Source of the DNA: Phaeobacter gallaeciensis DSM 26640
GTDB taxonomy: Bacteria; Pseudomonadota; Alphaproteobacteria; Rhodobacterales; Rhodobacteraceae
Assembly (NCBI RefSeq): GCF_000511385.1
Contig: NC_023137.1
Span: 3,603,001-3,667,000 of the forward strand
Direction: 5' to 3'
DNA: 64,000 nucleotides
Part shown: positions 1 to 64,000 of the stretch, in pieces
How the letters are laid out: each line of letters opens with the position of its first letter
Numbering within the stretch: position 1 is the stretch's first letter
Program-made: the position numbers and the translations under genes
Notes under the pieces: model-generated
Databases searched by the model: none
The model's input: only the letters and a program-made list of their open reading frames with translations
What the model was told of the DNA's origin: nothing

Positions 1-618
1 CCAGCAGTCTATGAGAAAATCAGGGCTGCGGGCGGGATTTGTATCGCCGATGAGGTGCAAACCGGGCTTGGGCGCTTAGGCGATTATTACTTCGGCTTTG
101 AACACCAGGGGGCTGCACCGGATATCGTTGTTCTGGGCAAACCGATTGGCAATGGCCATCCGCTTGGCGTCCTCGTCACCACCCGCGCCATCGCCGATAG
201 CTTTGCCCAGGGGCCGGAGTTTTTCTCGACCTTTGGTGGCTCCACCCTGTCCTGCCGCATCGGTACCGAAGTGTTGAATATTGTCGACGATGAAGGATTG
301 CAGGAAAACGCCCGCGAGCGCGGAGCAGATCTGATCAAAGGTCTACGTGACCTTCAGTCGCGCTATCAGGCAATCGGTGATGTGCGCGGTATGGGGCTGT
401 TCGTCGGAGTCGAGTTGATCCGTACCGATGGATCAGAGGCCTCAGAGATCTGCGCTTATGTCAAAAACCGGATGCGGGATCATCGCATCCTGATTGGCAG
501 CGAAGGCCCAAGCGACAATATCCTGAAAATTCGCCCGCCATTGACGATAGATGCAGAGGGGATTGAGATGATCCTGAAAACGCTGGACAGCATCCTGTCA
601 GAGCTGTCTGACCATTAA
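1..618 (+). CDS. Class III PLP-dependent aminotransferase, C-terminal part (5' end outside window)
   Basis: The reading frame is open from base 1, so the gene starts upstream of the window. About 205 C-terminal residues are present. The conserved Asp that contacts the PLP pyridine nitrogen is in GICIADEVQTGLGR, and the Schiff-base Lys is in VLGKPIGNGHPLG, the pattern of class III (omega/ornithine-type) transaminases. The tail with DNILKIRPPL resembles the aminotransferase half of the kinase-aminotransferase fusions and AGXT2/phospholyase-like proteins. The substrate cannot be decided from this fragment. A strong hairpin follows the stop codon. Confidence 0.88.
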   Translation, partial: PAVYEKIRAAGGICIADEVQTGLGRLGDYYFGFEHQGAAPDIVVLGKPIGNGHPLGVLVTTRAIADSFAQGPEFFSTFGGSTLSCRIGTEVLNIVDDEGLQENARERGADLIKGLRDLQSRYQAIGDVRGMGLFVGVELIRTDGSEASEICAYVKNRMRDHRILIGSEGPSDNILKIRPPLTIDAEGIEMILKTLDSILSELSDH

Positions 619-669
619 GCCACGCGCAGGCGGTATCGGCCTGTTCCGATGCCATCAGATGCCACGAAA

Positions 670-697
670 AAAGGCGGTGGAAAAATCCACCGCCTTT
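670..697. terminator. Bidirectional intrinsic terminator
   Basis: An 11-bp perfect stem (AAAGGCGGTGG / CCACCGCCTTT) with a 6-base loop lies between the convergent aminotransferase and the 60-residue membrane protein gene. The T-tract is better on the minus strand (six T), so it should end the small gene efficiently and may also serve the aminotransferase. Confidence 0.85.
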
Positions 698-719
698 CTT
701 AACGTTCTGACACAAGCAA

Positions 720-902
720 TTAGTTGCTTGCAACAGCCGCGCCGACAACAACCAGCAGCAGCAGCGGCAGAAGGATGCCGCTGGAGGAGCTTTCGGTTTG
801 CTCAACGATAACCGGCGCCTCAACGATCGGCTCAGCCAGGTTGCCCGCGGAAGCGGTCGAAGCAGCAGCAGTCAGAGCAGCAGCGATAACGAGTTTTTTC
901 AT
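720..902 (-). CDS. Small 60-residue exported or membrane protein, function unknown
   Basis: The start is set by a purine-rich AGG three bases upstream of ATG (GGAGGTTAAC-ATG); the longer upstream extension has no such site. Residues 1-19 form a classical signal peptide (MKK, hydrophobic core, ASA cleavage site). A short Pro/Val/Glu-rich linker with four Ser follows, then a C-terminal hydrophobic helix of about 16 residues (GILLPLLLLVVVGAAVA). Such a protein could be anchored in the inner membrane by its C terminus with only about 20 residues exposed. I do not recognise a named domain. The gene is monocistronic and closed by the terminator at 670-697. Confidence 0.72.
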   Translation of the reverse strand: MKKLVIAAALTAAASTASAGNLAEPIVEAPVIVEQTESSSSGILLPLLLLVVVGAAVASN

Positions 903-1043
903 GTTAACCTCCAAAAATATGCGCAGTTCAGTCCACCTGAACCACGCGCCCAAGACTTACCTCGTGATATTTTTCTAATCAGCAAAATCCCGGCATTGCA
1001 ATTGCTTGTTGCATGATTCGGTCCCCGGAATGGGTCGATGTCG

Positions 1044-1685
1044 TCAAATTAGCAACACTTGAGTGCCCACTTTCGTCAGCCCAAATAGCTCTGAAATATG
1101 CTCATTATAAAGGCCAATACAGCCATTGGACGACTTACGTCCAATCTTGCGTGTATCGTGGGTTCCGTGGATTCGGTAATACTTCCAGCTGAGATACAAA
1201 GCGTGGGTTCCGAGCGGATTGTCCGGCCCCGGCGGAATATAGGCTGGCCACTCAGGATTACGTTTGCGCATGTTCGGAGTTGGCGCCCAGCCGGGTCCAT
1301 CAACCTTGCGAATGATCTTCGTCCGACCGCGCCGCGTCAGATCATCAGAGAGCGGTACCGAAGATGGGAACAGCTTATAGACGCTTTGATCTTCAGACCA
1401 GAAATGCAGGGCACGGCTGTCGATATCAACCAGCACGGCCCCGTTGCGCAGGCTGTCGAAGTAGGGGCGCCAATCCTTGGATCGGAATGCGGAGATATTG
1501 CGCTGCACCGGCGGCTCGGGCTCAGGCGGCGGGCGAAGAGGGTCGAACCCCTCCGCGACGGTATCCGCTGCATCCTGGGCCCAGCCTGTGCTGGCAACAC
1601 CACCACCAACCAGCGAAGCGCCGGCAAACGCGGATCCGGCAATAAACTGCCGTCTTGAAAGAATATCGAAGGGGCTGCGGGTCAT
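1044..1685 (-). CDS. L,D-transpeptidase (YkuD domain) with Tat-type signal
   Basis: The 213-residue product probably forms 3-3 peptidoglycan cross-links or attaches proteins to peptidoglycan in the periplasm. An N-terminal twin-arginine motif (SRRQF, residues 10-14) precedes a hydrophobic stretch and a cleavable region near residue 36, so export by Tat is likely. A Pro-rich linker (residues 48-60) leads to a YkuD domain with the catalytic HGT (His173) and SSNGCIGL (Cys189). The ATG at 1685 puts the twin arginines at the N terminus; upstream in-frame sequence does not look coding. A second L,D-transpeptidase lies 1.3 kb away. Confidence 0.88.
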   Translation of the reverse strand: MTRSPFDILSRRQFIAGSAFAGASLVGGGVASTGWAQDAADTVAEGFDPLRPPPEPEPPVQRNISAFRSKDWRPYFDSLRNGAVLVDIDSRALHFWSEDQSVYKLFPSSVPLSDDLTRRGRTKIIRKVDGPGWAPTPNMRKRNPEWPAYIPPGPDNPLGTHALYLSWKYYRIHGTHDTRKIGRKSSNGCIGLYNEHISELFGLTKVGTQVLLI

Positions 1686-1852
1686 GACTTTTCCAAACTG
1701 CGGAGATATGCATTCGTTATACCGTATCTTATGGCGCGAATGCCTCAGTCGCAAATCAAACCATCCAGCGATGATCAATTCACCGCTGACAGGTTTGCGC
1801 CTATGCCACAGCCGGGGTATTGGAGCAGCCAGCAAATGAAGCAAGGTGTAGT

Positions 1853-2344
1853 ATGACACGTGTATTTCTGATCCTTATCGCCGGGCTGATGACCCTTGTC
1901 GCAGCCTGTGCACCTGTCCCCGATGGCAGCACGGGCGGCAGCGTGTATCGGATCCGTAACGCCGACAAGGTGCAGCTGCGGATGCTCGACTCGGTCAATG
2001 CCCTCCGCGAGGCGGCAGGTCGTCCCACCGTTCAGCTGAACCCGCAGCTGACCGCTGCGGCGGCCACCCATTCGCGCGATATGTCGGTGCAGAATCGGCC
2101 CTGGCATTTTGGCTCCGATGGCTCTTCGCCGCTGGACCGTGTGGCCCGCGCAGGCTTCACTGGCACCATGATCGGCGAAACGATCTCGGAAACCTATGAA
2201 TCCGAACTGCAGACACTGACGGCCTGGATGGAATTGCCCGCAACCCGGTCTGTCATCATGGACCCCAAAGCACGCACGATGGGCTTTTCCTGGTTTCAGG
2301 AATCCAACGGCAAGATCTGGTGGACCCTGGTGATGGGCAGCTGA
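1853..2344 (+). CDS. CAP-domain (SCP/PR-1) lipoprotein
   Basis: A lipoprotein signal is visible at the N terminus (hydrophobic run then LVAAC), so the 163-residue protein is probably lipidated. The rest matches the bacterial CAP fold: an ALREAAGRPTVQLNPQLTAAAATHSRDM stretch cut here as ALREAAGRP and THSRDM, a WHFGSDGSSPLDRVARAGF segment, and the ending WWTLVMGS. The ATG at 1853 is chosen because the lipobox follows at the normal distance. It is divergent from the L,D-transpeptidase at 1044-1685 and followed by a terminator. The role of such bacterial CAP proteins is mostly unknown; the two flanking transpeptidases suggest an envelope role, which is inference. Confidence 0.82.
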   Translation: MTRVFLILIAGLMTLVAACAPVPDGSTGGSVYRIRNADKVQLRMLDSVNALREAAGRPTVQLNPQLTAAAATHSRDMSVQNRPWHFGSDGSSPLDRVARAGFTGTMIGETISETYESELQTLTAWMELPATRSVIMDPKARTMGFSWFQESNGKIWWTLVMGS

Positions 2345-2377
2345 TCCGGCGCTTTCGCCACAGCCAAAAAATGACAA

Positions 2378-2409
2378 AGGCCCGATCTGCCATTCAGGCA
2401 ATCGGGCCT
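2378..2409. terminator. Intrinsic terminator between convergent genes
   Basis: AGGCCCGAT at 2378-2386 pairs with ATCGGGCCT at 2401-2409, with inner TGCC/GGCA pairing that tightens the loop. It sits between the CAP lipoprotein (plus) and the second L,D-transpeptidase (minus). The T-tract is short and interrupted. Confidence 0.7.
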
Positions 2410-2459
2410 ATTCTATTGAGCTGCGACCTGCGGTGATGATGGACATACTGTCCACGCGG

Positions 2460-2978
2460 TTACGGGCGCAGGGTGATCACCGTACCATCGCGAACCATCG
2501 CGTAGATTTCTTCAATCTCATCATTCGTGACGGCAATGCAGCCCGCGGTCCAGTCGTCCACGCGCGCCGCGCGCTTGCGCGCCTTTGCATTATTAGGCTC
2601 ACCGTGGATGAAAATCTCACCTCCCGGTTTTTTGCCCATCGCGGCGGCTTTCGCCCGGTCCTGCGCGTTGGGATAGGAAATCCCGATTGACAGGTGATAG
2701 CGGCTATTGGGATTGCGCCGGTCAATCAGATAGGTGCCTTCGGGTGTTTTACCGTCACCTTCGATTTGCTTGTGACCAAGCGGAGCAAAGCCAAGCTCCA
2801 TATCATATTCGCGCAGAATATCCTCATGATGAAGAAGATAGACCTTGCGCGCGCCCTTGTTCACGACGACCGAGGTCACCTCGGGCCCGTTATAGCTGCG
2901 AAATTTACTTGGACCGGAGCTGCACCCTGCCAGCCCAAGGGTCACCGCAGCGCCCAGTCCGAATGTACGTCTGTCCAT
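2460..2978 (-). CDS. L,D-transpeptidase (YkuD domain) lipoprotein
   Basis: A 172-residue product beginning MDRRTFGLGAA with a lipobox LAGC (Cys19), so it is probably a lipoprotein. The YkuD catalytic residues are visible: IHGEP (His125) and DWTAGCIAVT (Cys147). The ATG at 2978 places the lipobox correctly; the upstream in-frame extension is Arg-rich and non-coding in character. It differs from the transpeptidase at 1044-1685 in its anchoring (lipid rather than Tat-exported soluble), so the two are probably not redundant copies. Confidence 0.88.
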   Translation of the reverse strand: MDRRTFGLGAAVTLGLAGCSSGPSKFRSYNGPEVTSVVVNKGARKVYLLHHEDILREYDMELGFAPLGHKQIEGDGKTPEGTYLIDRRNPNSRYHLSIGISYPNAQDRAKAAAMGKKPGGEIFIHGEPNNAKARKRAARVDDWTAGCIAVTNDEIEEIYAMVRDGTVITLRP

Positions 2979-3042
2979 TATATTAGGTCTCTGCCTGATT
3001 TGCCTCAATTTCCAACTACTATCTTCGCGGGAAAAATCAAAA

Positions 3043-3852
3043 TCACTTCTTCTCCTGCGGCGGCTGCAAGGCCGCGATCTGCTGCTCAATTGCCTCTAAC
3101 CGGGCCAAAACCAGATCGCGATAGGCATCGGTGCGTTCGCCTTCTTCCTCGTGATGGGCATCCTGCATGGAATTCACGATCAGACCCACCAACAGGTTCA
3201 CAACCGCAAAGGTGGTCACCATGATAAATGGCACGAAGAAAGCCCAGGCGTAGGGGTAGATCTCCATCACCGGCCGCACGATCCCCATGGACCAGCTTTC
3301 CAAAGTCATGATCTGGAACAGGGAATAGGCGCTTAGTGCAAGATTGCCGAACCAATCAGGAAAACTCTCCGCAAAGAGCTTCGTCGCAATAACTGACCCG
3401 ATGTAGAAAATGATGGCCATCAGAAGGAACACCGAGCCCATGCCCGGCAAAGCGGTGATAAACCCTTCGACCACGCGGCGCAGGCGCGGCGCGACGGAGA
3501 TGACGCGCAGCACCCGCAGGATACGCAGCGCCCGCAGCACCGAGATTCCCTGTGCACCAGGCAGAAAGGCGATGCTGACAATTACAAAGTCGAAGATGTT
3601 CCAGCCCCGCAGGAAAAACCGCAGCCGCTGTACCCAAAGCTTCGCCAGCAGCTCAACGACAAAAATCGCCAGACAAAGCTGATCAACGAAAAGAACAACA
3701 GCCCCAAATCGGGACATGATCGTATCTGAGGTTTCCATCCCCAGCGTGACCGCATTGATCAGGATCACAGCTGTGATGAAGTTGCCAAAGCCATCGCTGG
3801 AAATAAGCGTCCCAAGCCGCTGGGTCAGGGATTGTTTTGCGCTGGTGCTCAC
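3043..3852 (-). CDS. Bacterial voltage-gated sodium channel (NaChBac/NaVSp type)
   Basis: A single-domain, six-helix channel subunit of 269 residues that should assemble as a tetramer. S1 is about 23-41, S2 52-73, S3 84-98. S4 (103-126) carries the repeated Arg voltage sensor at 107, 110, 113 and 116. S5 is about 138-160, then the pore helix with selectivity filter TLESWS (183-188), the signature of the NaChBac sodium-selective family. S6 is about 203-229, followed by an acidic neck and a C-terminal coiled-coil-like helix (240-263). The GTG at 3852, five bases after the methyltransferase stop and preceded by GGGGTGA, is the best start. NaVSp1 of Ruegeria (Silicibacter) pomeroyi is the known relative. 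Confidence 0.9.
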   Translation of the reverse strand: MSTSAKQSLTQRLGTLISSDGFGNFITAVILINAVTLGMETSDTIMSRFGAVVLFVDQLCLAIFVVELLAKLWVQRLRFFLRGWNIFDFVIVSIAFLPGAQGISVLRALRILRVLRVISVAPRLRRVVEGFITALPGMGSVFLLMAIIFYIGSVIATKLFAESFPDWFGNLALSAYSLFQIMTLESWSMGIVRPVMEIYPYAWAFFVPFIMVTTFAVVNLLVGLIVNSMQDAHHEEEGERTDAYRDLVLARLEAIEQQIAALQPPQEKK

Positions 3853-3857
3853 CGGTT

Positions 3858-5105
3858 TCACCCCACGTAGGAAAAGCTGGCCGCCAGTTCGCAATGCGAA
3901 GACCAGCGGAATTGATCGACCACCTGTACCCAATCCAGACGGTAGCCGCCATCCGTCAGGATCTTGGCATCACGGGCAAAGGTAACGGGATTACAGGACA
4001 CATAGGCAACCCGCTTGGTTCGTGCAGCAACCAACTGCGTTACCTGTGCTTCGGCACCTGCGCGGGGCGGGTCGATCACGGCGACATCAAACGCCGCCCC
4101 AAAGGGGTTGAGATCCTCTGCCAGAAGCGGATTGCGAAACAGATCACGGGTTTCGGTTGTGACCTTTTTCAGCCCTTTGGCTTGTCGCCAGCCGGCATCA
4201 AGCGCGCGCAGCATACTGCCTTCACCCTCGACCGCGTGCACCTCTGCATGTTTCGCAAGCGGCAGGGTGAAGGTGCCGCAGCCAGCGAATAGATCCACGA
4301 TGCGTTTCGCACCAGCCACACAGTCCTCAACCGCCGCAAGAAGTGCGGCTTCGCCGTCGCGCGTTGCCTGCAAAAATGCACCCGGCGGCGGGCAGACATG
4401 GGCCGGTCCAAACGGTTGGGTTGGTGCCTGCTCCATACCGATCAACTCATCCTCCCAGGTCAGACGCGCTATATGATGGGCATCAACAACCTGTGCCAAC
4501 GCAATACGCAAGGGACCATCCAGCGGTTTGCCATTGGTCACCAGCACGTCCACACCAACCTCAGACAGGGTCACGGTTACCGAGAGCGGTGCCTTACGAC
4601 TGGCGCCCACCATGGCCAGTGCCTCTGCCATAGGGATGGCGGACAGCAGCTGCGGTGCCAGCAATTGGCAGTCAGGAATTTCCGTAATCACCCCGGAGGC
4701 GCGCCCATGGAACCCGGCCATCGCCCCCTTTTTTGTGCGGCGCACTGACAAGGTAGCACGACGACGCGATTGTGGCGGTGAGGTGTGGATCGGGCGGAAT
4801 TCCGCCTCAAGCCCCTGCGCCGCCAGCGCATTACGAACGATGTCGACTTTCCAGTTCGCAACAAAATCATCTGTCGCGTGTTGCAGCTGGCAACCACCGC
4901 AGGATTTATAGTGCCGACAGGGCGCCTGGACACGCATCTCCGACGGGCTTTCGATGCGAATATCGCCGAGTTGGTGCCCGTCGCGAATACCGCTGACGGT
5001 CTCCCCCGGCAGCGTGCGCGGTGCAAAAAGCGGGCCTTCGGCGACCCCGTCGCCCTGATGGCCCAGACGAATGATTGTGGCTGTGGTTCTAGCTGCATGT
5101 GTCAT
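3858..5105 (-). CDS. Class I SAM-dependent RNA m5U methyltransferase (RlmCD/TrmA family)
   Basis: Predicted to methylate C5 of a uridine in RNA. The 415-residue protein has a TRAM-like N terminus, then a likely iron-sulfur cluster motif CRHYKSCGGC with a further Cys in PDCQLL. SAM motif I is DLFAGCGTFTLPLA, motif IV is VIDPPRAGAE, and the catalytic nucleophile is in YVSCNPVTFARD near the C terminus. ATG at 5105 fits the family N terminus (THAARTTATIIRLGHQGDG). It lies upstream of the sodium channel gene with a 5-bp gap, so the two are probably cotranscribed. The target base (23S 747, 1939 or tRNA) cannot be read from the sequence. Confidence 0.88.
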   Translation of the reverse strand: MTHAARTTATIIRLGHQGDGVAEGPLFAPRTLPGETVSGIRDGHQLGDIRIESPSEMRVQAPCRHYKSCGGCQLQHATDDFVANWKVDIVRNALAAQGLEAEFRPIHTSPPQSRRRATLSVRRTKKGAMAGFHGRASGVITEIPDCQLLAPQLLSAIPMAEALAMVGASRKAPLSVTVTLSEVGVDVLVTNGKPLDGPLRIALAQVVDAHHIARLTWEDELIGMEQAPTQPFGPAHVCPPPGAFLQATRDGEAALLAAVEDCVAGAKRIVDLFAGCGTFTLPLAKHAEVHAVEGEGSMLRALDAGWRQAKGLKKVTTETRDLFRNPLLAEDLNPFGAAFDVAVIDPPRAGAEAQVTQLVAARTKRVAYVSCNPVTFARDAKILTDGGYRLDWVQVVDQFRWSSHCELAASFSYVG

Positions 5106-5192
5106 GGCCGCTGCATACCCTGCGACCGCCGCATGCAAAAGAAAAATGCGCAGCCCTCGCGGGAGCGACGGCTGCGATGGGTCATACGGCGT

Positions 5193-7061
5193 CTATTCCG
5201 CAGCATCCCGCGGCAGTGAGCTCCCGGCCTGATCATCAGCCTCCGTCCGGATGAAACCACCAGACTGCCGCGCCCAGAACTGCGCATACAAACCGCCCTG
5301 TTCCAGCAATGCGTCATGCGTGCCCGCCTCCGCGATGCGTCCCTGATCCATGACGATGATCCGGTCCATTTCGCTCAACGTGGACAGACGATGCGCAATC
5401 GCCAGAACGGTTTTCCCCTGCATTACTCGCTCAAGTGCGGACTGAATGGCTGCTTCCACCTCTGAATCAAGGGCCGAGGTCGCCTCATCCAGTACAAGAA
5501 TAGGCGCATCTTTCAGGATCGCGCGCGCCAGCGCGATACGCTGCCGCTGACCACCAGACAGCTTCACTCCGCGTTCGCCGAGATGAGCATCATAGCCGGT
5601 GCGACCCTGCCCATCCTCCAGATCAAGGATGAACTCATGCGCTTCGGCTTTTTGCGCGGCGGCGATCAGCTCCAACTCGCTGGCGTCAGGTCGGCCATAC
5701 AAAATGTTGTCCCGCGCCGAACGATTGAACATCGCCGTTTCCTGCGTGACCATGCCGATCTGACTGCGCAACGAATTCTGTGTGACCTCTGCGATATCCT
5801 TCCCATCAATCAGGATCTGACCAGATTCCCCGTCATAGAGCCGTAGCAAAAGCGAAACGAGTGTCGACTTCCCCGCCCCGGAGGCCCCAACAATTCCAAG
5901 TTTTTCCCCCGGTGCAATGGTCAGCGAGACATCCTGAATGCCGCCGATATCGCGCCCATACGCAAAACCGACCTCGCGAAACTCAATCTGCCCTTCGGTG
6001 ACATTCAGCACCTCAGCCGCTGCTTGATCCTCAACCCGGTCGGGCCGGGTCAGGGTCGTCATGCCATTCTCGATCTCACCAATGTTGGAATAGATTGCCA
6101 TCAGGGTGAAACTGACCCACCCCGTCATCTGAGCAATACGCACGGACACCGCACCAGCTGCGACGATATCACCTTCGCTTGCCATCCCGTCGCGCCACAG
6201 CACCAGCGTCGCGCCAATCAACAAGACTGGCAGTACGCCCGCCAGTGTCATCAGACAAAACCGGAAACTCGCCGACAGATACCCGAAATGCAGCGCCTTG
6301 GTGCGGAAATCCGCCATGGAGTCCTGCGCCGTACGCTCCTCAAAATCACCGTGGGCAAACAGCTTCACCGTTTTGATGTTGGTGATCGTATCAACCACCT
6401 GCCCCGACACCATTGCCCGCGCCCCAGCTCGCGCAGCGGAGCGTTTGCGAATACGTGGCAAAAACCAGCGGATGGTGGCGAAATAGCCAACCAGCCAAAC
6501 CACGAACAGGCCGGTAATCCGCCAGTCAATCGCACCCAGCAGCGCCAGCGCCCCCAGAAGCGAGGCCAGCGCAAAGGCAACCACGTTGATCATCTCAACC
6601 GCAACCGAGGTCACCGCATTGGCTGTCTGCATCTGTTTCTGCGCGATACGACCCGCAAAATCATCGTCGAAGAAGCGCACCGATTGGCCCATGGTCCAGC
6701 GATTAAGCCGCGACAGCACCAGCGGGTTGACGTTTGGCTGCACGATGATTGCATTGGATGCCGCAGACAGGCCAAATAGGATCGGTCGCAGCAGTAGGAA
6801 AAATCCCAGCGCCCCTGCAATGATCACAAGATTACCGACAGAGAAAAACTGCCCCGGCCCGCTGGAAATCGCGGTATCAATCACCAGACCCAGGATATAG
6901 GCCGTCCCTGCTTCCATCCCGCCAGCCAGCGCTGAACAGAACGCGGCCAGCGCAAGCATTGGCCAGGCCCCTGAAAGGCACCAGCGCAGAAAGCCCCCAA
7001 GCCGATTGGGCGGCGGGCCCTTGGCGGGTTGAAATGCGTCGATCAAATTGCCGAGTTTCAT
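5193..7061 (-). CDS. ABC exporter, fused permease-ATPase (second subunit)
   Basis: A 622-residue half-transporter: about six transmembrane helices in residues 30-320, then an ATPase domain with Walker A GASGAGKSTL, signature LSGGQRQRIALARA, Walker B ILVLDEATSALDSE and the switch His in AIAHRLST. Its ATG overlaps the stop of the upstream ABC gene by 4 bases (ATGA), so translation is coupled and the two similar but non-identical proteins probably form a heterodimer. The substrate is unknown. Both ATP sites look canonical, unlike many heterodimeric exporters with one degenerate site. Confidence 0.9.
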   Translation of the reverse strand: MKLGNLIDAFQPAKGPPPNRLGGFLRWCLSGAWPMLALAAFCSALAGGMEAGTAYILGLVIDTAISSGPGQFFSVGNLVIIAGALGFFLLLRPILFGLSAASNAIIVQPNVNPLVLSRLNRWTMGQSVRFFDDDFAGRIAQKQMQTANAVTSVAVEMINVVAFALASLLGALALLGAIDWRITGLFVVWLVGYFATIRWFLPRIRKRSAARAGARAMVSGQVVDTITNIKTVKLFAHGDFEERTAQDSMADFRTKALHFGYLSASFRFCLMTLAGVLPVLLIGATLVLWRDGMASEGDIVAAGAVSVRIAQMTGWVSFTLMAIYSNIGEIENGMTTLTRPDRVEDQAAAEVLNVTEGQIEFREVGFAYGRDIGGIQDVSLTIAPGEKLGIVGASGAGKSTLVSLLLRLYDGESGQILIDGKDIAEVTQNSLRSQIGMVTQETAMFNRSARDNILYGRPDASELELIAAAQKAEAHEFILDLEDGQGRTGYDAHLGERGVKLSGGQRQRIALARAILKDAPILVLDEATSALDSEVEAAIQSALERVMQGKTVLAIAHRLSTLSEMDRIIVMDQGRIAEAGTHDALLEQGGLYAQFWARQSGGFIRTEADDQAGSSLPRDAAE

Positions 7062-8896
7062 TCTGCTGCCTCGATATTCAGGAACCCGCCGGATTGACGT
7101 GCCCAGAACTGGGCATATAGGCCCTCTGAGCGCAAAAGCACGTCATGCGTTCCCTCTTCAACAATCCGTCCATCATCCAGCACCAGGATGCGATCCATCT
7201 GAGCAATGGTGGACAGGCGATGCGCAATCGCGATCACCGTCTTGCCCTGCATCATCCCATAAAGCGTTTGCTGAATTTCAGCCTCTACCTCAGAATCCAG
7301 AGCAGAAGTGGCCTCGTCTAGGATCAAAATTGGCGCGTCTTTCAGAATGACACGGGCCAAAGTAACCCGCTGACGCTGGCCACCCGACAATTTCACCCCG
7401 CGCTCCCCGACATGTGCGTCATAGCCGCGACGTCCCTCCGGGTCTTCCAGATCCAGAATGAACTCATGCGCCCGTGCTTGCTTTGCCGCCTCGATCATCT
7501 CTGCCTCGGTGGCATCAGGGCGACCATAAAGCAGATTGTCGCGGACTGACCGGTGCAGCAATGCGCTATCCTGCTGCACCATGCCGATCTGGCTGCGCAG
7601 ACTATCCTGCGTCGCCATGCGGATGTCCTGACCGTCGATCAGGATCGCACCGCCCTCAGGATCGTAAAACCGCAGCAACAGCTTCACCAGCGTGGATTTC
7701 CCTGCACCGGAACGCCCGATCAGGCCGATCTTTTCGCCCGCGCGGATGTTCAGGCTGATCCGATCCAAACCACCAGAGCCGCGCCCGTAGTGATGTGAAA
7801 GCTCACGCAGCTCCACCGCACCTTCACGCAGATCAAGCGGTGTTGCATTGGCCGCATCCACCAGATCGATCGGCTGAGCGATGGTTTCCATCCCCTCTGC
7901 CACAACACCAAGCTGGCGGAAGAAGGTGGTTAGCGCCCACATGATCCAACCCGTCATCGCATTGAGGCGCAGTGTCAGCGCAGTCGCAGCCGCAACCACC
8001 CCGACCGAGGCAAGGCCCTGCATCCACAGCAGAATTGCCCAACCGACAACACCGACGATCAACAATCCATTCAACGTCACCAGCGCGGCATCCATGACGG
8101 TGTAGAGCCGCATCTCAGCCTGGAACGTCTTGCGTGTGCCCTCAATGGCTTCTTTGGCATAGGTCAGTTCGGTGTTGTGATGGGCGAACATCTTCACCGA
8201 ATGAATATTGGAATAGCTGTCCACAACCCGGCCCGTTACGGTAGAGCGCGCATCAGATGCCGCCTGACTGGCCGGTCCCACCCGGCGCACGGTCCAGCGG
8301 ATCAGCACCGCATAGAGCGCGAACCAAACCAAGAGCGGCAGCAACAGTCGGATGTCCGCGAGCCACAGCAACAGCGCCGCCCCCACCAAATAGGCAAGCG
8401 CAAAGGTGATCGCGTCGAAAACCTGAAACACCACCTCCCCGGCGGCGGGTGGGGTTTGCATAATCCGGTTGGCGATCCGACCGGCAAAATCATTCTCGAA
8501 CCAGCCAACTGATTGACGAAGAACATGTTTATGAGACCGCCAACGGATCAGCGTGCCGAAATTTGGCAGGATCGCATTGTTCAGCAACAACACATCGAAC
8601 AGCTGCAGCAACGGACGCACAGTCAGGATGAAAACCGCCAGCAGGATGAATTCCGTGCCGTGGTCCTGCCAGACCCTGGCCGGTTCACCGGACAACAGAT
8701 CAACCACCCGACCCATGTAATGGATCAAGCCAATTTCCACGCCAGCCACAATCACCGACATCAGCGCGGTGACTGCGAACACTTTTTTGAAAGGCTGCGA
8801 ATAGTCCTTCAGAAACGGCCACAGCTGCCGCGGCGGCGTGTCCGTTTCCGGATAGTCACAATAGGGGTCGATCAGATTTTCGAAAAAACGAAACAT
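7058..8896 (-). CDS. ABC exporter, fused permease-ATPase (first subunit)
   Basis: A 612-residue half-transporter starting MFRFFENLIDPY, with membrane helices in roughly residues 35-310 and an ATPase with Walker A GRSGAGKSTL, LSGGQRQRVTLARV, Walker B ILILDEATSALDSE and AIAHRLST. GGAG seven bases before ATG at 8896 serves as ribosome binding site. Alignable with the second subunit throughout, it is probably a product of old duplication. Its roughly 210-bp leader contains a short ORF and two hairpins (see separate entries), which suggests translational or attenuation control. Confidence 0.9.
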   Translation of the reverse strand: MFRFFENLIDPYCDYPETDTPPRQLWPFLKDYSQPFKKVFAVTALMSVIVAGVEIGLIHYMGRVVDLLSGEPARVWQDHGTEFILLAVFILTVRPLLQLFDVLLLNNAILPNFGTLIRWRSHKHVLRQSVGWFENDFAGRIANRIMQTPPAAGEVVFQVFDAITFALAYLVGAALLLWLADIRLLLPLLVWFALYAVLIRWTVRRVGPASQAASDARSTVTGRVVDSYSNIHSVKMFAHHNTELTYAKEAIEGTRKTFQAEMRLYTVMDAALVTLNGLLIVGVVGWAILLWMQGLASVGVVAAATALTLRLNAMTGWIMWALTTFFRQLGVVAEGMETIAQPIDLVDAANATPLDLREGAVELRELSHHYGRGSGGLDRISLNIRAGEKIGLIGRSGAGKSTLVKLLLRFYDPEGGAILIDGQDIRMATQDSLRSQIGMVQQDSALLHRSVRDNLLYGRPDATEAEMIEAAKQARAHEFILDLEDPEGRRGYDAHVGERGVKLSGGQRQRVTLARVILKDAPILILDEATSALDSEVEAEIQQTLYGMMQGKTVIAIAHRLSTIAQMDRILVLDDGRIVEEGTHDVLLRSEGLYAQFWARQSGGFLNIEAAE

Positions 8897-8940
8897 ACGG
8901 GTGCTCCAATAATTGAGCGTAGGGAATAGTCATGCGAATA

Positions 8941-8975
8941 GAGGCCATCGCCGTGGCCTCCCCGACATACGTCGG
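8941..8975 (-). promoter_or_regulatory. Two adjacent hairpins in the ABC exporter leader
   Basis: On the transcribed strand a 5-bp hairpin (CCGAC-GTAT-GTCGG, 8962-8975) is followed at once by a perfect 7-bp hairpin (GAGGCCA-CGGCGA-TGGCCTC, 8941-8960). The second stem covers a good Shine-Dalgarno sequence (GGGGAGG, 8957-8963) and an ATG at 8946-8948 that opens a 30-codon ORF overlapping the exporter start out of frame. No T-tract follows, so these are not an intrinsic terminator. A regulatory role is inference. Confidence 0.45.
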
Positions 8976-8987
8976 ACAGGTCAGGCG

Positions 8988-9014
8988 TCAGTCGTGCCAG
9001 ATCCCGTGGTACAT
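8988..9014 (-). CDS. Putative 8-residue leader peptide upstream of the ABC exporter
   Basis: An ATG preceded at six bases by a perfect GGGAGGA Shine-Dalgarno sequence (9021-9027) opens an ORF of only eight codons, MYHGIWHD, then TGA. It lies 92 bases upstream of the exporter start and just before the two leader hairpins. The ribosome site is among the strongest in the window. Leader peptides controlling heterodimeric multidrug ABC exporters are known (BmrB upstream of bmrCD in Bacillus subtilis). Here the function is inferred only from position and ribosome binding site. Confidence 0.4.
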   Translation of the reverse strand: MYHGIWHD

Positions 9015-9107
9015 GCGTATTCCTCCCGTCATAAGATGGTCCCTTATGGGTAGGAAAAAAAATCCGCTCTGTCACCCCTTTTGATGGGGCGCGGCCAATT
9101 GGGCAGG

Positions 9108-10262
9108 TTAAAGCAGCCGTTTCAGCAACGCATCGCGGTCAAGCATGAACCCAGATTTAATCCAGTCCTTCTGCAAGGATTTGAGCGCTGCACCCAGCGC
9201 TGCTCCTTGCAGGTCTGGCATCAAATCCTTGGCAGAAAGCGGGAACACAGCTCCGGCTCCTTTGGTAATTTCAGCCTCTAAATCAGGTGTAATCGGCATT
9301 TCTAATAAGGCAGAGCGCAACAGCATCACATTGCGCGCGGTGTTCGCGCCGTGATGATAAGCCAGTTCCGCCGGTCCATCCGTGCCTTCCGCAGCTGCGC
9401 GCAGCAGGCGCACATCCGCAGCTTGGGCTTTACTCAGGCGCAACGCCTCCCATGGCGCATCCCCGCCCAGCGCGGCCAGGCGGCAAAGCGGTTCGGCAAG
9501 CCTCCCCCCCTCAAGATGAACGAGCGGCCCCAGGGCGCGATCATCGCTTCCCGGAAGAATCAGAGATAGCAGCCCAACCTGCCGCATCACGGCAATCGCC
9601 GGCGCCGGATCTGGCGCCGCAAGCAGCTTCAGCACTTCACTGCCAACCCGTTCACGCGAGAGGCTGCCAATCCCATCCAGGTTTTCGGCGATGGCCGACA
9701 GGGCGTCCGGGTCAAATCCTGCATCTGGGTTGCCATACCAGGAATGAAACCTGAAATAGCGCAGCGAGCGTAGGTAGTCCTCACGGATCCGCTGCGCCGA
9801 ACTGCCGATGAACCGGACGAGTCTTGCGCGCAGATCCGGCAGACCATTCAGCGGATCCACCAGCCCGCCATCGGGACGGGCATAAAGCGCATTCATGGTG
9901 AAATCGCGCCGCGCAGCGTCCTCCTCAATCCGGTCGGAAAATGCCACGACGGCGCGTCGGCCATCGGTAACCACATCACGGCGAAACGTGGTGATCTCAT
10001 AAGGTGTCCCGCGATAGACCAATGTCACCGTACCGTGGTCAATGCCTGTGGGTATAGCCTTGATCCCGGCCTCTTCAGCAAGGGCCATGACACGCTGTGG
10101 TGGCACATTGGTTGAGAGATCAAGATCCGAAACCGGCACCCCCAATAGCGCGTTGCGCACACAACCGCCAACAAAATAGACCTCTGCCCCGCCCTTTGTC
10201 AGGACGTCGCAGACGTGCTGCACAGCTGGATCCTCCAGCCATTTGGCCTGTATATGGGTCAT
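9108..10262 (-). CDS. CCA-adding / poly(A) polymerase family nucleotidyltransferase
   Basis: A class II tRNA nucleotidyltransferase superfamily protein of 384 residues. The catalytic head has FVGGCVRNALLG, the metal-binding DLDLST and the conserved RRDFTMNALY and REDYLRSLRYFRFHSWYG segments. The C-terminal part is helical and shorter than in E. coli CCA. Alphaproteobacteria generally have one such enzyme that repairs tRNA 3' CCA ends, so that is the likely role. ATG at 10262 overlaps the stop of the NUDIX gene by 4 bases. It is the last gene of the hslO-NUDIX-nucleotidyltransferase operon. Confidence 0.87.
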   Translation of the reverse strand: MTHIQAKWLEDPAVQHVCDVLTKGGAEVYFVGGCVRNALLGVPVSDLDLSTNVPPQRVMALAEEAGIKAIPTGIDHGTVTLVYRGTPYEITTFRRDVVTDGRRAVVAFSDRIEEDAARRDFTMNALYARPDGGLVDPLNGLPDLRARLVRFIGSSAQRIREDYLRSLRYFRFHSWYGNPDAGFDPDALSAIAENLDGIGSLSRERVGSEVLKLLAAPDPAPAIAVMRQVGLLSLILPGSDDRALGPLVHLEGGRLAEPLCRLAALGGDAPWEALRLSKAQAADVRLLRAAAEGTDGPAELAYHHGANTARNVMLLRSALLEMPITPDLEAEITKGAGAVFPLSAKDLMPDLQGAALGAALKSLQKDWIKSGFMLDRDALLKRLL

Positions 10263-10855
10263 CCCTGCATCCGTTCGGCAAGACCATGCAACATGCGGGC
10301 GGTGGCACCCCAAATGTAATAGGGACCGTAGGGCACCGCAAAGTAATGCCGCCGTATCCCACGCCAGCGCCGGGACTGAATCTGATAGTTCGACGGGTCG
10401 CAAAGATGGGAGAGCGGCACGCTGAAGACTTCGGCCACTTCGCCCGCTTCAGCCACGATATCAAATGGTTGGTCAATCAGCGCGACAACCGGCGTCACCG
10501 TAAACCCGGTGACGGTTTCATGTATCGGCAGCTCTCCGACGATCTGCGGCAAGTGGCGCGGCAAACCGATTTCCTCCCAGGCTTCCCTGAGGGCGGCATC
10601 GGTAACGCCCGCATCTGCTGCGTCCTGCTTTCCGCCGGCGAAGGCGATCTGACCCGGATGGTGCTTCAATGCGGACGAGCGTTTGGTCAGAATAACACGC
10701 GGCGCGCCCGCTGCGGTGCTGATCGCCACGAGAACACCCGCCGGCCGCAGTTTACGGTCAGCGGGTAGAACCACATCGGGGTTCAGGTCAAAATCTGAGG
10801 ACCCTCCCCCCTTTGTGCCCAGCGCGGCGGTCAACTGTGTCCGAAGATCAGACAC
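10259..10855 (-). CDS. NUDIX hydrolase, CoA pyrophosphatase type
   Basis: A 198-residue protein with a NUDIX box (GGKQDAADAG...ALREAWEEIGL) preceded by HPGQIAFAGG, the signature of the NudL/CoA-diphosphatase subfamily, which cleaves CoA to 4'-phosphopantetheine and ADP. The GTG at 10855 overlaps the hslO stop by 8 bases (GTGTCTGA) and is the only start that keeps the operon compact. Tight overlap on both sides indicates translational coupling within a three-gene operon. The subfamily assignment is by motif only. Confidence 0.85.
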   Translation of the reverse strand: MSDLRTQLTAALGTKGGGSSDFDLNPDVVLPADRKLRPAGVLVAISTAAGAPRVILTKRSSALKHHPGQIAFAGGKQDAADAGVTDAALREAWEEIGLPRHLPQIVGELPIHETVTGFTVTPVVALIDQPFDIVAEAGEVAEVFSVPLSHLCDPSNYQIQSRRWRGIRRHYFAVPYGPYYIWGATARMLHGLAERMQG

Positions 10856-11849
10856 TCTTACCCTGTTCGCTGTCGCCTGCATCTGCCTCAAAACCCAGCG
10901 TCGCCGGATCAAGGTCGTAATGTGCACCACAGAACTGGCAATCGGCTGTCACGCGCCCCTCGTCAGTTGTCATCGTTGCAATGTCCTTGGCCGAATAGAT
11001 CGACAGGCTTTCGCGGACGCGATCGGTAGAACATGTGCAGCCAAACTTGACCGCCTGCGCATCAAAGACCCGCGGTTGTTCCTCGTGAAACAATCGCAAA
11101 AGCAGATCTGTCGGCGTCACGGACGGGCCAATCAGCTCCATATCTTCTACGGTTGCCAGCAGGTGCATCACACGGTTCCAGTTCTCACCCTCTTCACCGC
11201 TGACCAGATCCTCTGCGGCAAGCGTCGCACCAGTGCCTTCGCCATCCGCAACGAACGGAGAGGCCTTTGGCATCTGCTGCAGCATGATACCCCCAGCGCG
11301 CCAGTGTTCCGGAACCCCAGGCTCAGCCGAGCGACCAAAGCTAAGCGAGAAGCGTGTCGGCAGCTGCTCGGACTGCGCAAAATAAGCCTCAGCACAGGAC
11401 GCCAAAGACCCACCAGCAAGCGGTGTGATCCCTTGGTAGGGCTTCATACCCTCTCCCTGATCGACGAGAATGGCGAAATACCCCTCGCCAACCTGATCAA
11501 ATGGCGCACCGCTGGTCAGCCGTGAATCATCATAGCTGGCATAGGCACGAATACGCGCTGGCTCGCCCTCGGCTGCGGGCGCGTAGTAATCGGTGGCAAT
11601 CATGCGCACGGCCCCTTTGGACTGGACCTGCAAGGACAGTTTCCACTGCAATTTCATGGTCTGGCCAATCAACGCCGTCAGCAATGCCATTTCAGCAACC
11701 AAGGCTTCAACAACGGGCGGGTAATTGTGCTGCTTCAGAATGCCATCCAGCACACCATCCAACCGCGCGACGCGGCCGCGCATGTCCGATACATCAAGCT
11801 GGAAGGGCAGGACAGTATCGTCCCACGCGATTTTCGATACAAGTGTCAT
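10848..11849 (-). CDS. hslO: Redox-regulated chaperone Hsp33
   Basis: A 333-residue cytoplasmic holdase activated by oxidation. The C-terminal zinc site is visible as FGCTCS and DCQFCG (CxC...CxxC), which releases zinc and forms disulfides under oxidative stress. The N-terminal substrate-binding domain has ALIGQTMKLQWKLSLQ-type family sequence. It is the first gene of the operon. A palindromic CCTATATAGG at 11886-11895 lies 36 bases upstream and resembles the minus-10 of alphaproteobacterial RpoH promoters (CYTATNT). Confidence 0.93.
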   Translation of the reverse strand: MTLVSKIAWDDTVLPFQLDVSDMRGRVARLDGVLDGILKQHNYPPVVEALVAEMALLTALIGQTMKLQWKLSLQVQSKGAVRMIATDYYAPAAEGEPARIRAYASYDDSRLTSGAPFDQVGEGYFAILVDQGEGMKPYQGITPLAGGSLASCAEAYFAQSEQLPTRFSLSFGRSAEPGVPEHWRAGGIMLQQMPKASPFVADGEGTGATLAAEDLVSGEEGENWNRVMHLLATVEDMELIGPSVTPTDLLLRLFHEEQPRVFDAQAVKFGCTCSTDRVRESLSIYSAKDIATMTTDEGRVTADCQFCGAHYDLDPATLGFEADAGDSEQGKSV

Positions 11850-11927
11850 GGGGTTTCCTTACGCGCCGTGGATTGGCATATCGGGCCTATATAGGGTTTA
11901 CATCATCAGAGTGAAGAGGTCAGCGCC

Positions 11928-12380
11928 GTGATCAGACGTTTTGGCGATACACCGGAAAAATCGCAAAGCTATCGGCGGCGGCCAGGGGTCTATGCGCTCT
12001 TGCCACGCAATGGCGAACTGCTGCTGACCTGTCAACGTGAGCCCGGCCAAGATATTCAGCTGCCCGGAGGGGGTATTGATCCGGGAGAGTCGCCCATTCC
12101 AGCGTTGCACCGTGAGGTGATGGAAGAAACAGGCTGGACCATCTCCCAGCCACGCAAGCTGGGCGCGTTTCGCCGATTTGCCTATATGCCAGAGTATGAT
12201 CTCTGGGCAGAGAAACTCTGTCATATCTATATCGCGCGTCCGGCGCGTCGGATCTGCGCACCTACCGAGCCCTTGCATGATGCGATGTGGATGCGCGCGG
12301 ACGTCGCATGCGAAATCCTCGGGAATGCTGGTGATCGGTATTTCGCCAGCATCATAGCGCGATGGATGGGGCAGACCTAA
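11928..12380 (+). CDS. NUDIX hydrolase
   Basis: A 150-residue protein with NUDIX box GGGIDPGESPIPALHREVMEETG and flanking LPGGG. It starts at GTG 11928 with AAGAGGT upstream. Divergent from hslO with a 78-bp shared control region. No second domain is seen and the substrate is unknown. It is unrelated in sequence detail to the CoA-pyrophosphatase-like gene across the divide. Confidence 0.84.
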   Translation: MIRRFGDTPEKSQSYRRRPGVYALLPRNGELLLTCQREPGQDIQLPGGGIDPGESPIPALHREVMEETGWTISQPRKLGAFRRFAYMPEYDLWAEKLCHIYIARPARRICAPTEPLHDAMWMRADVACEILGNAGDRYFASIIARWMGQT

Positions 12381-12431
12381 CCTGTCAGGCAACGCGCAAA
12401 AACGAGCGCCTGTGGTGCGCGGTTTGACGTT

Positions 12432-13703
12432 TTAAGGACCTTCATACTCAAACAAGGTCGCGGAGACATCATCCTCCAGCCCGTATTGCGAGGACATCAC
12501 CTGTGTCAGGTTCCAATAGAGATCATCCAGGAATTCCTGGCCTGTCTGCTCCGCGTTGCACTTTCCAATAAGCTCAACCAGACCTTCCGCCTCAAGCATC
12601 TCGCCATTTTCCAGACGGGCCTCGGTAAAGCCATCGGAATACAGCAGCAGGCGGTCGCCCTTCTCCATCACCACATCTTCCTGTGAATAGGTGATATCCG
12701 GTACCAGACCAACAGGAACGCCACCTTTGCCGATAAACTCGGTGCTGCCATCTTTGCGGATCAACAGCGGATGCGGATGACCTGCCTGCACCATCTTCAG
12801 CACGCCGCTGCGCAGATCGACGATGCAATAGGCCATGGTGAAATATTCTTCGATCCCGGTGTCCGCGATCAGTCGCGCATTCAACAGGCTGGCGACCTCT
12901 TCCGGCTGGCGCAGCGCATAAAAGCGGTTGAACCGCTTCTCCATCCCGACGTTCTGATCAAAATAGGTCGACGACAGATACCCACCGAGCCGCGCTGTCA
13001 TCATCGCAGACGTAATGCCGTGCCCGGAGACATCGACCGAATAAAAGCCAATCCGATTCACACCGGGTGAGAACATACCAACCAGATCGCCGCCGATGTG
13101 GCCGCAAGGTTTCAGCAGCAGGCTCACAGTGGAAGATCCGAAATCTCGGGAAAGTTCTGGGACCAGAGATTCCTGAATTTTCCGGGCCTGAATCAGATCC
13201 TTTTCAATCGCGTCATAGACCCGCTGCAGTTCATCCAGCGTATCTGATACGATCCGGTTTTTCTCGGAAAGCTCACGCTGCATCCGCAGAATACGCTCCC
13301 CCGCAGAAATCCGGGCGCGCAACTCGTCCGAACTGACTGGCTTGGTCAGGAAATCATCCGCACCCGCATCCAACCCCTGTGCCACCTCGTTCTTTTCACT
13401 CTTGGAGGTGAGCAGGATAAAATAGCTGTAGTTGTCTTGAGACTGAGCGCGAAAGGCCCGGCAGAACTCCAGACCGTTCATCCCCGGCATCATCCAGTCG
13501 CTAAGAATCAAATCCGGCGGATCGCTCTCGCAAATCTCCATCGCCGCCTCGCCGCTTTCGGCTTCGACAACCTCGAATCCCCATTTTTTCAGCGATGCGA
13601 CCAAGATTCGCCGTTGCAGACGGCTGTCATCGACCACCAGAACACGGCGGATCGAATTGGTCGTAACCTCTTGGTTTATTTCGATCGAACTGTCTGGCAA
13701 CAC
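12432..13703 (-). CDS. Response regulator fused to PP2C-type (SpoIIE/RsbU) phosphatase
   Basis: Residues 20-140 form a receiver domain with the acidic pair (DD 25-26), phosphoacceptor Asp69 in LILSDWMMPG and Lys121. A coiled linker (140-185) leads to a PP2C-like phosphatase with GGDLVG, DVSGHG and the C-terminal DDVSATLF. This architecture is typical of partner-switching regulators that dephosphorylate an anti-sigma antagonist. No anti-sigma factor or STAS gene is adjacent, but a lone HPt protein is encoded divergently and may feed phosphate to the receiver. Start GTG 13703, with GGGG eight bases upstream. Confidence 0.87.
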   Translation of the reverse strand: MLPDSSIEINQEVTTNSIRRVLVVDDSRLQRRILVASLKKWGFEVVEAESGEAAMEICESDPPDLILSDWMMPGMNGLEFCRAFRAQSQDNYSYFILLTSKSEKNEVAQGLDAGADDFLTKPVSSDELRARISAGERILRMQRELSEKNRIVSDTLDELQRVYDAIEKDLIQARKIQESLVPELSRDFGSSTVSLLLKPCGHIGGDLVGMFSPGVNRIGFYSVDVSGHGITSAMMTARLGGYLSSTYFDQNVGMEKRFNRFYALRQPEEVASLLNARLIADTGIEEYFTMAYCIVDLRSGVLKMVQAGHPHPLLIRKDGSTEFIGKGGVPVGLVPDITYSQEDVVMEKGDRLLLYSDGFTEARLENGEMLEAEGLVELIGKCNAEQTGQEFLDDLYWNLTQVMSSQYGLEDDVSATLFEYEGP

Positions 13704-13880
13704 CGAGTGAACCCCACAAAAAACGGCGCAAGATACCTTAAACGCAAGTCACTATCGCGCCCTTCGCTTAACAGGAGGTGAAGTTTGCGAATTATCAGCC
13801 TAGCCTCGCGTTAATCGGTGATTTACGAGTTTATAAGTAAAGCAATCGTAAAATGCGATATCAAAACAAGGTTTGCAAAG

Positions 13881-14204
13881 ATGATTGATTGGTCACGCGC
13901 GAAAGAACTGCACGAGGAAGTCGGCGCTGAGGACTTCTCCGAAGTTGTTGAAATTTTCCTGGAGGAGGTCGAAGGCGTCATCGAAAAGCTGCGATCCCCC
14001 GATCTGGCAACTTTGGAACAGGACCTCCACTTCCTGAAAGGCAGCGCATTGAATCTGGGATTCCGTCAGTTTTCCCGCCTCTGCCAAGAGGGCGAGCGCC
14101 GCTCCGCCCAAGGCGAAGCCAAAGACGTAGACACCGGTGCCATCATTGCCAGCTATGAAAATTCCAAAGAAGAGTTTCTGCGCGATATGAGCAGCCAACT
14201 CTGA
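13881..14204 (+). CDS. Stand-alone HPt (histidine phosphotransfer) protein
   Basis: A 107-residue all-helical protein with the HPt signature HFLKGSALNLG; His50 is the phosphorylatable residue. ATG at 13881 gives the usual HPt length; upstream in-frame codons are A+T-rich and look non-coding. It is divergent from the response regulator-phosphatase gene across 177 bp, suggesting they work in one phosphorelay (inference). The sensor kinase is not nearby. The stop codon lies inside a 20-bp palindrome shared with the end of ilvA. Confidence 0.85.
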   Translation: MIDWSRAKELHEEVGAEDFSEVVEIFLEEVEGVIEKLRSPDLATLEQDLHFLKGSALNLGFRQFSRLCQEGERRSAQGEAKDVDTGAIIASYENSKEEFLRDMSSQL

Positions 14205-14220
14205 GCCGACACCGGCTCAG
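14201..14220. repeat. Perfect 20-base inverted repeat spanning two convergent stop codons
   Basis: CTGAGCCG (14201-14208), loop ACAC, CGGCTCAG (14213-14220). The left arm contains the TGA of the HPt gene, the right arm the TGA of ilvA. It can fold as an 8-bp hairpin from either transcript but has no T-tract, so it may protect 3' ends or slow converging polymerases rather than terminate. Confidence 0.7.
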
Positions 14221-15443
14221 ATCACAAACTGTGCCAGGGTTTCGTCGCTGGTGATATCGGTATAGGCGAAGCCGGCGGCATCCAGCCGGGCATAGAGATC
14301 AGCAAAGTTCTCAGGCTGCTTGGTTTCAATACCAATCAACACCGAGCCAAAGTTGCGCGCGGACTTCTTCATATATTCGAACCGGGCGATATCATCCTCA
14401 GGTCCCAGAATGCCCAGAAACTCCTTCAGCGCACCGGGCCGCTGTGGCAGGCGTAGTAGAAAATACTTCTTTAGCCCCATGTAGCGCTGCGCACGCTCCT
14501 TCACTTCCGGCAGGCGCTCGAAATCAAAATTTCCCCCAGACGTCAGGCAGACCACGGTTTTGCCGCGGATCCAGGAGCGTACATCACGCAGGGCTTCAAT
14601 CGCGAGTGCCCCAGCCGGTTCCAGCACCACACCTTCGACGTTCAGCATCTCAAGGATTGTTGTGCAGATGCGATCTTCGGCAATCGACAGCACATCGGGC
14701 AATGGGACCTGTTTCAGCACCTCAAACGGCCGTGATCCAACACGACCAACAGCCGCGCCGTCAACAAATGTATCAACGTGATCCAATGCAACGGGATGCC
14801 CTGCAGCCAGCGCCGCGCGCAGGCATGCCCCGCCAGCAGGTTCCGCAAACAGGCAATGCACCCGATCTCCGAACCAACGCGCCACACCTGACGACATGCC
14901 ACCGCCACCAACTGGCAGGATAACATGATCCGGAGCCCCACCCAGCTGGGCCTCAATTTCCACCGCGATGGAGCTTTGCCCCTCAATCACATCATCATCG
15001 TCAAACGGCGAGAGGAAATGGCCACCTTCATCCGCACACCACTTCTGCGCCGCAGCCAAAGTGTCATCGAAATAATCGCCAACCAGATGGATCTCGACAC
15101 TGTCGCCACCAAACATCCGGGTTTTCTGGATTTTCTGCTGCGGCGTGGTCACCGGCATGAAGATCACGCCCCGCTTACCCAGCTCGCGGCACATATAGGC
15201 GACGCCCTGCGCGTGATTACCTGCTGACGCGCAAACAAACAGCGATTGCTCCAGCTGCTTGCGCATCGCATTGAAGGCGCCACGAATCTTGTAAGATCGT
15301 ACCGGGCTCAGGTCTTCACGTTTCAGATAGATATCGGCGCCAAACCGGTCAGACAGCAGCGCGCTGCGTTGCAACGGTGTGGCAGGAAAAATCGCACGCA
15401 TGGCCTGTTCGGCGGCCTGGGCCCGGGTCTGAAAATCACTCAT
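14217..15443 (-). CDS. ilvA: Threonine ammonia-lyase (threonine dehydratase)
   Basis: PLP enzyme of 408 residues converting threonine to 2-oxobutanoate, the first committed step to isoleucine. The PLP lysine is in SYKIRGAF, the phosphate-binding GGGGMSSG-like loop appears as VGGGGMSSG, and SAGNHAQGVAY is the substrate loop. A single ACT-like C-terminal domain (from about residue 325) indicates the short biosynthetic form rather than the two-ACT E. coli form. ATG at 15443; the upstream GTG-type extension is not supported. Confidence 0.92.
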   Translation of the reverse strand: MSDFQTRAQAAEQAMRAIFPATPLQRSALLSDRFGADIYLKREDLSPVRSYKIRGAFNAMRKQLEQSLFVCASAGNHAQGVAYMCRELGKRGVIFMPVTTPQQKIQKTRMFGGDSVEIHLVGDYFDDTLAAAQKWCADEGGHFLSPFDDDDVIEGQSSIAVEIEAQLGGAPDHVILPVGGGGMSSGVARWFGDRVHCLFAEPAGGACLRAALAAGHPVALDHVDTFVDGAAVGRVGSRPFEVLKQVPLPDVLSIAEDRICTTILEMLNVEGVVLEPAGALAIEALRDVRSWIRGKTVVCLTSGGNFDFERLPEVKERAQRYMGLKKYFLLRLPQRPGALKEFLGILGPEDDIARFEYMKKSARNFGSVLIGIETKQPENFADLYARLDAAGFAYTDITSDETLAQFVI

Positions 15444-15515
15444 GTCACTTGAGTGACCCAACCCCGCCCCCAAGACAAGGGGGCAAGGTCAAAGCATACG
15501 GAAGAATACCGCCAA

Positions 15516-16265
15516 TCAGATCGGCCGTTTCTCGACGTAGTAGCCGTAAAGCGTGGTGAGAGCGCTGATATTCAAGATCGCAAGCACAACAGAGAAAGCT
15601 ATCTCAAGAACCATCGCGATAAGCGCAGCATCAGCCACAAGGAACAGGATCAGTTCGGCCACGAGCTGCAGACCAAAAAGACAAACACCGAGGACAAACA
15701 ACGTACCAAATGCGCCGGTCGTCAGTGCCAATGACTCGCTCACACCAATAGGCTTACCAAGCGCCGCCGCCGGCAGGACCAATGCAAACCTGAACATGAA
15801 TATCGCAATCAGCGCGCCAGCGGCCAATAACAGGTATAGGCCAACCATCCCGAGACTCTGGATCAAGGCCGGCCCAATAAATGCCAGGACAGAGAAGAAC
15901 AGCATTCCGATCAGAAACAGCTTGATCAGACCCAAGATATAGTTGCCAGTCTCCGCCTTATGCAAAGCTGGAAGCCAGCCGCGAGGATGCTCTTCCAGCA
16001 GAATGTAGCGATGCCAGACCACCGCAGTCCACGCGCCAATTAGTCCAATCACCAGCCATAGTCCAACGATGCGCCAGAGAACTGAAAAGAACATGCCGCT
16101 GTCAAACCCTCGCGCCTGAAGTCCGACATCGCCAAGCAGGCCACCAATGGTCAAATAGGCGATCGCCAACGCTATCAGTGTGGGCACAAGAAAGATCCGC
16201 ATCAGTTGCGGAACATTTCGCTGCACCATTCTTACCGAGTGTAGAAATAGCTTCCAGCCAATCAT
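15516..16265 (-). CDS. Multi-pass inner-membrane protein, function unknown
   Basis: A 249-residue protein with about six hydrophobic segments (roughly 22-45, 62-85, 113-133, 137-160, 172-198, 208-235) and little else. No catalytic motif is visible. It resembles the general glycerophosphoryl-diester-phosphodiesterase membrane-region/YciC-like class of integral proteins, but I cannot assign it firmly. It is transcribed in the same direction as ilvA, 72 bp upstream, and divergently from argG. Confidence 0.78.
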   Translation of the reverse strand: MIGWKLFLHSVRMVQRNVPQLMRIFLVPTLIALAIAYLTIGGLLGDVGLQARGFDSGMFFSVLWRIVGLWLVIGLIGAWTAVVWHRYILLEEHPRGWLPALHKAETGNYILGLIKLFLIGMLFFSVLAFIGPALIQSLGMVGLYLLLAAGALIAIFMFRFALVLPAAALGKPIGVSESLALTTGAFGTLFVLGVCLFGLQLVAELILFLVADAALIAMVLEIAFSVVLAILNISALTTLYGYYVEKRPI

Positions 16266-16399
16266 TTATTCATGCTCCAATACTGCTCAATCGTCGCCCG
16301 TGACCATAATGTGCGCGCTCAGGTTCCGATCCGGGGAAAACCTTGCCCTTCTGGCAAAAACCGGGTAGGCCGCAGGCGTTCTGATCAAGAGGAAATCCA

Positions 16400-17626
16400 A
16401 TGTCCGCGCCCAAGAAAGTTGTCCTCGCCTACTCCGGCGGTCTTGATACGTCAATCATTCTGAAATGGCTGCAGACCGAATACGGTTGCGAAGTGGTGAC
16501 TTTCACTGCCGATCTCGGTCAGGGTGAGGAACTGGAGCCCGCACGCCAGAAAGCCGAGCTTTTGGGTATCAAGCCGGAAAACATCTTTATCGAAGACGTT
16601 CGTGAGGAATTCGTGCGGGATTTCGTCTTTCCGATGTTCCGCGCAAATGCTGTCTATGAAGGCCTCTATCTGCTGGGCACCTCCATCGCCCGTCCGCTGA
16701 TCTCCAAACGCCTTGTTGAGATCGCGGAACAGACCGGCGCCGATGCTGTCGCCCATGGCGCCACCGGCAAAGGCAACGACCAGGTCCGTTTTGAACTGGC
16801 GGCCTATGCGCTGAACCCCGACATCAAGGTGATTGCCCCATGGCGTGAGTGGGATCTGACGTCGCGGACCCGCTTGCTGGAATTCGCAGAAGCCCACCAG
16901 ATCCCGGTGGCCAAGGACAAGCGTGGCGAGGCGCCTTTCTCGGTGGATGCAAACCTCTTGCACACGTCCTCCGAAGGCAAAGTGCTGGAAGATCCCGCCG
17001 TGGCCGCGCCTGACTACGTCTACCAGCGTACTGTCCATCCTGAAGACGCGCCCAATGAAGCTGAATTCATCGAGATCGGTTTTGAAAAAGGTGACGCGAT
17101 CAGTATCAACGGCAAAGCAATGTCGCCCGCGACCATCCTGACCAAGCTCAATGAATATGGTGGCAAACACGGCATCGGCCGTCTCGACCTTGTCGAGGGG
17201 CGTTTTGTCGGCATGAAATCCCGCGGCATCTACGAAACGCCCGGCGGCACCATCCTGCTTGAGGCCCATCGCGGCATTGAGTCCATCACCATGGACCGCG
17301 GCGCGATGCACCTCAAAGACCAGCTGATGCCGCAATATGCTGAACTGATCTACAACGGTTTCTGGTACTCGCCCGAGCGTGAAATGTTGCAGGCCGCCAT
17401 TGATCGCAGCCAGGAGCATGTGACCGGCACCGTCCGCGTGAAACTCTACAAAGGCTCCGCAACCACCGTGGGTCGCTGGTCTGATCACTCGCTCTACTCG
17501 GAGGCCCATGTGACCTTTGAAGATGACGCAGGCGCCTACGATCAGAAAGACGCTGCCGGCTTCATCCAGCTGAACGCGCTGCGACTGAAGCTCATTGCCG
17601 CCCGCGAGCGCCGGTTGAAAAAATGA
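16400..17626 (+). CDS. argG: Argininosuccinate synthase
   Basis: A 408-residue enzyme joining citrulline and aspartate with ATP in arginine synthesis. The N-terminal PP-loop is YSGGLDTS (residues 11-18); later conserved blocks include [12 protein letters not shown] and [17 protein letters not shown] precedes ATG at 16400. The stop overlaps the ATG of the downstream DUF1810 gene by 4 bases, so the pair is translationally coupled. Confidence 0.96.
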
Positions 17627-18081
17627 GCGACCGCGTCGATATCACAGACGATATAGACGACGATCTGACCGAAGAGATGGAGATGTTCGTCGAAGCGCAG
17701 GACACCGTCTGGAACGATGTCCTCGCCGAACTCTCTGCGGGAAATAAGACGAGCCACTGGATGTGGTTCGTCTTTCCGCAACTGGCCGACCTTGGTCAGT
17801 CCCATATGGCCCAGCTTTACGGGATCGAGGACCTGACAGAGGCAGCCGCCTACCTTGCCCATCCCGTTCTGCGCACACGGTTGATCGAAGCCAGCGAACT
17901 GCTGCTAAGCCACACGGACCGCAGCGCGCAGGATATCCTGGGCGAAACCGATGCCAAGAAACTGCGCTCCTCCATGACGCTTTTCACCGCTGTGCCCGAC
18001 GCCCCACAAGTGTTCGACGCGGTGTTGAAGACGTTTTTCGATGGCACCCCCTGCCCACTCACCTGTGATGCGCTTCGCTGA
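17623..18081 (+). CDS. DUF1810 family protein
   Basis: A 152-residue protein with the family pattern [15 protein letters not shown] and a C-terminal [14 protein letters not shown]1810 proteins are soluble, mostly helical and of unknown function. The ATG overlaps the argG stop (ATGA). Coupling to argG is clear from the sequence, but nothing suggests a role in arginine synthesis beyond position. The acidic N terminus (residues 1-20) is likely unstructured. Confidence 0.85.
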
Positions 18082-18172
18082 CAGTTGACGCGACCTCCCC
18101 TTTGGTCACCCTTGCCCGCTGACACTCCGGTGCCTAACCCTTGGCACAACGAGAGACACCGAGGGGGACATC

Positions 18173-18457
18173 ATGGCACTACAACCACTGGCAGAAGGCA
18201 TCCGCGCTGGTCTGACCGGGAAAAGCTTTGACGGATCACTGAAATTCGACTGTGGCGATGACGGTGTCATCGTCCTTGCGGATGGCGATGCTTCAATGGA
18301 AAATCGCGATACTGACTGCACCATTCGTATCAGCACCGAAAATCTAAAAAAGCTGCTGACCGGGAAATTGAACCCGATGACCGGCGTGATGATGGGTAAG
18401 CTGAAAATTTCAGGTGACATGGGCGTGGCAATGAAGCTGGGCAAACTGATCAGCTAA
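18173..18457 (+). CDS. Stand-alone SCP2 sterol-binding-like protein
   Basis: A 94-residue protein that is entirely an SCP2 domain: GSLKFDCGDDGVIVLADG, DCTIRISTENLKKLLTGKLNPMTGVMMGKLKISGDM in abbreviated form DCTIRIS and GKLKISGDM. These small lipid-binding folds carry acyl-CoA or other hydrophobic ligands. The gene stands 91 bp after the DUF1810 gene and is followed by a repeat with strong hairpins. Confidence 0.86.
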   Translation: MALQPLAEGIRAGLTGKSFDGSLKFDCGDDGVIVLADGDASMENRDTDCTIRISTENLKKLLTGKLNPMTGVMMGKLKISGDMGVAMKLGKLIS

Positions 18458-18483
18458 GCGAAACGCACTCGATAGCTGTCACC

Positions 18484-18540
18484 TTTCCGAAAATACTCCG
18501 GGGGTGAAGCGCCAGAGGCGCGAGGGGGCAGCGCCCCCTA
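18484..18540. repeat. G+C-rich intergenic repeat with two hairpins
   Basis: The element begins TTTCCGAAAATACTCC and contains GCGCC-AGA-GGCGC (18509-18521) and the stem AGGGGGC-AGC-GCCCCCT (18523-18539). A diverged copy of its left end (TTTCCAAAAATACTCG) lies at 27012-27027 downstream of mutS. From general familiarity, elements of this look follow genes in many Rhodobacteraceae; only two copies are in this window. It probably acts at transcript 3' ends between the SCP2 gene and the convergent sulfotransferase-like gene. Confidence 0.6.
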
Positions 18541-18545
18541 CGCGA

Positions 18546-19259
18546 TCAGATTTTCTGCGCTTTCAACCGGTCATAATAGGGCATAGCGGCGTCCAAAACC
18601 GGCTGCAAATTTGCAGGCACGTCAGGCAACGGCCCCTCGGGTCCTGCAAATTTGGTCGACTGCCAGACAGACCCATACCAATGCGCAGCCCAGATCCCGT
18701 CGTCCTTATGTCCGCCCATTGGCCATGACAGCATCTTGGGGGAAAACGGGACACCCAGGCTCTCGCAGAGCCGCTCCAATACCGCTGCGGGATCGCTGCG
18801 GATATCATCGCTCTCCACCACCACGGGCGACTGACCCCAGCGTGTCACCAGATCAAACAACTCCGCCTGCTGGCGAAATCCGATATCATCCAGCGTCGGG
18901 TTCTCCCGTTTTTCAGCATATGAGGCAATGACTCGCGCCGGATGGCGTATCAGAAACACATTTGTGACCTCCCGCATCCAGTCGCGCGGCACCCCGTCTA
19001 TCATATGCTGGGTCATATGTTTTTGATAGAAAAACGGTTTTGCAGCGGGCACCGGCCCCAGCAGAGATGCCGCAACAACCTCGGCATCCCTCGGCTGGCT
19101 CTCCAGGATTTCAGCCCGCATGGGATGTTCCAGGCCGGTCTGCGCCAGATAGGCAGCATAGAACGGCTCATCCACCACAGCGCAATCGCCACGGTTGCCA
19201 AAGGCATACATCATTGCGGTCGACAGGTTGCGTGGCCCAGACCACATGGCAATCCGCAT
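18546..19259 (-). CDS. Sulfotransferase-family protein
   Basis: A 237-residue protein beginning MRIAMWSGPRNLSTAMMYAFGNR, the pattern of the 5'-PSB-like phosphate loop of PAPS-dependent sulfotransferases, with FLIRHPARVIASYAEKR as the likely 3'-phosphate-binding motif. The acceptor is unknown. Start ATG 19259 overlaps the stop of the aminotransferase gene (TGATG), so the pair is coupled; the GTG nine bases upstream is an alternative. Confidence 0.78.
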   Translation of the reverse strand: MRIAMWSGPRNLSTAMMYAFGNRGDCAVVDEPFYAAYLAQTGLEHPMRAEILESQPRDAEVVAASLLGPVPAAKPFFYQKHMTQHMIDGVPRDWMREVTNVFLIRHPARVIASYAEKRENPTLDDIGFRQQAELFDLVTRWGQSPVVVESDDIRSDPAAVLERLCESLGVPFSPKMLSWPMGGHKDDGIWAAHWYGSVWQSTKFAGPEGPLPDVPANLQPVLDAAMPYYDRLKAQKI

Positions 19260-20167
19260 CAGGCACACTCCTGCGCGATCAGATCCTTGTACAGCGCGCG
19301 GATACGCTTGGTCACCGGCCCCATCTCGCCATCACCAATCCGCCGCCCATCGATATCACCCACCGGTGTTTGTGCCCCAAAGGTGCCGGTCAGAAACGCC
19401 TCATCCGCACCATAGGTATCCACAAGGGAGTAGTTACGCTCAAACACCGGAATGTCATTGGCGCGGCACAGATCGATGACCTTCTGCCGGGTGATCCCGT
19501 TCATGCAATAATCCCCGGTGGAGGTCCAAACTGCCCCCTTGCGCACGATAAAGAAATTGCAGGCATTGGTCGTATTCACAAACCCGTTCACGTCCAGCAT
19601 CAGCCCCTCATCGGCGCCCGCTTTCTCTGCCGCGATACAGGCCAGAATGCAGTTCAGCTTGGAATGTGAATTCAGCTTCGGATCCTGTGTCATCGGCAGC
19701 CCGCGCAGATGCGGCACTGTCGCCAGCCGGATCGGGCGCGGCAGGTTCGGGCGCGAATGCTCCATGATAATGGTGAACGTTGGTCCCTGCTGCGACAGCG
19801 ATGGGTGCTGGAACGGGCGGGACTTTACCCCCCGCGTCACCATCAGACGCGCATGGGCATCGCTGGTCATATCATTGGCGTTTTGCGTGTCTAACACGGC
19901 TTGTTTGACCTGATCCCGGTCCATCCCGATGTCCAGATCGATAGTCTTCGCAGCCTCGAACAGCCGGTCGAGGTGTTCATCAATAAACGCCCAGGTCCCG
20001 TTATAGAGCCGCAGCCCCTCCCAGACACCATCCCCCAGCATGAAACCACTGTCATAGACGCTGACCTTGGCCTCGGCTTTGGGAACAATCTCACCGTTCA
20101 GATAGATCAGGATTTCTTCGTTGCGCTGATCTTCCTGCGCTTGATGCGTGCTCATTTTTTCGGTCAT
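19259..20167 (-). CDS. Class IV PLP aminotransferase (branched-chain / D-amino-acid type)
   Basis: A 302-residue fold-type IV transaminase. DGVWEGLRLYNG near the N terminus, PLP lysine in NSHSKLNCILA, and EAFLTGTFGAQTPV near the C terminus fit IlvE/D-alanine transaminase relatives. The segment between does not show the classic IlvE pattern clearly enough to name a substrate. GGAGGAGC lies just before ATG 20167. It is coupled to the sulfotransferase-like gene, and divergent from msrA. Confidence 0.84.
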   Translation of the reverse strand: MTEKMSTHQAQEDQRNEEILIYLNGEIVPKAEAKVSVYDSGFMLGDGVWEGLRLYNGTWAFIDEHLDRLFEAAKTIDLDIGMDRDQVKQAVLDTQNANDMTSDAHARLMVTRGVKSRPFQHPSLSQQGPTFTIIMEHSRPNLPRPIRLATVPHLRGLPMTQDPKLNSHSKLNCILACIAAEKAGADEGLMLDVNGFVNTTNACNFFIVRKGAVWTSTGDYCMNGITRQKVIDLCRANDIPVFERNYSLVDTYGADEAFLTGTFGAQTPVGDIDGRRIGDGEMGPVTKRIRALYKDLIAQECA

Positions 20168-20311
20168 CTGCTCCTCCTGCGAGGCGCACGCTAGAAGGAT
20201 TGGATCCTATTTCCAAGCGGTAACTTCCCGTCACCAAGCCGTGACAAACCATGTCATGTGATTGAGCCTGAACAACCCTCGGGCCAATGTAGCGCAACGA
20301 TGGAGGCGATG

Positions 20312-20977
20312 ATGCGTTCGACAAACACCGCAAGACCAATTGTCCTGACCCTGTTCATGCTGCTGGCCGTAGCGCTGAAGGGGCATCAAGCTCATGCCCA
20401 GAATGTTGAGACACTAACCGTCGCCGGCGGCTGTTTCTGGTGTGTTGAGAGTGATTTTGAAAGCGTGACCGGCGTGCTCTCGGCAGTATCCGGCTATACC
20501 GGCGGCAGCACCAAATCACCGACCTACAAACAGGTCACCGCAGGCGGCACCGGTCACTATGAAGCGGTCCAGATCCGGTTTGACCCGACCAAGGTGACAC
20601 GCAAGCAGCTGTTGTCGATGTTCCTGCGCTCCGTTGATCCCACTGACGCGGGTGGTCAGTTCTGTGATCGCGGCGACAGTTATAGAACGGCTATTTTTAC
20701 TGCCGACGCAGACCAGAGATCTATTGCCAAGACTGCGAAGGCCGAGGCGCAGTCCGCACTTGGCCAGACTATCGTAACGCCAATCCTGCCAGCAACGGCC
20801 TTCTACCCGGCCGAAGCCTACCATCAGGACTACTACAAGGGTCGCAAACTGGTTCTCACGCGCTTTGGCCCCAAACGTCAGTCAGAAGCCTATAAGCGCT
20901 ATCGCAAAGCCTGCGGGCGGGACGCCCGTGTGTTGCAGCTTTGGGGGGATGCAGCGCCTTTTGCGAAGGGGCATTAA
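20312..20977 (+). CDS. msrA: Peptide methionine-(S)-sulfoxide reductase, exported form
   Basis: MsrA repairs oxidised methionine. The catalytic GGCFWC (Cys41) follows a signal peptide (hydrophobic residues 10-20, likely cleavage after AHA at 29), so this copy acts in the periplasm; most MsrA are cytosolic. YTGGSTKSPTY, GHYEAVQI and YHQDYY are conserved family segments. GGAGG stands five bases before the second of two adjacent ATG codons, which decides the start at 20312. A terminator follows. Confidence 0.9.
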   Translation: MRSTNTARPIVLTLFMLLAVALKGHQAHAQNVETLTVAGGCFWCVESDFESVTGVLSAVSGYTGGSTKSPTYKQVTAGGTGHYEAVQIRFDPTKVTRKQLLSMFLRSVDPTDAGGQFCDRGDSYRTAIFTADADQRSIAKTAKAEAQSALGQTIVTPILPATAFYPAEAYHQDYYKGRKLVLTRFGPKRQSEAYKRYRKACGRDARVLQLWGDAAPFAKGH

Positions 20978-21005
20978 CAACGCACTTAAGGCGATTGAAA
21001 TGAAG

Positions 21006-21032
21006 AAGGCGCGGATGATACCGCGCCTTTTC
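21006..21032 (+). terminator. Intrinsic terminator after msrA
   Basis: AAGGCGCGG (21006-21014), loop ATGATA, CCGCGCCTT (21021-21029), then TTT. It separates msrA from the convergent ribokinase-like gene. Confidence 0.8.
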
Positions 21033-21055
21033 CTATGCGGACCCCGTTGGCAGGA

Positions 21056-21928
21056 TCAAAAACTTGTGTCCTGAACCTCTTTCAGATCAGGGATCACATC
21101 GGCGGTGCCCTTACGCGTCACCATCAATGCAGCGGCGCGATTGGCCTGCGCCAATGCCTGCGCCATCGGCAGTCCACGATCCAGACCAGACAGCACATAG
21201 CCGGTGAAGGTATCACCAGCCCCTGTTGTATCAACCGGGACAACGGAATGCGCCGCGACATCATGGGTAGTCCCTGCCATGGTGTCGTAGTGGCGCGCGC
21301 CCTTGGCGCCCAGCGTCACAATCACATCCGCAACGCCCAGCGCCTCGGGTGTCTTGCCTGTCGCCTCACGCAGCTGTTCGGCCTCAACCTCATTCAGGAA
21401 CAGATAGTCGAGATAGGGCAGAACCGCCTGAACGGCTCCTGCGTCAAACGGGGCCGCTGCATAAGCCACCTTCAACCCCAGATCACGCCCCATTTGGGCT
21501 GCCTCAGCCTGCATATTGGTTTCGTTTTGCATCACAAGGATATCGCCCGCACTGGCGGTAGACAGCGCTGCACCAATCTGATCGTCGCTGATCTCACGGT
21601 TTGCTCCGGGGAACAGGATGATCTGGTTCTCACCCGAAGGATCCACGGCGATGATCGCATGACCGGTCGGCACCTCCAGCTGTGCGATATGGCGCGTATC
21701 GACCCCATATTCCAAAAGACGTGTGACAGCCCAGGTCCCCTCTGGCCCAACGGCGCCCAAGTGACAGACATGGCTGCCAGCACGCGCAGCCGCAACCGAC
21801 ATATTGGCCCCCTTGCCGCCCAGAAACTGCTCCAGCCCCGTCGCCGCGAGGGTTTCCCCCGCGGTCGGCATATGAGGCAGCGCATAAATCATGTCGGCAT
21901 TGATTGAGCCGAGATTCCAGATCGCCAT
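21056..21928 (-). CDS. Ribokinase / PfkB-family carbohydrate kinase
   Basis: A 290-residue PfkB kinase: GSINADMIYALPHMP and GGKGANMSVAAARAG at the sugar-binding N terminus, and DTTGAGDTFTGYVLSGL with the catalytic Asp and anion hole at the C terminus. Ribose is the likely substrate from the ribokinase-like N terminus, but no sugar transporter or pentose gene is adjacent, so another furanose or nucleoside is possible. It lies just downstream of maeB (4-bp gap), probably in the same transcript. Confidence 0.85.
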   Translation of the reverse strand: MAIWNLGSINADMIYALPHMPTAGETLAATGLEQFLGGKGANMSVAAARAGSHVCHLGAVGPEGTWAVTRLLEYGVDTRHIAQLEVPTGHAIIAVDPSGENQIILFPGANREISDDQIGAALSTASAGDILVMQNETNMQAEAAQMGRDLGLKVAYAAAPFDAGAVQAVLPYLDYLFLNEVEAEQLREATGKTPEALGVADVIVTLGAKGARHYDTMAGTTHDVAAHSVVPVDTTGAGDTFTGYVLSGLDRGLPMAQALAQANRAAALMVTRKGTADVIPDLKEVQDTSF

Positions 21929-21932
21929 GAGA

Positions 21933-24188
21933 TCACCCGATATTACAGGCAGCCAGAACCGCCATGTTCAGAACGTCATTTGCCGTCGAGGTGGTCGAGC
22001 AGATCTGGATCGGCTTATCGACACCAGACAGGATCGGACCAACAACAGTTGCCCCACCCATTTCCTGCATCAGCTTGACCGAAATCGACGCGGAGTGGCG
22101 CGCGGGTACGATCAGGATATTGGCAGGACCGGTCAGGCGCTGGAAGGGATACGCCTCCTGCGCCTTGGCGTTCAGCGCAACATCCACGGTCATTTCGCCT
22201 TCATACTCGAAATCGACACCGCGCTGGTCCAGCACCGTGGGGGCGATATGCATCTTCTCCGCGCGCTCCGACACCGGATAGCCAAAGGTCGAGAAGCTGA
22301 CAAACGCCACCCGCGGCTCAAGCCCCATGTGCCGGGCCACGCCTGCGGCATGTTCGGCGATATTGGCGAGGTCATTCTCATCCGGCCATTCGTGCACCAG
22401 CGTATCGCCTATCAGCACAATACGCCCCTTGTGCAGAAGCGCGGTCACCCCGGCCGAACCGTTCTTTGCATCGGCATCAAACACATGGTTGATCTGATCA
22501 AGCACATGCGCAGATTTCCGGGTGGCTCCGGTGACAAGACCGTCGCCATGACCATGCGCCAACATCAGCGCCGAGAACACATGACGGTCACGCCCAACCA
22601 GACGGTGAACATCCTTGCGATCAAAGCCTTTGCGGTTCAGCCGCTCATAGAGGAAATCCTTGTAGGTCTCGAAATGCTGGGTATTGGCCGCGTTGATAAT
22701 CTCCAGCTCGCGCACCGCATCGCCCAGGCCCGCTGTTTCCAGCTTGCTGCGGACATCGTCCGGACGACCAACAACCAGCGCCTTGCCGAAGCCAGATCGC
22801 TGATACATCACCGCCGCCCGTAGAACGCGAGGGTCATCGCCCTCGGCAAAGATCATGCGCGACTGTGCGGCACGGGCACGGGCGTTCAGACCACGCAGGA
22901 TCGACTGGGTCGGATCCATCCGGCCACGCAGCCCGTGTTCATAGGCATCCATGTCGATGATCGGACGGCGCGCAACACCTGTGTCCATCCCCACCTTTGC
23001 CACTGCCGGCGGGATCCGATGGATCAGACGCGGGTCAAACGGTGTCGGGATGATGTAATCCCGGCCAAAGGACAGCGATTTGCCGTAAGCCAGCGCCACC
23101 TCATCCGGCACATCTTCGCGTGCGAGCCGGGCAAGCGCATGGGCACAGGCGATTTTCATCTCGTCATTGATGGCCCGGGCGTGAATATCCAGCGCGCCAC
23201 GGAACAGATACGGGAAGCCCAGAACATTATTGACCTGATTGGGGTAATCCGACCGACCGGTGGCCACAATCGCATCCACACGCACCTCGTGGGCCTCTTC
23301 CGGGGTGATCTCCGGATCCGGGTTTGCCATTGCAAAGATCACCGGATTGTCCGCCATGGATTTCACCATGTCCTGCGTCACTGCACCTTTGACCGATACG
23401 CCAAGGAACACATCCGCGTCCTTCATCGCCTCTTCCAGCGTGCGCAGATCCGTCTTGATCGCATGGGCAGATTTCCACTGGTTCATACCCTCGGTACGCC
23501 CCTGATAGATCACGCCCTTGGTGTCGCAGACGATGCAGTTATCATGCCGCGCGCCCATGGCTTTCAGCAGTTCAATACAGGCGATACCGGCAGCACCCGC
23601 ACCATTCAGGACAATCTTTACATCCTCAATCTTCTTGCCGGAGATATGCAGCGCGTTGATCAACCCCGCGGCACAGATAACCGCCGTTCCGTGCTGATCA
23701 TCGTGGAAGACAGGAATATCCATCTCTTCCTTCAGGCGCTGCTCAATGATGAAGCACTCCGGCGCCTTGATGTCCTCAAGATTGATCCCGCCAAACGTCG
23801 GCCCCATCAGGCGCACCGCCTTGATGAACTCATCCGGGTCTTCGGTATCCAGCTCAATATCGATCGAATTCACATCGGCAAACCGTTTGAACAGGACAGA
23901 TTTGCCCTCCATCACCGGTTTGGAGCCCAGCGCCCCGAGATTTCCCAGACCCAGCACCGCAGTACCGTTGGAAATCACCGCAACCAGATTGCCCTTGTTC
24001 GTATAATCATAGGCGGTTTCGGGGTTCTCCGCGATCGCCTCGCAGGGCACCGCAACACCGGGGGAATAGGCCAGCGATAGATCCCGCTGCGTGGTCATCG
24101 GGACCGTTGCGTTGATCTCCCATTTACCGGGGGTCGGTTCCAGATGGAAGGCAAGCGCCTCTTCGTTGGTAATCTTCGCTTTGGGCAT
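21933..24188 (-). CDS. maeB: NADP-dependent malic enzyme with C-terminal phosphotransacetylase domain
   Basis: A 751-residue fusion. Residues 1 to about 420 are malic enzyme (malate to pyruvate plus CO2): DLSLAYSPGVAVPC, the metal site in EDIKAPECFIIE, and the nucleotide fold around VLNGAGAAGIACIELL. From about 430 the protein is like phosphotransacetylase (RMIFAEGDDPRVLRAA, VGRPDDVRSKLE), a domain known in this MaeB class to sense acetyl-CoA rather than catalyse. The likely cofactor is NADP, by class. ATG 24188 gives the usual family length. Confidence 0.93.
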   Translation of the reverse strand: MPKAKITNEEALAFHLEPTPGKWEINATVPMTTQRDLSLAYSPGVAVPCEAIAENPETAYDYTNKGNLVAVISNGTAVLGLGNLGALGSKPVMEGKSVLFKRFADVNSIDIELDTEDPDEFIKAVRLMGPTFGGINLEDIKAPECFIIEQRLKEEMDIPVFHDDQHGTAVICAAGLINALHISGKKIEDVKIVLNGAGAAGIACIELLKAMGARHDNCIVCDTKGVIYQGRTEGMNQWKSAHAIKTDLRTLEEAMKDADVFLGVSVKGAVTQDMVKSMADNPVIFAMANPDPEITPEEAHEVRVDAIVATGRSDYPNQVNNVLGFPYLFRGALDIHARAINDEMKIACAHALARLAREDVPDEVALAYGKSLSFGRDYIIPTPFDPRLIHRIPPAVAKVGMDTGVARRPIIDMDAYEHGLRGRMDPTQSILRGLNARARAAQSRMIFAEGDDPRVLRAAVMYQRSGFGKALVVGRPDDVRSKLETAGLGDAVRELEIINAANTQHFETYKDFLYERLNRKGFDRKDVHRLVGRDRHVFSALMLAHGHGDGLVTGATRKSAHVLDQINHVFDADAKNGSAGVTALLHKGRIVLIGDTLVHEWPDENDLANIAEHAAGVARHMGLEPRVAFVSFSTFGYPVSERAEKMHIAPTVLDQRGVDFEYEGEMTVDVALNAKAQEAYPFQRLTGPANILIVPARHSASISVKLMQEMGGATVVGPILSGVDKPIQICSTTSTANDVLNMAVLAACNIG

Positions 24189-24332
24189 TGGCTTTGGGTG
24201 TCCTCTCACTGTCTCAAGCGTCATAGCCCAGCGCGCGCCTCTTCTCAACGAAGTTGCGTTTTCACCTTTCGTCGCAGTCGCCCGATTTGTAAGGTCGCGC
24301 CAAGGAAATCCCCCATTTCATGGAGCCGAACT

Positions 24333-26966
24333 TTGTCCACAGTCACGCCGATGATGGCCCAATACCTCGACATCAAGGCGCAGTACCCGGATGCCCTCTT
24401 GTTCTACCGCATGGGCGATTTCTACGAGATGTTCTTTGAGGACGCGGTGAATGCAGCCGAGGCCCTCGACATCGCGCTGACCAAACGCGGCAAACATGAC
24501 GGCAATGACATCCCTATGTGTGGTGTCCCGGTCCATGCCGCCGAGGGCTATCTGTTGACCCTGATCCGCAAAGGGTTTCGCGTGGCCGTTGGTGAACAAT
24601 TGGAAAGCCCAGCAGAGGCCAAGAAACGTGGCTCCAAATCCGTCGTGAAACGGGATGTCGTGCGACTGGTCACCCCCGGCACCATCACCGAAGATTCCCT
24701 GCTGGAGGCGCGCCGTCACAATTTCCTCACCGCTTACTGCGAGCTGCGCGACCAGTCCGCCCTCGCCTGGGCAGATATCTCCACCGGCGCGTTCCATGTG
24801 ATGCCCGTCGCGTCCGTCCGGGTGTCCCCTGAACTGGCCCGGCTGGCGCCATCGGAGTTGATTGTCTCCGATGGCCCCGCACTGGACCAGCTGCGCACCA
24901 TTGCGGAGGACCACCAGATCCCGGTGACCCCTCTGGCGAAATCCAGCTTCGACAGCACCGCCGCTGAAAAACGCATCTGTGATCTCTTTAAGGTCTCAAC
25001 ACTGGAATCTTACGGCTCTTTCAACCGGGCAGAGATTTCGGCCATGGGCGCAGTCATCGACTATCTCGACATTACACAGAAAGGTAAGCTGCCGCTGCTT
25101 CAACCCCCGCAGCAGGAGGCCGAGGACCGGGTTGTGCAGATAGACGCTGCGACCCGTCGCAGTCTGGAGCTCACCCGCTCGCTGACCGGTGGTCGCGGCG
25201 GCTCGCTGCTTGCGGTGGTGGATCGCACCGTTACCCCCGCCGGCGGCCGGCTTCTTGAACAACGGCTGTCCAGCCCATCGCGCAACCTTGATGTGATCCG
25301 ATCCCGGTTGACAGCGCTGGACTTCGTGGTGGAGCAAACGCAACTCGCTCAATCGCTGCGCGCAGCCCTGCGCAAGACACCCGATCTGGACCGGGCCCTG
25401 TCCCGGCTTGCCCTGGAGCGCGGCGGCCCACGGGATCTCGCTGCCGTACGCAACACGCTGATCCAGTCTGAGGCCATTTCGGACCTCTGTGACAGGGCAG
25501 ATATGCCGGCACTTCTACAACAGGCGCTCTCAGGGCTAACCGGATTTGACGATCTGCTGCCCCTGCTTGATGCCGCGCTGATTGCAGAGCCGCCGCTCTT
25601 GGCTCGCGACGGCGGGTTTATTGCAGAGGGCTACGACAGCGAGTTGGACGAGGCCCGCACACTCCGTGACGAAGGTCGCTCTGTCATTGCCGCGCTACAA
25701 AAGAAATACTCCGATCACACAGGTATCAGCTCACTAAAAATCAAGCACAACAATGTGCTTGGCTACTTCATAGAAACCACCGCGACCCATGCAGAGAAAA
25801 TGCTCTCTGCCCCCTTGTCGGAGACCTACATTCACCGCCAGACAACAGCCAATCAGGTTCGTTTCACAACGGTGGAGTTGAGCGAGATCGAGACCCGTAT
25901 TCTGAATGCGGGTAACCTGGCGTTGGAGATCGAAAAGCGGCTCTATACAAGGCTATCAGATGCTATCTTGGCAAATGCAGCCTTGCTAAATACCGCGGCG
26001 CGGGGACTGGCAGAACTGGACCTGGTCACGGCCTTGGCCGATCTCGCTCTAGGCGAAAACTGGTCTTGTCCAACGGTAGACAACTCGCGCGAATTCAATA
26101 TTTCAGGCGGTCGGCACCCTGTTGTGGAACAGGCACTGCGGCAACAGGGTGGCAGCAGCTTTGTTGCCAATGACTGTGATCTAACCGCCGATACAGGGGC
26201 CGCCATCTGGCTGCTGACCGGTCCGAACATGGCCGGTAAATCAACCTTTCTGCGCCAGAATGCCCTGATTGCTATCCTTGCCCAAATGGGGAGCTACGTC
26301 CCAGCCGACAGCGCTCATATCGGATTGATCAGCCAGTTGTTCAGCCGGGTTGGTGCCTCGGACGATCTGGCACGCGGGCGCTCGACCTTTATGGTTGAGA
26401 TGGTTGAAACCGCTGCCATCCTCAATCAGGCAGATGAGCGCGCACTGGTCATACTCGACGAAATCGGGCGCGGTACTGCGACCTATGACGGGCTGTCGAT
26501 CGCCTGGGCCACACTGGAACATCTGCATGAGGTCAATCGCGCCCGCGCGCTTTTTGCGACCCATTACCACGAACTCACCCAGCTCGCCGGCAAGCTGCCC
26601 GGCGTCGATAATGCCACCGTTTCCGTCAAGGAATGGGAAGGTGAGGTTATCTTTCTGCACGAGGTCAAGAAAGGCGCCGCAGATCGGTCCTACGGGGTGC
26701 AGGTCGCGCAGCTTGCCGGCCTGCCCGGATCGGTTGTTGCACGGGCTCGGGACGTTCTGGACATGCTGGAAGAGGGCAGTCGCAGTGGCGCCGGCAAGAT
26801 CCACATCGACGATCTCCCCCTCTTCGCCGCAGCCCCACCGCCGCAAGCAGCAGCACCGGTCGGCCCCTCACCAGTTGAAATGCTTCTGGGCGACATCCAC
26901 CCTGATGATCTGTCACCACGGGAAGCACTGGAAGCGCTTTATCGCCTGAAAGAAGCCGCGAGCTGA
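24333..26966 (+). CDS. mutS: DNA mismatch repair ATPase MutS
   Basis: An 877-residue mismatch-recognition protein. The N-terminal domain has the mismatch-wedging motif in FYRMGDFYEMFFEDA. The C-terminal ATPase shows Walker A TGPNMAGKST, signature ARGRSTFMVEM, Walker B VILDEIGRGTATYDG and ATHYHEL. The start is TTG 24333: GGAG lies eight bases upstream and the next in-frame ATG codons (24351, 24354) lack a site. Divergent from maeB. A hairpin downstream (26977-27002) is shared with the convergent grpE transcript. Confidence 0.94.
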   Translation: MSTVTPMMAQYLDIKAQYPDALLFYRMGDFYEMFFEDAVNAAEALDIALTKRGKHDGNDIPMCGVPVHAAEGYLLTLIRKGFRVAVGEQLESPAEAKKRGSKSVVKRDVVRLVTPGTITEDSLLEARRHNFLTAYCELRDQSALAWADISTGAFHVMPVASVRVSPELARLAPSELIVSDGPALDQLRTIAEDHQIPVTPLAKSSFDSTAAEKRICDLFKVSTLESYGSFNRAEISAMGAVIDYLDITQKGKLPLLQPPQQEAEDRVVQIDAATRRSLELTRSLTGGRGGSLLAVVDRTVTPAGGRLLEQRLSSPSRNLDVIRSRLTALDFVVEQTQLAQSLRAALRKTPDLDRALSRLALERGGPRDLAAVRNTLIQSEAISDLCDRADMPALLQQALSGLTGFDDLLPLLDAALIAEPPLLARDGGFIAEGYDSELDEARTLRDEGRSVIAALQKKYSDHTGISSLKIKHNNVLGYFIETTATHAEKMLSAPLSETYIHRQTTANQVRFTTVELSEIETRILNAGNLALEIEKRLYTRLSDAILANAALLNTAARGLAELDLVTALADLALGENWSCPTVDNSREFNISGGRHPVVEQALRQQGGSSFVANDCDLTADTGAAIWLLTGPNMAGKSTFLRQNALIAILAQMGSYVPADSAHIGLISQLFSRVGASDDLARGRSTFMVEMVETAAILNQADERALVILDEIGRGTATYDGLSIAWATLEHLHEVNRARALFATHYHELTQLAGKLPGVDNATVSVKEWEGEVIFLHEVKKGAADRSYGVQVAQLAGLPGSVVARARDVLDMLEEGSRSGAGKIHIDDLPLFAAAPPPQAAAPVGPSPVEMLLGDIHPDDLSPREALEALYRLKEAAS

Positions 26967-26971
26967 TACAG

Positions 26972-27002
26972 AAAAACGGCCCCTAGGATCACCAAGGGGC
27001 CG
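26972..27002 (-). terminator. Terminator of the hrcA-grpE operon
   Basis: AGGGGCCG and CGGCCCCT arms (26995-27002 and 26977-26984) form an 8-bp stem; on the minus strand it is followed by five T (26972-26976). On the plus strand no T-run follows, so mutS is probably ended by another mechanism or by the repeat fragment at 27012. Confidence 0.8.
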
Positions 27003-27067
27003 CTTGTCATCTTTCCAAAAATACTCGCGCCGCAGGCACGGACCGCAAGGTCCGTCACTGCTGCGGT

Positions 27068-27631
27068 TCAGCTGGCCGGCGTCGAGGAAACACCAACCTG
27101 CGCCGGGCGCAGCAGACGGTCGTGCAGCATGAAGCCCTCGGCAGAAACCTGAATGATATCGCCGGCTTTGGTGCCTGGCACCGGGGCCTCGAACATCGCC
27201 TCATGCACCTGCGGATCGAATCTCTCACCAACTTCCGGCGCGATCACCTGCATTCCGTGCTTTTCAAACACACCAAGCAACGCACGCATGGTCAGTTCCA
27301 CGCCTTCAATCAAAGCAGCGGAGACTTCGCGCTGCTCATCGCTGGCGGCTTCGATTGCACGTTTCATATTGTCGTAAACCGGCAGCATATCCCGCGCCAG
27401 TTTGGAACCGCCATATTGCTCAGCTTCGCGGCGTGCCTTATCGCCGCGCTTGCGGGCATTCTCCGCATCAGCCAGGGCCCGCATGAACCGATCTTTCAGC
27501 TCATCCCGTTCGGCCCGCAGGCTGTCAAGCTCCAGCGCTGCATCATCAAATTCTTCAGTCTGCGCAGAGAGCTCCTCTGCTTCGGCTTCTGTGATGTCGT
27601 CCAAAAAATCGTCGTTCTTGGGCTCTGCCAT
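27068..27631 (-). CDS. grpE: DnaK nucleotide-exchange factor GrpE
   Basis: A 187-residue protein with an acidic N terminus, a long coiled coil (about residues 25-95, LDSLRAERDELKDRFMRALADAENARKR in pattern) and a C-terminal beta domain with FDPQVHEAMFEAPVPG, which contacts DnaK. It follows hrcA by 9 bp in one operon and is closed by a strong terminator. DnaK and DnaJ are not in this window. Confidence 0.94.
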   Translation of the reverse strand: MAEPKNDDFLDDITEAEAEELSAQTEEFDDAALELDSLRAERDELKDRFMRALADAENARKRGDKARREAEQYGGSKLARDMLPVYDNMKRAIEAASDEQREVSAALIEGVELTMRALLGVFEKHGMQVIAPEVGERFDPQVHEAMFEAPVPGTKAGDIIQVSAEGFMLHDRLLRPAQVGVSSTPAS

Positions 27632-27640
27632 ATTTCACCT

Positions 27641-28717
27641 CTAACTCCGGTCGGAAAGCAGCTTCCCGACCAGTTGCGCCGTATAGTCCACAATCGGCAC
27701 GATCCGGCCGTAATTCAGGCGGGTTGGGCCAATGACACCCACCGCACCAATGATCTTTCGATCCGCGTTCATATAGGGAGACACCACCAAAGAGGAACCC
27801 GAAAGTGAAAAAAGTTTGTTCTCCGAACCGATAAAAATGCGCACACCTTCGCCATCTTCAGTCAGCTGAAGAAACTCTTCGATATCACGTTTGCGTTCCA
27901 GGTCATCAAACAGGTTCCGGATCCTGTCCAACTCCTCCGCAGCTCCGCCGTCCGACAGGAGATTCGCCCGACCACGCACGATTAGCCGCGCAGAATCGCT
28001 GCCGTCGTCTTCCCAAGCGGCCAACCCGCTTTCGATCATTTCACGGGCCAGAACGTCGATCTGCTGCTGTCGGGCCTTGATCTCTTCCTGTATGGCGCCG
28101 CGCACGTCGCCCAACGTGCGCCCCTCGATCAGCGCATTGAGGAAATTCGCCGCCTCCCGCATTGAGCTGGGCGTCTGCCCGGGCGGTGGCGTGAACAGGC
28201 GGTTTTCCACGTGACCATCTGAAAACACCAGAACGACGAGCGCGCGATCATGGGCCAGAGTGACGAATTCAATATGGCGAATTTCGGCTTCATGTTTCGG
28301 GGTCAGCACCAGGGAAGCCCCTTGTGTCACCCCCGACAAGGCCGAACCGACACGATCCAGCATCCCAGCCAGACCCGCAGCCCCACCGCCAGCAGTTCCG
28401 CCCATGGTTTCATCAATTTTCTGGCGGTCCTGGGTGTTCAAATCCCCAACTTCAAGCAGACCATCGACAAACATCCGCAATCCGACCTGCGTTGGAACCC
28501 GACCAGCGCTGGTATGCGGACTGTTCAACAGCCCAAGATGCTCCAGATCCTGCATCACGTTGCGTACAGTCGCGGCGCTCACCTTCTCATTCAGGGATCG
28601 CGTCAGTGTTCGGCTGCCAACGGGATCTCCCGTCTCCAGATAGGATTCCACGACCGCACGAAACACATCCCGTGACCGGTCATTCATATCCTTCAATATG
28701 TCGGTGCTGCTGTTCAT
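27641..28717 (-). CDS. hrcA: Heat-inducible transcription repressor HrcA
   Basis: A 358-residue repressor. The N-terminal winged helix-turn-helix includes SRDVFRAVVESYLETGDPVGSRTL and SAATVRNVMQDLEHLGLL in abbreviated family form; the C-terminal GAF-like part includes FIGSENKLFSLSGSSLVVSPY. HrcA binds CIRCE (TTAGCACTC-N9-GAGTGCTAA), but I found no CIRCE in the hrcA promoter or elsewhere in the window, so the target genes (for example groESL) lie elsewhere. Divergent from rph. Confidence 0.94.
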   Translation of the reverse strand: MNSSTDILKDMNDRSRDVFRAVVESYLETGDPVGSRTLTRSLNEKVSAATVRNVMQDLEHLGLLNSPHTSAGRVPTQVGLRMFVDGLLEVGDLNTQDRQKIDETMGGTAGGGAAGLAGMLDRVGSALSGVTQGASLVLTPKHEAEIRHIEFVTLAHDRALVVLVFSDGHVENRLFTPPPGQTPSSMREAANFLNALIEGRTLGDVRGAIQEEIKARQQQIDVLAREMIESGLAAWEDDGSDSARLIVRGRANLLSDGGAAEELDRIRNLFDDLERKRDIEEFLQLTEDGEGVRIFIGSENKLFSLSGSSLVVSPYMNADRKIIGAVGVIGPTRLNYGRIVPIVDYTAQLVGKLLSDRS

Positions 28718-28871
28718 TGCATTCTATGTGTGGTCACTGCCGAAGTTCCGCAAGCCTTGGCTCCCTGTCCTACAGTTGTCATTAAAGAGCGCAGCACCAA
28801 AAGGTCAATCATGCTTGCATCGCCAACCCTGCGGACGCTATCCCGATGGGTAATCAAACAAAGGATGACCC

Positions 28872-29585
28872 ATGCGACCCTCCGGACGAGACCTAAACCA
28901 AATGCGCGCCGTTTCCATCGAAACCGGTTTCACCAAACACGCTGAGGGATCTTGCCTGATCAAGATGGGCGATACCCATGTGCTCTGCACCGCCACTATT
29001 GAGGATCGTGTGCCGCCGTTCATCAAAGGCTCAGGTCTCGGTTGGGTGACCGCTGAATACGGTATGCTGCCCCGCGCGACCAATACCCGTATGCGCCGCG
29101 AAGCCGCGATGGGCAAACAGGGCGGTCGCACGGTAGAAATTCAGCGACTTATCGGGCGCGCACTGCGCGCCGGCGTCGACCGCGTCGCACTCGGCGAGCG
29201 CCAGATCAGCATCGACTGTGATGTGCTGCAGGCCGACGGCGGCACCCGCTGTGCCTCCATCACCGGCGGCTGGGTCGCCCTGCGCCTTGCAGTGAACAAG
29301 TTGATGAAAACCGGCGAGGTCAAGATTGATCCACTCGTTGATCCTGTGGCTGCAGTTTCCTGCGGTATCTACGCAGGTCAGCCTGTACTGGATCTGGACT
29401 ACCCGGAGGATTCCGAAGCCGGCGTCGATGGCAACTTCATCATGACAGGTTCCGGCCAACTCATCGAAGTGCAGATGTCTGCTGAGGGTTCCATGTTCAG
29501 CCGCGATCAAATGAACACGCTGATGGATCTCGCAACCAAGGGCACCGCCGAACTGGCAGAACTGCAGAAGGCAGCCTGCGCATGA
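28872..29585 (+). CDS. rph: Ribonuclease PH
   Basis: A 237-residue phosphorolytic 3' exonuclease that trims tRNA precursors. [11 protein letters not shown] at the N terminus and the phosphate-binding [14 protein letters not shown] segment identify the family; the C-terminal [14 protein letters not shown] is conserved. AAGGA precedes ATG 28872. Overlaps rdgB by 4 bases and heads the run rph-rdgB-hemW-DUF454. Confidence 0.95.
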
Positions 29586-30196
29586 CCCGCAAATTTGTCG
29601 GGGACCGGCTGCTGGTCGCCACCCATAACAAGGGCAAGCTGGAGGAGATGAAACATCTTCTCCACCCCTTTGGCGTGAGTGTCATCGGCGCCGGCGAGAT
29701 GGAGCTTCCTGAACCTGCCGAAACCGAAGATACATTCGTCGGGAATGCCCGGATCAAAGCCCATGCCGCCGCTACGGCGACTGGTTTACCGGCCCTCTCC
29801 GATGATTCCGGGATCACCATTGATGCGCTAGATGGCGCCCCCGGCGTTTACACCGCTGACTGGGCAGAAACCGGTGATGGCCGCGATTTCATGATGGCCA
29901 TGACCCGCGCCCATAATGAACTGGAAGCCAAGGGCGCAGCCCACCCCCGCCTTGCCCAATTTCGCTGCACGCTTGTTCTCGCCTGGCCCGATGGTCACGA
30001 TGAGGTATTCGAAGGCGTGATGCCCGGCCAGCTGGTTTGGCCTATTCGTGGCAAGGATGGGTTTGGCTATGATCCAATGTTCCAGCCAGACGGACATGAT
30101 CAAACCTGTGCTGAAATGGATCGTTGGGCCAAAAACAAGATCAGCCATCGCGGTCAGGCCGTCGCAAAATTCGTCGAGGCGTGTTTCGGTGGATGA
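29582..30196 (+). CDS. rdgB: dITP/XTP pyrophosphatase
   Basis: A 204-residue house-cleaning enzyme of the Ham1 family that removes deaminated purine nucleotides. [13 protein letters not shown] is the N-terminal nucleotide-binding motif, [12 protein letters not shown] holds the metal-binding acidic residues, and FGYDPMF and SHRGQA are conserved later blocks. ATG overlaps the rph stop (ATGA). Confidence 0.95.
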
Positions 30197-31343
30197 TTGG
30201 CGCAACGGGGGGTTTGGTCTCTATGTGCATTGGCCCTTCTGTCAGGCCAAATGCCCCTATTGCGATTTCAACAGTCATGTCACCGCTCAGATCGACCAAA
30301 GCAGGTGGGCTGCAGCCTATCGGGCAGAAATGCTGCGCGCGGCCCCGTCTCTATCTGGTCGCGTTCTGAATACGATTTTTTTCGGGGGTGGGACACCCTC
30401 CCTGATGCATCCCGATACTGTGGCCACAATTGTTGAAACCGCTCGGGAAATATGGCCTTTTTCCAATGACATAGAGATCTCTCTTGAAGCAAACCCGACC
30501 TCAGTCGAGGCAGGTCGCTTTACGGGATACCGGGATGCTGGCGTCAACCGAATTTCTATGGGTATTCAGGCGCTTAACGACAATGACCTGCGCCGTCTGG
30601 GGCGGATGCACAGCGTTTCTGAGGCACAAAAGGCCTTTGATGTGGCTCGGAACTGCTTTGATAGAGTCAGTTTCGACCTGATCTACGCGCGTCAGGGGCA
30701 AACCCTGGCCTGCTGGCAGCAGGAACTTAACCAAGCCTTGTCCATGGCGATTGACCACCTGTCCCTCTATCAATTGACCATTGAGGAAGGCACAGCGTTC
30801 GGCGATCGATACGCACGGGGCAAGTTGCGCGATCTTCCAACCGACGACAACGCCGCTGATATGTACCTCGCCACACAGGACATCTGCGACAAGCATGGCC
30901 TGCCCGCCTATGAGGTCTCCAACCACGCTCGCCCCGGCGCGGAGTCGCGGCACAATCTGATCTATTGGCGCTATGGCGATTACATTGGTATCGGACCAGG
31001 AGCGCATGGGCGCCTGACTCTGGACGGTACCCGGTACGCCACGGAAACCTATCTGCAACCTGGCGCCTGGCTGGCAGCTGCAGAAAGCCACACCGGTGAG
31101 TCTTCGCGAATACCACTTACCTCCGAAGATGCTAGTGCTGAATACCTCATGATGGGGATGAGATTGGTTGAGGGGCTCGATTTAGATCGCTACCGCGCCA
31201 TTTCAGGTCGTCGCCTCTCTTCCGACCGCATATCCAATCTTTGCGAAATCGGCATGGTAAAGCTTTCTGGAAATCGGATTCAGGCAACTGACGCCGGTCG
31301 TGCGGTGCTAAATGCCGTACTTCGCGATCTACTGGTGGAGTAA
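30189..31343 (+). CDS. hemW: Radical SAM heme-handling protein HemW
   Basis: A 384-residue radical SAM protein with CQAKCPYC (Cys18, 22, 25). It is related to oxygen-independent coproporphyrinogen oxidase HemN, but family members with this N terminus (GLYVHWPFC) are HemW, a heme chaperone. GTG 30189 overlaps rdgB by 8 bases and puts the cysteines at the normal place. From here through mnmE the sequence is visibly richer in A+T than neighbouring genes. Confidence 0.9.
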   Translation: MDDWRNGGFGLYVHWPFCQAKCPYCDFNSHVTAQIDQSRWAAAYRAEMLRAAPSLSGRVLNTIFFGGGTPSLMHPDTVATIVETAREIWPFSNDIEISLEANPTSVEAGRFTGYRDAGVNRISMGIQALNDNDLRRLGRMHSVSEAQKAFDVARNCFDRVSFDLIYARQGQTLACWQQELNQALSMAIDHLSLYQLTIEEGTAFGDRYARGKLRDLPTDDNAADMYLATQDICDKHGLPAYEVSNHARPGAESRHNLIYWRYGDYIGIGPGAHGRLTLDGTRYATETYLQPGAWLAAAESHTGESSRIPLTSEDASAEYLMMGMRLVEGLDLDRYRAISGRRLSSDRISNLCEIGMVKLSGNRIQATDAGRAVLNAVLRDLLVE

Positions 31344-31346
31344 CTT

Positions 31347-31700
31347 ATGCGACTTCTCTACGCCGCGCTTGGGCTTCTATGTGTTGGGTTAGCGCTCGTC
31401 GGGGTCGCCCTTCCTCTCTTACCGACGGTTCCATTCTTGCTGCTCGCAAGTTTTTTCTTTGCCAATTCTTCGGAACGGCTGCACGACTGGATCATAAACC
31501 ATCGACTGTTTGGCCCGATGATCCAGGATTGGCATGAGCGAGGCGCCATCCGACCTGCCGCAAAAAAGGCGGCAACCTTCTCAATTGCCGCCGTGTTCGG
31601 TTTGTCGGTTATTTTCTCAGCACCAAGTCACGTCCTGATCATTCAGGCCATCACACTTAGCGCAGTGATGATATTCATCTGGTCACGCCCTAACGGCTAA
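31347..31700 (+). CDS. DUF454 (YbaN) inner-membrane protein
   Basis: A 117-residue membrane protein with hydrophobic segments at about residues 4-42 (two closely spaced) and 77-113. FLLLASFFFANSSERLHDWIINHRLFGP matches the YbaN family pattern in its core (FFANSS, NHRLFGP). Function unknown. It begins 3 bp after hemW, and its 3' end overlaps the 3' end of the convergent parB by 11 bp. Confidence 0.85.
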   Translation: MRLLYAALGLLCVGLALVGVALPLLPTVPFLLLASFFFANSSERLHDWIINHRLFGPMIQDWHERGAIRPAAKKAATFSIAAVFGLSVIFSAPSHVLIIQAITLSAVMIFIWSRPNG

Positions 31701-32583
31701 GACGCCCGCAAAGATCATCCAACTCATCCAAAGATGCATAGCTGATCGAAAGAACGCCACTTTCACCACCAGCACGATGATCAATCGACACTTTCATACG
31801 CAGCGCGGCTGAGAGATCTGCTTCCAAGGCGCGCGTATCCGCATCTTTCTCGGCTGTTTTCTTTGCCGAACGCGCTGTTACGACTTGCAGGCCGGCAGCA
31901 TCCTTTTTCACCAACGCCTCAGTGGCACGTACTGACAGACCACCTTTAACAATTTTCTTCGCCAAATCTGACGCATTATCTGACGTGATAAGAGCACGGG
32001 CATGACCAGCTGAGAGGCGACGCTCTTGAACCAAAGACTGTACATCATCTGGAAGATGCAGCAGTCGGACCAGATTGGCGATATGGCTCCGGCTCTTACC
32101 GAGCGCCTCTGCCATTTTCTCTTGTGTATGGCCAAATTTGTCCATCAGTTGTTTATAGCTCTGCGCCTCTTCCATCGCGTTGAGATCAGAGCGTTGAATG
32201 TTCTCGATAATGGCGACTTCCATCATCTCAACATCGGAATAGTCCCGAATAATGACCGGCACTTCGTGTAATTGCGCCCCTTGCGCAGCACGCCAACGGC
32301 GTTCGCCGGCGACGATCTCATACAGACCGCCTGGACGCGGCCGCACGATAAGGGGCTGAAGAACCCCCTTTTCCCGGATCGATGCAGTTAGATCATCCAG
32401 ATCTTCTTGCAGAAACTGCCGACGCGGCTGATCTGGGTTCGCATTAATTTTCTCGATAGGCACCATGACTTCGGTGCTTCTGACTGCCTGTTTTTCTGTG
32501 CTAACAGGTTCCGGGTTCACATCCGCCATTAGAGCTGACAAGCCTCGTCCCAATCCTCTGGGTTTATTTTTCTTTTCTGACAT
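31690..32583 (-). CDS. parB: Chromosome partitioning protein ParB
   Basis: A 297-residue CTP-dependent clamp that loads at parS and spreads along DNA. Conserved blocks include the CTP-binding GERRWRAAQ and the helix-turn-helix region EKMAEALGKSRSHIANLVRLL. N-terminal GRGLSALM is the usual ParA-interacting start. Two perfect parS sites lie 1.4 and 3.3 kb upstream. It follows parA by 20 bp. Confidence 0.96.
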   Translation of the reverse strand: MSEKKNKPRGLGRGLSALMADVNPEPVSTEKQAVRSTEVMVPIEKINANPDQPRRQFLQEDLDDLTASIREKGVLQPLIVRPRPGGLYEIVAGERRWRAAQGAQLHEVPVIIRDYSDVEMMEVAIIENIQRSDLNAMEEAQSYKQLMDKFGHTQEKMAEALGKSRSHIANLVRLLHLPDDVQSLVQERRLSAGHARALITSDNASDLAKKIVKGGLSVRATEALVKKDAAGLQVVTARSAKKTAEKDADTRALEADLSAALRMKVSIDHRAGGESGVLSISYASLDELDDLCGRLSR

Positions 32584-32603
32584 TACTGCGCCTCCAGCTG
32601 TGG

Positions 32604-33413
32604 TTAGGCTGCGAGTTTCTGATGTCTCGCAATCAGTTCTTCTGCAAGGGCGCGATACGCATTCGCCCCAAGCGAGTTCGTGTCGTAGTTCAACACCGGC
32701 AACGCATAAGACGGCGCCTCGCTAACACGTACATTTCGAGGAATCTTCGTTTCAAAGACCAATTCCCCCAGATGCCCGCGAGCATCCTGCTCCACCTGCT
32801 GAGACAGGTTATTCCGCCGGTCGTACATCGTCAGAACAATCCCCTCAATCCGAAGATTCGGGTTTGCTGTCTGACGCACCTCACGGATCGTGAGCATCAG
32901 TTGTGAGACCCCCTCAAGTGCAAAAAATTCGCTCTGTAATGGGACCAACACAGAATGGGAAGCAACCATCGCGTTGACAGTCAATAGGTTCAGCGATGGT
33001 GGGCAATCGATCAGAACATAATCCCAGTCGTAATCATCCATCGCAGACTGACGTAACGCATCGTGCAGTAGGAAGCTACGCTTTTCATTTGTAAACAGTT
33101 CAATATCCGCAGAACTCAGATCAACCGTCGCCGGAATAATGCAAAGATCTTCGATCTCCGTCTCGCGAATGACGTCATTCAAAGCAACATCATCTACAAG
33201 AAGATCATAGGTTGTGCGGGTGCGATCTGTCGCTTCGATTCCAAGACCCGTTGAGGCATTGCCTTGCGGATCCAGGTCGACAACAAGGACCCGATACCCA
33301 GTTTCAACCAAAGCTGCCGCTAAGTTGATTGCGGTTGTTGTTTTACCAACCCCACCCTTTTGATTGGCCACTGCAATAATTCGAGGCCCAGCCGGCCGGG
33401 ACAAATCAGACAC
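32604..33413 (-). CDS. parA: Chromosome partitioning ATPase ParA (Soj)
   Basis: A 269-residue deviant-Walker ATPase that moves ParB-parS complexes. Deviant Walker A is KGGVGKTTTAINLA, and DLDPQGNAS and IDCPPSLNLL are the other nucleotide motifs. There is no N-terminal helix-turn-helix, so it is of the small chromosomal class. Start GTG 33413 overlaps the rsmG stop by 8 bases (GTGTCTGA). Confidence 0.96.
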   Translation of the reverse strand: MSDLSRPAGPRIIAVANQKGGVGKTTTAINLAAALVETGYRVLVVDLDPQGNASTGLGIEATDRTRTTYDLLVDDVALNDVIRETEIEDLCIIPATVDLSSADIELFTNEKRSFLLHDALRQSAMDDYDWDYVLIDCPPSLNLLTVNAMVASHSVLVPLQSEFFALEGVSQLMLTIREVRQTANPNLRIEGIVLTMYDRRNNLSQQVEQDARGHLGELVFETKIPRNVRVSEAPSYALPVLNYDTNSLGANAYRALAEELIARHQKLAA

Positions 33414-34020
33414 GCGTCACTCCCCTGATTTCTAATATAACCGCCTCGGGTTCAGTCCAACTACTAGTGGATTTCAGGTCGAATTGCCATTGGCTCCGCG
33501 CGTTATCCACTTCTTTTTTCCACTGTATTCCTTTGGAAAACAGAGCAGTGCCCTCCGGTTTAAGATGCCTCTCAGCGAAGCCCAGTAACGTTGTGAGATC
33601 AGCCAACGCACGTGCTGAGATCATATCAGCAGCCATCGGTGGAACCTGTTCGATACGCTTCGACATCACTGTTGCCTTCGCCCCGCATTCTCGAATTGCT
33701 GTACGAAGAAATGCACACTTACGCTGATCACTTTCGATCAGAGTAATTGCGCAATCCGGCGCACGCTCGGCTGCGAGAATTGCAACAACAACACCTGGAA
33801 AGCCACCGCCACTCCCAATGTCGAGCCATGTCTGCGGAAAAACCACCTCTTCGCAGATCTGTATAGAATCAACAATATGGCGGTCCCAAATGTCGGACAA
33901 TGTAGACTTTGCAATGAGGTTGATTTTAGGCGACCACTTTTTGACGAGAGTTTCGTAGTGTTTAAGACGCTCGTATGTTTCACGTGAAACATACGTCTCT
34001 CCAATTTTTATTTCAGCCAT
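33406..34020 (-). CDS. rsmG: 16S rRNA (guanine527-N7)-methyltransferase
   Basis: A 204-residue SAM methyltransferase with [12 protein letters not shown] as motif I and the family segment [24 protein letters not shown] in shortened form [11 protein letters not shown] 34020 overlaps the end of mnmG by 8 bases. Codons for YVSRET near the N terminus are written by a perfect parS site, so the coding sequence is constrained twice. Confidence 0.95.
33976..33991. other. parS site 1, within rsmG
   Basis: Perfect 16-bp palindrome TGTTTCACGTGAAACA, identical to the bacterial parS consensus, extended symmetrically to 22 bp (33973-33994). It lies inside the rsmG reading frame about 0.6 kb from parA and about 5.1 kb from the putative origin. 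It should be the loading site for the ParB encoded nearby. Confidence 0.95.
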
Positions 34021-35905
34021 TTCGCGCTGTCTTCCCATCGCTGGTAGCAGTGCCACGGCGTAATCTTGCCAATATCAGCGCAAGCGCCGCCGGCGTCATA
34101 CCATCAACTCTACCGGCTTGAGCGAGTGTTTCTGGCCGAGATTTCTCAAGTTTTCCACGCAATTCATTCGACAGACCCTCAAAACTGTAAGAAAAATCTT
34201 CAGGAATACGATAACCTTCATCCCGCTTCAGAGCCTCGATCTCACGTTTCTGGCGGATGATGTAGTTCGCGTACAGGGCATCTCGCTCGATTTGACGACG
34301 AATAGGGTCTTCGCAAGTCTCAAGATCGGGAAGTAGGCGCAAGATATCCTCGAACACCACGTCAGGAAACGCCAGTACATCAGTTGCGGTCCGCCTGTTT
34401 CCATCCTGGTTAACTGAAATACCAACTTCATTGATTTCCTTTGGGGTGAACTTGCGATCATTCATCACGGATCTGGCATCTTCCAGCTTCTCCATTTTTT
34501 TAGAGAAATACCCGCGGCGCAGCTCACCAACACATCCTAGATCGATACCAATGCTCGTTAACCGCTGATCAGCATTGTCGGCACGCAGCGATAGCCTGAA
34601 TTCTGCTCGGGAGGTGAACATTCTATACGGCTCGGTCACGCCATTTGTTGTAAGATCATCCACCATCACGCCAATGTAGCTGTCGGAACGACTAAATGTG
34701 ATTGGATCCATATCCTTTGAATAACGCGCAGCATTCAATCCAGCGACAAGCCCCTGTGCCGCGGCCTCTTCATATCCTGTGGTGCCATTAATCTGTCCCG
34801 CAAGATATAGGCCTCGATAAGATTTTAGTGCCAAATCTAATCCGAGCGCGCGTGGATCCACATAGTCATATTCAATGGCATACCCTGGCTGTAAGATAGT
34901 AGCATCTTTCAAACCAACGATGGAACGCACATAGCGCTCTTGAACATCCAGTGGCAGACTCGTAGAAATCCCATTTGGATAAACCGTATGATCCTCCGCG
35001 CCCTCCGGTTCTAGGAAAATCTGATGACTTGTCTTATCAGAGAACCGAACAACCTTATCTTCAATCGAAGGACAATAACGCGGACCGACACCGTCGATAT
35101 GCCCGCCGTACATAGCGGATCTTTCTAGGTTCTCGCGGATAATATCATGTGTATGCGTATTGGTATGTGTAATGCCGCATACAACTTGAGGAGCCGACAC
35201 AGATGCCGTCAGGAAACTGAAAAATGTAGGGTCATCATCTCCGGGCTGCCCCTCCAGCTTTTCCCAGGCAATGGTACGACCATCCAGCCGTGGTGGCGTG
35301 CCCGTTTTCAGTCGCCCAAGTTGTAGATCAAAACTGTCGAGCCGTTCTGCGAGACGGACTGATGGTTTATCTCCCATACGCCCACCAGGCTTAGATATGT
35401 CACCGATATGGATGACACCTCTCAGAAATGTCCCAGATGTCAGGATCACAGCGCGGCTGGCAATTTCACTGTCATCAGCCAGACGAACGCCATGGATCAC
35501 ATCTCCTGTCATTAGGAAATCAATAACTTCACCGGTGACAATATCGAGATTAGGCTGTGCTTCGGTCTCAGATAGCATCTCACGACGATATATCTTCCGA
35601 TCTGACTGGGCCCTTGGGCCCTGCACAGCCGGCCCTTTGCGTCTATTGAGGAGTCGGAATTGAATGCCAGCTTTATCAGCCACACGCCCCATAACGCCGT
35701 CCAGCGCATCAATCTCACGAACCAAGTGACCTTTACCCAATCCACCGATTGCCGGATTGCAAGACATCACACCAATGCCGTCCTTAGTGAGAGTGATGAG
35801 AGCCGTCTTGACGCCCATCCGGGCAGCAGCATGCGCTGCCTCCGTCCCTGCGTGGCCGCCACCTACAACGATCACATCGTAATCTGGATGTTTCACGTGA
35901 AACAC
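34013..35905 (-). CDS. mnmG: tRNA uridine 5-carboxymethylaminomethyl modification enzyme MnmG (GidA)
   Basis: A 630-residue FAD enzyme that with MnmE modifies the wobble uridine of several tRNAs. The FAD fold is [15 protein letters not shown], followed by [22 protein letters not shown] in core form SCNPAIGG. The start is uncertain: GTG 35905 directly abuts GGGAG, while the in-frame GTG at 35896 lies eight bases from it and would give MKHPDYDV. Either way the start is inside a parS site. It follows mnmE by 3 bp. Confidence 0.95.
35889..35904. other. parS site 2, across the mnmG start codon
   Basis: A second perfect TGTTTCACGTGAAACA. Read as mnmG codons it gives F-H-V-K-H just after the first GTG, and its centre contains the alternative GTG start. 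It is 1.9 kb from parS site 1. The two sites bracket mnmG. Confidence 0.95.
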
Positions 35906-35908
35906 TCC

Positions 35909-37201
35909 CTACTTTCCTAAGCAAAAACTGGAGAAAATTTCATCCAGCAGATTTTCCACCCCTACGCGGCCAACCAGCATCTCTAGAGATCGAATAGCCG
36001 AGCGCATATCCTCAGCGGCGACATCATAGAACTCTGGACCATGCGCTAGCACATCTAATGCAGATTGAAGCCGGCTATACGCCGTCTTCATTGTCTCTCG
36101 ATGTCGTGCTCGAGTTGCGATACCTACTTTACCAGCTCTGCTTTGCAGTACATTGACAATATCCGTAATCAACAGGTCTATACCCTGCCCTGTTCTTCCG
36201 GAAACCGCTTTTTCAGAAGCATCATTGTCGATCAGATCCGCCTTTGGGGTAACAACAATATCGTCCTCAAGGATATCGATATCAATTGCATCTCGATCAT
36301 TGGTCAAAAACACGCGAAGGTCTGCTGCCTCTGCACGTTTCTTCGCTATTTTGATGCCGATCCCTTCGACATGATCGTCAGTCTCGCGTAGGCCAGCGGT
36401 ATCAAGAAGAGTGACTGGCAGTCCAGCCAAATCCATCCTTACCTCGATCACGTCCCGGGTCGTACCGGCATATTCCGACGTGATAGCAGCCTCGCGGCCG
36501 GCCAGAGCGTTGAGTAGTGTTGACTTTCCAACGTTTGGCGCGCCGATGATTGCAACCTCAAAACCGCTGCGAATCCGTTCGGCCATTTGCACGCCGGAAA
36601 TTTGAGGTTCCAGATCCGCTGTTACACCGGCCAAAAGCTCTTTGACTTCCTCAGTTACATCTACGGGGACATCTTCGTCAGCGAAGTCAATCGTCACCTC
36701 GATCAGGGATGCAGCGCGAATAAGGTCTTTTCGCCAGCGCTCGGCCAAGTCAGAAAGCCCGCCGGCGAGCACAGCCTGTGCCTGAACCCGCTGCGCCTCG
36801 GTCTCTGCATCGATCAAATCCGCCAATGCCTCAACCTGGGAGAGGTCCAGCTTACCATTTTCAAGAGCACGGCGCGTGAACTCACCTGGGTCCGCCAGCC
36901 GCACGTCCTCAAACTGACCCAGAAGATCAAGCATAGCGCTGACAACTGAAGTGCTGCCATGCACCTGAAATTCAACGGTATCTTCACCAGTGAAGCTATT
37001 CGGGCCGACGAATGTAAGCACCAAGGCTTCGTCGATAGGTGCTTCGCTGCGATCAGACAGAACGCGCAACGCCCGACCAGGACAAGGCAAAGCACCGCCA
37101 CTGATAACAGAAGCGGTGCTGATAGCCTTTGGGCCCGAGAGGCGAATAACCGAAACGCCGGCCTTCCCTTGGGCGGAGGCCAGCGCAAAGATCGTGTCCA
37201 T
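35909..37201 (-). CDS. mnmE: tRNA modification GTPase MnmE (TrmE)
   Basis: A 430-residue GTPase partner of MnmG. The N-terminal tetrahydrofolate-binding domain begins MDTIFALASAQGKAGVSVIR; the G domain has GAPNVGKSTLLNAL, DTAGLRE and the specificity motif TKAD-like TPKADL; the C terminus ends FCLGK, the family's catalytic C-x-GK. GGAAGG seven bases before ATG 37201. It reads from rho toward mnmG in one operon. Confidence 0.96.
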   Translation of the reverse strand: MDTIFALASAQGKAGVSVIRLSGPKAISTASVISGGALPCPGRALRVLSDRSEAPIDEALVLTFVGPNSFTGEDTVEFQVHGSTSVVSAMLDLLGQFEDVRLADPGEFTRRALENGKLDLSQVEALADLIDAETEAQRVQAQAVLAGGLSDLAERWRKDLIRAASLIEVTIDFADEDVPVDVTEEVKELLAGVTADLEPQISGVQMAERIRSGFEVAIIGAPNVGKSTLLNALAGREAAITSEYAGTTRDVIEVRMDLAGLPVTLLDTAGLRETDDHVEGIGIKIAKKRAEAADLRVFLTNDRDAIDIDILEDDIVVTPKADLIDNDASEKAVSGRTGQGIDLLITDIVNVLQSRAGKVGIATRARHRETMKTAYSRLQSALDVLAHGPEFYDVAAEDMRSAIRSLEMLVGRVGVENLLDEIFSSFCLGK

Positions 37202-37233
37202 CAGGTGACCTTCCTTTCGTGCCGGCCGGTCTA

Positions 37234-38505
37234 TTAGGTGTTCATTGAGTCGAAGAATTCAGAATTTGTCTTTGTTTGCTTTAACTTAGACAAAAGAAAC
37301 TCGATCGCGTCTGTAGTACCCATCGGATTCAGAATCCGGCGAAGCACAAATGTCTTGGCAAGATCGCCTTTGTCGACGAGCAGATCCTCTTTCCGTGTAC
37401 CCGATTTGAGGATATCGATAGCCGGGAAGACGCGTTTGTCTGCGATCTTCCGGTCCAGGACGATTTCAGAGTTACCGGTCCCTTTGAATTCTTCAAAGAT
37501 CACTTCATCCATCCGACTACCCGTATCGATCAGAGCCGTCGCGATGATGGTCAGAGAACCGCCTTCTTCGATATTCCGGGCTGCACCAAAGAACCGTTTG
37601 GGGCGTTGAAGTGCATTTGCATCGACACCACCAGTCAAAACTTTACCGGAGGACGGCACCACAGTGTTGAATGCCCTACCAAGTCTTGTGATTGAGTCCA
37701 GAAGAATCACAACATCTCGTTTGTGTTCCACCAAGCGCTTGGCTTTTTCGATCACCATCTCGGACACCGCAACGTGCCGGGTCGCCGGTTCGTCGAATGT
37801 CGAAGAGACAACCTCACCATTGACCGACCGCTGCATGTCAGTGACTTCTTCCGGACGTTCATCAATCAGCAGGACGATCAGATAGCATTCCGGATGATTC
37901 TTCGCGATGGAATGCGCGATATTCTGAAGGATCACTGTCTTACCGGTCCGTGGCGGTGCCACGATCAGGGAACGCTGACCTTTACCAATCGGGGAGACCA
38001 AATCGATCACGCGAGCAGAGCGATCCTTGATGGTTGGATCTTCGATCTCCATCTTCAGGCGCTCATCCGGATAGAGCGGTGTCAGGTTGTCAAAAGCGAT
38101 CTTGTGACGGGCCTTCTCCGGCTCTTCAAAGTTGATTTTGGTGACATTTGTCAGCGCAAAATACCGTTCGTTTTCCAGCGGCGATTTAATCTGCCCTTCG
38201 ACCGTGTCGCCGGTCCGCAGCGCATATTGCCGGATCATATCGGGCGAAACATAGATATCGTCGGGACCTGGCAGATAGTTGGCTTCAGGCGAGCGCAGGA
38301 AACCGAATCCATCTTGAAGAACCTCAAGCACACCATCGCCGGCAATTTCCCAGCCCTCATCCGCACGTTCGCGCAGAATCTGGAACATCATCTCGCCCTT
38401 GCGCATGGTCGAGGCGTTTTCGATCTCCAGCTCTTCGGCCATGGACAGAAGGTCCTTAGGGCTTTTGGCCTTAAGATCGGAAAGGTTCAGGGATTGAACG
38501 GTCAT
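37234..38505 (-). CDS. rho: Transcription termination factor Rho
   Basis: A 423-residue hexameric RNA helicase. The N-terminal RNA-binding domain includes [23 protein letters not shown] in core form GFGFLRS and YVSPDMIR. The ATPase has [11 protein letters not shown] (Walker A) and [18 protein letters not shown] 38505 gives the usual N terminus. A 6-bp G+C hairpin (38524-38543) sits 19 bases before the start codon in the 129-bp leader. The shift back to G+C-richer sequence after mnmE is visible here. Confidence 0.97.
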
Positions 38506-38634
38506 ATATATACGGCCTTTATTCTCCCCTGAGATCTGGGGAGCGGTGTCATAGGTATAAGGAAGACACGAGTGCCCGGACGGGCCCGTTAGCCGCATAC
38601 ATAAGGGCTCCACCCTGCTGAGTCAAATCCCCGC

Positions 38635-39090
38635 TCAGAACTTGAAGATGACGGATACCACGATGACCACCATCAGCAGTGTCGGGACTTCGTTCATCAT
38701 TCTATAGCTGCGACCACTGCGGGTGTTCTTCCCATTTGCGAAGTCACGGTGACGGATCAATAGCCAGTGGTGAAACCAGGTCATCCCCAGGACGCTCAGG
38801 CCCTTCGTCCAGGGCCAAAGACTAGTCCAGTCGACCAACCCCGGCGTGAGTACCATTAACAGCCCTGCAGCCCAGCTAACGTACATAGCGGGCTTCATGA
38901 TGATGCGGAGCAACTTCTCCTCCATCATGACAAAGATGGGAAGACTGTCTGGCACCTTCTCTGCCTGCTCCACGTGATAGACGAAAAGCCTCGGGAGGTA
39001 GAACAGACCTGCCATCCAGCTAATCACTGCCATGATGTGCAGAGATTTGGCGTAGGGGTAAATTTCAAAGAGCAGATCGCTCAGGTCCAT
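38635..39090 (-). CDS. hemJ: Protoporphyrinogen IX oxidase HemJ
   Basis: A 151-residue four-helix membrane protein of the HemJ family, which oxidises protoporphyrinogen IX in bacteria lacking HemG and HemY. SLHIMAVISWMAGLFYLPRLFVYH carries the conserved His and Arg (core: LHIMAVISWMAG), and the C-terminal RMMNEVPT is typical. It is the first gene left of the putative origin and reads away from it, so its promoter lies in the origin region. Confidence 0.92.
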   Translation of the reverse strand: MDLSDLLFEIYPYAKSLHIMAVISWMAGLFYLPRLFVYHVEQAEKVPDSLPIFVMMEEKLLRIIMKPAMYVSWAAGLLMVLTPGLVDWTSLWPWTKGLSVLGMTWFHHWLLIRHRDFANGKNTRSGRSYRMMNEVPTLLMVVIVVSVIFKF

Positions 39091-39495
39091 GGTTGGCCTC
39101 TCGGTTCCCTCTCTCCCCTTAAAATATAAGTATTTTAAAAGGATGATGTTTTAGTAGTGCACCCTAAAAACGGTGGATAACTGACTCGTCCACCGGCTTA
39201 TCCCCGCTTGGGATAACTTACCAGCTTTACCCCCAGCGACATGATGCCTCTTGCCGGCAGGCTATAAAAATATGAGAAATATCACGTTCATTTTGGGGTT
39301 TCGTCGTGGGGATAAACTTGGGGTGAAATCGGAGTAACTGAGATATCCACGATTTCAAAGTTATCCCTATCCTCTCAGGGCGAATCTGCCGGCAAGCAAA
39401 TGGGGATTTTGAGGTTCTCCACGGCTTGCGAAATGGCCGAAATTTCATACAAACCATCCTAAGCTCACCACACTCTTGCCCACGGGGTTTTCCAC
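39091..39495. other. Putative chromosomal replication origin (oriC)
   Basis: A 405-bp gene-free segment where gene direction reverses from leftward (hemJ, rho, mnmE) to rightward (maf, aroE, coaE, dnaQ). DnaA-box-like 9-mers (TTATCCACA model) with one mismatch lie at 39172-39180, 39307-39315 and 39488-39496; two-mismatch versions at 39198, 39208, 39343, 39361 and 39415. An A+T-rich segment with an 8-bp palindrome (39119-39138) could be the unwinding element. CTTGCCGGCAG at 39250 and its complement at 39386 form an 11-bp inverted repeat. GANTC sites at 39183 and 39382 suit CcrM control. The flanking gene order matches the origin region of Caulobacter. Confidence 0.82.
39119..39138. repeat. A+T-rich palindrome, candidate DNA-unwinding element
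   Basis: TTAAAATA (39119-39126), spacer TAAG, TATTTTAA (39131-39138), a perfect 8-bp inverted repeat made only of A and T. It is the most A+T-rich stretch of the putative origin and lies at its hemJ side, beside the first DnaA-box-like sequence. Confidence 0.6.
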
Positions 39496-40095
39496 ATGTC
39501 TACCCACATCGTTCTGGCGTCCGGATCGCAGATACGCGCCCAGCTGCTGCGGCAGGCTGGCGTTCCGTTTGAGGTCGCCGCGGCCCGTATCGACGAAGCG
39601 GCGATCAAAGCGGCGCTTCTGGCTGAGGAAGCCACGCCGCGTGATATCTCCGATACGCTGGCAGAGGCGAAGGCGCGCAAGGTCAGCGCCAAGTTCCCCG
39701 GTGCCCTGGTGTTGGGCTGTGATCAGGTCCTCGAGTTTGATGGAAAATTGTTATCAAAACCAAAAGATTCGGATGACGCCTTTGCTCAGCTGAAGATGAT
39801 GCGGGGTAAGCGACATATGTTATTGTCCGCTGCGGTCATCTATCGCGACAATGAGCCGCTATGGCGGCATATCGGCCAAGTGCGGCTTAGGATGCGGTCC
39901 AGTTCGGATGCATATCTGCGCAGTTATGTTGCGCGAAACTGGGACAGCATTCAGCATGCCGTTGGCGGATATAAGTTGGAGGAAGAAGGGGTTCGATTGT
40001 TCAGCGCCATCGAGGGAGACTATTTCAACGTGCTTGGATTACCGTTGTTGGAACTGCTGAACTATCTGGCCCTTCAGGGAGTGATTGAGCAATGA
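39496..40095 (+). CDS. maf: Maf-like nucleoside triphosphate pyrophosphatase
   Basis: A 199-residue house-cleaning pyrophosphatase with N-terminal [16 protein letters not shown], the active-site [11 protein letters not shown] and KPKD, and C-terminal [12 protein letters not shown]. It is the first gene on the right of the putative origin. Its ATG at 39496 overlaps the last DnaA-box-like 9-mer by one base. It overlaps aroE by 4 bases. Confidence 0.93.
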
Positions 40096-40925
40096 ATGAT
40101 ACTCGGATTCCGCTGGCTGGTGTGATCGGCAGCCCGGTGGCCCATTCCCGATCGCCATTGGTGCACGGCCATTGGCTCCGGACTTATGGCATTGCTGGCC
40201 ACTATGTGCCTCTGCATGTCGAACCTGATCAGTTGGAGGAGGTTGTCCGCAATTTGCCCAAGATGGGGTTTGTCGGGGCCAACATCACCATCCCGCACAA
40301 GGAACAGATCATGGAGATCGCCGATCAGGTGACAGATCGTGCGACATTGATTGGTGCGGCCAACACGCTGATCTTCCGTCCTGATGGCTCAATTCTTGCT
40401 GACAACACAGATGGCTACGGGTTTATTACCAATCTGCACCAGGCTGCGCCGGACTGGGATCCTGTCACCGGTCCAGCCGTTGTATTTGGGGCCGGCGGCG
40501 CCAGTCGCGCGGTGATCGCTTCGCTGCTTGAGGCAGGCGTACCAGAGATTCTGTTGAGCAACCGAACACGAGAGCGGGCGGACCAGTTCCGCAGTGAGTT
40601 TGGCTCTCGCATTCAGGTGGTTGACTGGGTACAGGTTGGCAATGTGATCGAACAGGCTGCACTCTTGGTGAATACGACCTCTCTTGGGATGGTCGGAAAG
40701 CCACGCCTGCGTGTGCCCTTGGATGGGCTGCGCTCCAGCACTGTTGTCACGGATCTGGTCTACACACCGCTGAAAACGGACATGTTACAATGGGCCGAAG
40801 ATATTGGCTGTACCACCGTTGATGGTCTTGGAATGCTGTTGCATCAGGCGGTACCAGGATTTGAACGCTGGTTTGGCAAACGACCCGAGGTAGACGCCGC
40901 CACGCGAGAGGCCGCATTGGCATGA
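40092..40925 (+). CDS. aroE: Shikimate dehydrogenase
   Basis: A 277-residue NADP enzyme of aromatic amino-acid synthesis. Substrate motif [15 protein letters not shown] and the catalytic Lys in [11 protein letters not shown] are visible; the nucleotide fold is [14 protein letters not shown], and NRTRERA is the NADP-specific motif. ATG overlaps the maf stop and the stop overlaps coaE. Confidence 0.94.
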
Positions 40926-41515
40926 GCTATGCGTTAGGGCTAACCGGGTCCATCGGTATGGGCAAAAGCGCAACTGCGCAAATCTTTGCCGACGAAGGCT
41001 GCGCAGTCTGGGACGCGGATGCTGCGGTTCACCGTCTTTATGATGTGGGCGGGGCAGCGGTTGCCCCCATTGGGGATGTATGGCCAGCGGCCGTTATCGA
41101 AGGACGGGTTGACCGGGGTCGCTTGCGTGACATCATCGCCGGCGATGGCAGTGCCCTGCCCCGGATTGAGACGATCGTACACCCTCTTGTCGCGGCTGAC
41201 CGCGAGGCTTTCAAAACGTCGTCGTCGCATGATGTTCTGGTGTTTGATATTCCGCTGCTGTTTGAAACCGGCGGTGACGCAGGAATGGATGCCGTCGCCT
41301 GTGTCTGGATCGATGCCGAGACCCAGCGCCAGCGGGTCCTGGCGCGCCAGACGATGACGGTTGAGCAGTTTGAACAAATCCTGCAAAAACAGATGCCGAT
41401 AGAGGACAAGAAAGCGCGGGCCGATTATCTGATCGAGACCGACACCCCAGACCACGCCCAGGCGCAGGTGCGGTCCATCCTCGCACAAATTAGAAGGCAG
41501 ATCGCAGATGCGTGA
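40922..41515 (+). CDS. coaE: Dephospho-CoA kinase
   Basis: A 197-residue last-step enzyme of coenzyme A synthesis. P-loop GLTGSIGMGKSA at the N terminus, DADAAVH binding motif, and VFDIPLLFETG with the lid. ATG overlaps the aroE stop by 4 bases and the stop overlaps dnaQ by 8. Confidence 0.94.
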   Translation: MSYALGLTGSIGMGKSATAQIFADEGCAVWDADAAVHRLYDVGGAAVAPIGDVWPAAVIEGRVDRGRLRDIIAGDGSALPRIETIVHPLVAADREAFKTSSSHDVLVFDIPLLFETGGDAGMDAVACVWIDAETQRQRVLARQTMTVEQFEQILQKQMPIEDKKARADYLIETDTPDHAQAQVRSILAQIRRQIADA

Positions 41516-42245
41516 AATCGTTCTTGATACAGAAACCACCGGCTTTGATCCGTTCTCCGGTGACCGGATTGTTGAAATCGGTGCAGTCGAATTGCTCAAT
41601 CACATGCCAACGGGTGAGACATTTCACGTCTATATTAATCCTCAGCGCTCCATGCCGCAGGACGCGTTTAAGGTTCACGGTATCGGGCCGGATCTTCTGG
41701 AGCCGCCACAGCAACCCGGTCCGGGTGCGGTCACATTGCGCGACAAGCCCGTGTTCGCGAAAGTGGGGCAGAAATTTCTGGATTTCGTCCGGGATTCCAA
41801 AATGGTGATCCACAATGCCGCCTTCGATATGAAGTTCCTCAATGCGGAGCTAGATTGGATGGGATTGCCAAAGCTGCCGATGGAACAGGCGGTTGATACG
41901 CTGGCGATTGCCCGCAAACGCTTTCCTGGCTCGCCGGCGACGCTGGATGCGCTCTGCCGCCGCTTCAATATCGACAACAGCAACCGAACACTGCATGGCG
42001 CTTTGCTCGATTCCGAAATCCTGGCTGATGTTTATCTGGAACTGATCGGGGGGCGGCAGCCTGATTTTGGCCTTTCAACCTCCAATGACAAGGCCAGCAG
42101 CGGGGCGACGGTGACTGATGACTGGCGCCCGACCGCCCGGCCCTCCCCGCTGCCGTCGCGGTTGACAGAGCAGGAACAGGAGGCACATGCCAATTTTGTT
42201 GCAAAAATGGGGGATGACGCCCTGTGGAACGGCGCCGGTAGCTGA
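41508..42245 (+). CDS. dnaQ: DNA polymerase III epsilon subunit (proofreading exonuclease)
   Basis: A 245-residue DEDDh exonuclease: EIVLDTETTGFD (ExoI), HNAAFDMKFLNAEL (ExoII) and LHGALLDSEILADVYLEL (ExoIII, with the His). The C-terminal segment from about residue 190 is Ser/Pro-rich and probably binds the alpha subunit. ATG overlaps coaE. A strong terminator follows. Its position next to the origin is the same as in Caulobacter. Confidence 0.94.
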   Translation: MREIVLDTETTGFDPFSGDRIVEIGAVELLNHMPTGETFHVYINPQRSMPQDAFKVHGIGPDLLEPPQQPGPGAVTLRDKPVFAKVGQKFLDFVRDSKMVIHNAAFDMKFLNAELDWMGLPKLPMEQAVDTLAIARKRFPGSPATLDALCRRFNIDNSNRTLHGALLDSEILADVYLELIGGRQPDFGLSTSNDKASSGATVTDDWRPTARPSPLPSRLTEQEQEAHANFVAKMGDDALWNGAGS

Positions 42246-42270
42246 TCCCTGACCCTAGGTCCTGAATGCA

Positions 42271-42299
42271 AAAACGCCGCTGAAAACAGCGGCGTTTTT
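42271..42299. terminator. Bidirectional terminator between dnaQ and secB
   Basis: A 12-bp perfect stem AAAACGCCGCTG / CAGCGGCGTTTT with an AAAA loop and a T-run on both strands. It ends both convergent transcripts. Confidence 0.93.
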
Positions 42300-42321
42300 C
42301 ATATTCGAATTTGGCGAGACG

Positions 42322-42816
42322 TTACTGCTGAGGCTGTTCTGCGGCCTCGGCCTGCTGACGGCGCGCCAGTTCGTTGCGGTAGATCGCAACGAAATCGATA
42401 TTATCGAGGTTCAGCGGCGGGAAACCACCGTCGCGGGTGATGTCGGACACGATGCGACGCAGGAACGGGAAGAGCATACGCGGGCATTCGATCAGCAGGA
42501 ACGGATGCAGCTGATCTTCGGGAATGCCGGAGATGTTGAAAATCCCGACATATTCCAGTTCCAGAACGAAGAGGACGACGTTGCCTTCTTTGTCCTTGGA
42601 TTCGATGTTCAGTTTGGTCATCACCTCATACTGGTTTTCCGCCTGACGCTTCTTTGCATCAAGGGCAACCTGCACGCTGACATCGGGCTGAACGTCGGCG
42701 CCAACGCCTTTTTGTGCCATGACGTTTTCGAACGACATATCACGGATGAACTGGCCCAGGATATTCATCTGGACTTGCGGCTGCTGCACGCCTTCTGTTG
42801 CGCCGTTTTCGGCCAT
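42322..42816 (-). CDS. secB: Protein-export chaperone SecB
   Basis: A 164-residue cytosolic tetrameric chaperone delivering preproteins to SecA. VQMNILGQFIRDMSFENV and ECPRMLFPFLRRIVSDITRDGGFPPL (core LFPFLRRIV) are typical of the family. The Gln/Ala-rich C-terminal tail is expected to bind SecA. The gene lies convergent with dnaQ. Confidence 0.94.
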   Translation of the reverse strand: MAENGATEGVQQPQVQMNILGQFIRDMSFENVMAQKGVGADVQPDVSVQVALDAKKRQAENQYEVMTKLNIESKDKEGNVVLFVLELEYVGIFNISGIPEDQLHPFLLIECPRMLFPFLRRIVSDITRDGGFPPLNLDNIDFVAIYRNELARRQQAEAAEQPQQ

Positions 42817-42895
42817 GAAGCTACTCCTAAACTATGTTTTTCCCGTGCTTATCAGCTTGGCGGCGGTACCTCAACGGGGGTGTCACGCCTCCCGG

Positions 42896-43402
42896 CTAGC
42901 CCTGCCCGTCAACCCAGCCGGAGGGGCCTTTTCGCGGTCGGTCCTTGCTGACGTCTTCATAGTCAGCATCAATGATATCGCCCTGCGGTTTAGGGGATTT
43001 GTCGCCAGGGTAGCTGCGGCCGTGCATGCTGCCAGGGCCCATCTGGAACCGGGCCACTGTCACTTTTGAGCGGAGGTAGCGATAAACGGCAATACGTATC
43101 TGCGGGACCAGAAGGGTGAAGCCAACCGCGTCTGTGAAAAAACCGGGCGTAAGCAGCAGGGCACCGGCCACCAGGATCATGGCACCATGCGCCAGCGGCT
43201 CGGTGGGGTCGTTCAGCTGTTCGAAAGAGGCACGAAGCTGGCCGAGGGCCAACCGCCCCTGCGTCCGAACCAGCCAGGTTCCCAGCACGGCCGTCAGCAC
43301 CACGATGGCCAGCGTTGGCCAGAGGCCGATCGCGCCACCGACTTGAATAAAAAGTGCGATTTCAATGATCGGAACCATCAGAAAGGCGAGAAAGAGATAC
43401 AT
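42896..43402 (-). CDS. fxsA: FxsA family membrane protein
   Basis: A 168-residue cytoplasmic membrane protein with two or three N-terminal helices (1-50, 70-100), the GTWLVRTQGRLALGQL motif (core) and LLLTPGFFTDAVGFTLLVP, matching FxsA, first known in E. coli for relieving F-exclusion of phage T7. The charged C-terminal region from about residue 120 is soluble. Upstream of secB in the same direction, divergent from the Tim44-like gene. Confidence 0.88.
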   Translation of the reverse strand: MYLFLAFLMVPIIEIALFIQVGGAIGLWPTLAIVVLTAVLGTWLVRTQGRLALGQLRASFEQLNDPTEPLAHGAMILVAGALLLTPGFFTDAVGFTLLVPQIRIAVYRYLRSKVTVARFQMGPGSMHGRSYPGDKSPKPQGDIIDADYEDVSKDRPRKGPSGWVDGQG

Positions 43403-43517
43403 GCTAGGTTTCCTCAGAACTTGCGCGGGACGGTGGACTTGCGCCGGCCCGTCACCTACATAAGGTTGGAACGCTTTAGTTTCAAACGAAGCATGAACAT
43501 CTACCGTAGAGGTTGTT

Positions 43518-44174
43518 ATGGAGTCGCCCGTGATTCAGCTGTTGGTTTTGGCCGGTATTGCCGTGTTTTTGATCCTGCGCCTGAAGAGCGTATTGGGCAC
43601 CCGTGAAGGGTTTGAAAAACCTGCCGTGCCACAGGCTGATCGCCAGAATCGACGCCCCGAACTTGAGGTGATCGAAGGCGGGCCGGATCACGACATCGTT
43701 GACTACGTCCCCGAGGACAGCCCCCAGGCCAGCGATCTTGCTGCGATGAAAAAGGCCGAACCATCCTTTGAGGTGCGCGATTTCGTGCAGGGCGCCCGTG
43801 GCGCATATGAGATGATCCTCATGGCCTTTGAACGCGGCGAGCTGGATGATATTGAAGCTTTCCTCGCGCCCGACGTCTTTGACAGCTTTGTCACTGCAGT
43901 GGCTCATCGCGAGGATCAGGGGCTGACGATTGAGGCGGAATTTATCGGTGTCCGCGAGACCACATTGACCGACACCAGCTTTGATCCGGCGACTGGCGAT
44001 GCACAGATCACGATGCGGTTTGTCGCTGAGTTGACTTCGGTTGTACGTGATCGTGGCGGGGATATTGTTGAGGGTGATCCCAAGGCCGTGAAACGCCAGA
44101 AAGATACTTGGGTCTTTGGCCGCACCATGGGCAGCGCGGACCCGAACTGGCATCTGGTCGCTACGGACGCATGA
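43518..44174 (+). CDS. Tim44-like (TimA) domain membrane protein
   Basis: A 218-residue protein: N-terminal membrane anchor (residues 4-22), a charged linker, then a Tim44-like domain (about 70-215) with MKKAEPSFEVRDFVQGARGAYEMI and FIGVRETTLTDTSFD in pattern. Bacterial Tim44 relatives are common in Alphaproteobacteria and thought to resemble the ancestor of mitochondrial Tim44; their function is little known. Its stop overlaps mltA. The cluster secB-fxsA / Tim44-mltA-Smr is conserved in this class. Confidence 0.85.
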   Translation: MESPVIQLLVLAGIAVFLILRLKSVLGTREGFEKPAVPQADRQNRRPELEVIEGGPDHDIVDYVPEDSPQASDLAAMKKAEPSFEVRDFVQGARGAYEMILMAFERGELDDIEAFLAPDVFDSFVTAVAHREDQGLTIEAEFIGVRETTLTDTSFDPATGDAQITMRFVAELTSVVRDRGGDIVEGDPKAVKRQKDTWVFGRTMGSADPNWHLVATDA

Positions 44175-45226
44175 TGCGTGGGCTCCGGCGGGCACTCTGT
44201 GCGCTGGCTCTTGGAGCTGGCGCATATTTGTTTCCGCAGGGCGGACAGGCGGAAACCAGCTACACCATGCTGTCGTTCTCTCAGCTGGAGGGATGGGCCG
44301 AGGATGATCACAAAGCGGCGTTGGGTGCATTTCTACAGACCTGCCGGGATCTGAATGATCCCGACTGGCGCGCGCTCTGCGCCTTGGCCAACGAGCAAAA
44401 CCCCGAAGCTGCACGTGGCTTTTTTCAGCTGTTCTTTCGCCCAGTCTTGATTGAAGACGGCGCGCCGGCGCTGTTCACCGGCTATTTTGAACCCGAACTT
44501 TCGGGTGCGCGCCGGCCCAGCTCGCGCTATCGGTATCCAGTTTATCGCCAGCCGCCGGAGGCACGTAAGATCAGCCAGTGGCTGACGCGGCGTGAACTTC
44601 TGACAAGCGGCGTGATGGAGGGGCGCGGATTGGAAATCGCCTGGGTCGACGATCCGGTGGAGCTGTTTTTTCTGCAAATTCAGGGGTCTGGTCGAATTCG
44701 CCTGCCCGATGGGTCTTCGATTCGTGTCGGCTACGGTGGTGCAAACGGCCATGAATACCGGTCTATCGGCACCGAATTGGTCCGTCGCGGTATCTACAAT
44801 ATCCATCAGGTCAGCGCCGCAGTGATCAAACGCTGGGTGCGGCGCAATCCGCTCGCTGGCGAGGACCTCCTAATGCACAACCCCTCGTATGTGTTTTTCC
44901 GCGAGGTGAGCCGCATTCCCGCCTCCGCGGGGCCGCTGGGGGCAATGAACCGCTCAGTGACGACCCTACGCAGTTTGGCAGTCGATCCACGTTTCACGCC
45001 GCTGGGGGCACCGGTCTGGTTGGAAAAAGACGGCGCGAAGCCGATGCGCCGCCTGATGATTGCGCAGGATACCGGATCAGCGATCAAGGGCGCGCAGCGG
45101 GCTGATGTGTTCTTTGGCAGCGGCGATGAAGCAGGGATTGAGGCCGGCAAGCTGCGGGATCCCGGCCGTATGGTGGTGCTTCTGCCGATTCAGCGTGCCT
45201 ATGCGTTGTTGCCGGGGGATTACTGA
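44171..45226 (+). CDS. mltA: Membrane-bound lytic murein transglycosylase A
   Basis: A 351-residue protein with an N-terminal signal peptide (about residues 1-27, no lipobox, so probably soluble rather than lipid-anchored as in E. coli). The catalytic Asp is in IAQDTGSAIKGAQRADVFFG (core DTGSAIKG) with GSGDEA. ATG 44171 overlaps the Tim44-like stop. It cleaves peptidoglycan strands; the amgK/murU cell-wall recycling genes are 13 kb away. Confidence 0.9.
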   Translation: MMRGLRRALCALALGAGAYLFPQGGQAETSYTMLSFSQLEGWAEDDHKAALGAFLQTCRDLNDPDWRALCALANEQNPEAARGFFQLFFRPVLIEDGAPALFTGYFEPELSGARRPSSRYRYPVYRQPPEARKISQWLTRRELLTSGVMEGRGLEIAWVDDPVELFFLQIQGSGRIRLPDGSSIRVGYGGANGHEYRSIGTELVRRGIYNIHQVSAAVIKRWVRRNPLAGEDLLMHNPSYVFFREVSRIPASAGPLGAMNRSVTTLRSLAVDPRFTPLGAPVWLEKDGAKPMRRLMIAQDTGSAIKGAQRADVFFGSGDEAGIEAGKLRDPGRMVVLLPIQRAYALLPGDY

Positions 45227-45828
45227 TGACCCGCCGCAAACTGACATCTGAGGAAATCGATCTCTGGCACCGCGTCGCCAAACAGGCGGAACGGCTACAT
45301 CCGAAAACACGAACTGCTCCTGCCACTGGCCATTTGCCAAAACCAAAGCCGACAAAATCGCCCCTTCCGCCGCAAGAGCGGTTCACGCCAGAGCTGTTCG
45401 AGTTGGGGTCCAAGGCTGGATCAAAGCCGGCCAGGCATGATCTGAAGCCCAGTGTCACCAGCGGTCTGATCGCTGCGCCAATGCAGATGGACGGCAAGGC
45501 CTACCGCAAGATGAAACGCGGCAAACTGAAGCCCGAGGGTAAGTTGGATCTGCATGGAATGCGGGTTGATTCCGCCCATCCGGCGCTGGTTGGCTTTGTC
45601 CTGTCAGCGCATTCTGCCGGCAAGCGGCTGGTGCTGGTGATCACCGGCAAGGGGAAGGATCGCGACGAACCCGGCCCAATGCCGATTCCCCGTGGCGTGT
45701 TGCGGCATCAGGTACCGCAGTGGCTGTCCCTGCCGCCACTGTCGCAGGTGGTGCTTCAGGTGACGCCGGCTCATGTCAGCCATGGCGGTGGCGGGGCGTA
45801 TTACGTCTATCTGCGCCGCCACCGCTAA
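45226..45828 (+). CDS. Smr (MutS2 C-terminal type) endonuclease-domain protein
   Basis: A 200-residue protein: a basic, Pro-rich N-terminal half and a C-terminal Smr domain (about 97-200) with LDLHGMRVDSAH and the ITGKGKD and GGGAYYVYLRR motifs. Stand-alone Smr proteins may nick or unwind nucleic acids; the role here is unknown. The start overlaps the mltA stop by one base (TGATG). It ends 21 bp from the convergent hydrolase gene. Confidence 0.86.
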   Translation: MTRRKLTSEEIDLWHRVAKQAERLHPKTRTAPATGHLPKPKPTKSPLPPQERFTPELFELGSKAGSKPARHDLKPSVTSGLIAAPMQMDGKAYRKMKRGKLKPEGKLDLHGMRVDSAHPALVGFVLSAHSAGKRLVLVITGKGKDRDEPGPMPIPRGVLRHQVPQWLSLPPLSQVVLQVTPAHVSHGGGGAYYVYLRRHR

Positions 45829-45849
45829 GATCGGTTCAAGGCGCTTGGG

Positions 45850-46995
45850 TCAGCGATCTTCGCCGCGATAGACATTTGCTTGATAGTTTTCCGACAGCGT
45901 GATCTCGACGGCGTTCTCCTCTTTGTCGACGACCAGTCGACCGGGGAACAGGCGCTGGATCGAGAGCGCCTCTCGGTCGAAGGCCGCCGCAGTCTGGCGG
46001 GCTGAATTGAGGATAGACAGTACCGCCGGCGAGGTTGCGGCCACAAAATGCCCGGATTCCGCAGTATCGGCATAGGCGGTTGTATCGACCACCTCAATGG
46101 GCAGCTCAGACACGTCATCCAATGATTTCAGATTGCCGAGCCGGCCTCGGTTGTGGGTTCCACGAAGGCGTTGCGACAGGTTCAGCACATTGTCCTTACG
46201 CGAGACCATCACGACAAATGGCTGCGGTACCGGATCGATCCTGCGCATTTGGCTGCGGAACACTTCGACATCCAGATCTGGCGACATCAGGATCACCGCT
46301 CCAAGGTTTTTGCTGCTCCAGCCGGGTGTCTTGATCTCCATCTGGCGCATGGTTTCCATCACCAGCTGCGATCCCATGGAATGTGCCACCAGCACCACGC
46401 GGTTGGACACACCGGGTTTCAGATTGCGCAGCAATTGCTCCAGGCCATCGCGTGCAAATAGCACGCTGTCGCCGTCGTAGGCATAACCCAGAGGATTGCC
46501 CTGACTGGGCCAAGAATAAATGATCGTGGCGCCGGGGATATCGATGTCATTTGTCAGCTGAGCGGCCCGGAAAGCAGTCTCTGCCTGGGTTGAGTTGAAC
46601 CCATGTACAAAAACAGTGATGTCACGTTCCCCGACAGGATATGCTGACAGGTCCTGAGCGATCCGGCGGTTCAGCTCAGCCATCCCACCGAGCCTTTGCC
46701 GGCCCGCCATGGTGAACTGGGTTTCGGGGTTGGGTTCGGCATAGGCAAAATCCAACTGTCCTGGCGAATGACTGGGCGGGATCGACACCGTTAGCTCCAG
46801 CAGGCGCAGGGTATCAGATCGTTCTGGGCCAAAGGTGCCGTTGGGCAGCGGCTCACGAGTGGTTGCGCCGAATATGGTTTTTGCTTTGCCAACCTCCAAC
46901 GCGCCGGGAACGGTTGGGGTAAAGGATCTGTCAGTGCAGCCAGCTGCAACAATCAACACGATGCAAAGACGGGAAAGGACTCGTGAAAAACGCAT
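45850..46995 (-). CDS. Alpha/beta hydrolase (DUF900) lipoprotein
   Basis: A 381-residue protein with a lipoprotein signal (VAAGC, Cys20) and a DUF900-type hydrolase fold. The nucleophile elbow AHSMGSQ, FVHGFNSTQAETAFRAAQLTND and SWPSQGNPLGYAYD are visible. The substrate is unknown. It is the last gene of the hslV-hslU transcription direction, 85 bp after hslU. ATG 46995 puts the lipobox at the right distance. Confidence 0.83.
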   Translation of the reverse strand: MRFSRVLSRLCIVLIVAAGCTDRSFTPTVPGALEVGKAKTIFGATTREPLPNGTFGPERSDTLRLLELTVSIPPSHSPGQLDFAYAEPNPETQFTMAGRQRLGGMAELNRRIAQDLSAYPVGERDITVFVHGFNSTQAETAFRAAQLTNDIDIPGATIIYSWPSQGNPLGYAYDGDSVLFARDGLEQLLRNLKPGVSNRVVLVAHSMGSQLVMETMRQMEIKTPGWSSKNLGAVILMSPDLDVEVFRSQMRRIDPVPQPFVVMVSRKDNVLNLSQRLRGTHNRGRLGNLKSLDDVSELPIEVVDTTAYADTAESGHFVAATSPAVLSILNSARQTAAAFDREALSIQRLFPGRLVVDKEENAVEITLSENYQANVYRGEDR

Positions 46996-47080
46996 GTTTC
47001 GGACCACCAATTGACAATGGCGGCAGGCTACTGGGCGCCCACCGCCATGTCCACTGATTGCGCAGATGCCCTAGCGACGA

Positions 47081-48391
47081 TTAGAGCACATATCGGCTGA
47101 CATCTGCGGATTTGGTCAGCTCACCCAAGTTCTTGCGGACAAATGCGGCATCCACAGTGACTGTTTCACCTGAACGATCCGGCGCGCTGAACGACAGTTC
47201 CTCGAACACTCGTTCAATCACCGTATAAAGACGCCGTGCGCCGATGTTCTCAACGGTCTGATTGACCTCAGCTGCAATCTTTGCCAGCGATGCGATCCCG
47301 TCATCGGTGAAGCTGACAGTCACCTCCTCAGTACCCAGCAGAGCAGTATATTGCAGCGTCAGAGCATTGTCCGTCTCGGTGAGGATACGTACAAAATCCT
47401 CCTCGCTGAGCGCGCGCAGATTGACGCGGATCGGCAGGCGGCCCTGCAGTTCGGGCAGCAGATCTGACGGTTTGGCGATATGAAACGCACCCGAAGCGAT
47501 AAACAGGATATGGTCGGTTTTGACCGGACCGTGTTTGGTCGACACGGTGGTGCCTTCAATCAGGGGCAGCAGATCGCGCTGGACCCCTTCGCGGCTGACG
47601 TCGCCGCCACGCGCGTCTTGACGGGTGCAGACCTTGTCGATTTCATCGAGAAACACGATGCCATTCTGTTCAACTGACTCAAGCGCCGCCTTGGTCACGG
47701 TTTCGTCGTCTAGGAGCTTGTCCGCCTCTTCGCCGATCAGCACATCATAGCTGTCAGCAACAGTCATCTTCTTGCGCGTGGTGCGTCCGCCCATCGCTTT
47801 CCCGAAGAGGTCACCGAGATTCATCATGCCCATGTTGCCACCCGGCTGACCGGGGATTTCGAACATGCCCCCCATCGGGTTGGAGCTGTCTGAGACATCC
47901 AGCTCGATGATGGTATCATCCAGCTCGCCGGCTTTCAGCTTCTTGCGGAACATATCGCGGGTGGCATCACGTGCGTCGGTGCCGGCGATGGCATCAATCA
48001 CCCGTTCTTCAGCAGCCTGGCGGGCCTTTGTCTTCACATCGTCGCGCATGTGTTCGCGCGTTTGAACAATGGCAATATCCACCAGATCCCGGATGATCTG
48101 CTCCACATCGCGACCGACATAGCCGACCTCGGTGAATTTGGTGGCTTCCACCTTGATAAAGGGCGCGCGGGCCAGTTTTGCAAGCCGACGAGAGATCTCT
48201 GTCTTGCCGACACCGGTGGGCCCGATCATGAGAATATTCTTGGGGTAGACTTCGTCGCGCAGATCATCGCCCAGCTGCTTGCGGCGCCAGCGATTGCGCA
48301 GGGCGACGGCAACAGCGCGTTTTGCATCGGTCTGGCCAATGATGAAGCGATCCAGTTCAGAGACGATTTCGCGAGGGGTGAGGTCAGTCAT
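47081..48391 (-). CDS. hslU: ATP-dependent protease ATPase subunit HslU
   Basis: A 436-residue AAA+ unfoldase with Walker [11 protein letters not shown], Walker B FLDEID and the C-terminal SADVSRYVL tail that docks Hsl[17 protein letters not shown] is the N-terminal family motif. The intermediate domain (about 110-240) is present in full length. It is separated from hslV by one membrane protein gene. Confidence 0.96.
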
Positions 48392-48403
48392 GAGAGGTCC
48401 GTT

Positions 48404-49474
48404 TCAGTGAGCAGGCGGCAGCCGGTCCAGCGGCAACACCCGTGAGAGAGGGGAAATCAGCAAGGCCCGGATCCGTGCCCAGAAGGCACCTAGGATCACC
48501 AGGAACAGGCCCAGCACGAGAATGGTAGTGGCGGCGCCGTCTCCGTCGAAGACCGTGGCTGCCAAGGTAACGCTGTAACCGATCGCAGCAATCAGAAATG
48601 ACCGCCGGTCGATGATGATCGCAACCAGCGCGAAGGTGAGGAGCACAGCCATCAGCGCCAGATTGGCGCTGGATGTGCCGTTGTCCAGAAGGCTGAGAGC
48701 GATGGTATTGACCAACGCCGGCGCGGCCACCACGTGCAGCCAGAACCCCTGAGCAGAGCGCCGGGTGACCCGGTGCGGATCGCTCAGGTCAAACAGCATC
48801 GCCACCGCAAAGACACCGACGCCAACCAGCAGGGTTACCCAGGCAAAGGGGCCAGAGGCTGACAGCAGAAACAGATCACTCATGCCGGTTAGGCTGCCCG
48901 ATTGATTTGCGGCCAGCATCAGGGCCAGCGTGAACACGCCAAGCGCGATCAGCGCCATCGCAAAGGGGACGCGAAACCGCAGCCAGTAGACCGCAATTGA
49001 GAGGGTGGTCAGTGCAACAGCCAGCGGCAGACTGGAATAGTCACCCTGCGCGACCATGAACACCTGCGAATATTCCGCCGAAAGCCCGACGCCGGCATTC
49101 AGGGTCCAAAGGATCGAGAGCGCAATCGCCGGCGCGACCATGCGGCGGCGGCGGATGAAATACTCACTCAGCACCCATAAAACCACGGCCCCAACCAAGG
49201 AGGACATGGTCGCCTTTTGAACCAGCCCCCCCAACCCTTCGGTCATGGAAATGCCGGTTACAGCGGCCCATCCGGTGGCCAGGATGATCAAACCGATGAC
49301 AATGAAAATCTCGTTGAACCCTTTGAACAGCTCAAAGGGTTCATCACCGGGAGCGAGATTTTCACGCGCCCCCCGTCGGCTATGTGCCAAGGCCATGAGA
49401 GAGGCAGCCTGTGACTCGCTCAACAGACCTGAGCCAACCGCTGCGCGAATATCGTTTTGATCGATATGGCTCAT
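48404..49474 (-). CDS. Membrane protein of unknown function between hslV and hslU
   Basis: A 356-residue protein. Residues 1-50 are soluble with a short helical SESQAASLMALAHSRRG segment; residues 55-345 hold about eleven hydrophobic segments. No catalytic motif is seen. Its ATG lies one base after the hslV stop and its stop 12 bp before hslU, so it is made with the protease. I do not recognise a family with confidence; the N-terminal soluble segment plus polytopic region resembles DUF2157-like proteins in layout. Confidence 0.75.
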   Translation of the reverse strand: MSHIDQNDIRAAVGSGLLSESQAASLMALAHSRRGARENLAPGDEPFELFKGFNEIFIVIGLIILATGWAAVTGISMTEGLGGLVQKATMSSLVGAVVLWVLSEYFIRRRRMVAPAIALSILWTLNAGVGLSAEYSQVFMVAQGDYSSLPLAVALTTLSIAVYWLRFRVPFAMALIALGVFTLALMLAANQSGSLTGMSDLFLLSASGPFAWVTLLVGVGVFAVAMLFDLSDPHRVTRRSAQGFWLHVVAAPALVNTIALSLLDNGTSSANLALMAVLLTFALVAIIIDRRSFLIAAIGYSVTLAATVFDGDGAATTILVLGLFLVILGAFWARIRALLISPLSRVLPLDRLPPAH

Positions 49475-49475
49475 G

Positions 49476-50039
49476 TCAGTCCTTCTGGCTGATGCTTTCA
49501 ACTGTCAAACGACCGTTGGTATAGACGCAGATATCAGCGGCAATCGCCATGGCATCCCGGGCAACGGCCTCGGCGTTGCGATCACTGTCCATCATGCCGC
49601 GTGCGGCCGCCAGCGCGAAGTTGCCGCCTGATCCGATGGCGGCGACGTCATGTTCGGGTTCCAGCACATCGCCGGCGCCGGTGATCACGAACATATCCGC
49701 CCCGTCGGTCACGATCAGCATCGCCTCCAGTTTTTGCAGGTATTTGTCAGTGCGCCAGTCCTTGGCCAGCTCGACACTGGCGCGGGCGAGCTGCCCGGGA
49801 GTGGCCTCCAGTTTCGCCTCCAGCCGTTCCAGCAGAGTGAAGGCATCGGCGGTAGAGCCGGCAAACCCCGCCACGACATCAAATCCACCGGGCGACAGGC
49901 GGCGCACTTTGCGGGCAGAGCCCTTGATCACGGTTTGGCCAAGGGACACCTGCCCGTCGCCAGCGATGACGACTTCGCCGTCTTTTTTTACGCCAATGAT
50001 CGTGGTGCCGTGCCAGCCCGGAAATTGATCGTCTGCCAT
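49476..50039 (-). CDS. hslV: ATP-dependent protease subunit HslV
   Basis: A 187-residue threonine protease. The catalytic Thr is in [19 protein letters not shown]; here it follows about ten extra residues ([11 protein letters not shown]) that should be removed, unlike E. coli where Thr follows Met directly. Two ATG codons are adjacent; GAGGAG lies six bases before the second (50039), three before the first (50042), so the second is preferred. It starts a heat-shock operon with the membrane gene and hslU. Confidence 0.95.
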
Positions 50040-50061
50040 CATGTTCTCCTCGTTTCCAGGC

Positions 50062-50091
50062 CTATATGGGCACTGGTCATTTATACCTCAA
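50062..50091 (-). promoter_or_regulatory. Sigma-32 (RpoH)-like promoter of hslV
   Basis: On the minus strand GGTTGAGG (minus-35) is followed at 15 bases by CCCATATAG (minus-10), a close match to the heat-shock consensus CTTGAAA...CCCATNT. The predicted start is about 13 to 16 bases before the hslV ATG. Confidence 0.72.
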
Positions 50092-50374
50092 CCGGGTGCT
50101 ATCCGTTGCGGGGGCCGGGGATCAAGTGAATAGCCACCTCCCTCGCCTTGCGCCGAACCATCTGACAAGGTCCTGTCGAGTAAGCGAAGACCGCTCGCCG
50201 AGGATGGCTGAGAAGAGCCTTGCGCCCGTTACGCGGGCAGGTTGCCTAAAAAACATGCTATGCAAAAACTGCAATTCGGGGCTGTCGAACCGGCAATTGT
50301 GAGACTCGGCAGCCCACCCTACATGAGGCTCACAACCGACACGGTGTCGGCTGGTTCTCATAAGGAATGCGCAA
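50092..50374. other. Gene-free stretch between hslV and the DUF1127 gene
   Basis: The hslV promoter lies at its left edge. On the right it must hold the promoter and leader of the DUF1127 gene; a short GCCCG/CGGGC palindrome is at about 50224-50236. I see no further gene. Confidence 0.6.
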
Positions 50375-50569
50375 ATGGCTACCACAGCAAACATCCATGC
50401 GCCGATCGGTGCAGTGACCGTACTCCGCCTGGTGGACGCAGTCTTCAACGCCAAGTCTTCGATCCTGGCGTGGAAAGAAGCACGCGACACTCGTAACGCC
50501 CTGTCCGAGCTGACCGATACGCAGCTGGAAGACATCGGCCTGACCCGCGCGGATATCGCAAAGATCTGA
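50375..50569 (+). CDS. DUF1127 (YjiS-like) small protein
   Basis: A 64-residue protein whose C-terminal part (WKEARDTRNALSELTDTQLEDIGLTRADIAKI, core RNALSELTD and DIGLTRADI) is the DUF1127 motif, an Arg-rich amphipathic segment implicated in stress and RNA-related functions in Alphaproteobacteria. The N-terminal half is hydrophobic enough to bind a membrane. AAGGA precedes ATG 50375. A terminator follows. Confidence 0.88.
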   Translation: MATTANIHAPIGAVTVLRLVDAVFNAKSSILAWKEARDTRNALSELTDTQLEDIGLTRADIAKI

Positions 50570-50599
50570 GGGCAGATTCCTCAGTACCAAGATGATTTG

Positions 50600-50625
50600 G
50601 CCGCTCCTTTCAGGGCGGCTTTTTA
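50600..50625 (+). terminator. Intrinsic terminator after the DUF1127 gene
   Basis: GCCGC-TCC-TTTCA-GG-GCGGC hairpin (50600-50619) followed by TTTTT and a further T-rich run. Confidence 0.85.
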
Positions 50626-50648
50626 TTTTGTCAGAGCCTGTTTTGCGA

Positions 50649-51014
50649 TCAGGATCGCAACCTATAGCGCCCTGCCTGATCCGGTAGCCAAGCTTCTACC
50701 GCAGCTGTGGCAACCACATGTTTGCCGCCGTCCGCATGATCATCCACATTCAATCCGCCAAAAACCGCCCGCACGGTGGCGCGTCCACGTGGCAGATCGC
50801 CCGCGACCAGATCGCAATCCACCTTGTCAGGCTCCTGAACACCGATTGTGACCTCGACACGCATTTCAGTGTGATCAATACCCAATTTCGCAAAGAGTGT
50901 GATCGAGGAGTGGTGCAGCGCATCCTGCACCGCGCGGCGGGCCGCCTTGGTGTAATCCTGCCCATAAAGATCATTGCCGGTGCCCATTTCCAGAATAATG
51001 CGTTTCTCAGTCAT
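50649..51014 (-). CDS. Lin0512 family protein (copy 2)
   Basis: A 121-residue protein with the family pattern IILEMGTGNDLYGQDYTKAARRAVQDALHHSS (core GNDLYGQDYTKAA), and VTIGVQEPDKVD and a small C-terminal domain. The ATG overlaps the stop of copy 1 by 8 bases (ATGACTGA). Function is unknown for the family. Confidence 0.82.
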   Translation of the reverse strand: MTEKRIILEMGTGNDLYGQDYTKAARRAVQDALHHSSITLFAKLGIDHTEMRVEVTIGVQEPDKVDCDLVAGDLPRGRATVRAVFGGLNVDDHADGGKHVVATAAVEAWLPDQAGRYRLRS

Positions 51015-51357
51015 CTGTCGGCTCCATATCAAATGAGACGATGATGGCTGCATTGGCGATCACCGTGTGGCCAGTACCGGGTTTATCGATATCGAGGCCC
51101 CCCTTGGTCACATGAATCTCCGCTGTGCCATAGGGAAAGACCGCGCTGAGCGCGTCGTGGTCGATGGCGTCTGGGTTTTGCACGCCGATTTCAGCACGGA
51201 TGCGCATGGCGGATTTTGGAAAATCGAACAGTTCGGCAACATTGACTGAGTTGTGCCAAAGCGCATCCTTGATCGCTCGCTTTGCGGCTTCGGTATAGTC
51301 CTGGCGCCGCAGCGACGTCCCCATCCCGAACTCTACCAATACCCGTGTTTCAGCCAT
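51007..51357 (-). CDS. Lin0512 family protein (copy 1)
   Basis: A 116-residue relative of the gene downstream, sharing FGMGTSLRRQDYTEAAKRAIKDALWHNS (core), IGVQNPDAID and GGLDIDKPGTGHTVIANAA. Tandem, coupled paralogs suggest a heteromer. It lies 91 bp downstream of trxA, but a terminator separates them. Confidence 0.82.
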   Translation of the reverse strand: MAETRVLVEFGMGTSLRRQDYTEAAKRAIKDALWHNSVNVAELFDFPKSAMRIRAEIGVQNPDAIDHDALSAVFPYGTAEIHVTKGGLDIDKPGTGHTVIANAAIIVSFDMEPTDD

Positions 51358-51395
51358 TGGATCTCCCCTGTTCTGTGGCCCAGAATGCGGCCTAT

Positions 51396-51422
51396 AAAAA
51401 AGGCGCCCCAGTGGGACGCCTT
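51396..51422 (-). terminator. Terminator of trxA
   Basis: On the minus strand AAGGCGTCCC-ACT-GGGGCGCCTT is followed by six T. It closes the trxA transcript, which may include the long addB-addA operon. Confidence 0.83.
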
Positions 51423-51448
51423 CTGATATCTCGGTCTCTGCAACCGGA

Positions 51449-51769
51449 TCAGATCGAGTCGTCGATCCAGCTTTGCAGTGCCGCTTTGGGGGCAGCACCA
51501 GAGCGGTTGGAAACAACCTCGCCGTCCTTGAAAATGAACAGTGCAGGAATGCCGCGTACACCCATGGCCGAAGCTGCGTTGGGGTTGCTGTCGACATCGA
51601 CCTTGGCGATCTTGACCTTATCGCCGTATTCAGCCGCCAGCTCTTCCAGAGCGGGGCCAATCTGTTTGCAGGGACCGCACCATTCGGCCCAGAAATCCAC
51701 CACGACGGGGACTTCGGAATTCTTCACTTCGGCATCGAAAGTGGCATCGGTTACGGCGACGGTGGACAT
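51449..51769 (-). CDS. trxA: Thioredoxin
   Basis: A 106-residue thioredoxin with active site WCGPCKQ and the usual cis-Pro in RGIPALFIF. It reduces disulfides in cytosolic proteins. It lies 62 bp downstream of addA in the same direction and ends at a strong terminator. Confidence 0.95.
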
Positions 51770-51831
51770 TGGAATGTCTCCCTAAGAGTGTGGCAGTTCG
51801 GCTGTGAACCTATGAACGCCTTAACGGATCG

Positions 51832-54800
51832 TCAAGGTATCTGGCGGCGCTTAAGCGCGGATGACACAAGATCGTGTGGCAACTCCATCAGCGTCGCGGT
51901 ACGGGTCCAAAGCAGCGCAGTGTCAATCCGCCGATCAGGGTAGAGGGCTGCAAGCGCATGGGCATAGGCCCCCATTTGCCGCAACAGCCCCTCCGGGCAG
52001 GCCTCCACGCTGGTGGGAACGGTGGCGTTCGATTTGAAATCAATCGCCTGGACCCGATCCGGTGTCACGATCAGCCGGTCAATCACGCCATGAATGCGAC
52101 GGCCATCCAGATCTGCGGTTATCGCAACCTCAGCCAGGGTATCCGGGGCAAAGATCGGGGTCAGATCCGAGGTGGTCAGCACTCGCGTCGCTTCAGCCAG
52201 CAGATCTGCGGTGTCTTCATGCCCTGCGAGCAAAGCCTCCGCCAGTTGGGGCCAGCTATCCTGATCTGCGCTGGGTAGATGTTCCAGCAGGCTATGCAAA
52301 CGGCTGCCGCGTGCCTTGGCGATATCTTCGTCCTGTCCCAGATCCCCCGCCAAAGCCTTGGCGCCGCCCAGTTCCGACGGGCTGAGTGTTGAGGTTGGTG
52401 GCTGATAGGGCGGTGGCAGCTGTTTGAATACCTCCGGCAGTTGCGGCGTGGTCGTGACCACCGGGGGATCTGCGTGAAACGGCAGCCCGTCCCAATCCCC
52501 ATGCTGCAGCCGCAGGCCCTCACCATTGCCGGTATCATAGGGGGTGGCACCGGCCTCTTGCAGCGCGCGCTCGACCATCTGGTACCAACTGTCCCCATCC
52601 TTGGACAGCTCACCCGCAGCGGCGACGATTAACCACTTTTCCGCCCGTGTCAGCGCCACATAGAGCAGCCGGAGCCTTTCATTCCGTGCCTTCTCCTGCG
52701 CGGTCTCGCGGGCGGCTTGCATCACATCGGGCATCTGGGCGCTGGGCAGTTTCCACATCGGCCCAGCTTCGGCGCGCATGATCTCATCATCACGTGGAGG
52801 TTTGCGTTTCGCGGTGTCAGGCAGGATCACGATTGGTGCCTCGAGACCCTTTGATCCATGCACCGACATCACCCGGATCATATCGCCCGCCGCGCCCATC
52901 TGGCGTTTGATTTCCAGATCGTCGGCCTGCATCCAGACCAAAAACCCAGTGAGGCTGGGAATATCCGTGCGTTCATAGGCCAGTGCCTGGCTGAGCAGGG
53001 CGTTAATGCCATCCTCCGCCTCCGGTCCCAACCGGCCAAGCAGGCGCTGACGTCCGCCGTGACGTGTCAGGATCCGCTCAATCAGGTCATAGGGACGCAG
53101 GAAATCGGTCTGACTGCGCAGGTCATCAATGATGGCCATCGTGTCAGGGTATTCCGCAGCGCGATCCCGCAGCGCGGTCCAGAGATAACTGCCGCCCTCA
53201 CGCCGGTGGGCCAGATCGAACAATGTCTGTTCGTCCCAGCCAAACAGTGGTGATTTCAGTGCAGCAGCCAGCGACAGGGAATCTTCCGGCGTGGCGAGAA
53301 AGGACAACAGCGCCGCCAGATCCTTCACCGCCAGTTCTGCGCCAATTTTCAACCGGTCGGCGCCGGCGATGGGCAGTCGTGCAGCCTTACAGGCGCGGAT
53401 GATTTCAGAGAACAGCTCGGACCGGCGCTGTACGAGGATCAGAAAATCTCCAGCCTGCACTGGGCGACGGCGAAAGCTGCCCCGCTCTGGGCCATCCTCC
53501 GGCAGGGTTACCTTGCTGTCGATCATTTCCTTGATCGTGGTTGCGATCCGTTCCGCCAGAATGACGGTGTGATGGCGCGCGCCGGGGCGATCCACCGGAT
53601 CGGTCCAGTCACGCTCTTCTTCGGTGTCAACTTTGTCTACGACCGGCCAGAGATCGACCCGACCCGGCAGTTCCGATTTAAAGGCGCGGTGCAGGGCGTC
53701 GCGGTGAAATCCTGCGCCGGGGCTATCCTTGAACACCAGATCAACCAGCCCAAGGATCGCCGCGGAGGAACGGAACGAGAATTCCAGCGCCGCGTTTTGC
53801 AAGGCGTTGCCAGTCTCTGCCAGTCGATCTGCAAATTCTGTCTGCATCCTGTCAAAGGCGTCAGGGTCGGCGCCCTGAAAGGAATAGATCGACTGTTTCT
53901 TGTCACCGACAACAAAAATCGTACGCTCAACCTCAGACCGCGCGCCCTCCCCTGCGGTAAACTCCTGCGCCAGCTTCTCAACCACATCCCATTGCACCGG
54001 GCTGGTGTCCTGTGCTTCATCCACCAATATGTGATCAATGCCGCCGTCCAGCCGGTAGAGAACCCAGGCAGCCACCGCCGGATCATTCAGCAGCTGACGT
54101 GCCTTCAGGATCAAATCGTCAAAGTCGAGCCAGCCGCGCAGCTGTTTACGGCGATCATATTCCGGCAGGAATGCGGCGGCAAAGTCATGCAGAATCAGCG
54201 ATTTCTCAACTGCGGCCAGGGCGAGGCGCTGGGCGCGGGCCGCCTCAACCCGTCGCATCAGTGGTTCCAGCTGATCCATCAGCGCGACATTGCTTTCCCG
54301 CAGTTTCTTGGTGGGAAAGGCATTGATTTTGGCCGTAAAGGGCGCCTTTGCGGAGGCCCCGGTCAGAAACACCGATTCAAGAACTGGCAAATCCGCAAGC
54401 GTCGGCTCGGTGATTTTGCGCAGCTTCGCAGCGGCCTTGGCATCGGTGCTGCCACCCTGTTCCAACATGGTACAGGTGCGCGCCAGCAGGTCCCCCTCGC
54501 CCCCCAGATAGACGCTTTCCTCCAACATCTTGGCATCGAAGTCCGTCGGCAGATCGAACAACCTGCGCAATCCGGCGCGATCCAGTGGCACCTCAAAATC
54601 GGAGCGGCGCTGACAGATTGCGGCGGTCAGCGTCTCAAAATCGCTATCGGTCACCTGCCAGGCCAGTCTGGCGATCAGACCGGCCTCCTCCGGGATTTCG
54701 CTGTTTGCGATGGCTTCTACCACCTCGCCCCGCAGCAATACCGCGGCGCGGTCGTCCATTTCTGAAAACTGTGGGCTGACGCCGGCCTCTAGCGGGAACC

Positions 54801-55200
54801 GGCGCAGCAGCGAGGCGCAAAAGGAATGGATGGTCTGGATTTTCAAGCCACCGGGCGTCTCAATCGCACGTGCAAACAGGGTGCGGGCCTGCGCCATACC
54901 CTCGGCCGAGATCACATCATGGGCGCCCAGCTCTGTCAGTGCAGACGTAAGTGCCTCATCTCCGAGCATAGCCCATTCGCCGAGCCGTTTGAACAGGCGG
55001 TTCTGCATCTCGCTTGCGGCGGCTTTGGTGTAGGTCAGGCACAAGATGTGTTGCGGTTGGACCCCACGTAGCAGCAGGCGAGCCACGCGGTCGGTCAGCA
55101 CTTTGGTTTTGCCTGATCCAGCGTTTGCCGCCAGCCAGGTTGAGGCATCGGGGCGCGCGGCGCGGAACTGCGCCTCTGAGGCGGCGTCGCGGGCGGTCAT
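51832..55200 (-). CDS. addA: Double-strand break repair helicase-nuclease subunit AddA
   Basis: A 1122-residue UvrD-like helicase with a RecB-type nuclease. Walker A ANAGSGKTKVL, CLTYTKAAASEM (motif Ia-like), DEAQDTSPVQW and VTKALTRAEKWL-type VALTRAEKW are helicase motifs; the nuclease Asp/Lys pair is in AIDFKSN near the C terminus. It works with AddB at double-strand ends. ATG 55200 overlaps the addB stop by 4 bases. Confidence 0.92.
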   Translation of the reverse strand: MTARDAASEAQFRAARPDASTWLAANAGSGKTKVLTDRVARLLLRGVQPQHILCLTYTKAAASEMQNRLFKRLGEWAMLGDEALTSALTELGAHDVISAEGMAQARTLFARAIETPGGLKIQTIHSFCASLLRRFPLEAGVSPQFSEMDDRAAVLLRGEVVEAIANSEIPEEAGLIARLAWQVTDSDFETLTAAICQRRSDFEVPLDRAGLRRLFDLPTDFDAKMLEESVYLGGEGDLLARTCTMLEQGGSTDAKAAAKLRKITEPTLADLPVLESVFLTGASAKAPFTAKINAFPTKKLRESNVALMDQLEPLMRRVEAARAQRLALAAVEKSLILHDFAAAFLPEYDRRKQLRGWLDFDDLILKARQLLNDPAVAAWVLYRLDGGIDHILVDEAQDTSPVQWDVVEKLAQEFTAGEGARSEVERTIFVVGDKKQSIYSFQGADPDAFDRMQTEFADRLAETGNALQNAALEFSFRSSAAILGLVDLVFKDSPGAGFHRDALHRAFKSELPGRVDLWPVVDKVDTEEERDWTDPVDRPGARHHTVILAERIATTIKEMIDSKVTLPEDGPERGSFRRRPVQAGDFLILVQRRSELFSEIIRACKAARLPIAGADRLKIGAELAVKDLAALLSFLATPEDSLSLAAALKSPLFGWDEQTLFDLAHRREGGSYLWTALRDRAAEYPDTMAIIDDLRSQTDFLRPYDLIERILTRHGGRQRLLGRLGPEAEDGINALLSQALAYERTDIPSLTGFLVWMQADDLEIKRQMGAAGDMIRVMSVHGSKGLEAPIVILPDTAKRKPPRDDEIMRAEAGPMWKLPSAQMPDVMQAARETAQEKARNERLRLLYVALTRAEKWLIVAAAGELSKDGDSWYQMVERALQEAGATPYDTGNGEGLRLQHGDWDGLPFHADPPVVTTTPQLPEVFKQLPPPYQPPTSTLSPSELGGAKALAGDLGQDEDIAKARGSRLHSLLEHLPSADQDSWPQLAEALLAGHEDTADLLAEATRVLTTSDLTPIFAPDTLAEVAITADLDGRRIHGVIDRLIVTPDRVQAIDFKSNATVPTSVEACPEGLLRQMGAYAHALAALYPDRRIDTALLWTRTATLMELPHDLVSSALKRRQIP

Positions 55201-58130
55201 GTGAGTATCTCCGATACCGGTTGATCGCTTCGGTCCCATTCTCCGTAGCGTGCCAGATGATCGTAATCGCCCGTCTGGGTGTCCTGAAACACCATGCGAC
55301 GGCTGCTATACCCTTGATCCGGCTCGAAATAGGCTGAAATCAGTTTGCTCAACTCTTCCCAGACCTTACCCGGTGGTTCGTCCATGAGCGGGGCTGCAAC
55401 CTCTTTCAGCGGGCTTTTGAGGCCAAGGAACAACGCCCGTTCCACCCTGCCCTCGCCATAGCGCTCAAACGCACCGCGTTCAGCCATAGCGGCCTCAATC
55501 AATAGCTGCTTTTCAAAGGTTTTCTGCTGGCTTTCAGTCGGTGGATCGCCGGTTTTGTAATCAAACAAATGAAGACCGCCGCGCTCATCCACATCAATTC
55601 GATCGGCGGTGCCTGCAATCTCAAAATCAAGCGGCGCAACGCGCACGGCACCGGAGACTTCAAAACCAGTCGGGCGCGCAGTGGCCTGTCGCTGGCGCTC
55701 TCCATTGATGAAATCATCCGCAATGCGTTCAAGTCGGGCCAGCCAGAGGCTGCGCGCTATCGGCCATGGGACCTTTGCCTCCAGATGGGCTGCCGCTGTT
55801 GCAAGGAAATCCTGCGCTGTCAGTTTACTGGGGTCAGCAACGGTTGCCTTGATAAAATCCTCCAGGATCTTGTGGAGCACGATGCCGCGCAGCAAGGCGT
55901 TGGGTTCCTGCACCAGAGGATCAAGCGGACGCAATTTTAGCACGTGTTTGGCATAAATCGCATAAGGGTCGCGGATCAGGCGGGGGATTTCCGTGATGGT
56001 CAGACGGCGGGGGCGGGCCGAAACCGGCGGGCGCGGCGCTGGCCGGTTGGCGGGGTCTATTGGTGTCGGGGCCTCCAATACCTCCGCCCAGCCTAGCCAT
56101 TCCTGACCACGGGCTCTCATCTCTGTCAGCGCGACAGGGCCACCCTGCCCCGGCAAGCCGGACAGTAGGTTGGTCATCCGGTTGAGCCAGCGTGATGGCA
56201 CTGTATCCGCCTCGTCCGAGCGTTCGGAGCGGGTCAACCAGACTTCGGGTGCGGCGATGGCTTGTTGGAAATCATGCGCCGACAGCCCGATGCGACGTTC
56301 CGGCAGCAACAGGCCCGCCTGATGGCGCAGTTGTCGGTTGAGCCAGGGATCGGGTGCAGCAGCTTCCGGCCAGCTGCCTTCGTTCAGGCCGCCAAGGATC
56401 ACCAGATCGGCCCCCTGCACGCGCGCCTCAAGCGTTCCCCAGATCAGGATGGAACCATAGGGCGCATCGCGGTCCCGCACCTCCCCCTGCGATAGCAGCG
56501 CGCGCAGAAGATCGGCAAAATCGCGGGCGGTCATCTCACCGCCATAGCCAGATTCCGCCTGAAGGTTATTCATGATTTCCAGCGCTTTGCGACCGGCTTT
56601 CTTGTCCCAGAGGCCACCGGCAGCGGCCTCCTGACTGCCACGGCTGATTGCTTCGGCGAGGTTCCGCAGGGCATCAACCCATTGTGACAGAGGCTGCGTT
56701 CCATTGATGGGTTTGTCGGCAAAACACTGTGCGAGCCAAGCGGTCCAGCCAGGCATCAGCTCCCGCCCGATTTCAAACGCAGCAAAACTGTCGGCATCCG
56801 GAAAAGGGGGGCCATAACGGCGCAGCCGCAGCTCCAATTCGCGGGTGTGGCGCAGGTGATCACCGCGCCCTGCCCCATCGTGACAAAGCGGATGTTTCAG
56901 CAGGGTCAGCAATGTGTCGCAGGCCAGCGGCTTGCAGAACAGTTCCGCGATGTGGCGCAGAAACCGGCCCGGAGGTGACAGTTGCAGTGGCTGGCCCGCG
57001 GAATCGTCCGGCAGAATATCCCAGCGATCCAGCGCGGCTGCCACCTGTCGGGTCAGCATTCGATCCGGTGTGATCAGCGCCGCTGTCTGCCCATCCTCGG
57101 CAGCCTTACGCAACCGCAGAGCGATAGCCAGTGCTTCGGCACGGGGATTGGGAGCCTCCACCAGGGTTACATCGGCGGTGGCCTGATCGATATCGCGCAG
57201 CTCGGGGCCTTCGCGCATCCAGGCGTCCGTAACAGGAGCCGGGCGCAGGGCCAGTGACACCAGTCGATTGCGCGCCGTGGATGCCGGTATCGCATCAACC
57301 CATGGACGCACCTGATCCGGGGTCATGTCCAGATCGCGCATGATCTTGAAAAACCGATATTGCGGGTGGTCTTCTGACATCAGCGGATCATCTAGATGTT
57401 CCCAGACGTGGTCCGGCTGCTGGTCATCGAAACCGGGCAAGATAACCGCGCCCTGCGGCAGGCGCGCAATCGCTTCCATCAGCATCAGCGTGGTGCCACG
57501 CGATCCAGTGGAGCCGGCCAGGATGACCGGGTGTTGCGGTGGGCGGTCCTGCCACTCTTCGATCAGATCAAGCACAACCTGTCGCTGACGGGCCTGTGCA
57601 TCCATTGCGTGTTCATAGGTCTCGGCAAAGTCGTCGGCGATGGCGATGAACTGCTGCGCGCGCGCCCAATGGCCGGACATGTCGGAGACATCCAGCGAGC
57701 GGATCGTCTCCGGGCTGACCCCTTCGCCCTGCATTTCGTCAAACAATGCTGCGAGACTATCTGAGAGATCATAGAGGGAGGACCGGGCGGCCAGATCTGG
57801 CTGTGCTTCCAGTAATTTAGCAATCAGCTGTGATAGCTCCAGCCGTCGCCGCAACGGTGGCAAGGCTGGCGGCAGACCCCGTAAGGTGGCGCGCATGTCG
57901 AGATCACTCAGCAGCGAGATCCGCGGCAAAAGCAGGGCTGGCCCCTGGTCAAACAGGTCCCGCACCCGGCGCGCCATGCGGGAGGTGTTGACGATCAGTT
58001 CGACCTTGGCCAGGGCTTCTGGCGGCGTGTTCCGACTGCGGGCAACCAGCCCGTCAACCAACGCGCGTGGGAAATCGACGCCGCAGGGAACAGCAAAAAG
58101 GCGTGGCGTGTCTTGCGGCTCAAATCTCAT
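55197..58130 (-). CDS. addB: Double-strand break repair nuclease subunit AddB
   Basis: A 977-residue partner of AddA. The N-terminal part is an inactivated helicase-like region (a SpTGSRGTTL loop); the C-terminal PD-(D/E)XK nuclease has FDYKTGDPPT. Overlaps murU by 11 bases upstream and addA downstream, so at least amgK-murU-addB-addA is one coupled operon. Confidence 0.9.
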   Translation of the reverse strand: MRFEPQDTPRLFAVPCGVDFPRALVDGLVARSRNTPPEALAKVELIVNTSRMARRVRDLFDQGPALLLPRISLLSDLDMRATLRGLPPALPPLRRRLELSQLIAKLLEAQPDLAARSSLYDLSDSLAALFDEMQGEGVSPETIRSLDVSDMSGHWARAQQFIAIADDFAETYEHAMDAQARQRQVVLDLIEEWQDRPPQHPVILAGSTGSRGTTLMLMEAIARLPQGAVILPGFDDQQPDHVWEHLDDPLMSEDHPQYRFFKIMRDLDMTPDQVRPWVDAIPASTARNRLVSLALRPAPVTDAWMREGPELRDIDQATADVTLVEAPNPRAEALAIALRLRKAAEDGQTAALITPDRMLTRQVAAALDRWDILPDDSAGQPLQLSPPGRFLRHIAELFCKPLACDTLLTLLKHPLCHDGAGRGDHLRHTRELELRLRRYGPPFPDADSFAAFEIGRELMPGWTAWLAQCFADKPINGTQPLSQWVDALRNLAEAISRGSQEAAAGGLWDKKAGRKALEIMNNLQAESGYGGEMTARDFADLLRALLSQGEVRDRDAPYGSILIWGTLEARVQGADLVILGGLNEGSWPEAAAPDPWLNRQLRHQAGLLLPERRIGLSAHDFQQAIAAPEVWLTRSERSDEADTVPSRWLNRMTNLLSGLPGQGGPVALTEMRARGQEWLGWAEVLEAPTPIDPANRPAPRPPVSARPRRLTITEIPRLIRDPYAIYAKHVLKLRPLDPLVQEPNALLRGIVLHKILEDFIKATVADPSKLTAQDFLATAAAHLEAKVPWPIARSLWLARLERIADDFINGERQRQATARPTGFEVSGAVRVAPLDFEIAGTADRIDVDERGGLHLFDYKTGDPPTESQQKTFEKQLLIEAAMAERGAFERYGEGRVERALFLGLKSPLKEVAAPLMDEPPGKVWEELSKLISAYFEPDQGYSSRRMVFQDTQTGDYDHLARYGEWDRSDQPVSEILT

Positions 58131-58818
58131 CTTGGGCTATCAGGTCCTCAGCCAGGGGGATCCCTTCGGGGGTGCCGACATCGCACCAATGGCCGGGATA
58201 TTCCAGCGCAAACAGGCGTCCTTCTGCGGCCATCAAATCCCACAGGGTGTTCAGCGAAAACACGGTCTCGTCAATCTCGTCCAGCCTGTTGGTCCGCAGC
58301 AACTGAACACCGCCATAGACCAGATTGCCGCCGCGATGCAGACGCCCGTCTTCGTCTGTGTGGAAATCACCACCGCCGCTGCGTCCGACAGTTCGGCTGA
58401 TGGGAATACAGGTCAGCAGCGCATCCATGCGCGTAGGGTCCCACGCGTCGCGCAACAGGCAAAGCGGGTTCGGCCCGCGCCAGCCCACATCCGGGTTCAT
58501 GGTGTAGACCGGTCCCGATTGCGTTCCGAGCAGCGGCAGCGCATGTCGCAGCCCACCACCGGTGTCGAGAATCTGAGGATCCTCACGGCTGATCACCACC
58601 TCGCTGTTTGCAAGATGGTCAGCCAGAACGTCACTCTTGTAGTGAGTGTTCGCCACGATCACCGGCGGTGTGACTTCCCGCGCCAGATCCAGCGCATGGT
58701 CGATCAGTGGGCGACCGGCGACCGGGATCATCGGTTTGGGCTGGTGGTTGGTCAGGTGCCGCATCCGGGTGCCAAATCCGGCAGCGAAGATCATAACGGG
58801 ATAAGTGATATCTGCCAT
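58120..58818 (-). CDS. murU: N-acetylmuramate-1-phosphate uridylyltransferase-like nucleotidyltransferase
   Basis: A 232-residue sugar-nucleotide transferase with the N-terminal AAGFGTRMRHLTNHQPKPM motif (core GFGTRM...KPM) and a PDVGWRGP-like loop. Position directly after an amgK-type kinase is the order of the MurNAc recycling genes of Pseudomonas and Caulobacter, so it probably makes UDP-MurNAc. The substrate is inferred from context; the fold alone also fits other sugar nucleotidyltransferases. Confidence 0.8.
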   Translation of the reverse strand: MADITYPVMIFAAGFGTRMRHLTNHQPKPMIPVAGRPLIDHALDLAREVTPPVIVANTHYKSDVLADHLANSEVVISREDPQILDTGGGLRHALPLLGTQSGPVYTMNPDVGWRGPNPLCLLRDAWDPTRMDALLTCIPISRTVGRSGGGDFHTDEDGRLHRGGNLVYGGVQLLRTNRLDEIDETVFSLNTLWDLMAAEGRLFALEYPGHWCDVGTPEGIPLAEDLIAQDEI

Positions 58819-59816
58819 CAGCCGCGCAACCGATCCAGCACCTCAGGGGTGGGCGCAGGCATTTCCTGATGGAGGAATTCCGCCAGTGGCGCCATCGCCG
58901 GGTGATCCAACCCGCGGTGAAAATGGTCCCAGACGCGGGGGATAAGATCAACGTAGTGAGGTTTGCCATAGTCACGCCCAAGGCGGGCAAAAACGCCCAA
59001 GATACGCATGTTGCGCTGCACGCCCAGCACGGTGTAGGCGGCGCGAAAGCTGCCCTCATCAACACCGGTCGCAGCGATATACCGCTCCATCATCTGCATC
59101 TCGATCACCGCAGGGACATCGCGGCGGGCGTCCTGTAGCAGTGACACAAGGTCATAGGCGCGATGGCCGGCGCGCGCTGCTTGAAAATCCAGCAGACCGA
59201 CTTGTGCAACGCCGCTGCGCTCCGGCAACCAGATCAGATTTTCGGCATGGTAATCGCGCTGAACCAGTACCACGTCACCTTTAATCGTGCGGCGTAGGAT
59301 ATCCTCGAACTGATCGGTGAAGCGGGCGACATGTTCCGGTGAGGCGTCCTCACGTATCACATCGCGGTATTTGGCAAAGGCGAGGCTAGACAGCTCCGCC
59401 ATCAACCGTGGTCCGAGCGGTTCCAGTTCCGGCATCGGGGCGTCGTGCAGTGCGACCAACACATCGGTTGCCGCTTCATATAGCGGGCGTTCCTGTGCCG
59501 GGTCGTTGCGCATCACATGCGCGAATAGCGCGTCGCCCAAATCCTCGATCACCAAGAAGCCATTGTCATGATCCTCGGCCAGAATTTCCGGGGCACTCAG
59601 ACCTTGCTCCCGCAGGTAGGTCGCAATCGCGACAAATGGGGCGACGTCCTCTCCCTGATCCGGCGGTGCGTCCATCAGCACCACGGTGGCCCCATCTGCA
59701 TCGCGAAGCCGCTCATAGCGCCGGTTGGAGGCATCCCCGGCCAGCGGCACGCGGGTCCAGCTATGCCATGGGGTATCGGTGAGGAAGGAGGCAATGAGGC
59801 TTTGTCGGTCGGTCAT
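58818..59816 (-). CDS. amgK: Aminoglycoside-phosphotransferase-family sugar kinase (AmgK-like)
   Basis: A 332-residue kinase of the APH fold: PLAGDASNRRYERL nucleotide loop, catalytic LVQRDYHAENLIWL and LLDFQAARAGHRAYDL metal site. In the order tsaE-amgK-murU it is the likely anomeric MurNAc/GlcNAc kinase of cell-wall recycling. ATG 59816 overlaps the tsaE stop by 4 bases. Confidence 0.83.
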   Translation of the reverse strand: MTDRQSLIASFLTDTPWHSWTRVPLAGDASNRRYERLRDADGATVVLMDAPPDQGEDVAPFVAIATYLREQGLSAPEILAEDHDNGFLVIEDLGDALFAHVMRNDPAQERPLYEAATDVLVALHDAPMPELEPLGPRLMAELSSLAFAKYRDVIREDASPEHVARFTDQFEDILRRTIKGDVVLVQRDYHAENLIWLPERSGVAQVGLLDFQAARAGHRAYDLVSLLQDARRDVPAVIEMQMMERYIAATGVDEGSFRAAYTVLGVQRNMRILGVFARLGRDYGKPHYVDLIPRVWDHFHRGLDHPAMAPLAEFLHQEMPAPTPEVLDRLRG

Positions 59817-60292
59817 GCGGTAATCTGTTTCATTAAGGGCTCCCAACGCGCATCAGTCCAGCGCAGCGTTGCGGTACGGGCATCATCGTCATTCGGATCC
59901 AGAGCCAGTGATATATGCAAAGCGGCAGCTGGCGTCAGTTCCTCGAGCCGATCTGGCCATTCGATCAGACAGATAGCGGACTCAAAAGCGGAGATCAGGC
60001 CAAGTTCCTCAATCTCGTCCAGCGACGACAGACGATAGAGATCGGCATGCCACAACTCGCCATTTGGCAAATCATAGGTCTGAACAAGGGTGAATGTCGG
60101 TGAGGGCACATCCTCAGGCATTACCATCTGCGATTGGATCAGACTGCGGGCAAAATGCGTTTTGCCGGCGCCGATGATGCCTGACAGAAGCAGGCAGTCA
60201 CCATTGCTTAGTTCTGCGCCCAAACGGGCGGCCAGGTCGGCAGTCGCTTCGGGCGAGGGTAGGGGGATTACGAGGGTCTTCTGGGTTGTCAT
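59813..60292 (-). CDS. tsaE: tRNA threonylcarbamoyladenosine biosynthesis ATPase TsaE
   Basis: A 159-residue P-loop ATPase with SGIIGAGKTHFARSLI and WPDRLEEL near the C terminus; it helps TsaB-TsaD make the t6A37 modification. The upstream gap is closed by a terminator (60337-60360), so it heads the tsaE-amgK-murU-addB-addA operon. Confidence 0.92.
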   Translation of the reverse strand: MTTQKTLVIPLPSPEATADLAARLGAELSNGDCLLLSGIIGAGKTHFARSLIQSQMVMPEDVPSPTFTLVQTYDLPNGELWHADLYRLSSLDEIEELGLISAFESAICLIEWPDRLEELTPAAALHISLALDPNDDDARTATLRWTDARWEPLMKQITA

Positions 60293-60336
60293 GGGGCGAC
60301 AATGCCGCCCTGCGCGCGGCGCTGCAAGCTGGATCG

Positions 60337-60360
60337 AAAAAGCCCGGCATCGAACCGGGC
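60337..60360 (-). terminator. Terminator between the DivL-like gene and tsaE
   Basis: GCCCGG (60355-60360 on the minus strand) and CCGGGC (60342-60347) form a 6-bp stem followed by five T (60337-60341) on the minus strand. It should end the PAS gene transcript. Confidence 0.8.
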
Positions 60361-60392
60361 AATCTCTTTGATTTCAGATAATGAGAGCTGTT

Positions 60393-61943
60393 CTATTTGC
60401 CCGGTTTTGTAATCGCAAACCGCTGCTGATCAACCGGGGCGGGGGTTGGCTCAGGGGAGCGGAAGCTAACCATGGTTGCCCCATTCTGAATGGCGCTGAC
60501 CTTGCAGACCATAGGCTTGCCATTGCGCAGCTGTACATTGGCCCACCAAGCAGCGCGATTCTCACTGCCGGCGACAAAATCCCGGATTTCACCCCAAGCG
60601 GGTGTTGCCGCGCACATATCCTGCCAGACGCGGCTGGAATCCATTATGGTGATCTTGGCGAAGCTGCCGTCGGGATCCATCTGCCAAAGATCATGATAGG
60701 CCGCGTTGGAGAAGGTCATGGTGCCATCATTGGCAAAAACCGCGATGGCTTCGTCCATCTGATCCATGATCGACTGGCCCATTTCCAGCTCAGAGCGGAA
60801 CTGTCGGGTCAGGGTGATTTCGGCAGTGATATCCTCAAACAGGAACGCGATAGCTCCATCGGGGTGCGGGCGACCGGAGACGGAATAGACCGATCCGGAT
60901 GGCAGTGACCATGTTTCCTGGTAGCGCCCCTCAGCCGCTGCTTCCAGCAGATCAGCCATCTGGTGGCGCCAGCTGGAATAGTTCTTTGGTTCCGGCATCA
61001 TGCGCTGATCGCGCAGCCGATCAAAGAAGGTCAACAGATTTGGGCGCGAACTCAGGAAGTTGGCGGGCAGGGCGGTCAGATCGATCAGCACGGGGTTGAA
61101 CAGAACCAGCTGACGATTGCGGTCAAAGATCGCAAGGCCAATGGAGAGTTGGGCAAAGGTTTTTGCCAGTGTCTGCACAAAGTTGCGCTGGGCAATCTCG
61201 GCGTCAACAACCGCGTTTACATCTACGGCGTGACAAAGCCAGCCTGCCTCTGTCTCGGTGGTCGAGATATTGTACCAGAGTTTTTTCTTGCTCTCAGGCA
61301 GCGGGATAGAGATCCGCTCCGGCTTGCCGCTGGCCATCGGGTCATCAAGATCAGTGAACAGAGGTTCGGAAAAATCGACGTTGCGGCCGCGGATTTTCTG
61401 GCTGAGATCATCATAGGCGAGGTTGGACCAAGTGACGGCCCCGTCATCGGACTGTAGCCAGACCGGGTAGGGCGCCTGATGCACGGCTGAGCGCAGTGTC
61501 GTCAGCTCCTGATCGATGCTGTGATTATGTTCCTCGGATGAGGTGCTGCGCAGCTGAACGCGGGTCACACCGTCGATCCATTCACATAGCGCTTCGCGAC
61601 TTTCGGCGTTGGCTGTGCCAGAGAGTACAAGCGGGCCGACATCCTTCAGGAAACCGGGGGATTGGGGCAAGCCTGGATAACTGCGGGCCAGTTGTTCGCG
61701 TAGGTTTGCCCAGCTGAAGGTTTCGGCCTGTTCACCGATGAAACGGCGCGCGCCGGAGGACCAGCCGATCAGCGTCGTATCGTCGAAGAGAAACACGGCG
61801 TCGGACCGTCCATCCCCCTGCAGCAGGTCCTGCTCAAACCCCTTTGGTTTGGGGCTAGGAGACAGCCACCAGACAGCTGCCGCTGCCGTTGCCGCACAAA
61901 GCGTCGCCAATACAAGCCAGTCGGTCGATAGGATCTGCTGCAT
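60393..61943 (-). CDS. PAS-domain membrane protein, DivL-like, without kinase domain
   Basis: A 516-residue protein: one N-terminal membrane helix (residues 9-27), then several PAS-like repeats (about 45-130, 145-240, 270-390, 400-495). FRSELEMGQSIMDQMDEAIAVF marks a linker helix. No H-box, N-box or ATP-binding G-box follows, so it cannot be a kinase. Position beside tsaE-amgK-murU is where divL stands in Caulobacter (from memory of that gene order). It is a degenerate DivL or a PAS sensor; the name is inferred. ATG 61943, with TTG 61961 as alternative. Confidence 0.78.
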   Translation of the reverse strand: MQQILSTDWLVLATLCAATAAAAVWWLSPSPKPKGFEQDLLQGDGRSDAVFLFDDTTLIGWSSGARRFIGEQAETFSWANLREQLARSYPGLPQSPGFLKDVGPLVLSGTANAESREALCEWIDGVTRVQLRSTSSEEHNHSIDQELTTLRSAVHQAPYPVWLQSDDGAVTWSNLAYDDLSQKIRGRNVDFSEPLFTDLDDPMASGKPERISIPLPESKKKLWYNISTTETEAGWLCHAVDVNAVVDAEIAQRNFVQTLAKTFAQLSIGLAIFDRNRQLVLFNPVLIDLTALPANFLSSRPNLLTFFDRLRDQRMMPEPKNYSSWRHQMADLLEAAAEGRYQETWSLPSGSVYSVSGRPHPDGAIAFLFEDITAEITLTRQFRSELEMGQSIMDQMDEAIAVFANDGTMTFSNAAYHDLWQMDPDGSFAKITIMDSSRVWQDMCAATPAWGEIRDFVAGSENRAAWWANVQLRNGKPMVCKVSAIQNGATMVSFRSPEPTPAPVDQQRFAITKPGK

Positions 61944-62035
61944 GATGTCCGTTACCCACAAGTGTTTCGCTCTTACCCCCGATGTTTCCTGATAATGGTT
62001 AAATGAAGTTTAATTGGTTGCCTAAAAGTGAATAG

Positions 62036-63433
62036 TTAAATTTCTATACGTTTATTTTCCCCGATGGGAACGGCATTTTCGCCTGTCAGTGCGTCAATTT
62101 TGCTGCGAGGCCAGCTGACCTGTACCAAAGCTCCGCGCCGCGCGGGATCACGGGTCAGCGTTTGATTTGGATCTGAGCCGTTTGCAAACGTCAGCTGTGC
62201 ACCACTGCGCTCAAGCAGAGTTTTGGCAATGAACAACCCCAGACCCATACCCTCATACTCCGGTCGCTGGCGCCGGTCGCTGTCGCTGCGTCTGCGGCGC
62301 ACGAAGGGATCGCCAATCCGGCCTAGCAAGTGCGACGGATATCCCCGCCCGTCATCGCTGATGCGCAGCGTGATCATCTCATCGTTCCAGCTGGCATCAA
62401 TCCAGACAGTTGACCGGGCGAAATCCACGGCGTTCTGAACCAGATTGCGCAGCCCATGAATGATCTCCGGCTGGCGCAGGATAGTCGGGTGCTGCAGATC
62501 GCCATCGCTTTCGGGGGCCTCCTCGAACTGGATAGTCTTGCCGCGGTCCATATGGGGTTCAGCCGCCTCGTTGATCACGGTGGAGAGGGGGGCCTGGCGT
62601 AGATGCAGGTCGTCCTTGCCGGCGCGACCCATACTTCGCAGGATATCGCGGCATCGATCAGCCTGCTCACGGATCAACGCGGCGTCTTCGCGCAGATCGG
62701 GTCGGTCCTCCAGCTCATCAATCAGCTCTGCACTGGCCAGTTTGATTGTGGCCAATGGTGTGCCCAGCTCATGCGCCGCTGCAGCTACCACACCGCCAAG
62801 ATCTGTCAGCTTTTGTTCGCGGGACAGGGCCATTTGGGTTGCGGCCAGTGCATCAGACATCGAGCGGATCTCGGCGCTGATGCGATAGGAATAGGCACCG
62901 ATGAACAGTACCGCAATCACAATGGCGGTCCAGTTGCCGAAGACAAAGATGTCCGGCACCCGCAGCACAAAACCTTGCGGGGTGCGCAATGGCAGATGAA
63001 ATTCTGCCAGCAGCGTCACCAGAATGATCGCGGTTGCACCAATGATCAGCGTAGAACGGAGCCGCATCATTGAGGCGGATATGGTCACCGGGCCCAAGAC
63101 CAGAAGTGCAAAGGGATTGTTCAACCCGCCGGTCAGATAAAGCAGAAAGTTCAGCTGCAAGAGATCAAAGAGAACCATCAGAAAGTTCTCGAACTCCGAC
63201 AGGCGTTTGTTCTGTGGAAACAGGATGATTGCGATCAGGTTGCCGAGCACGGACACACCGATAGCGATATAGCACAGTACCAGTTCCAGCTGCAGATTAT
63301 ACAGCTGCTGGGCCACGGTAATCGCTGAAACCTGACCGACAATCGCCACCCAGCGCAGCAGGATCAAGGTGCGTAGGCGGATCCAGTGGCTGCGTTCCTG
63401 GCCGCTCAGCAGATCGATATTTGTTGCGCTCAT
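62036..63433 (-). CDS. regB: Redox-sensing histidine kinase RegB/PrrB
   Basis: A 465-residue membrane kinase controlling energy metabolism with RegA. Six N-terminal helices (about 25-185) contain the quinone-site motif GGLNNPF (102-108). The H-box is AAAAHELGTPLATIKL with His221. Cys261 in QADRCRDILRSMGR is the conserved redox-active cysteine. N and G boxes follow (LRNLVQNAVDFA, GLGLFIAKTLL). GGAG precedes ATG 63433 by six bases. Divergent from senC, as in Rhodobacter. Confidence 0.94.
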   Translation of the reverse strand: MSATNIDLLSGQERSHWIRLRTLILLRWVAIVGQVSAITVAQQLYNLQLELVLCYIAIGVSVLGNLIAIILFPQNKRLSEFENFLMVLFDLLQLNFLLYLTGGLNNPFALLVLGPVTISASMMRLRSTLIIGATAIILVTLLAEFHLPLRTPQGFVLRVPDIFVFGNWTAIVIAVLFIGAYSYRISAEIRSMSDALAATQMALSREQKLTDLGGVVAAAAHELGTPLATIKLASAELIDELEDRPDLREDAALIREQADRCRDILRSMGRAGKDDLHLRQAPLSTVINEAAEPHMDRGKTIQFEEAPESDGDLQHPTILRQPEIIHGLRNLVQNAVDFARSTVWIDASWNDEMITLRISDDGRGYPSHLLGRIGDPFVRRRRSDSDRRQRPEYEGMGLGLFIAKTLLERSGAQLTFANGSDPNQTLTRDPARRGALVQVSWPRSKIDALTGENAVPIGENKRIEI

Positions 63434-63821
63434 CTCGCACTCCATGGCGAAAAGGGGGGCATTGGTGGTCTTATTGGAATCTGCTTACATAAGGACCGGT
63501 CTCGGACAAGGTGAAACCGGATAAGACGAAGCAGGGTCATTGCTGTAATCTCGCATTCTCAGCGCTCACAGACAATTGATCTACAGGTTAAAGGGTCTTT
63601 CTTTGGCGTGAAAATCTGCGGAACGATCCCGGCTGCGCTGTTTTGTCCGTCTGGTCATTGGGGGTCGGCGTGCGATAGGTCCGACCCCGCGCAGGATCGC
63701 CATGACCCGGTCTGGTTGATGCGCGGTGGTTGCGTCGCTCCGCCCGTTGCATCGCCTGAAATTCTTGGTAGGTCTGGCGCAGCCTGTCGATAAACCTATT
63801 CCTAGCGCAAAGTGTGATCTC
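63434..63821. other. Divergent regB-senC control region, no gene seen
   Basis: A 388-bp spacer holding both promoters. A loose match to the RegA half-sites is GCGCGGTGGTTGCGTCGC at 63721-63738 (right half GTCGC fits, left half has a mismatch), of low certainty. No small ORF with a convincing ribosome binding site was found. Confidence 0.5.
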
Positions 63822-64000
63822 ATGACCCGTCTCTACGCTGTCCTTGCTGCCGTTGTTGTTGCTGCCCTGGTGGGTGGCGCTTGGTTTGCCACACGAGGTG
63901 GCGGTGCGGACGACGACTTTGCGCAGTGCCGCGCCAGTCAGATCGCCGGTGGCTCTGATACCATTGGCGGCCCGTTTGAGTTGCTGAATGCCAGCGGCGA
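63822..64000 (+). CDS. senC: SCO1/SenC (PrrC) family copper chaperone, N-terminal fragment
   Basis: Only the first 59 complete codons are in the window. MTRLYAVLAAVVVAALVGGAWFATR is a membrane anchor (core AVVVAALVGGAWF), followed by the segment SQIAGGSDTIGGPFELLN, which matches the start of SenC/SCO1 proteins that help assemble cytochrome oxidase. Its divergent partner is regB, the normal Rhodobacteraceae arrangement. The copper-binding CxxxC is beyond the window end. Confidence 0.88.
   Translation, partial: MTRLYAVLAAVVVAALVGGAWFATRGGGADDDFAQCRASQIAGGSDTIGGPFELLNASG

Follow-up and report, generated by a model that had tools for sequence, protein, structure and literature searches.

The 405-bp spacer between hemJ and maf (39091..39495; 47% GC) almost certainly serves as oriC for the main chromosome (3.78 Mb) of this Phaeobacter. 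The minimum of the GC skew, the clustering of DnaA boxes, the parS sites, the low duplex stability and the family-wide conservation all agree on this identification, in support of the initial annotation, which had placed the chromosomal replication origin between these two genes. Gene direction reverses across the non-coding 405 bp, as that annotation also described, with hemJ (UPF0093; minus strand, 38635..39090; its match is below the NCBIfam cut-off and above that of Pfam) on one side and the gene of a maf-like nucleotide pyrophosphatase (plus strand, 39496..40095) on the other. The genome comprises 4.54 Mb in eight contigs, of which C1 (3,776,653 bp) starts at dnaA. Over 5 kb, contig C2 has 100.0% identity to four plasmid records of Phaeobacter gallaeciensis and 99.1% to two others, which places the host in this species or very close to it. 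The window, the whole stretch of 64,000 nucleotides analyzed here, is C1:3603001-3667000. The candidate origin is located at C1 3.6421-3.6425 Mb, some 135 kb from dnaA if C1 is circular. A search of the window against Rfam gave no match.

The whole chromosome was sampled in 20-kb stretches (60 stretches and the window, 1.25 Mb). Between 1 and 1.82 Mb, 27 of the 29 sampled stretches have positive GC skew; between 1.90 and 3.60 Mb, 22 of 25 have negative skew; and beyond the window all six are positive. The opposite change of sign, between 1.82 and 1.90 Mb, is found roughly across the chromosome from the spacer. At single-base resolution, the cumulative skew over the 537 kb that run from 3.46 Mb across the contig end to 0.22 Mb (6 kb of gaps unread) has its minimum at window position 39541, inside maf and 46 bases past the right end of the spacer. 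The minimum is here and not elsewhere, and the annotated origin is left unrefuted by it. A second minimum at 55.8 kb of the window is just 65 counts shallower; skew on its own leaves a doubt of 17 kb and does not single out the spacer. This doubt is removed by the DnaA boxes in the spacer. Between 46000 and 56000, just to the right of the origin, skew and gene direction are locally reversed, and several genes run leftward near 55.8 kb. This reversal, possibly a small inversion, gives the second minimum.

The near-equality of the two minima lends something to a different explanation, by which the spacer merely holds the divergent promoters of hemJ and maf, their transcription regulated by DnaA, and the true origin is within tens of kilobases (at 55.8 kb, for example) or at dnaA. 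Divergent genes do flank the spacer, and the accessible text of PMC4468827 describes DnaA as a regulator of promoters too. The distribution of the boxes makes this explanation very improbable. Five TTATCC cores are found in the 405-bp spacer against 0.09 expected at the rate of the sampled genome, which makes it the densest 405-bp stretch in the 1.25 Mb sampled (about one third of the chromosome, scanned base by base); the runner-up among the 61 stretches has three. The best 405-bp count is two in the rest of the window, two in 52-62 kb, and one in the 2.5 kb around dnaA. The arrangement GGATAA-TTATCC-GGATAA, with steps of 0-30 nt, has a single occurrence in the genome and none in the reversed control.

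Within 39081-39510, no DnaA-box-like 9-mer is perfect, three have one mismatch (39172-, 39307- and 39488+) and seven have two. One of these seven (39500) is inside maf, which leaves six in the spacer, and the 39488 box runs one base into maf; the initial count of three near-perfect and five weaker boxes holds. The anchor box TTATCCACC (39172..39180, minus strand, one mismatch) is 14 bp from the triplet-repeat element described below, and its GTGGAT is invariant in a 13-row alignment. To its right follow TTATCCCCG (39198..39206, plus, two mismatches), where the family majority is TTATCCACA; TTATCCCAA (39208..39216, minus, two mismatches); the weak box-like TTACCCCCA (39227..39235, plus, two mismatches); TTATCCCCA (39307..39315, minus, one mismatch), where the family majority is GGATAA; the weak box-like ATATCCACG (39343..39351, plus, two mismatches); TTATCCCTA (39361..39369, plus, two mismatches), within a block identical across six genomes of the genus, including that of the window; the weak box-like TTCTCCACG (39415..39423, plus, two mismatches); and TTTTCCACA at the start of maf (39488..39496, plus, one mismatch). 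These sequences are mostly TTATCCC-like. The perfect box TTATCCACA was rejected as an origin marker, as it is absent from the window and occurs 15 times genome-wide against 12 in the reversed control.

Other candidate sites were sought in the spacer. The GANTC sites that had been listed as a mark of the origin are indeed present, two against 0.45 expected. Over the 82 family spacers they are not enriched (154 vs 147 ± 10), so they are weak evidence for an origin and were rejected as such family-wide. The first of the two, GACTC at 39183..39187, adjoins the anchor box and is a possible CcrM site. A GANTC stands directly behind the anchor box in 14 of the 60 loci (among 82) that have a GTGGATWA box, with approximately 1.3 of 60 expected from background. 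Six of these 14 loci belong to the genus and the other eight to near relatives whose maf is 74% or more identical; the 14 use GACTC, GAGTC and GAATC alike, and to judge by this pattern the position looks like a kept CcrM site. The second, GAATC, is at 39382..39386; in this part of 18 of the 82 spacers a GANTC is found 8-20 nt behind TTATCC. The window's spacer gave no hit to WATCAANNNNTTR, the one IHF consensus tried. A perfect inverted repeat, CTTGCCGGCAG, has its arms at 39250-39260 and 39386-39396, 125 bp apart, inside the origin; the right arm belongs to the block identical in the six genus genomes, and the left arm decays in two of the six. Control by CtrA in the window was rejected, as TTAAN7TTAA is absent from its spacer. 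Over the 82 family spacers this motif occurs 13 times, where shuffles (local A+T content not preserved) give 1.6: 217 bp before maf in L092-L095, L108 and L158, 37-38 bp before maf in L071, L109, L112, L123, L128 and L132 (N7 varies at both positions), and, as the thirteenth, inside the A+T run of L125. A review, as far as its accessible text goes, has CtrA sites unseen in origins besides that of Caulobacter and possibly that of Rickettsia (PMC4468827); the available part of PMC1914354 gives predicted CtrA sites in the origins of Wolbachia and its relatives.

On the hemJ side the minus strand carries rho (37234..38613, as the longest ORF; the true start is probably further in), mnmE (35909..37201), mnmG/gidA (34013..35905), rsmG/gidB (33406..34056), parA (32604..33413) and parB (31690..32583). 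Beyond maf are aroE (40092..40925), coaE (40922..41515) and dnaQ (41508..42245) on the plus strand and secB (42322..42816) on the minus strand. The parS palindrome TGTTTCACGTGAAACA has two exact copies in the genome, both in the window at 3-5 kb from the spacer (33976..33991, C1:3636976-3636991; and 35889..35904, C1:3638889-3638904), and none in the reversed control. Two further copies have two mismatches, and all are on C1 within about 120 kb of the spacer. Of the parABS set annotated on one side of the origin, parB and the two exact parS sites are confirmed; parA is assigned by similarity only, its NCBIfam matches being below the cut-offs.

The A+T-rich stretch at 39118..39140 is the predicted DNA unwinding element; the 30-mer with the lowest stability in the spacer has its first base at 39118. 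On nearest-neighbor energies, the fraction of 1.25 million sampled positions that are as weak or weaker is 1.4e-5 for 30 bp, 5.8e-5 for 50 bp and 4.2e-4 for 80 bp; the stretch is among the weakest sampled places and not the weakest. The A+T-rich palindrome of the initial annotation exists (arms 39114-39126 and 39131-39143, 85% complementary), but beyond the genus, where it is recognizable, only a few close relatives (L097, L100 and L106, by eye) have it. It is absent from the family alignment, and the palindrome (39114-39143) was rejected as a functional unit. What the family keeps instead is the A+T run and the triplet-repeat element.

Comparison of related loci provides insights on what is kept in the spacer. 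Sixty-nine Rhodobacteraceae loci were taken by maf, 62 of them with hemJ adjoining; the spacer measures 362-450 bp in 61 of these 62 and 256 bp in the masked L159. The alignment of 83 rows (the window, the 69 loci and 13 further loci) presents an A-rich run, then AAAAAGGATGATG.TTTTGTAGGG, 14-15 nt, GTGGATTA, more box positions and, at maf, a sequence like TTTTCCACATG. The footprint in short is thus the A-run, GGATGATG..TTGTAGGG, 14-15 nt and GTGGATTA, and its anatomy over 82 loci, in window coordinates, is the A+T run (39118-39140), the triplet-repeat element (39141-39157), 14 bp, the anchor box (39172-39180) and weaker boxes. The 82 spacers have 252 boxes with at most one mismatch and 33 perfect ones, where dinucleotide shuffles give 9.6 and 0.3, respectively. 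By eye, L114, L121, L125, L126, L135, L136 and L137 show two tandem box-like motifs behind the triplet-repeat element, the arrangement of the Bacillus BUS.

An 89-position sequence model, made from 13 rows, matches 62 of 100 family genomes at one place each and finds no match in the other 38 (E 0.01, strict filters); the window's own genome and a congener are among the 100, as may be species from which the model was made. In 59 of the 62 the match has the strand of maf and lies 255-349 bp ahead of it; two others are 1,054 and 1,154 bp before maf, which leaves space for another gene, and one genome has no maf at the cut-off. This fixed position is a further argument against a promoter region with the origin elsewhere, as is the persistence of the module beside maf where hemJ is gone. 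Because eight loci without a neighboring hemJ keep the GGAT element and the GTGGAT box (L073 and L148, identical to each other, have a weak form of the element), the element is not the hemJ promoter as such.

The triplet-repeat element GGATGATGTTTTAGTAG (39141..39157, plus strand) resembles a DnaA-trio and reads 3'-GAT GAT TTT GTA GTA GG-5' away from the box. It is the sole exact match in the genome to GGATGATGNTTNNGTAG; with up to two mismatches there are 29 matches against 20 in the reversed control, so the exact form alone stands out. The 82 rows contain 49 distinct 18-mers, whose lag-3 identity is 0.578 against 0.312 ± 0.017 when shuffled, a figure that is not a probability because the rows are related; identity at lag 6 is 0.451, and lags 1, 2, 4, 5 and 7 are under the shuffles. 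The three-base rhythm persists though the triplet itself changes (GAT, GTT, GTA). In the 3' to 5' direction from the box, the first triplet is GAT in 39 of the 49 rows. Triplets 2, 3, 4 and 5 have a central T in 26, 32, 38 and 29 rows, respectively, and a central A in 16, 3, 0 and 4. In several rows the far triplets are out of phase with the first triplet. Shifted by one base they read by eye as 3'-TAG-5', with a central A, and a skipped base would therefore rescue the canonical motif, against the central-T reading.

We consider that the family footprint, down to the details of the module, probably represents a BUS/DnaA-trio unwinding module that opens towards hemJ. A box with at most two mismatches within 16 bp of the triplets is present (the anchor box, one mismatch, 14 bp), as are the triplet periodicity and the 3'-GAT-5' next to the box. 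Under the rule in the accessible text of PMC8287927, a minimum of three NAN triplets must lie no further than 16 bp from a box; counted by eye from the anchor box, the window has two (GAT GAT TTT). This shortfall favors the rather unlikely case that the spacer is oriC and the triplets are no DnaA-trio, the A+T run alone driving the opening and the triplets being the site of another protein or part of a leftward promoter. The mostly central T of triplets 2-5 is in line with this, as a central thymine reduces strand separation in B. subtilis (PMC10721633, in the part available), and so is the loss of register in several rows. Against it, the periodicity survives changes of the triplet itself, and in 13 of the 82 loci two box-like motifs follow the element by a crude pattern search. 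The orientation and the edge also match those of B. subtilis, whose trio strand runs towards the boxes as T16-A17-G18 and then G19 and G20 in the available text of PMC10721633; the family majority here is 5'-GTAGGG-3'.

The DnaA protein bears on the central T. The DnaA of this genome aligns with the PDB chain 8btg_A, of the B. subtilis BUS complex. Residues 183-264 of that entry agree with those in PMC10721633, where, in the text accessible, Asn187 of B. subtilis DnaA contacts the central adenine. The genome's DnaA has Tyr at this position. Among 30 aligned genomes (the window's own and 29 relatives) the residue is Tyr in 25, Phe in three, Leu in one and Arg in one, and in none is it Asn; Glu183 and Glu228 are conserved in all 30, and all 30 have Lys in place of Arg202. 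Tyr187 and central-T triplets co-occur, with the triplets read in Rhodobacteraceae only and Asn absent from all 30 proteins, and we infer that residue 187 of alphaproteobacterial DnaA and the central T belong together. It is a tentative possibility, somewhat doubtful at present, that origins of Rhodobacteraceae, and perhaps of alphaproteobacteria, use a variant trio, with 3'-GAT-5' by the box followed by central-T 3'-GTW-5' and read by a DnaA with Tyr or Phe at 187. Such a variant would belong to the deviant trios lacking the central A that the authors of the BUS rule suspected (PMC8287927, available text). Should these central-T triplets prove to be true DnaA-trios, the recognition rule for bacterial unwinding sites must widen, and the match between an altered base and an altered DnaA residue would be directly testable in vitro.

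The location of the origin, its cluster of boxes, its low duplex stability, its conservation and the periodicity of the triplets are direct results of the analysis. DnaA binding, the site and direction of opening, helicase loading and the action of ParB are deduced here from sequence, and the preferred reading of the module would have them proceed as follows. DnaA-ATP would bind the anchor box (39172-39180) and the weaker boxes to its right (39198-39369 and 39488). The oligomer would grow leftwards from the anchor box onto the plus strand of 39141-39157, one protomer for three bases, and would open the adjoining A+T-rich 39118-39140 on the hemJ side. Helicase would be loaded there and two forks would leave; ParB at the parS sites 3-5 kb off would then move the new origins apart. 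The origin of a Phaeobacter chromosome is pinned to a 405-bp spacer, and its probable opening point to some tens of bases, a placement usable for work on the roseobacter cell cycle, for cloning and for marker frequency.

Among the literature matches listed, in which subscription journals are thinly covered, no title or abstract start offers an experimentally mapped oriC of Phaeobacter. Ori-Finder has been used to predict the origins of 101 Rhodobacteraceae, with Phaeobacter included and over-represented, from DnaA boxes, the minimum of GC disparity, a local GC minimum and parAB (PMC6699656). That set covers the same family by computer prediction, and the accessible portion of its text names neither flanking genes nor an unwinding element. 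The Phaeobacter origin itself is at most a further example of a known origin type; the sole new idea is the central-T triplet footprint of the family, which is not seen in the literature matches listed.

Among the closest known systems is the origin of Caulobacter crescentus, and the likeness that the initial annotation drew to it is right in substance. Cori, 404 bp long, is found between hemE and the COG1806/DUF299 gene (PMC1914354) and has moderate and weak DnaA sites only (PMC4468827), according to the accessible parts of both. The window shares with it the kind of neighborhood, the length, the A+T-rich part and the moderate or weak boxes. It differs in having hemJ for hemE, no DUF299 gene between the origin and maf, and no TTAAN7TTAA; the hemE and DUF299 boundary genes are absent at the window, where hemJ and maf take the two sides. 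Alphaproteobacterial relatives have hemE (L077) or hemH (L081) on the hemJ side of the spacer, and in L076 the order is hemJ, spacer, a DUF299-like gene (a 60-residue match below Pfam's cut-off) and maf. These three loci argue that the hemJ/maf neighborhood is probably derived, and from gene order the roseobacter neighborhood looks like that of Cori with hemJ replacing hemE and DUF299 gone.

With the BUS of B. subtilis the window shares the order of parts: box or boxes, a short spacer, a triplet element on the strand that runs 5' to 3' towards the boxes, and then A+T. The family differs in that a central A is the rule only in the first triplet, the window in having one good box behind the element, and the DnaA in having Tyr at the position of Asn187.
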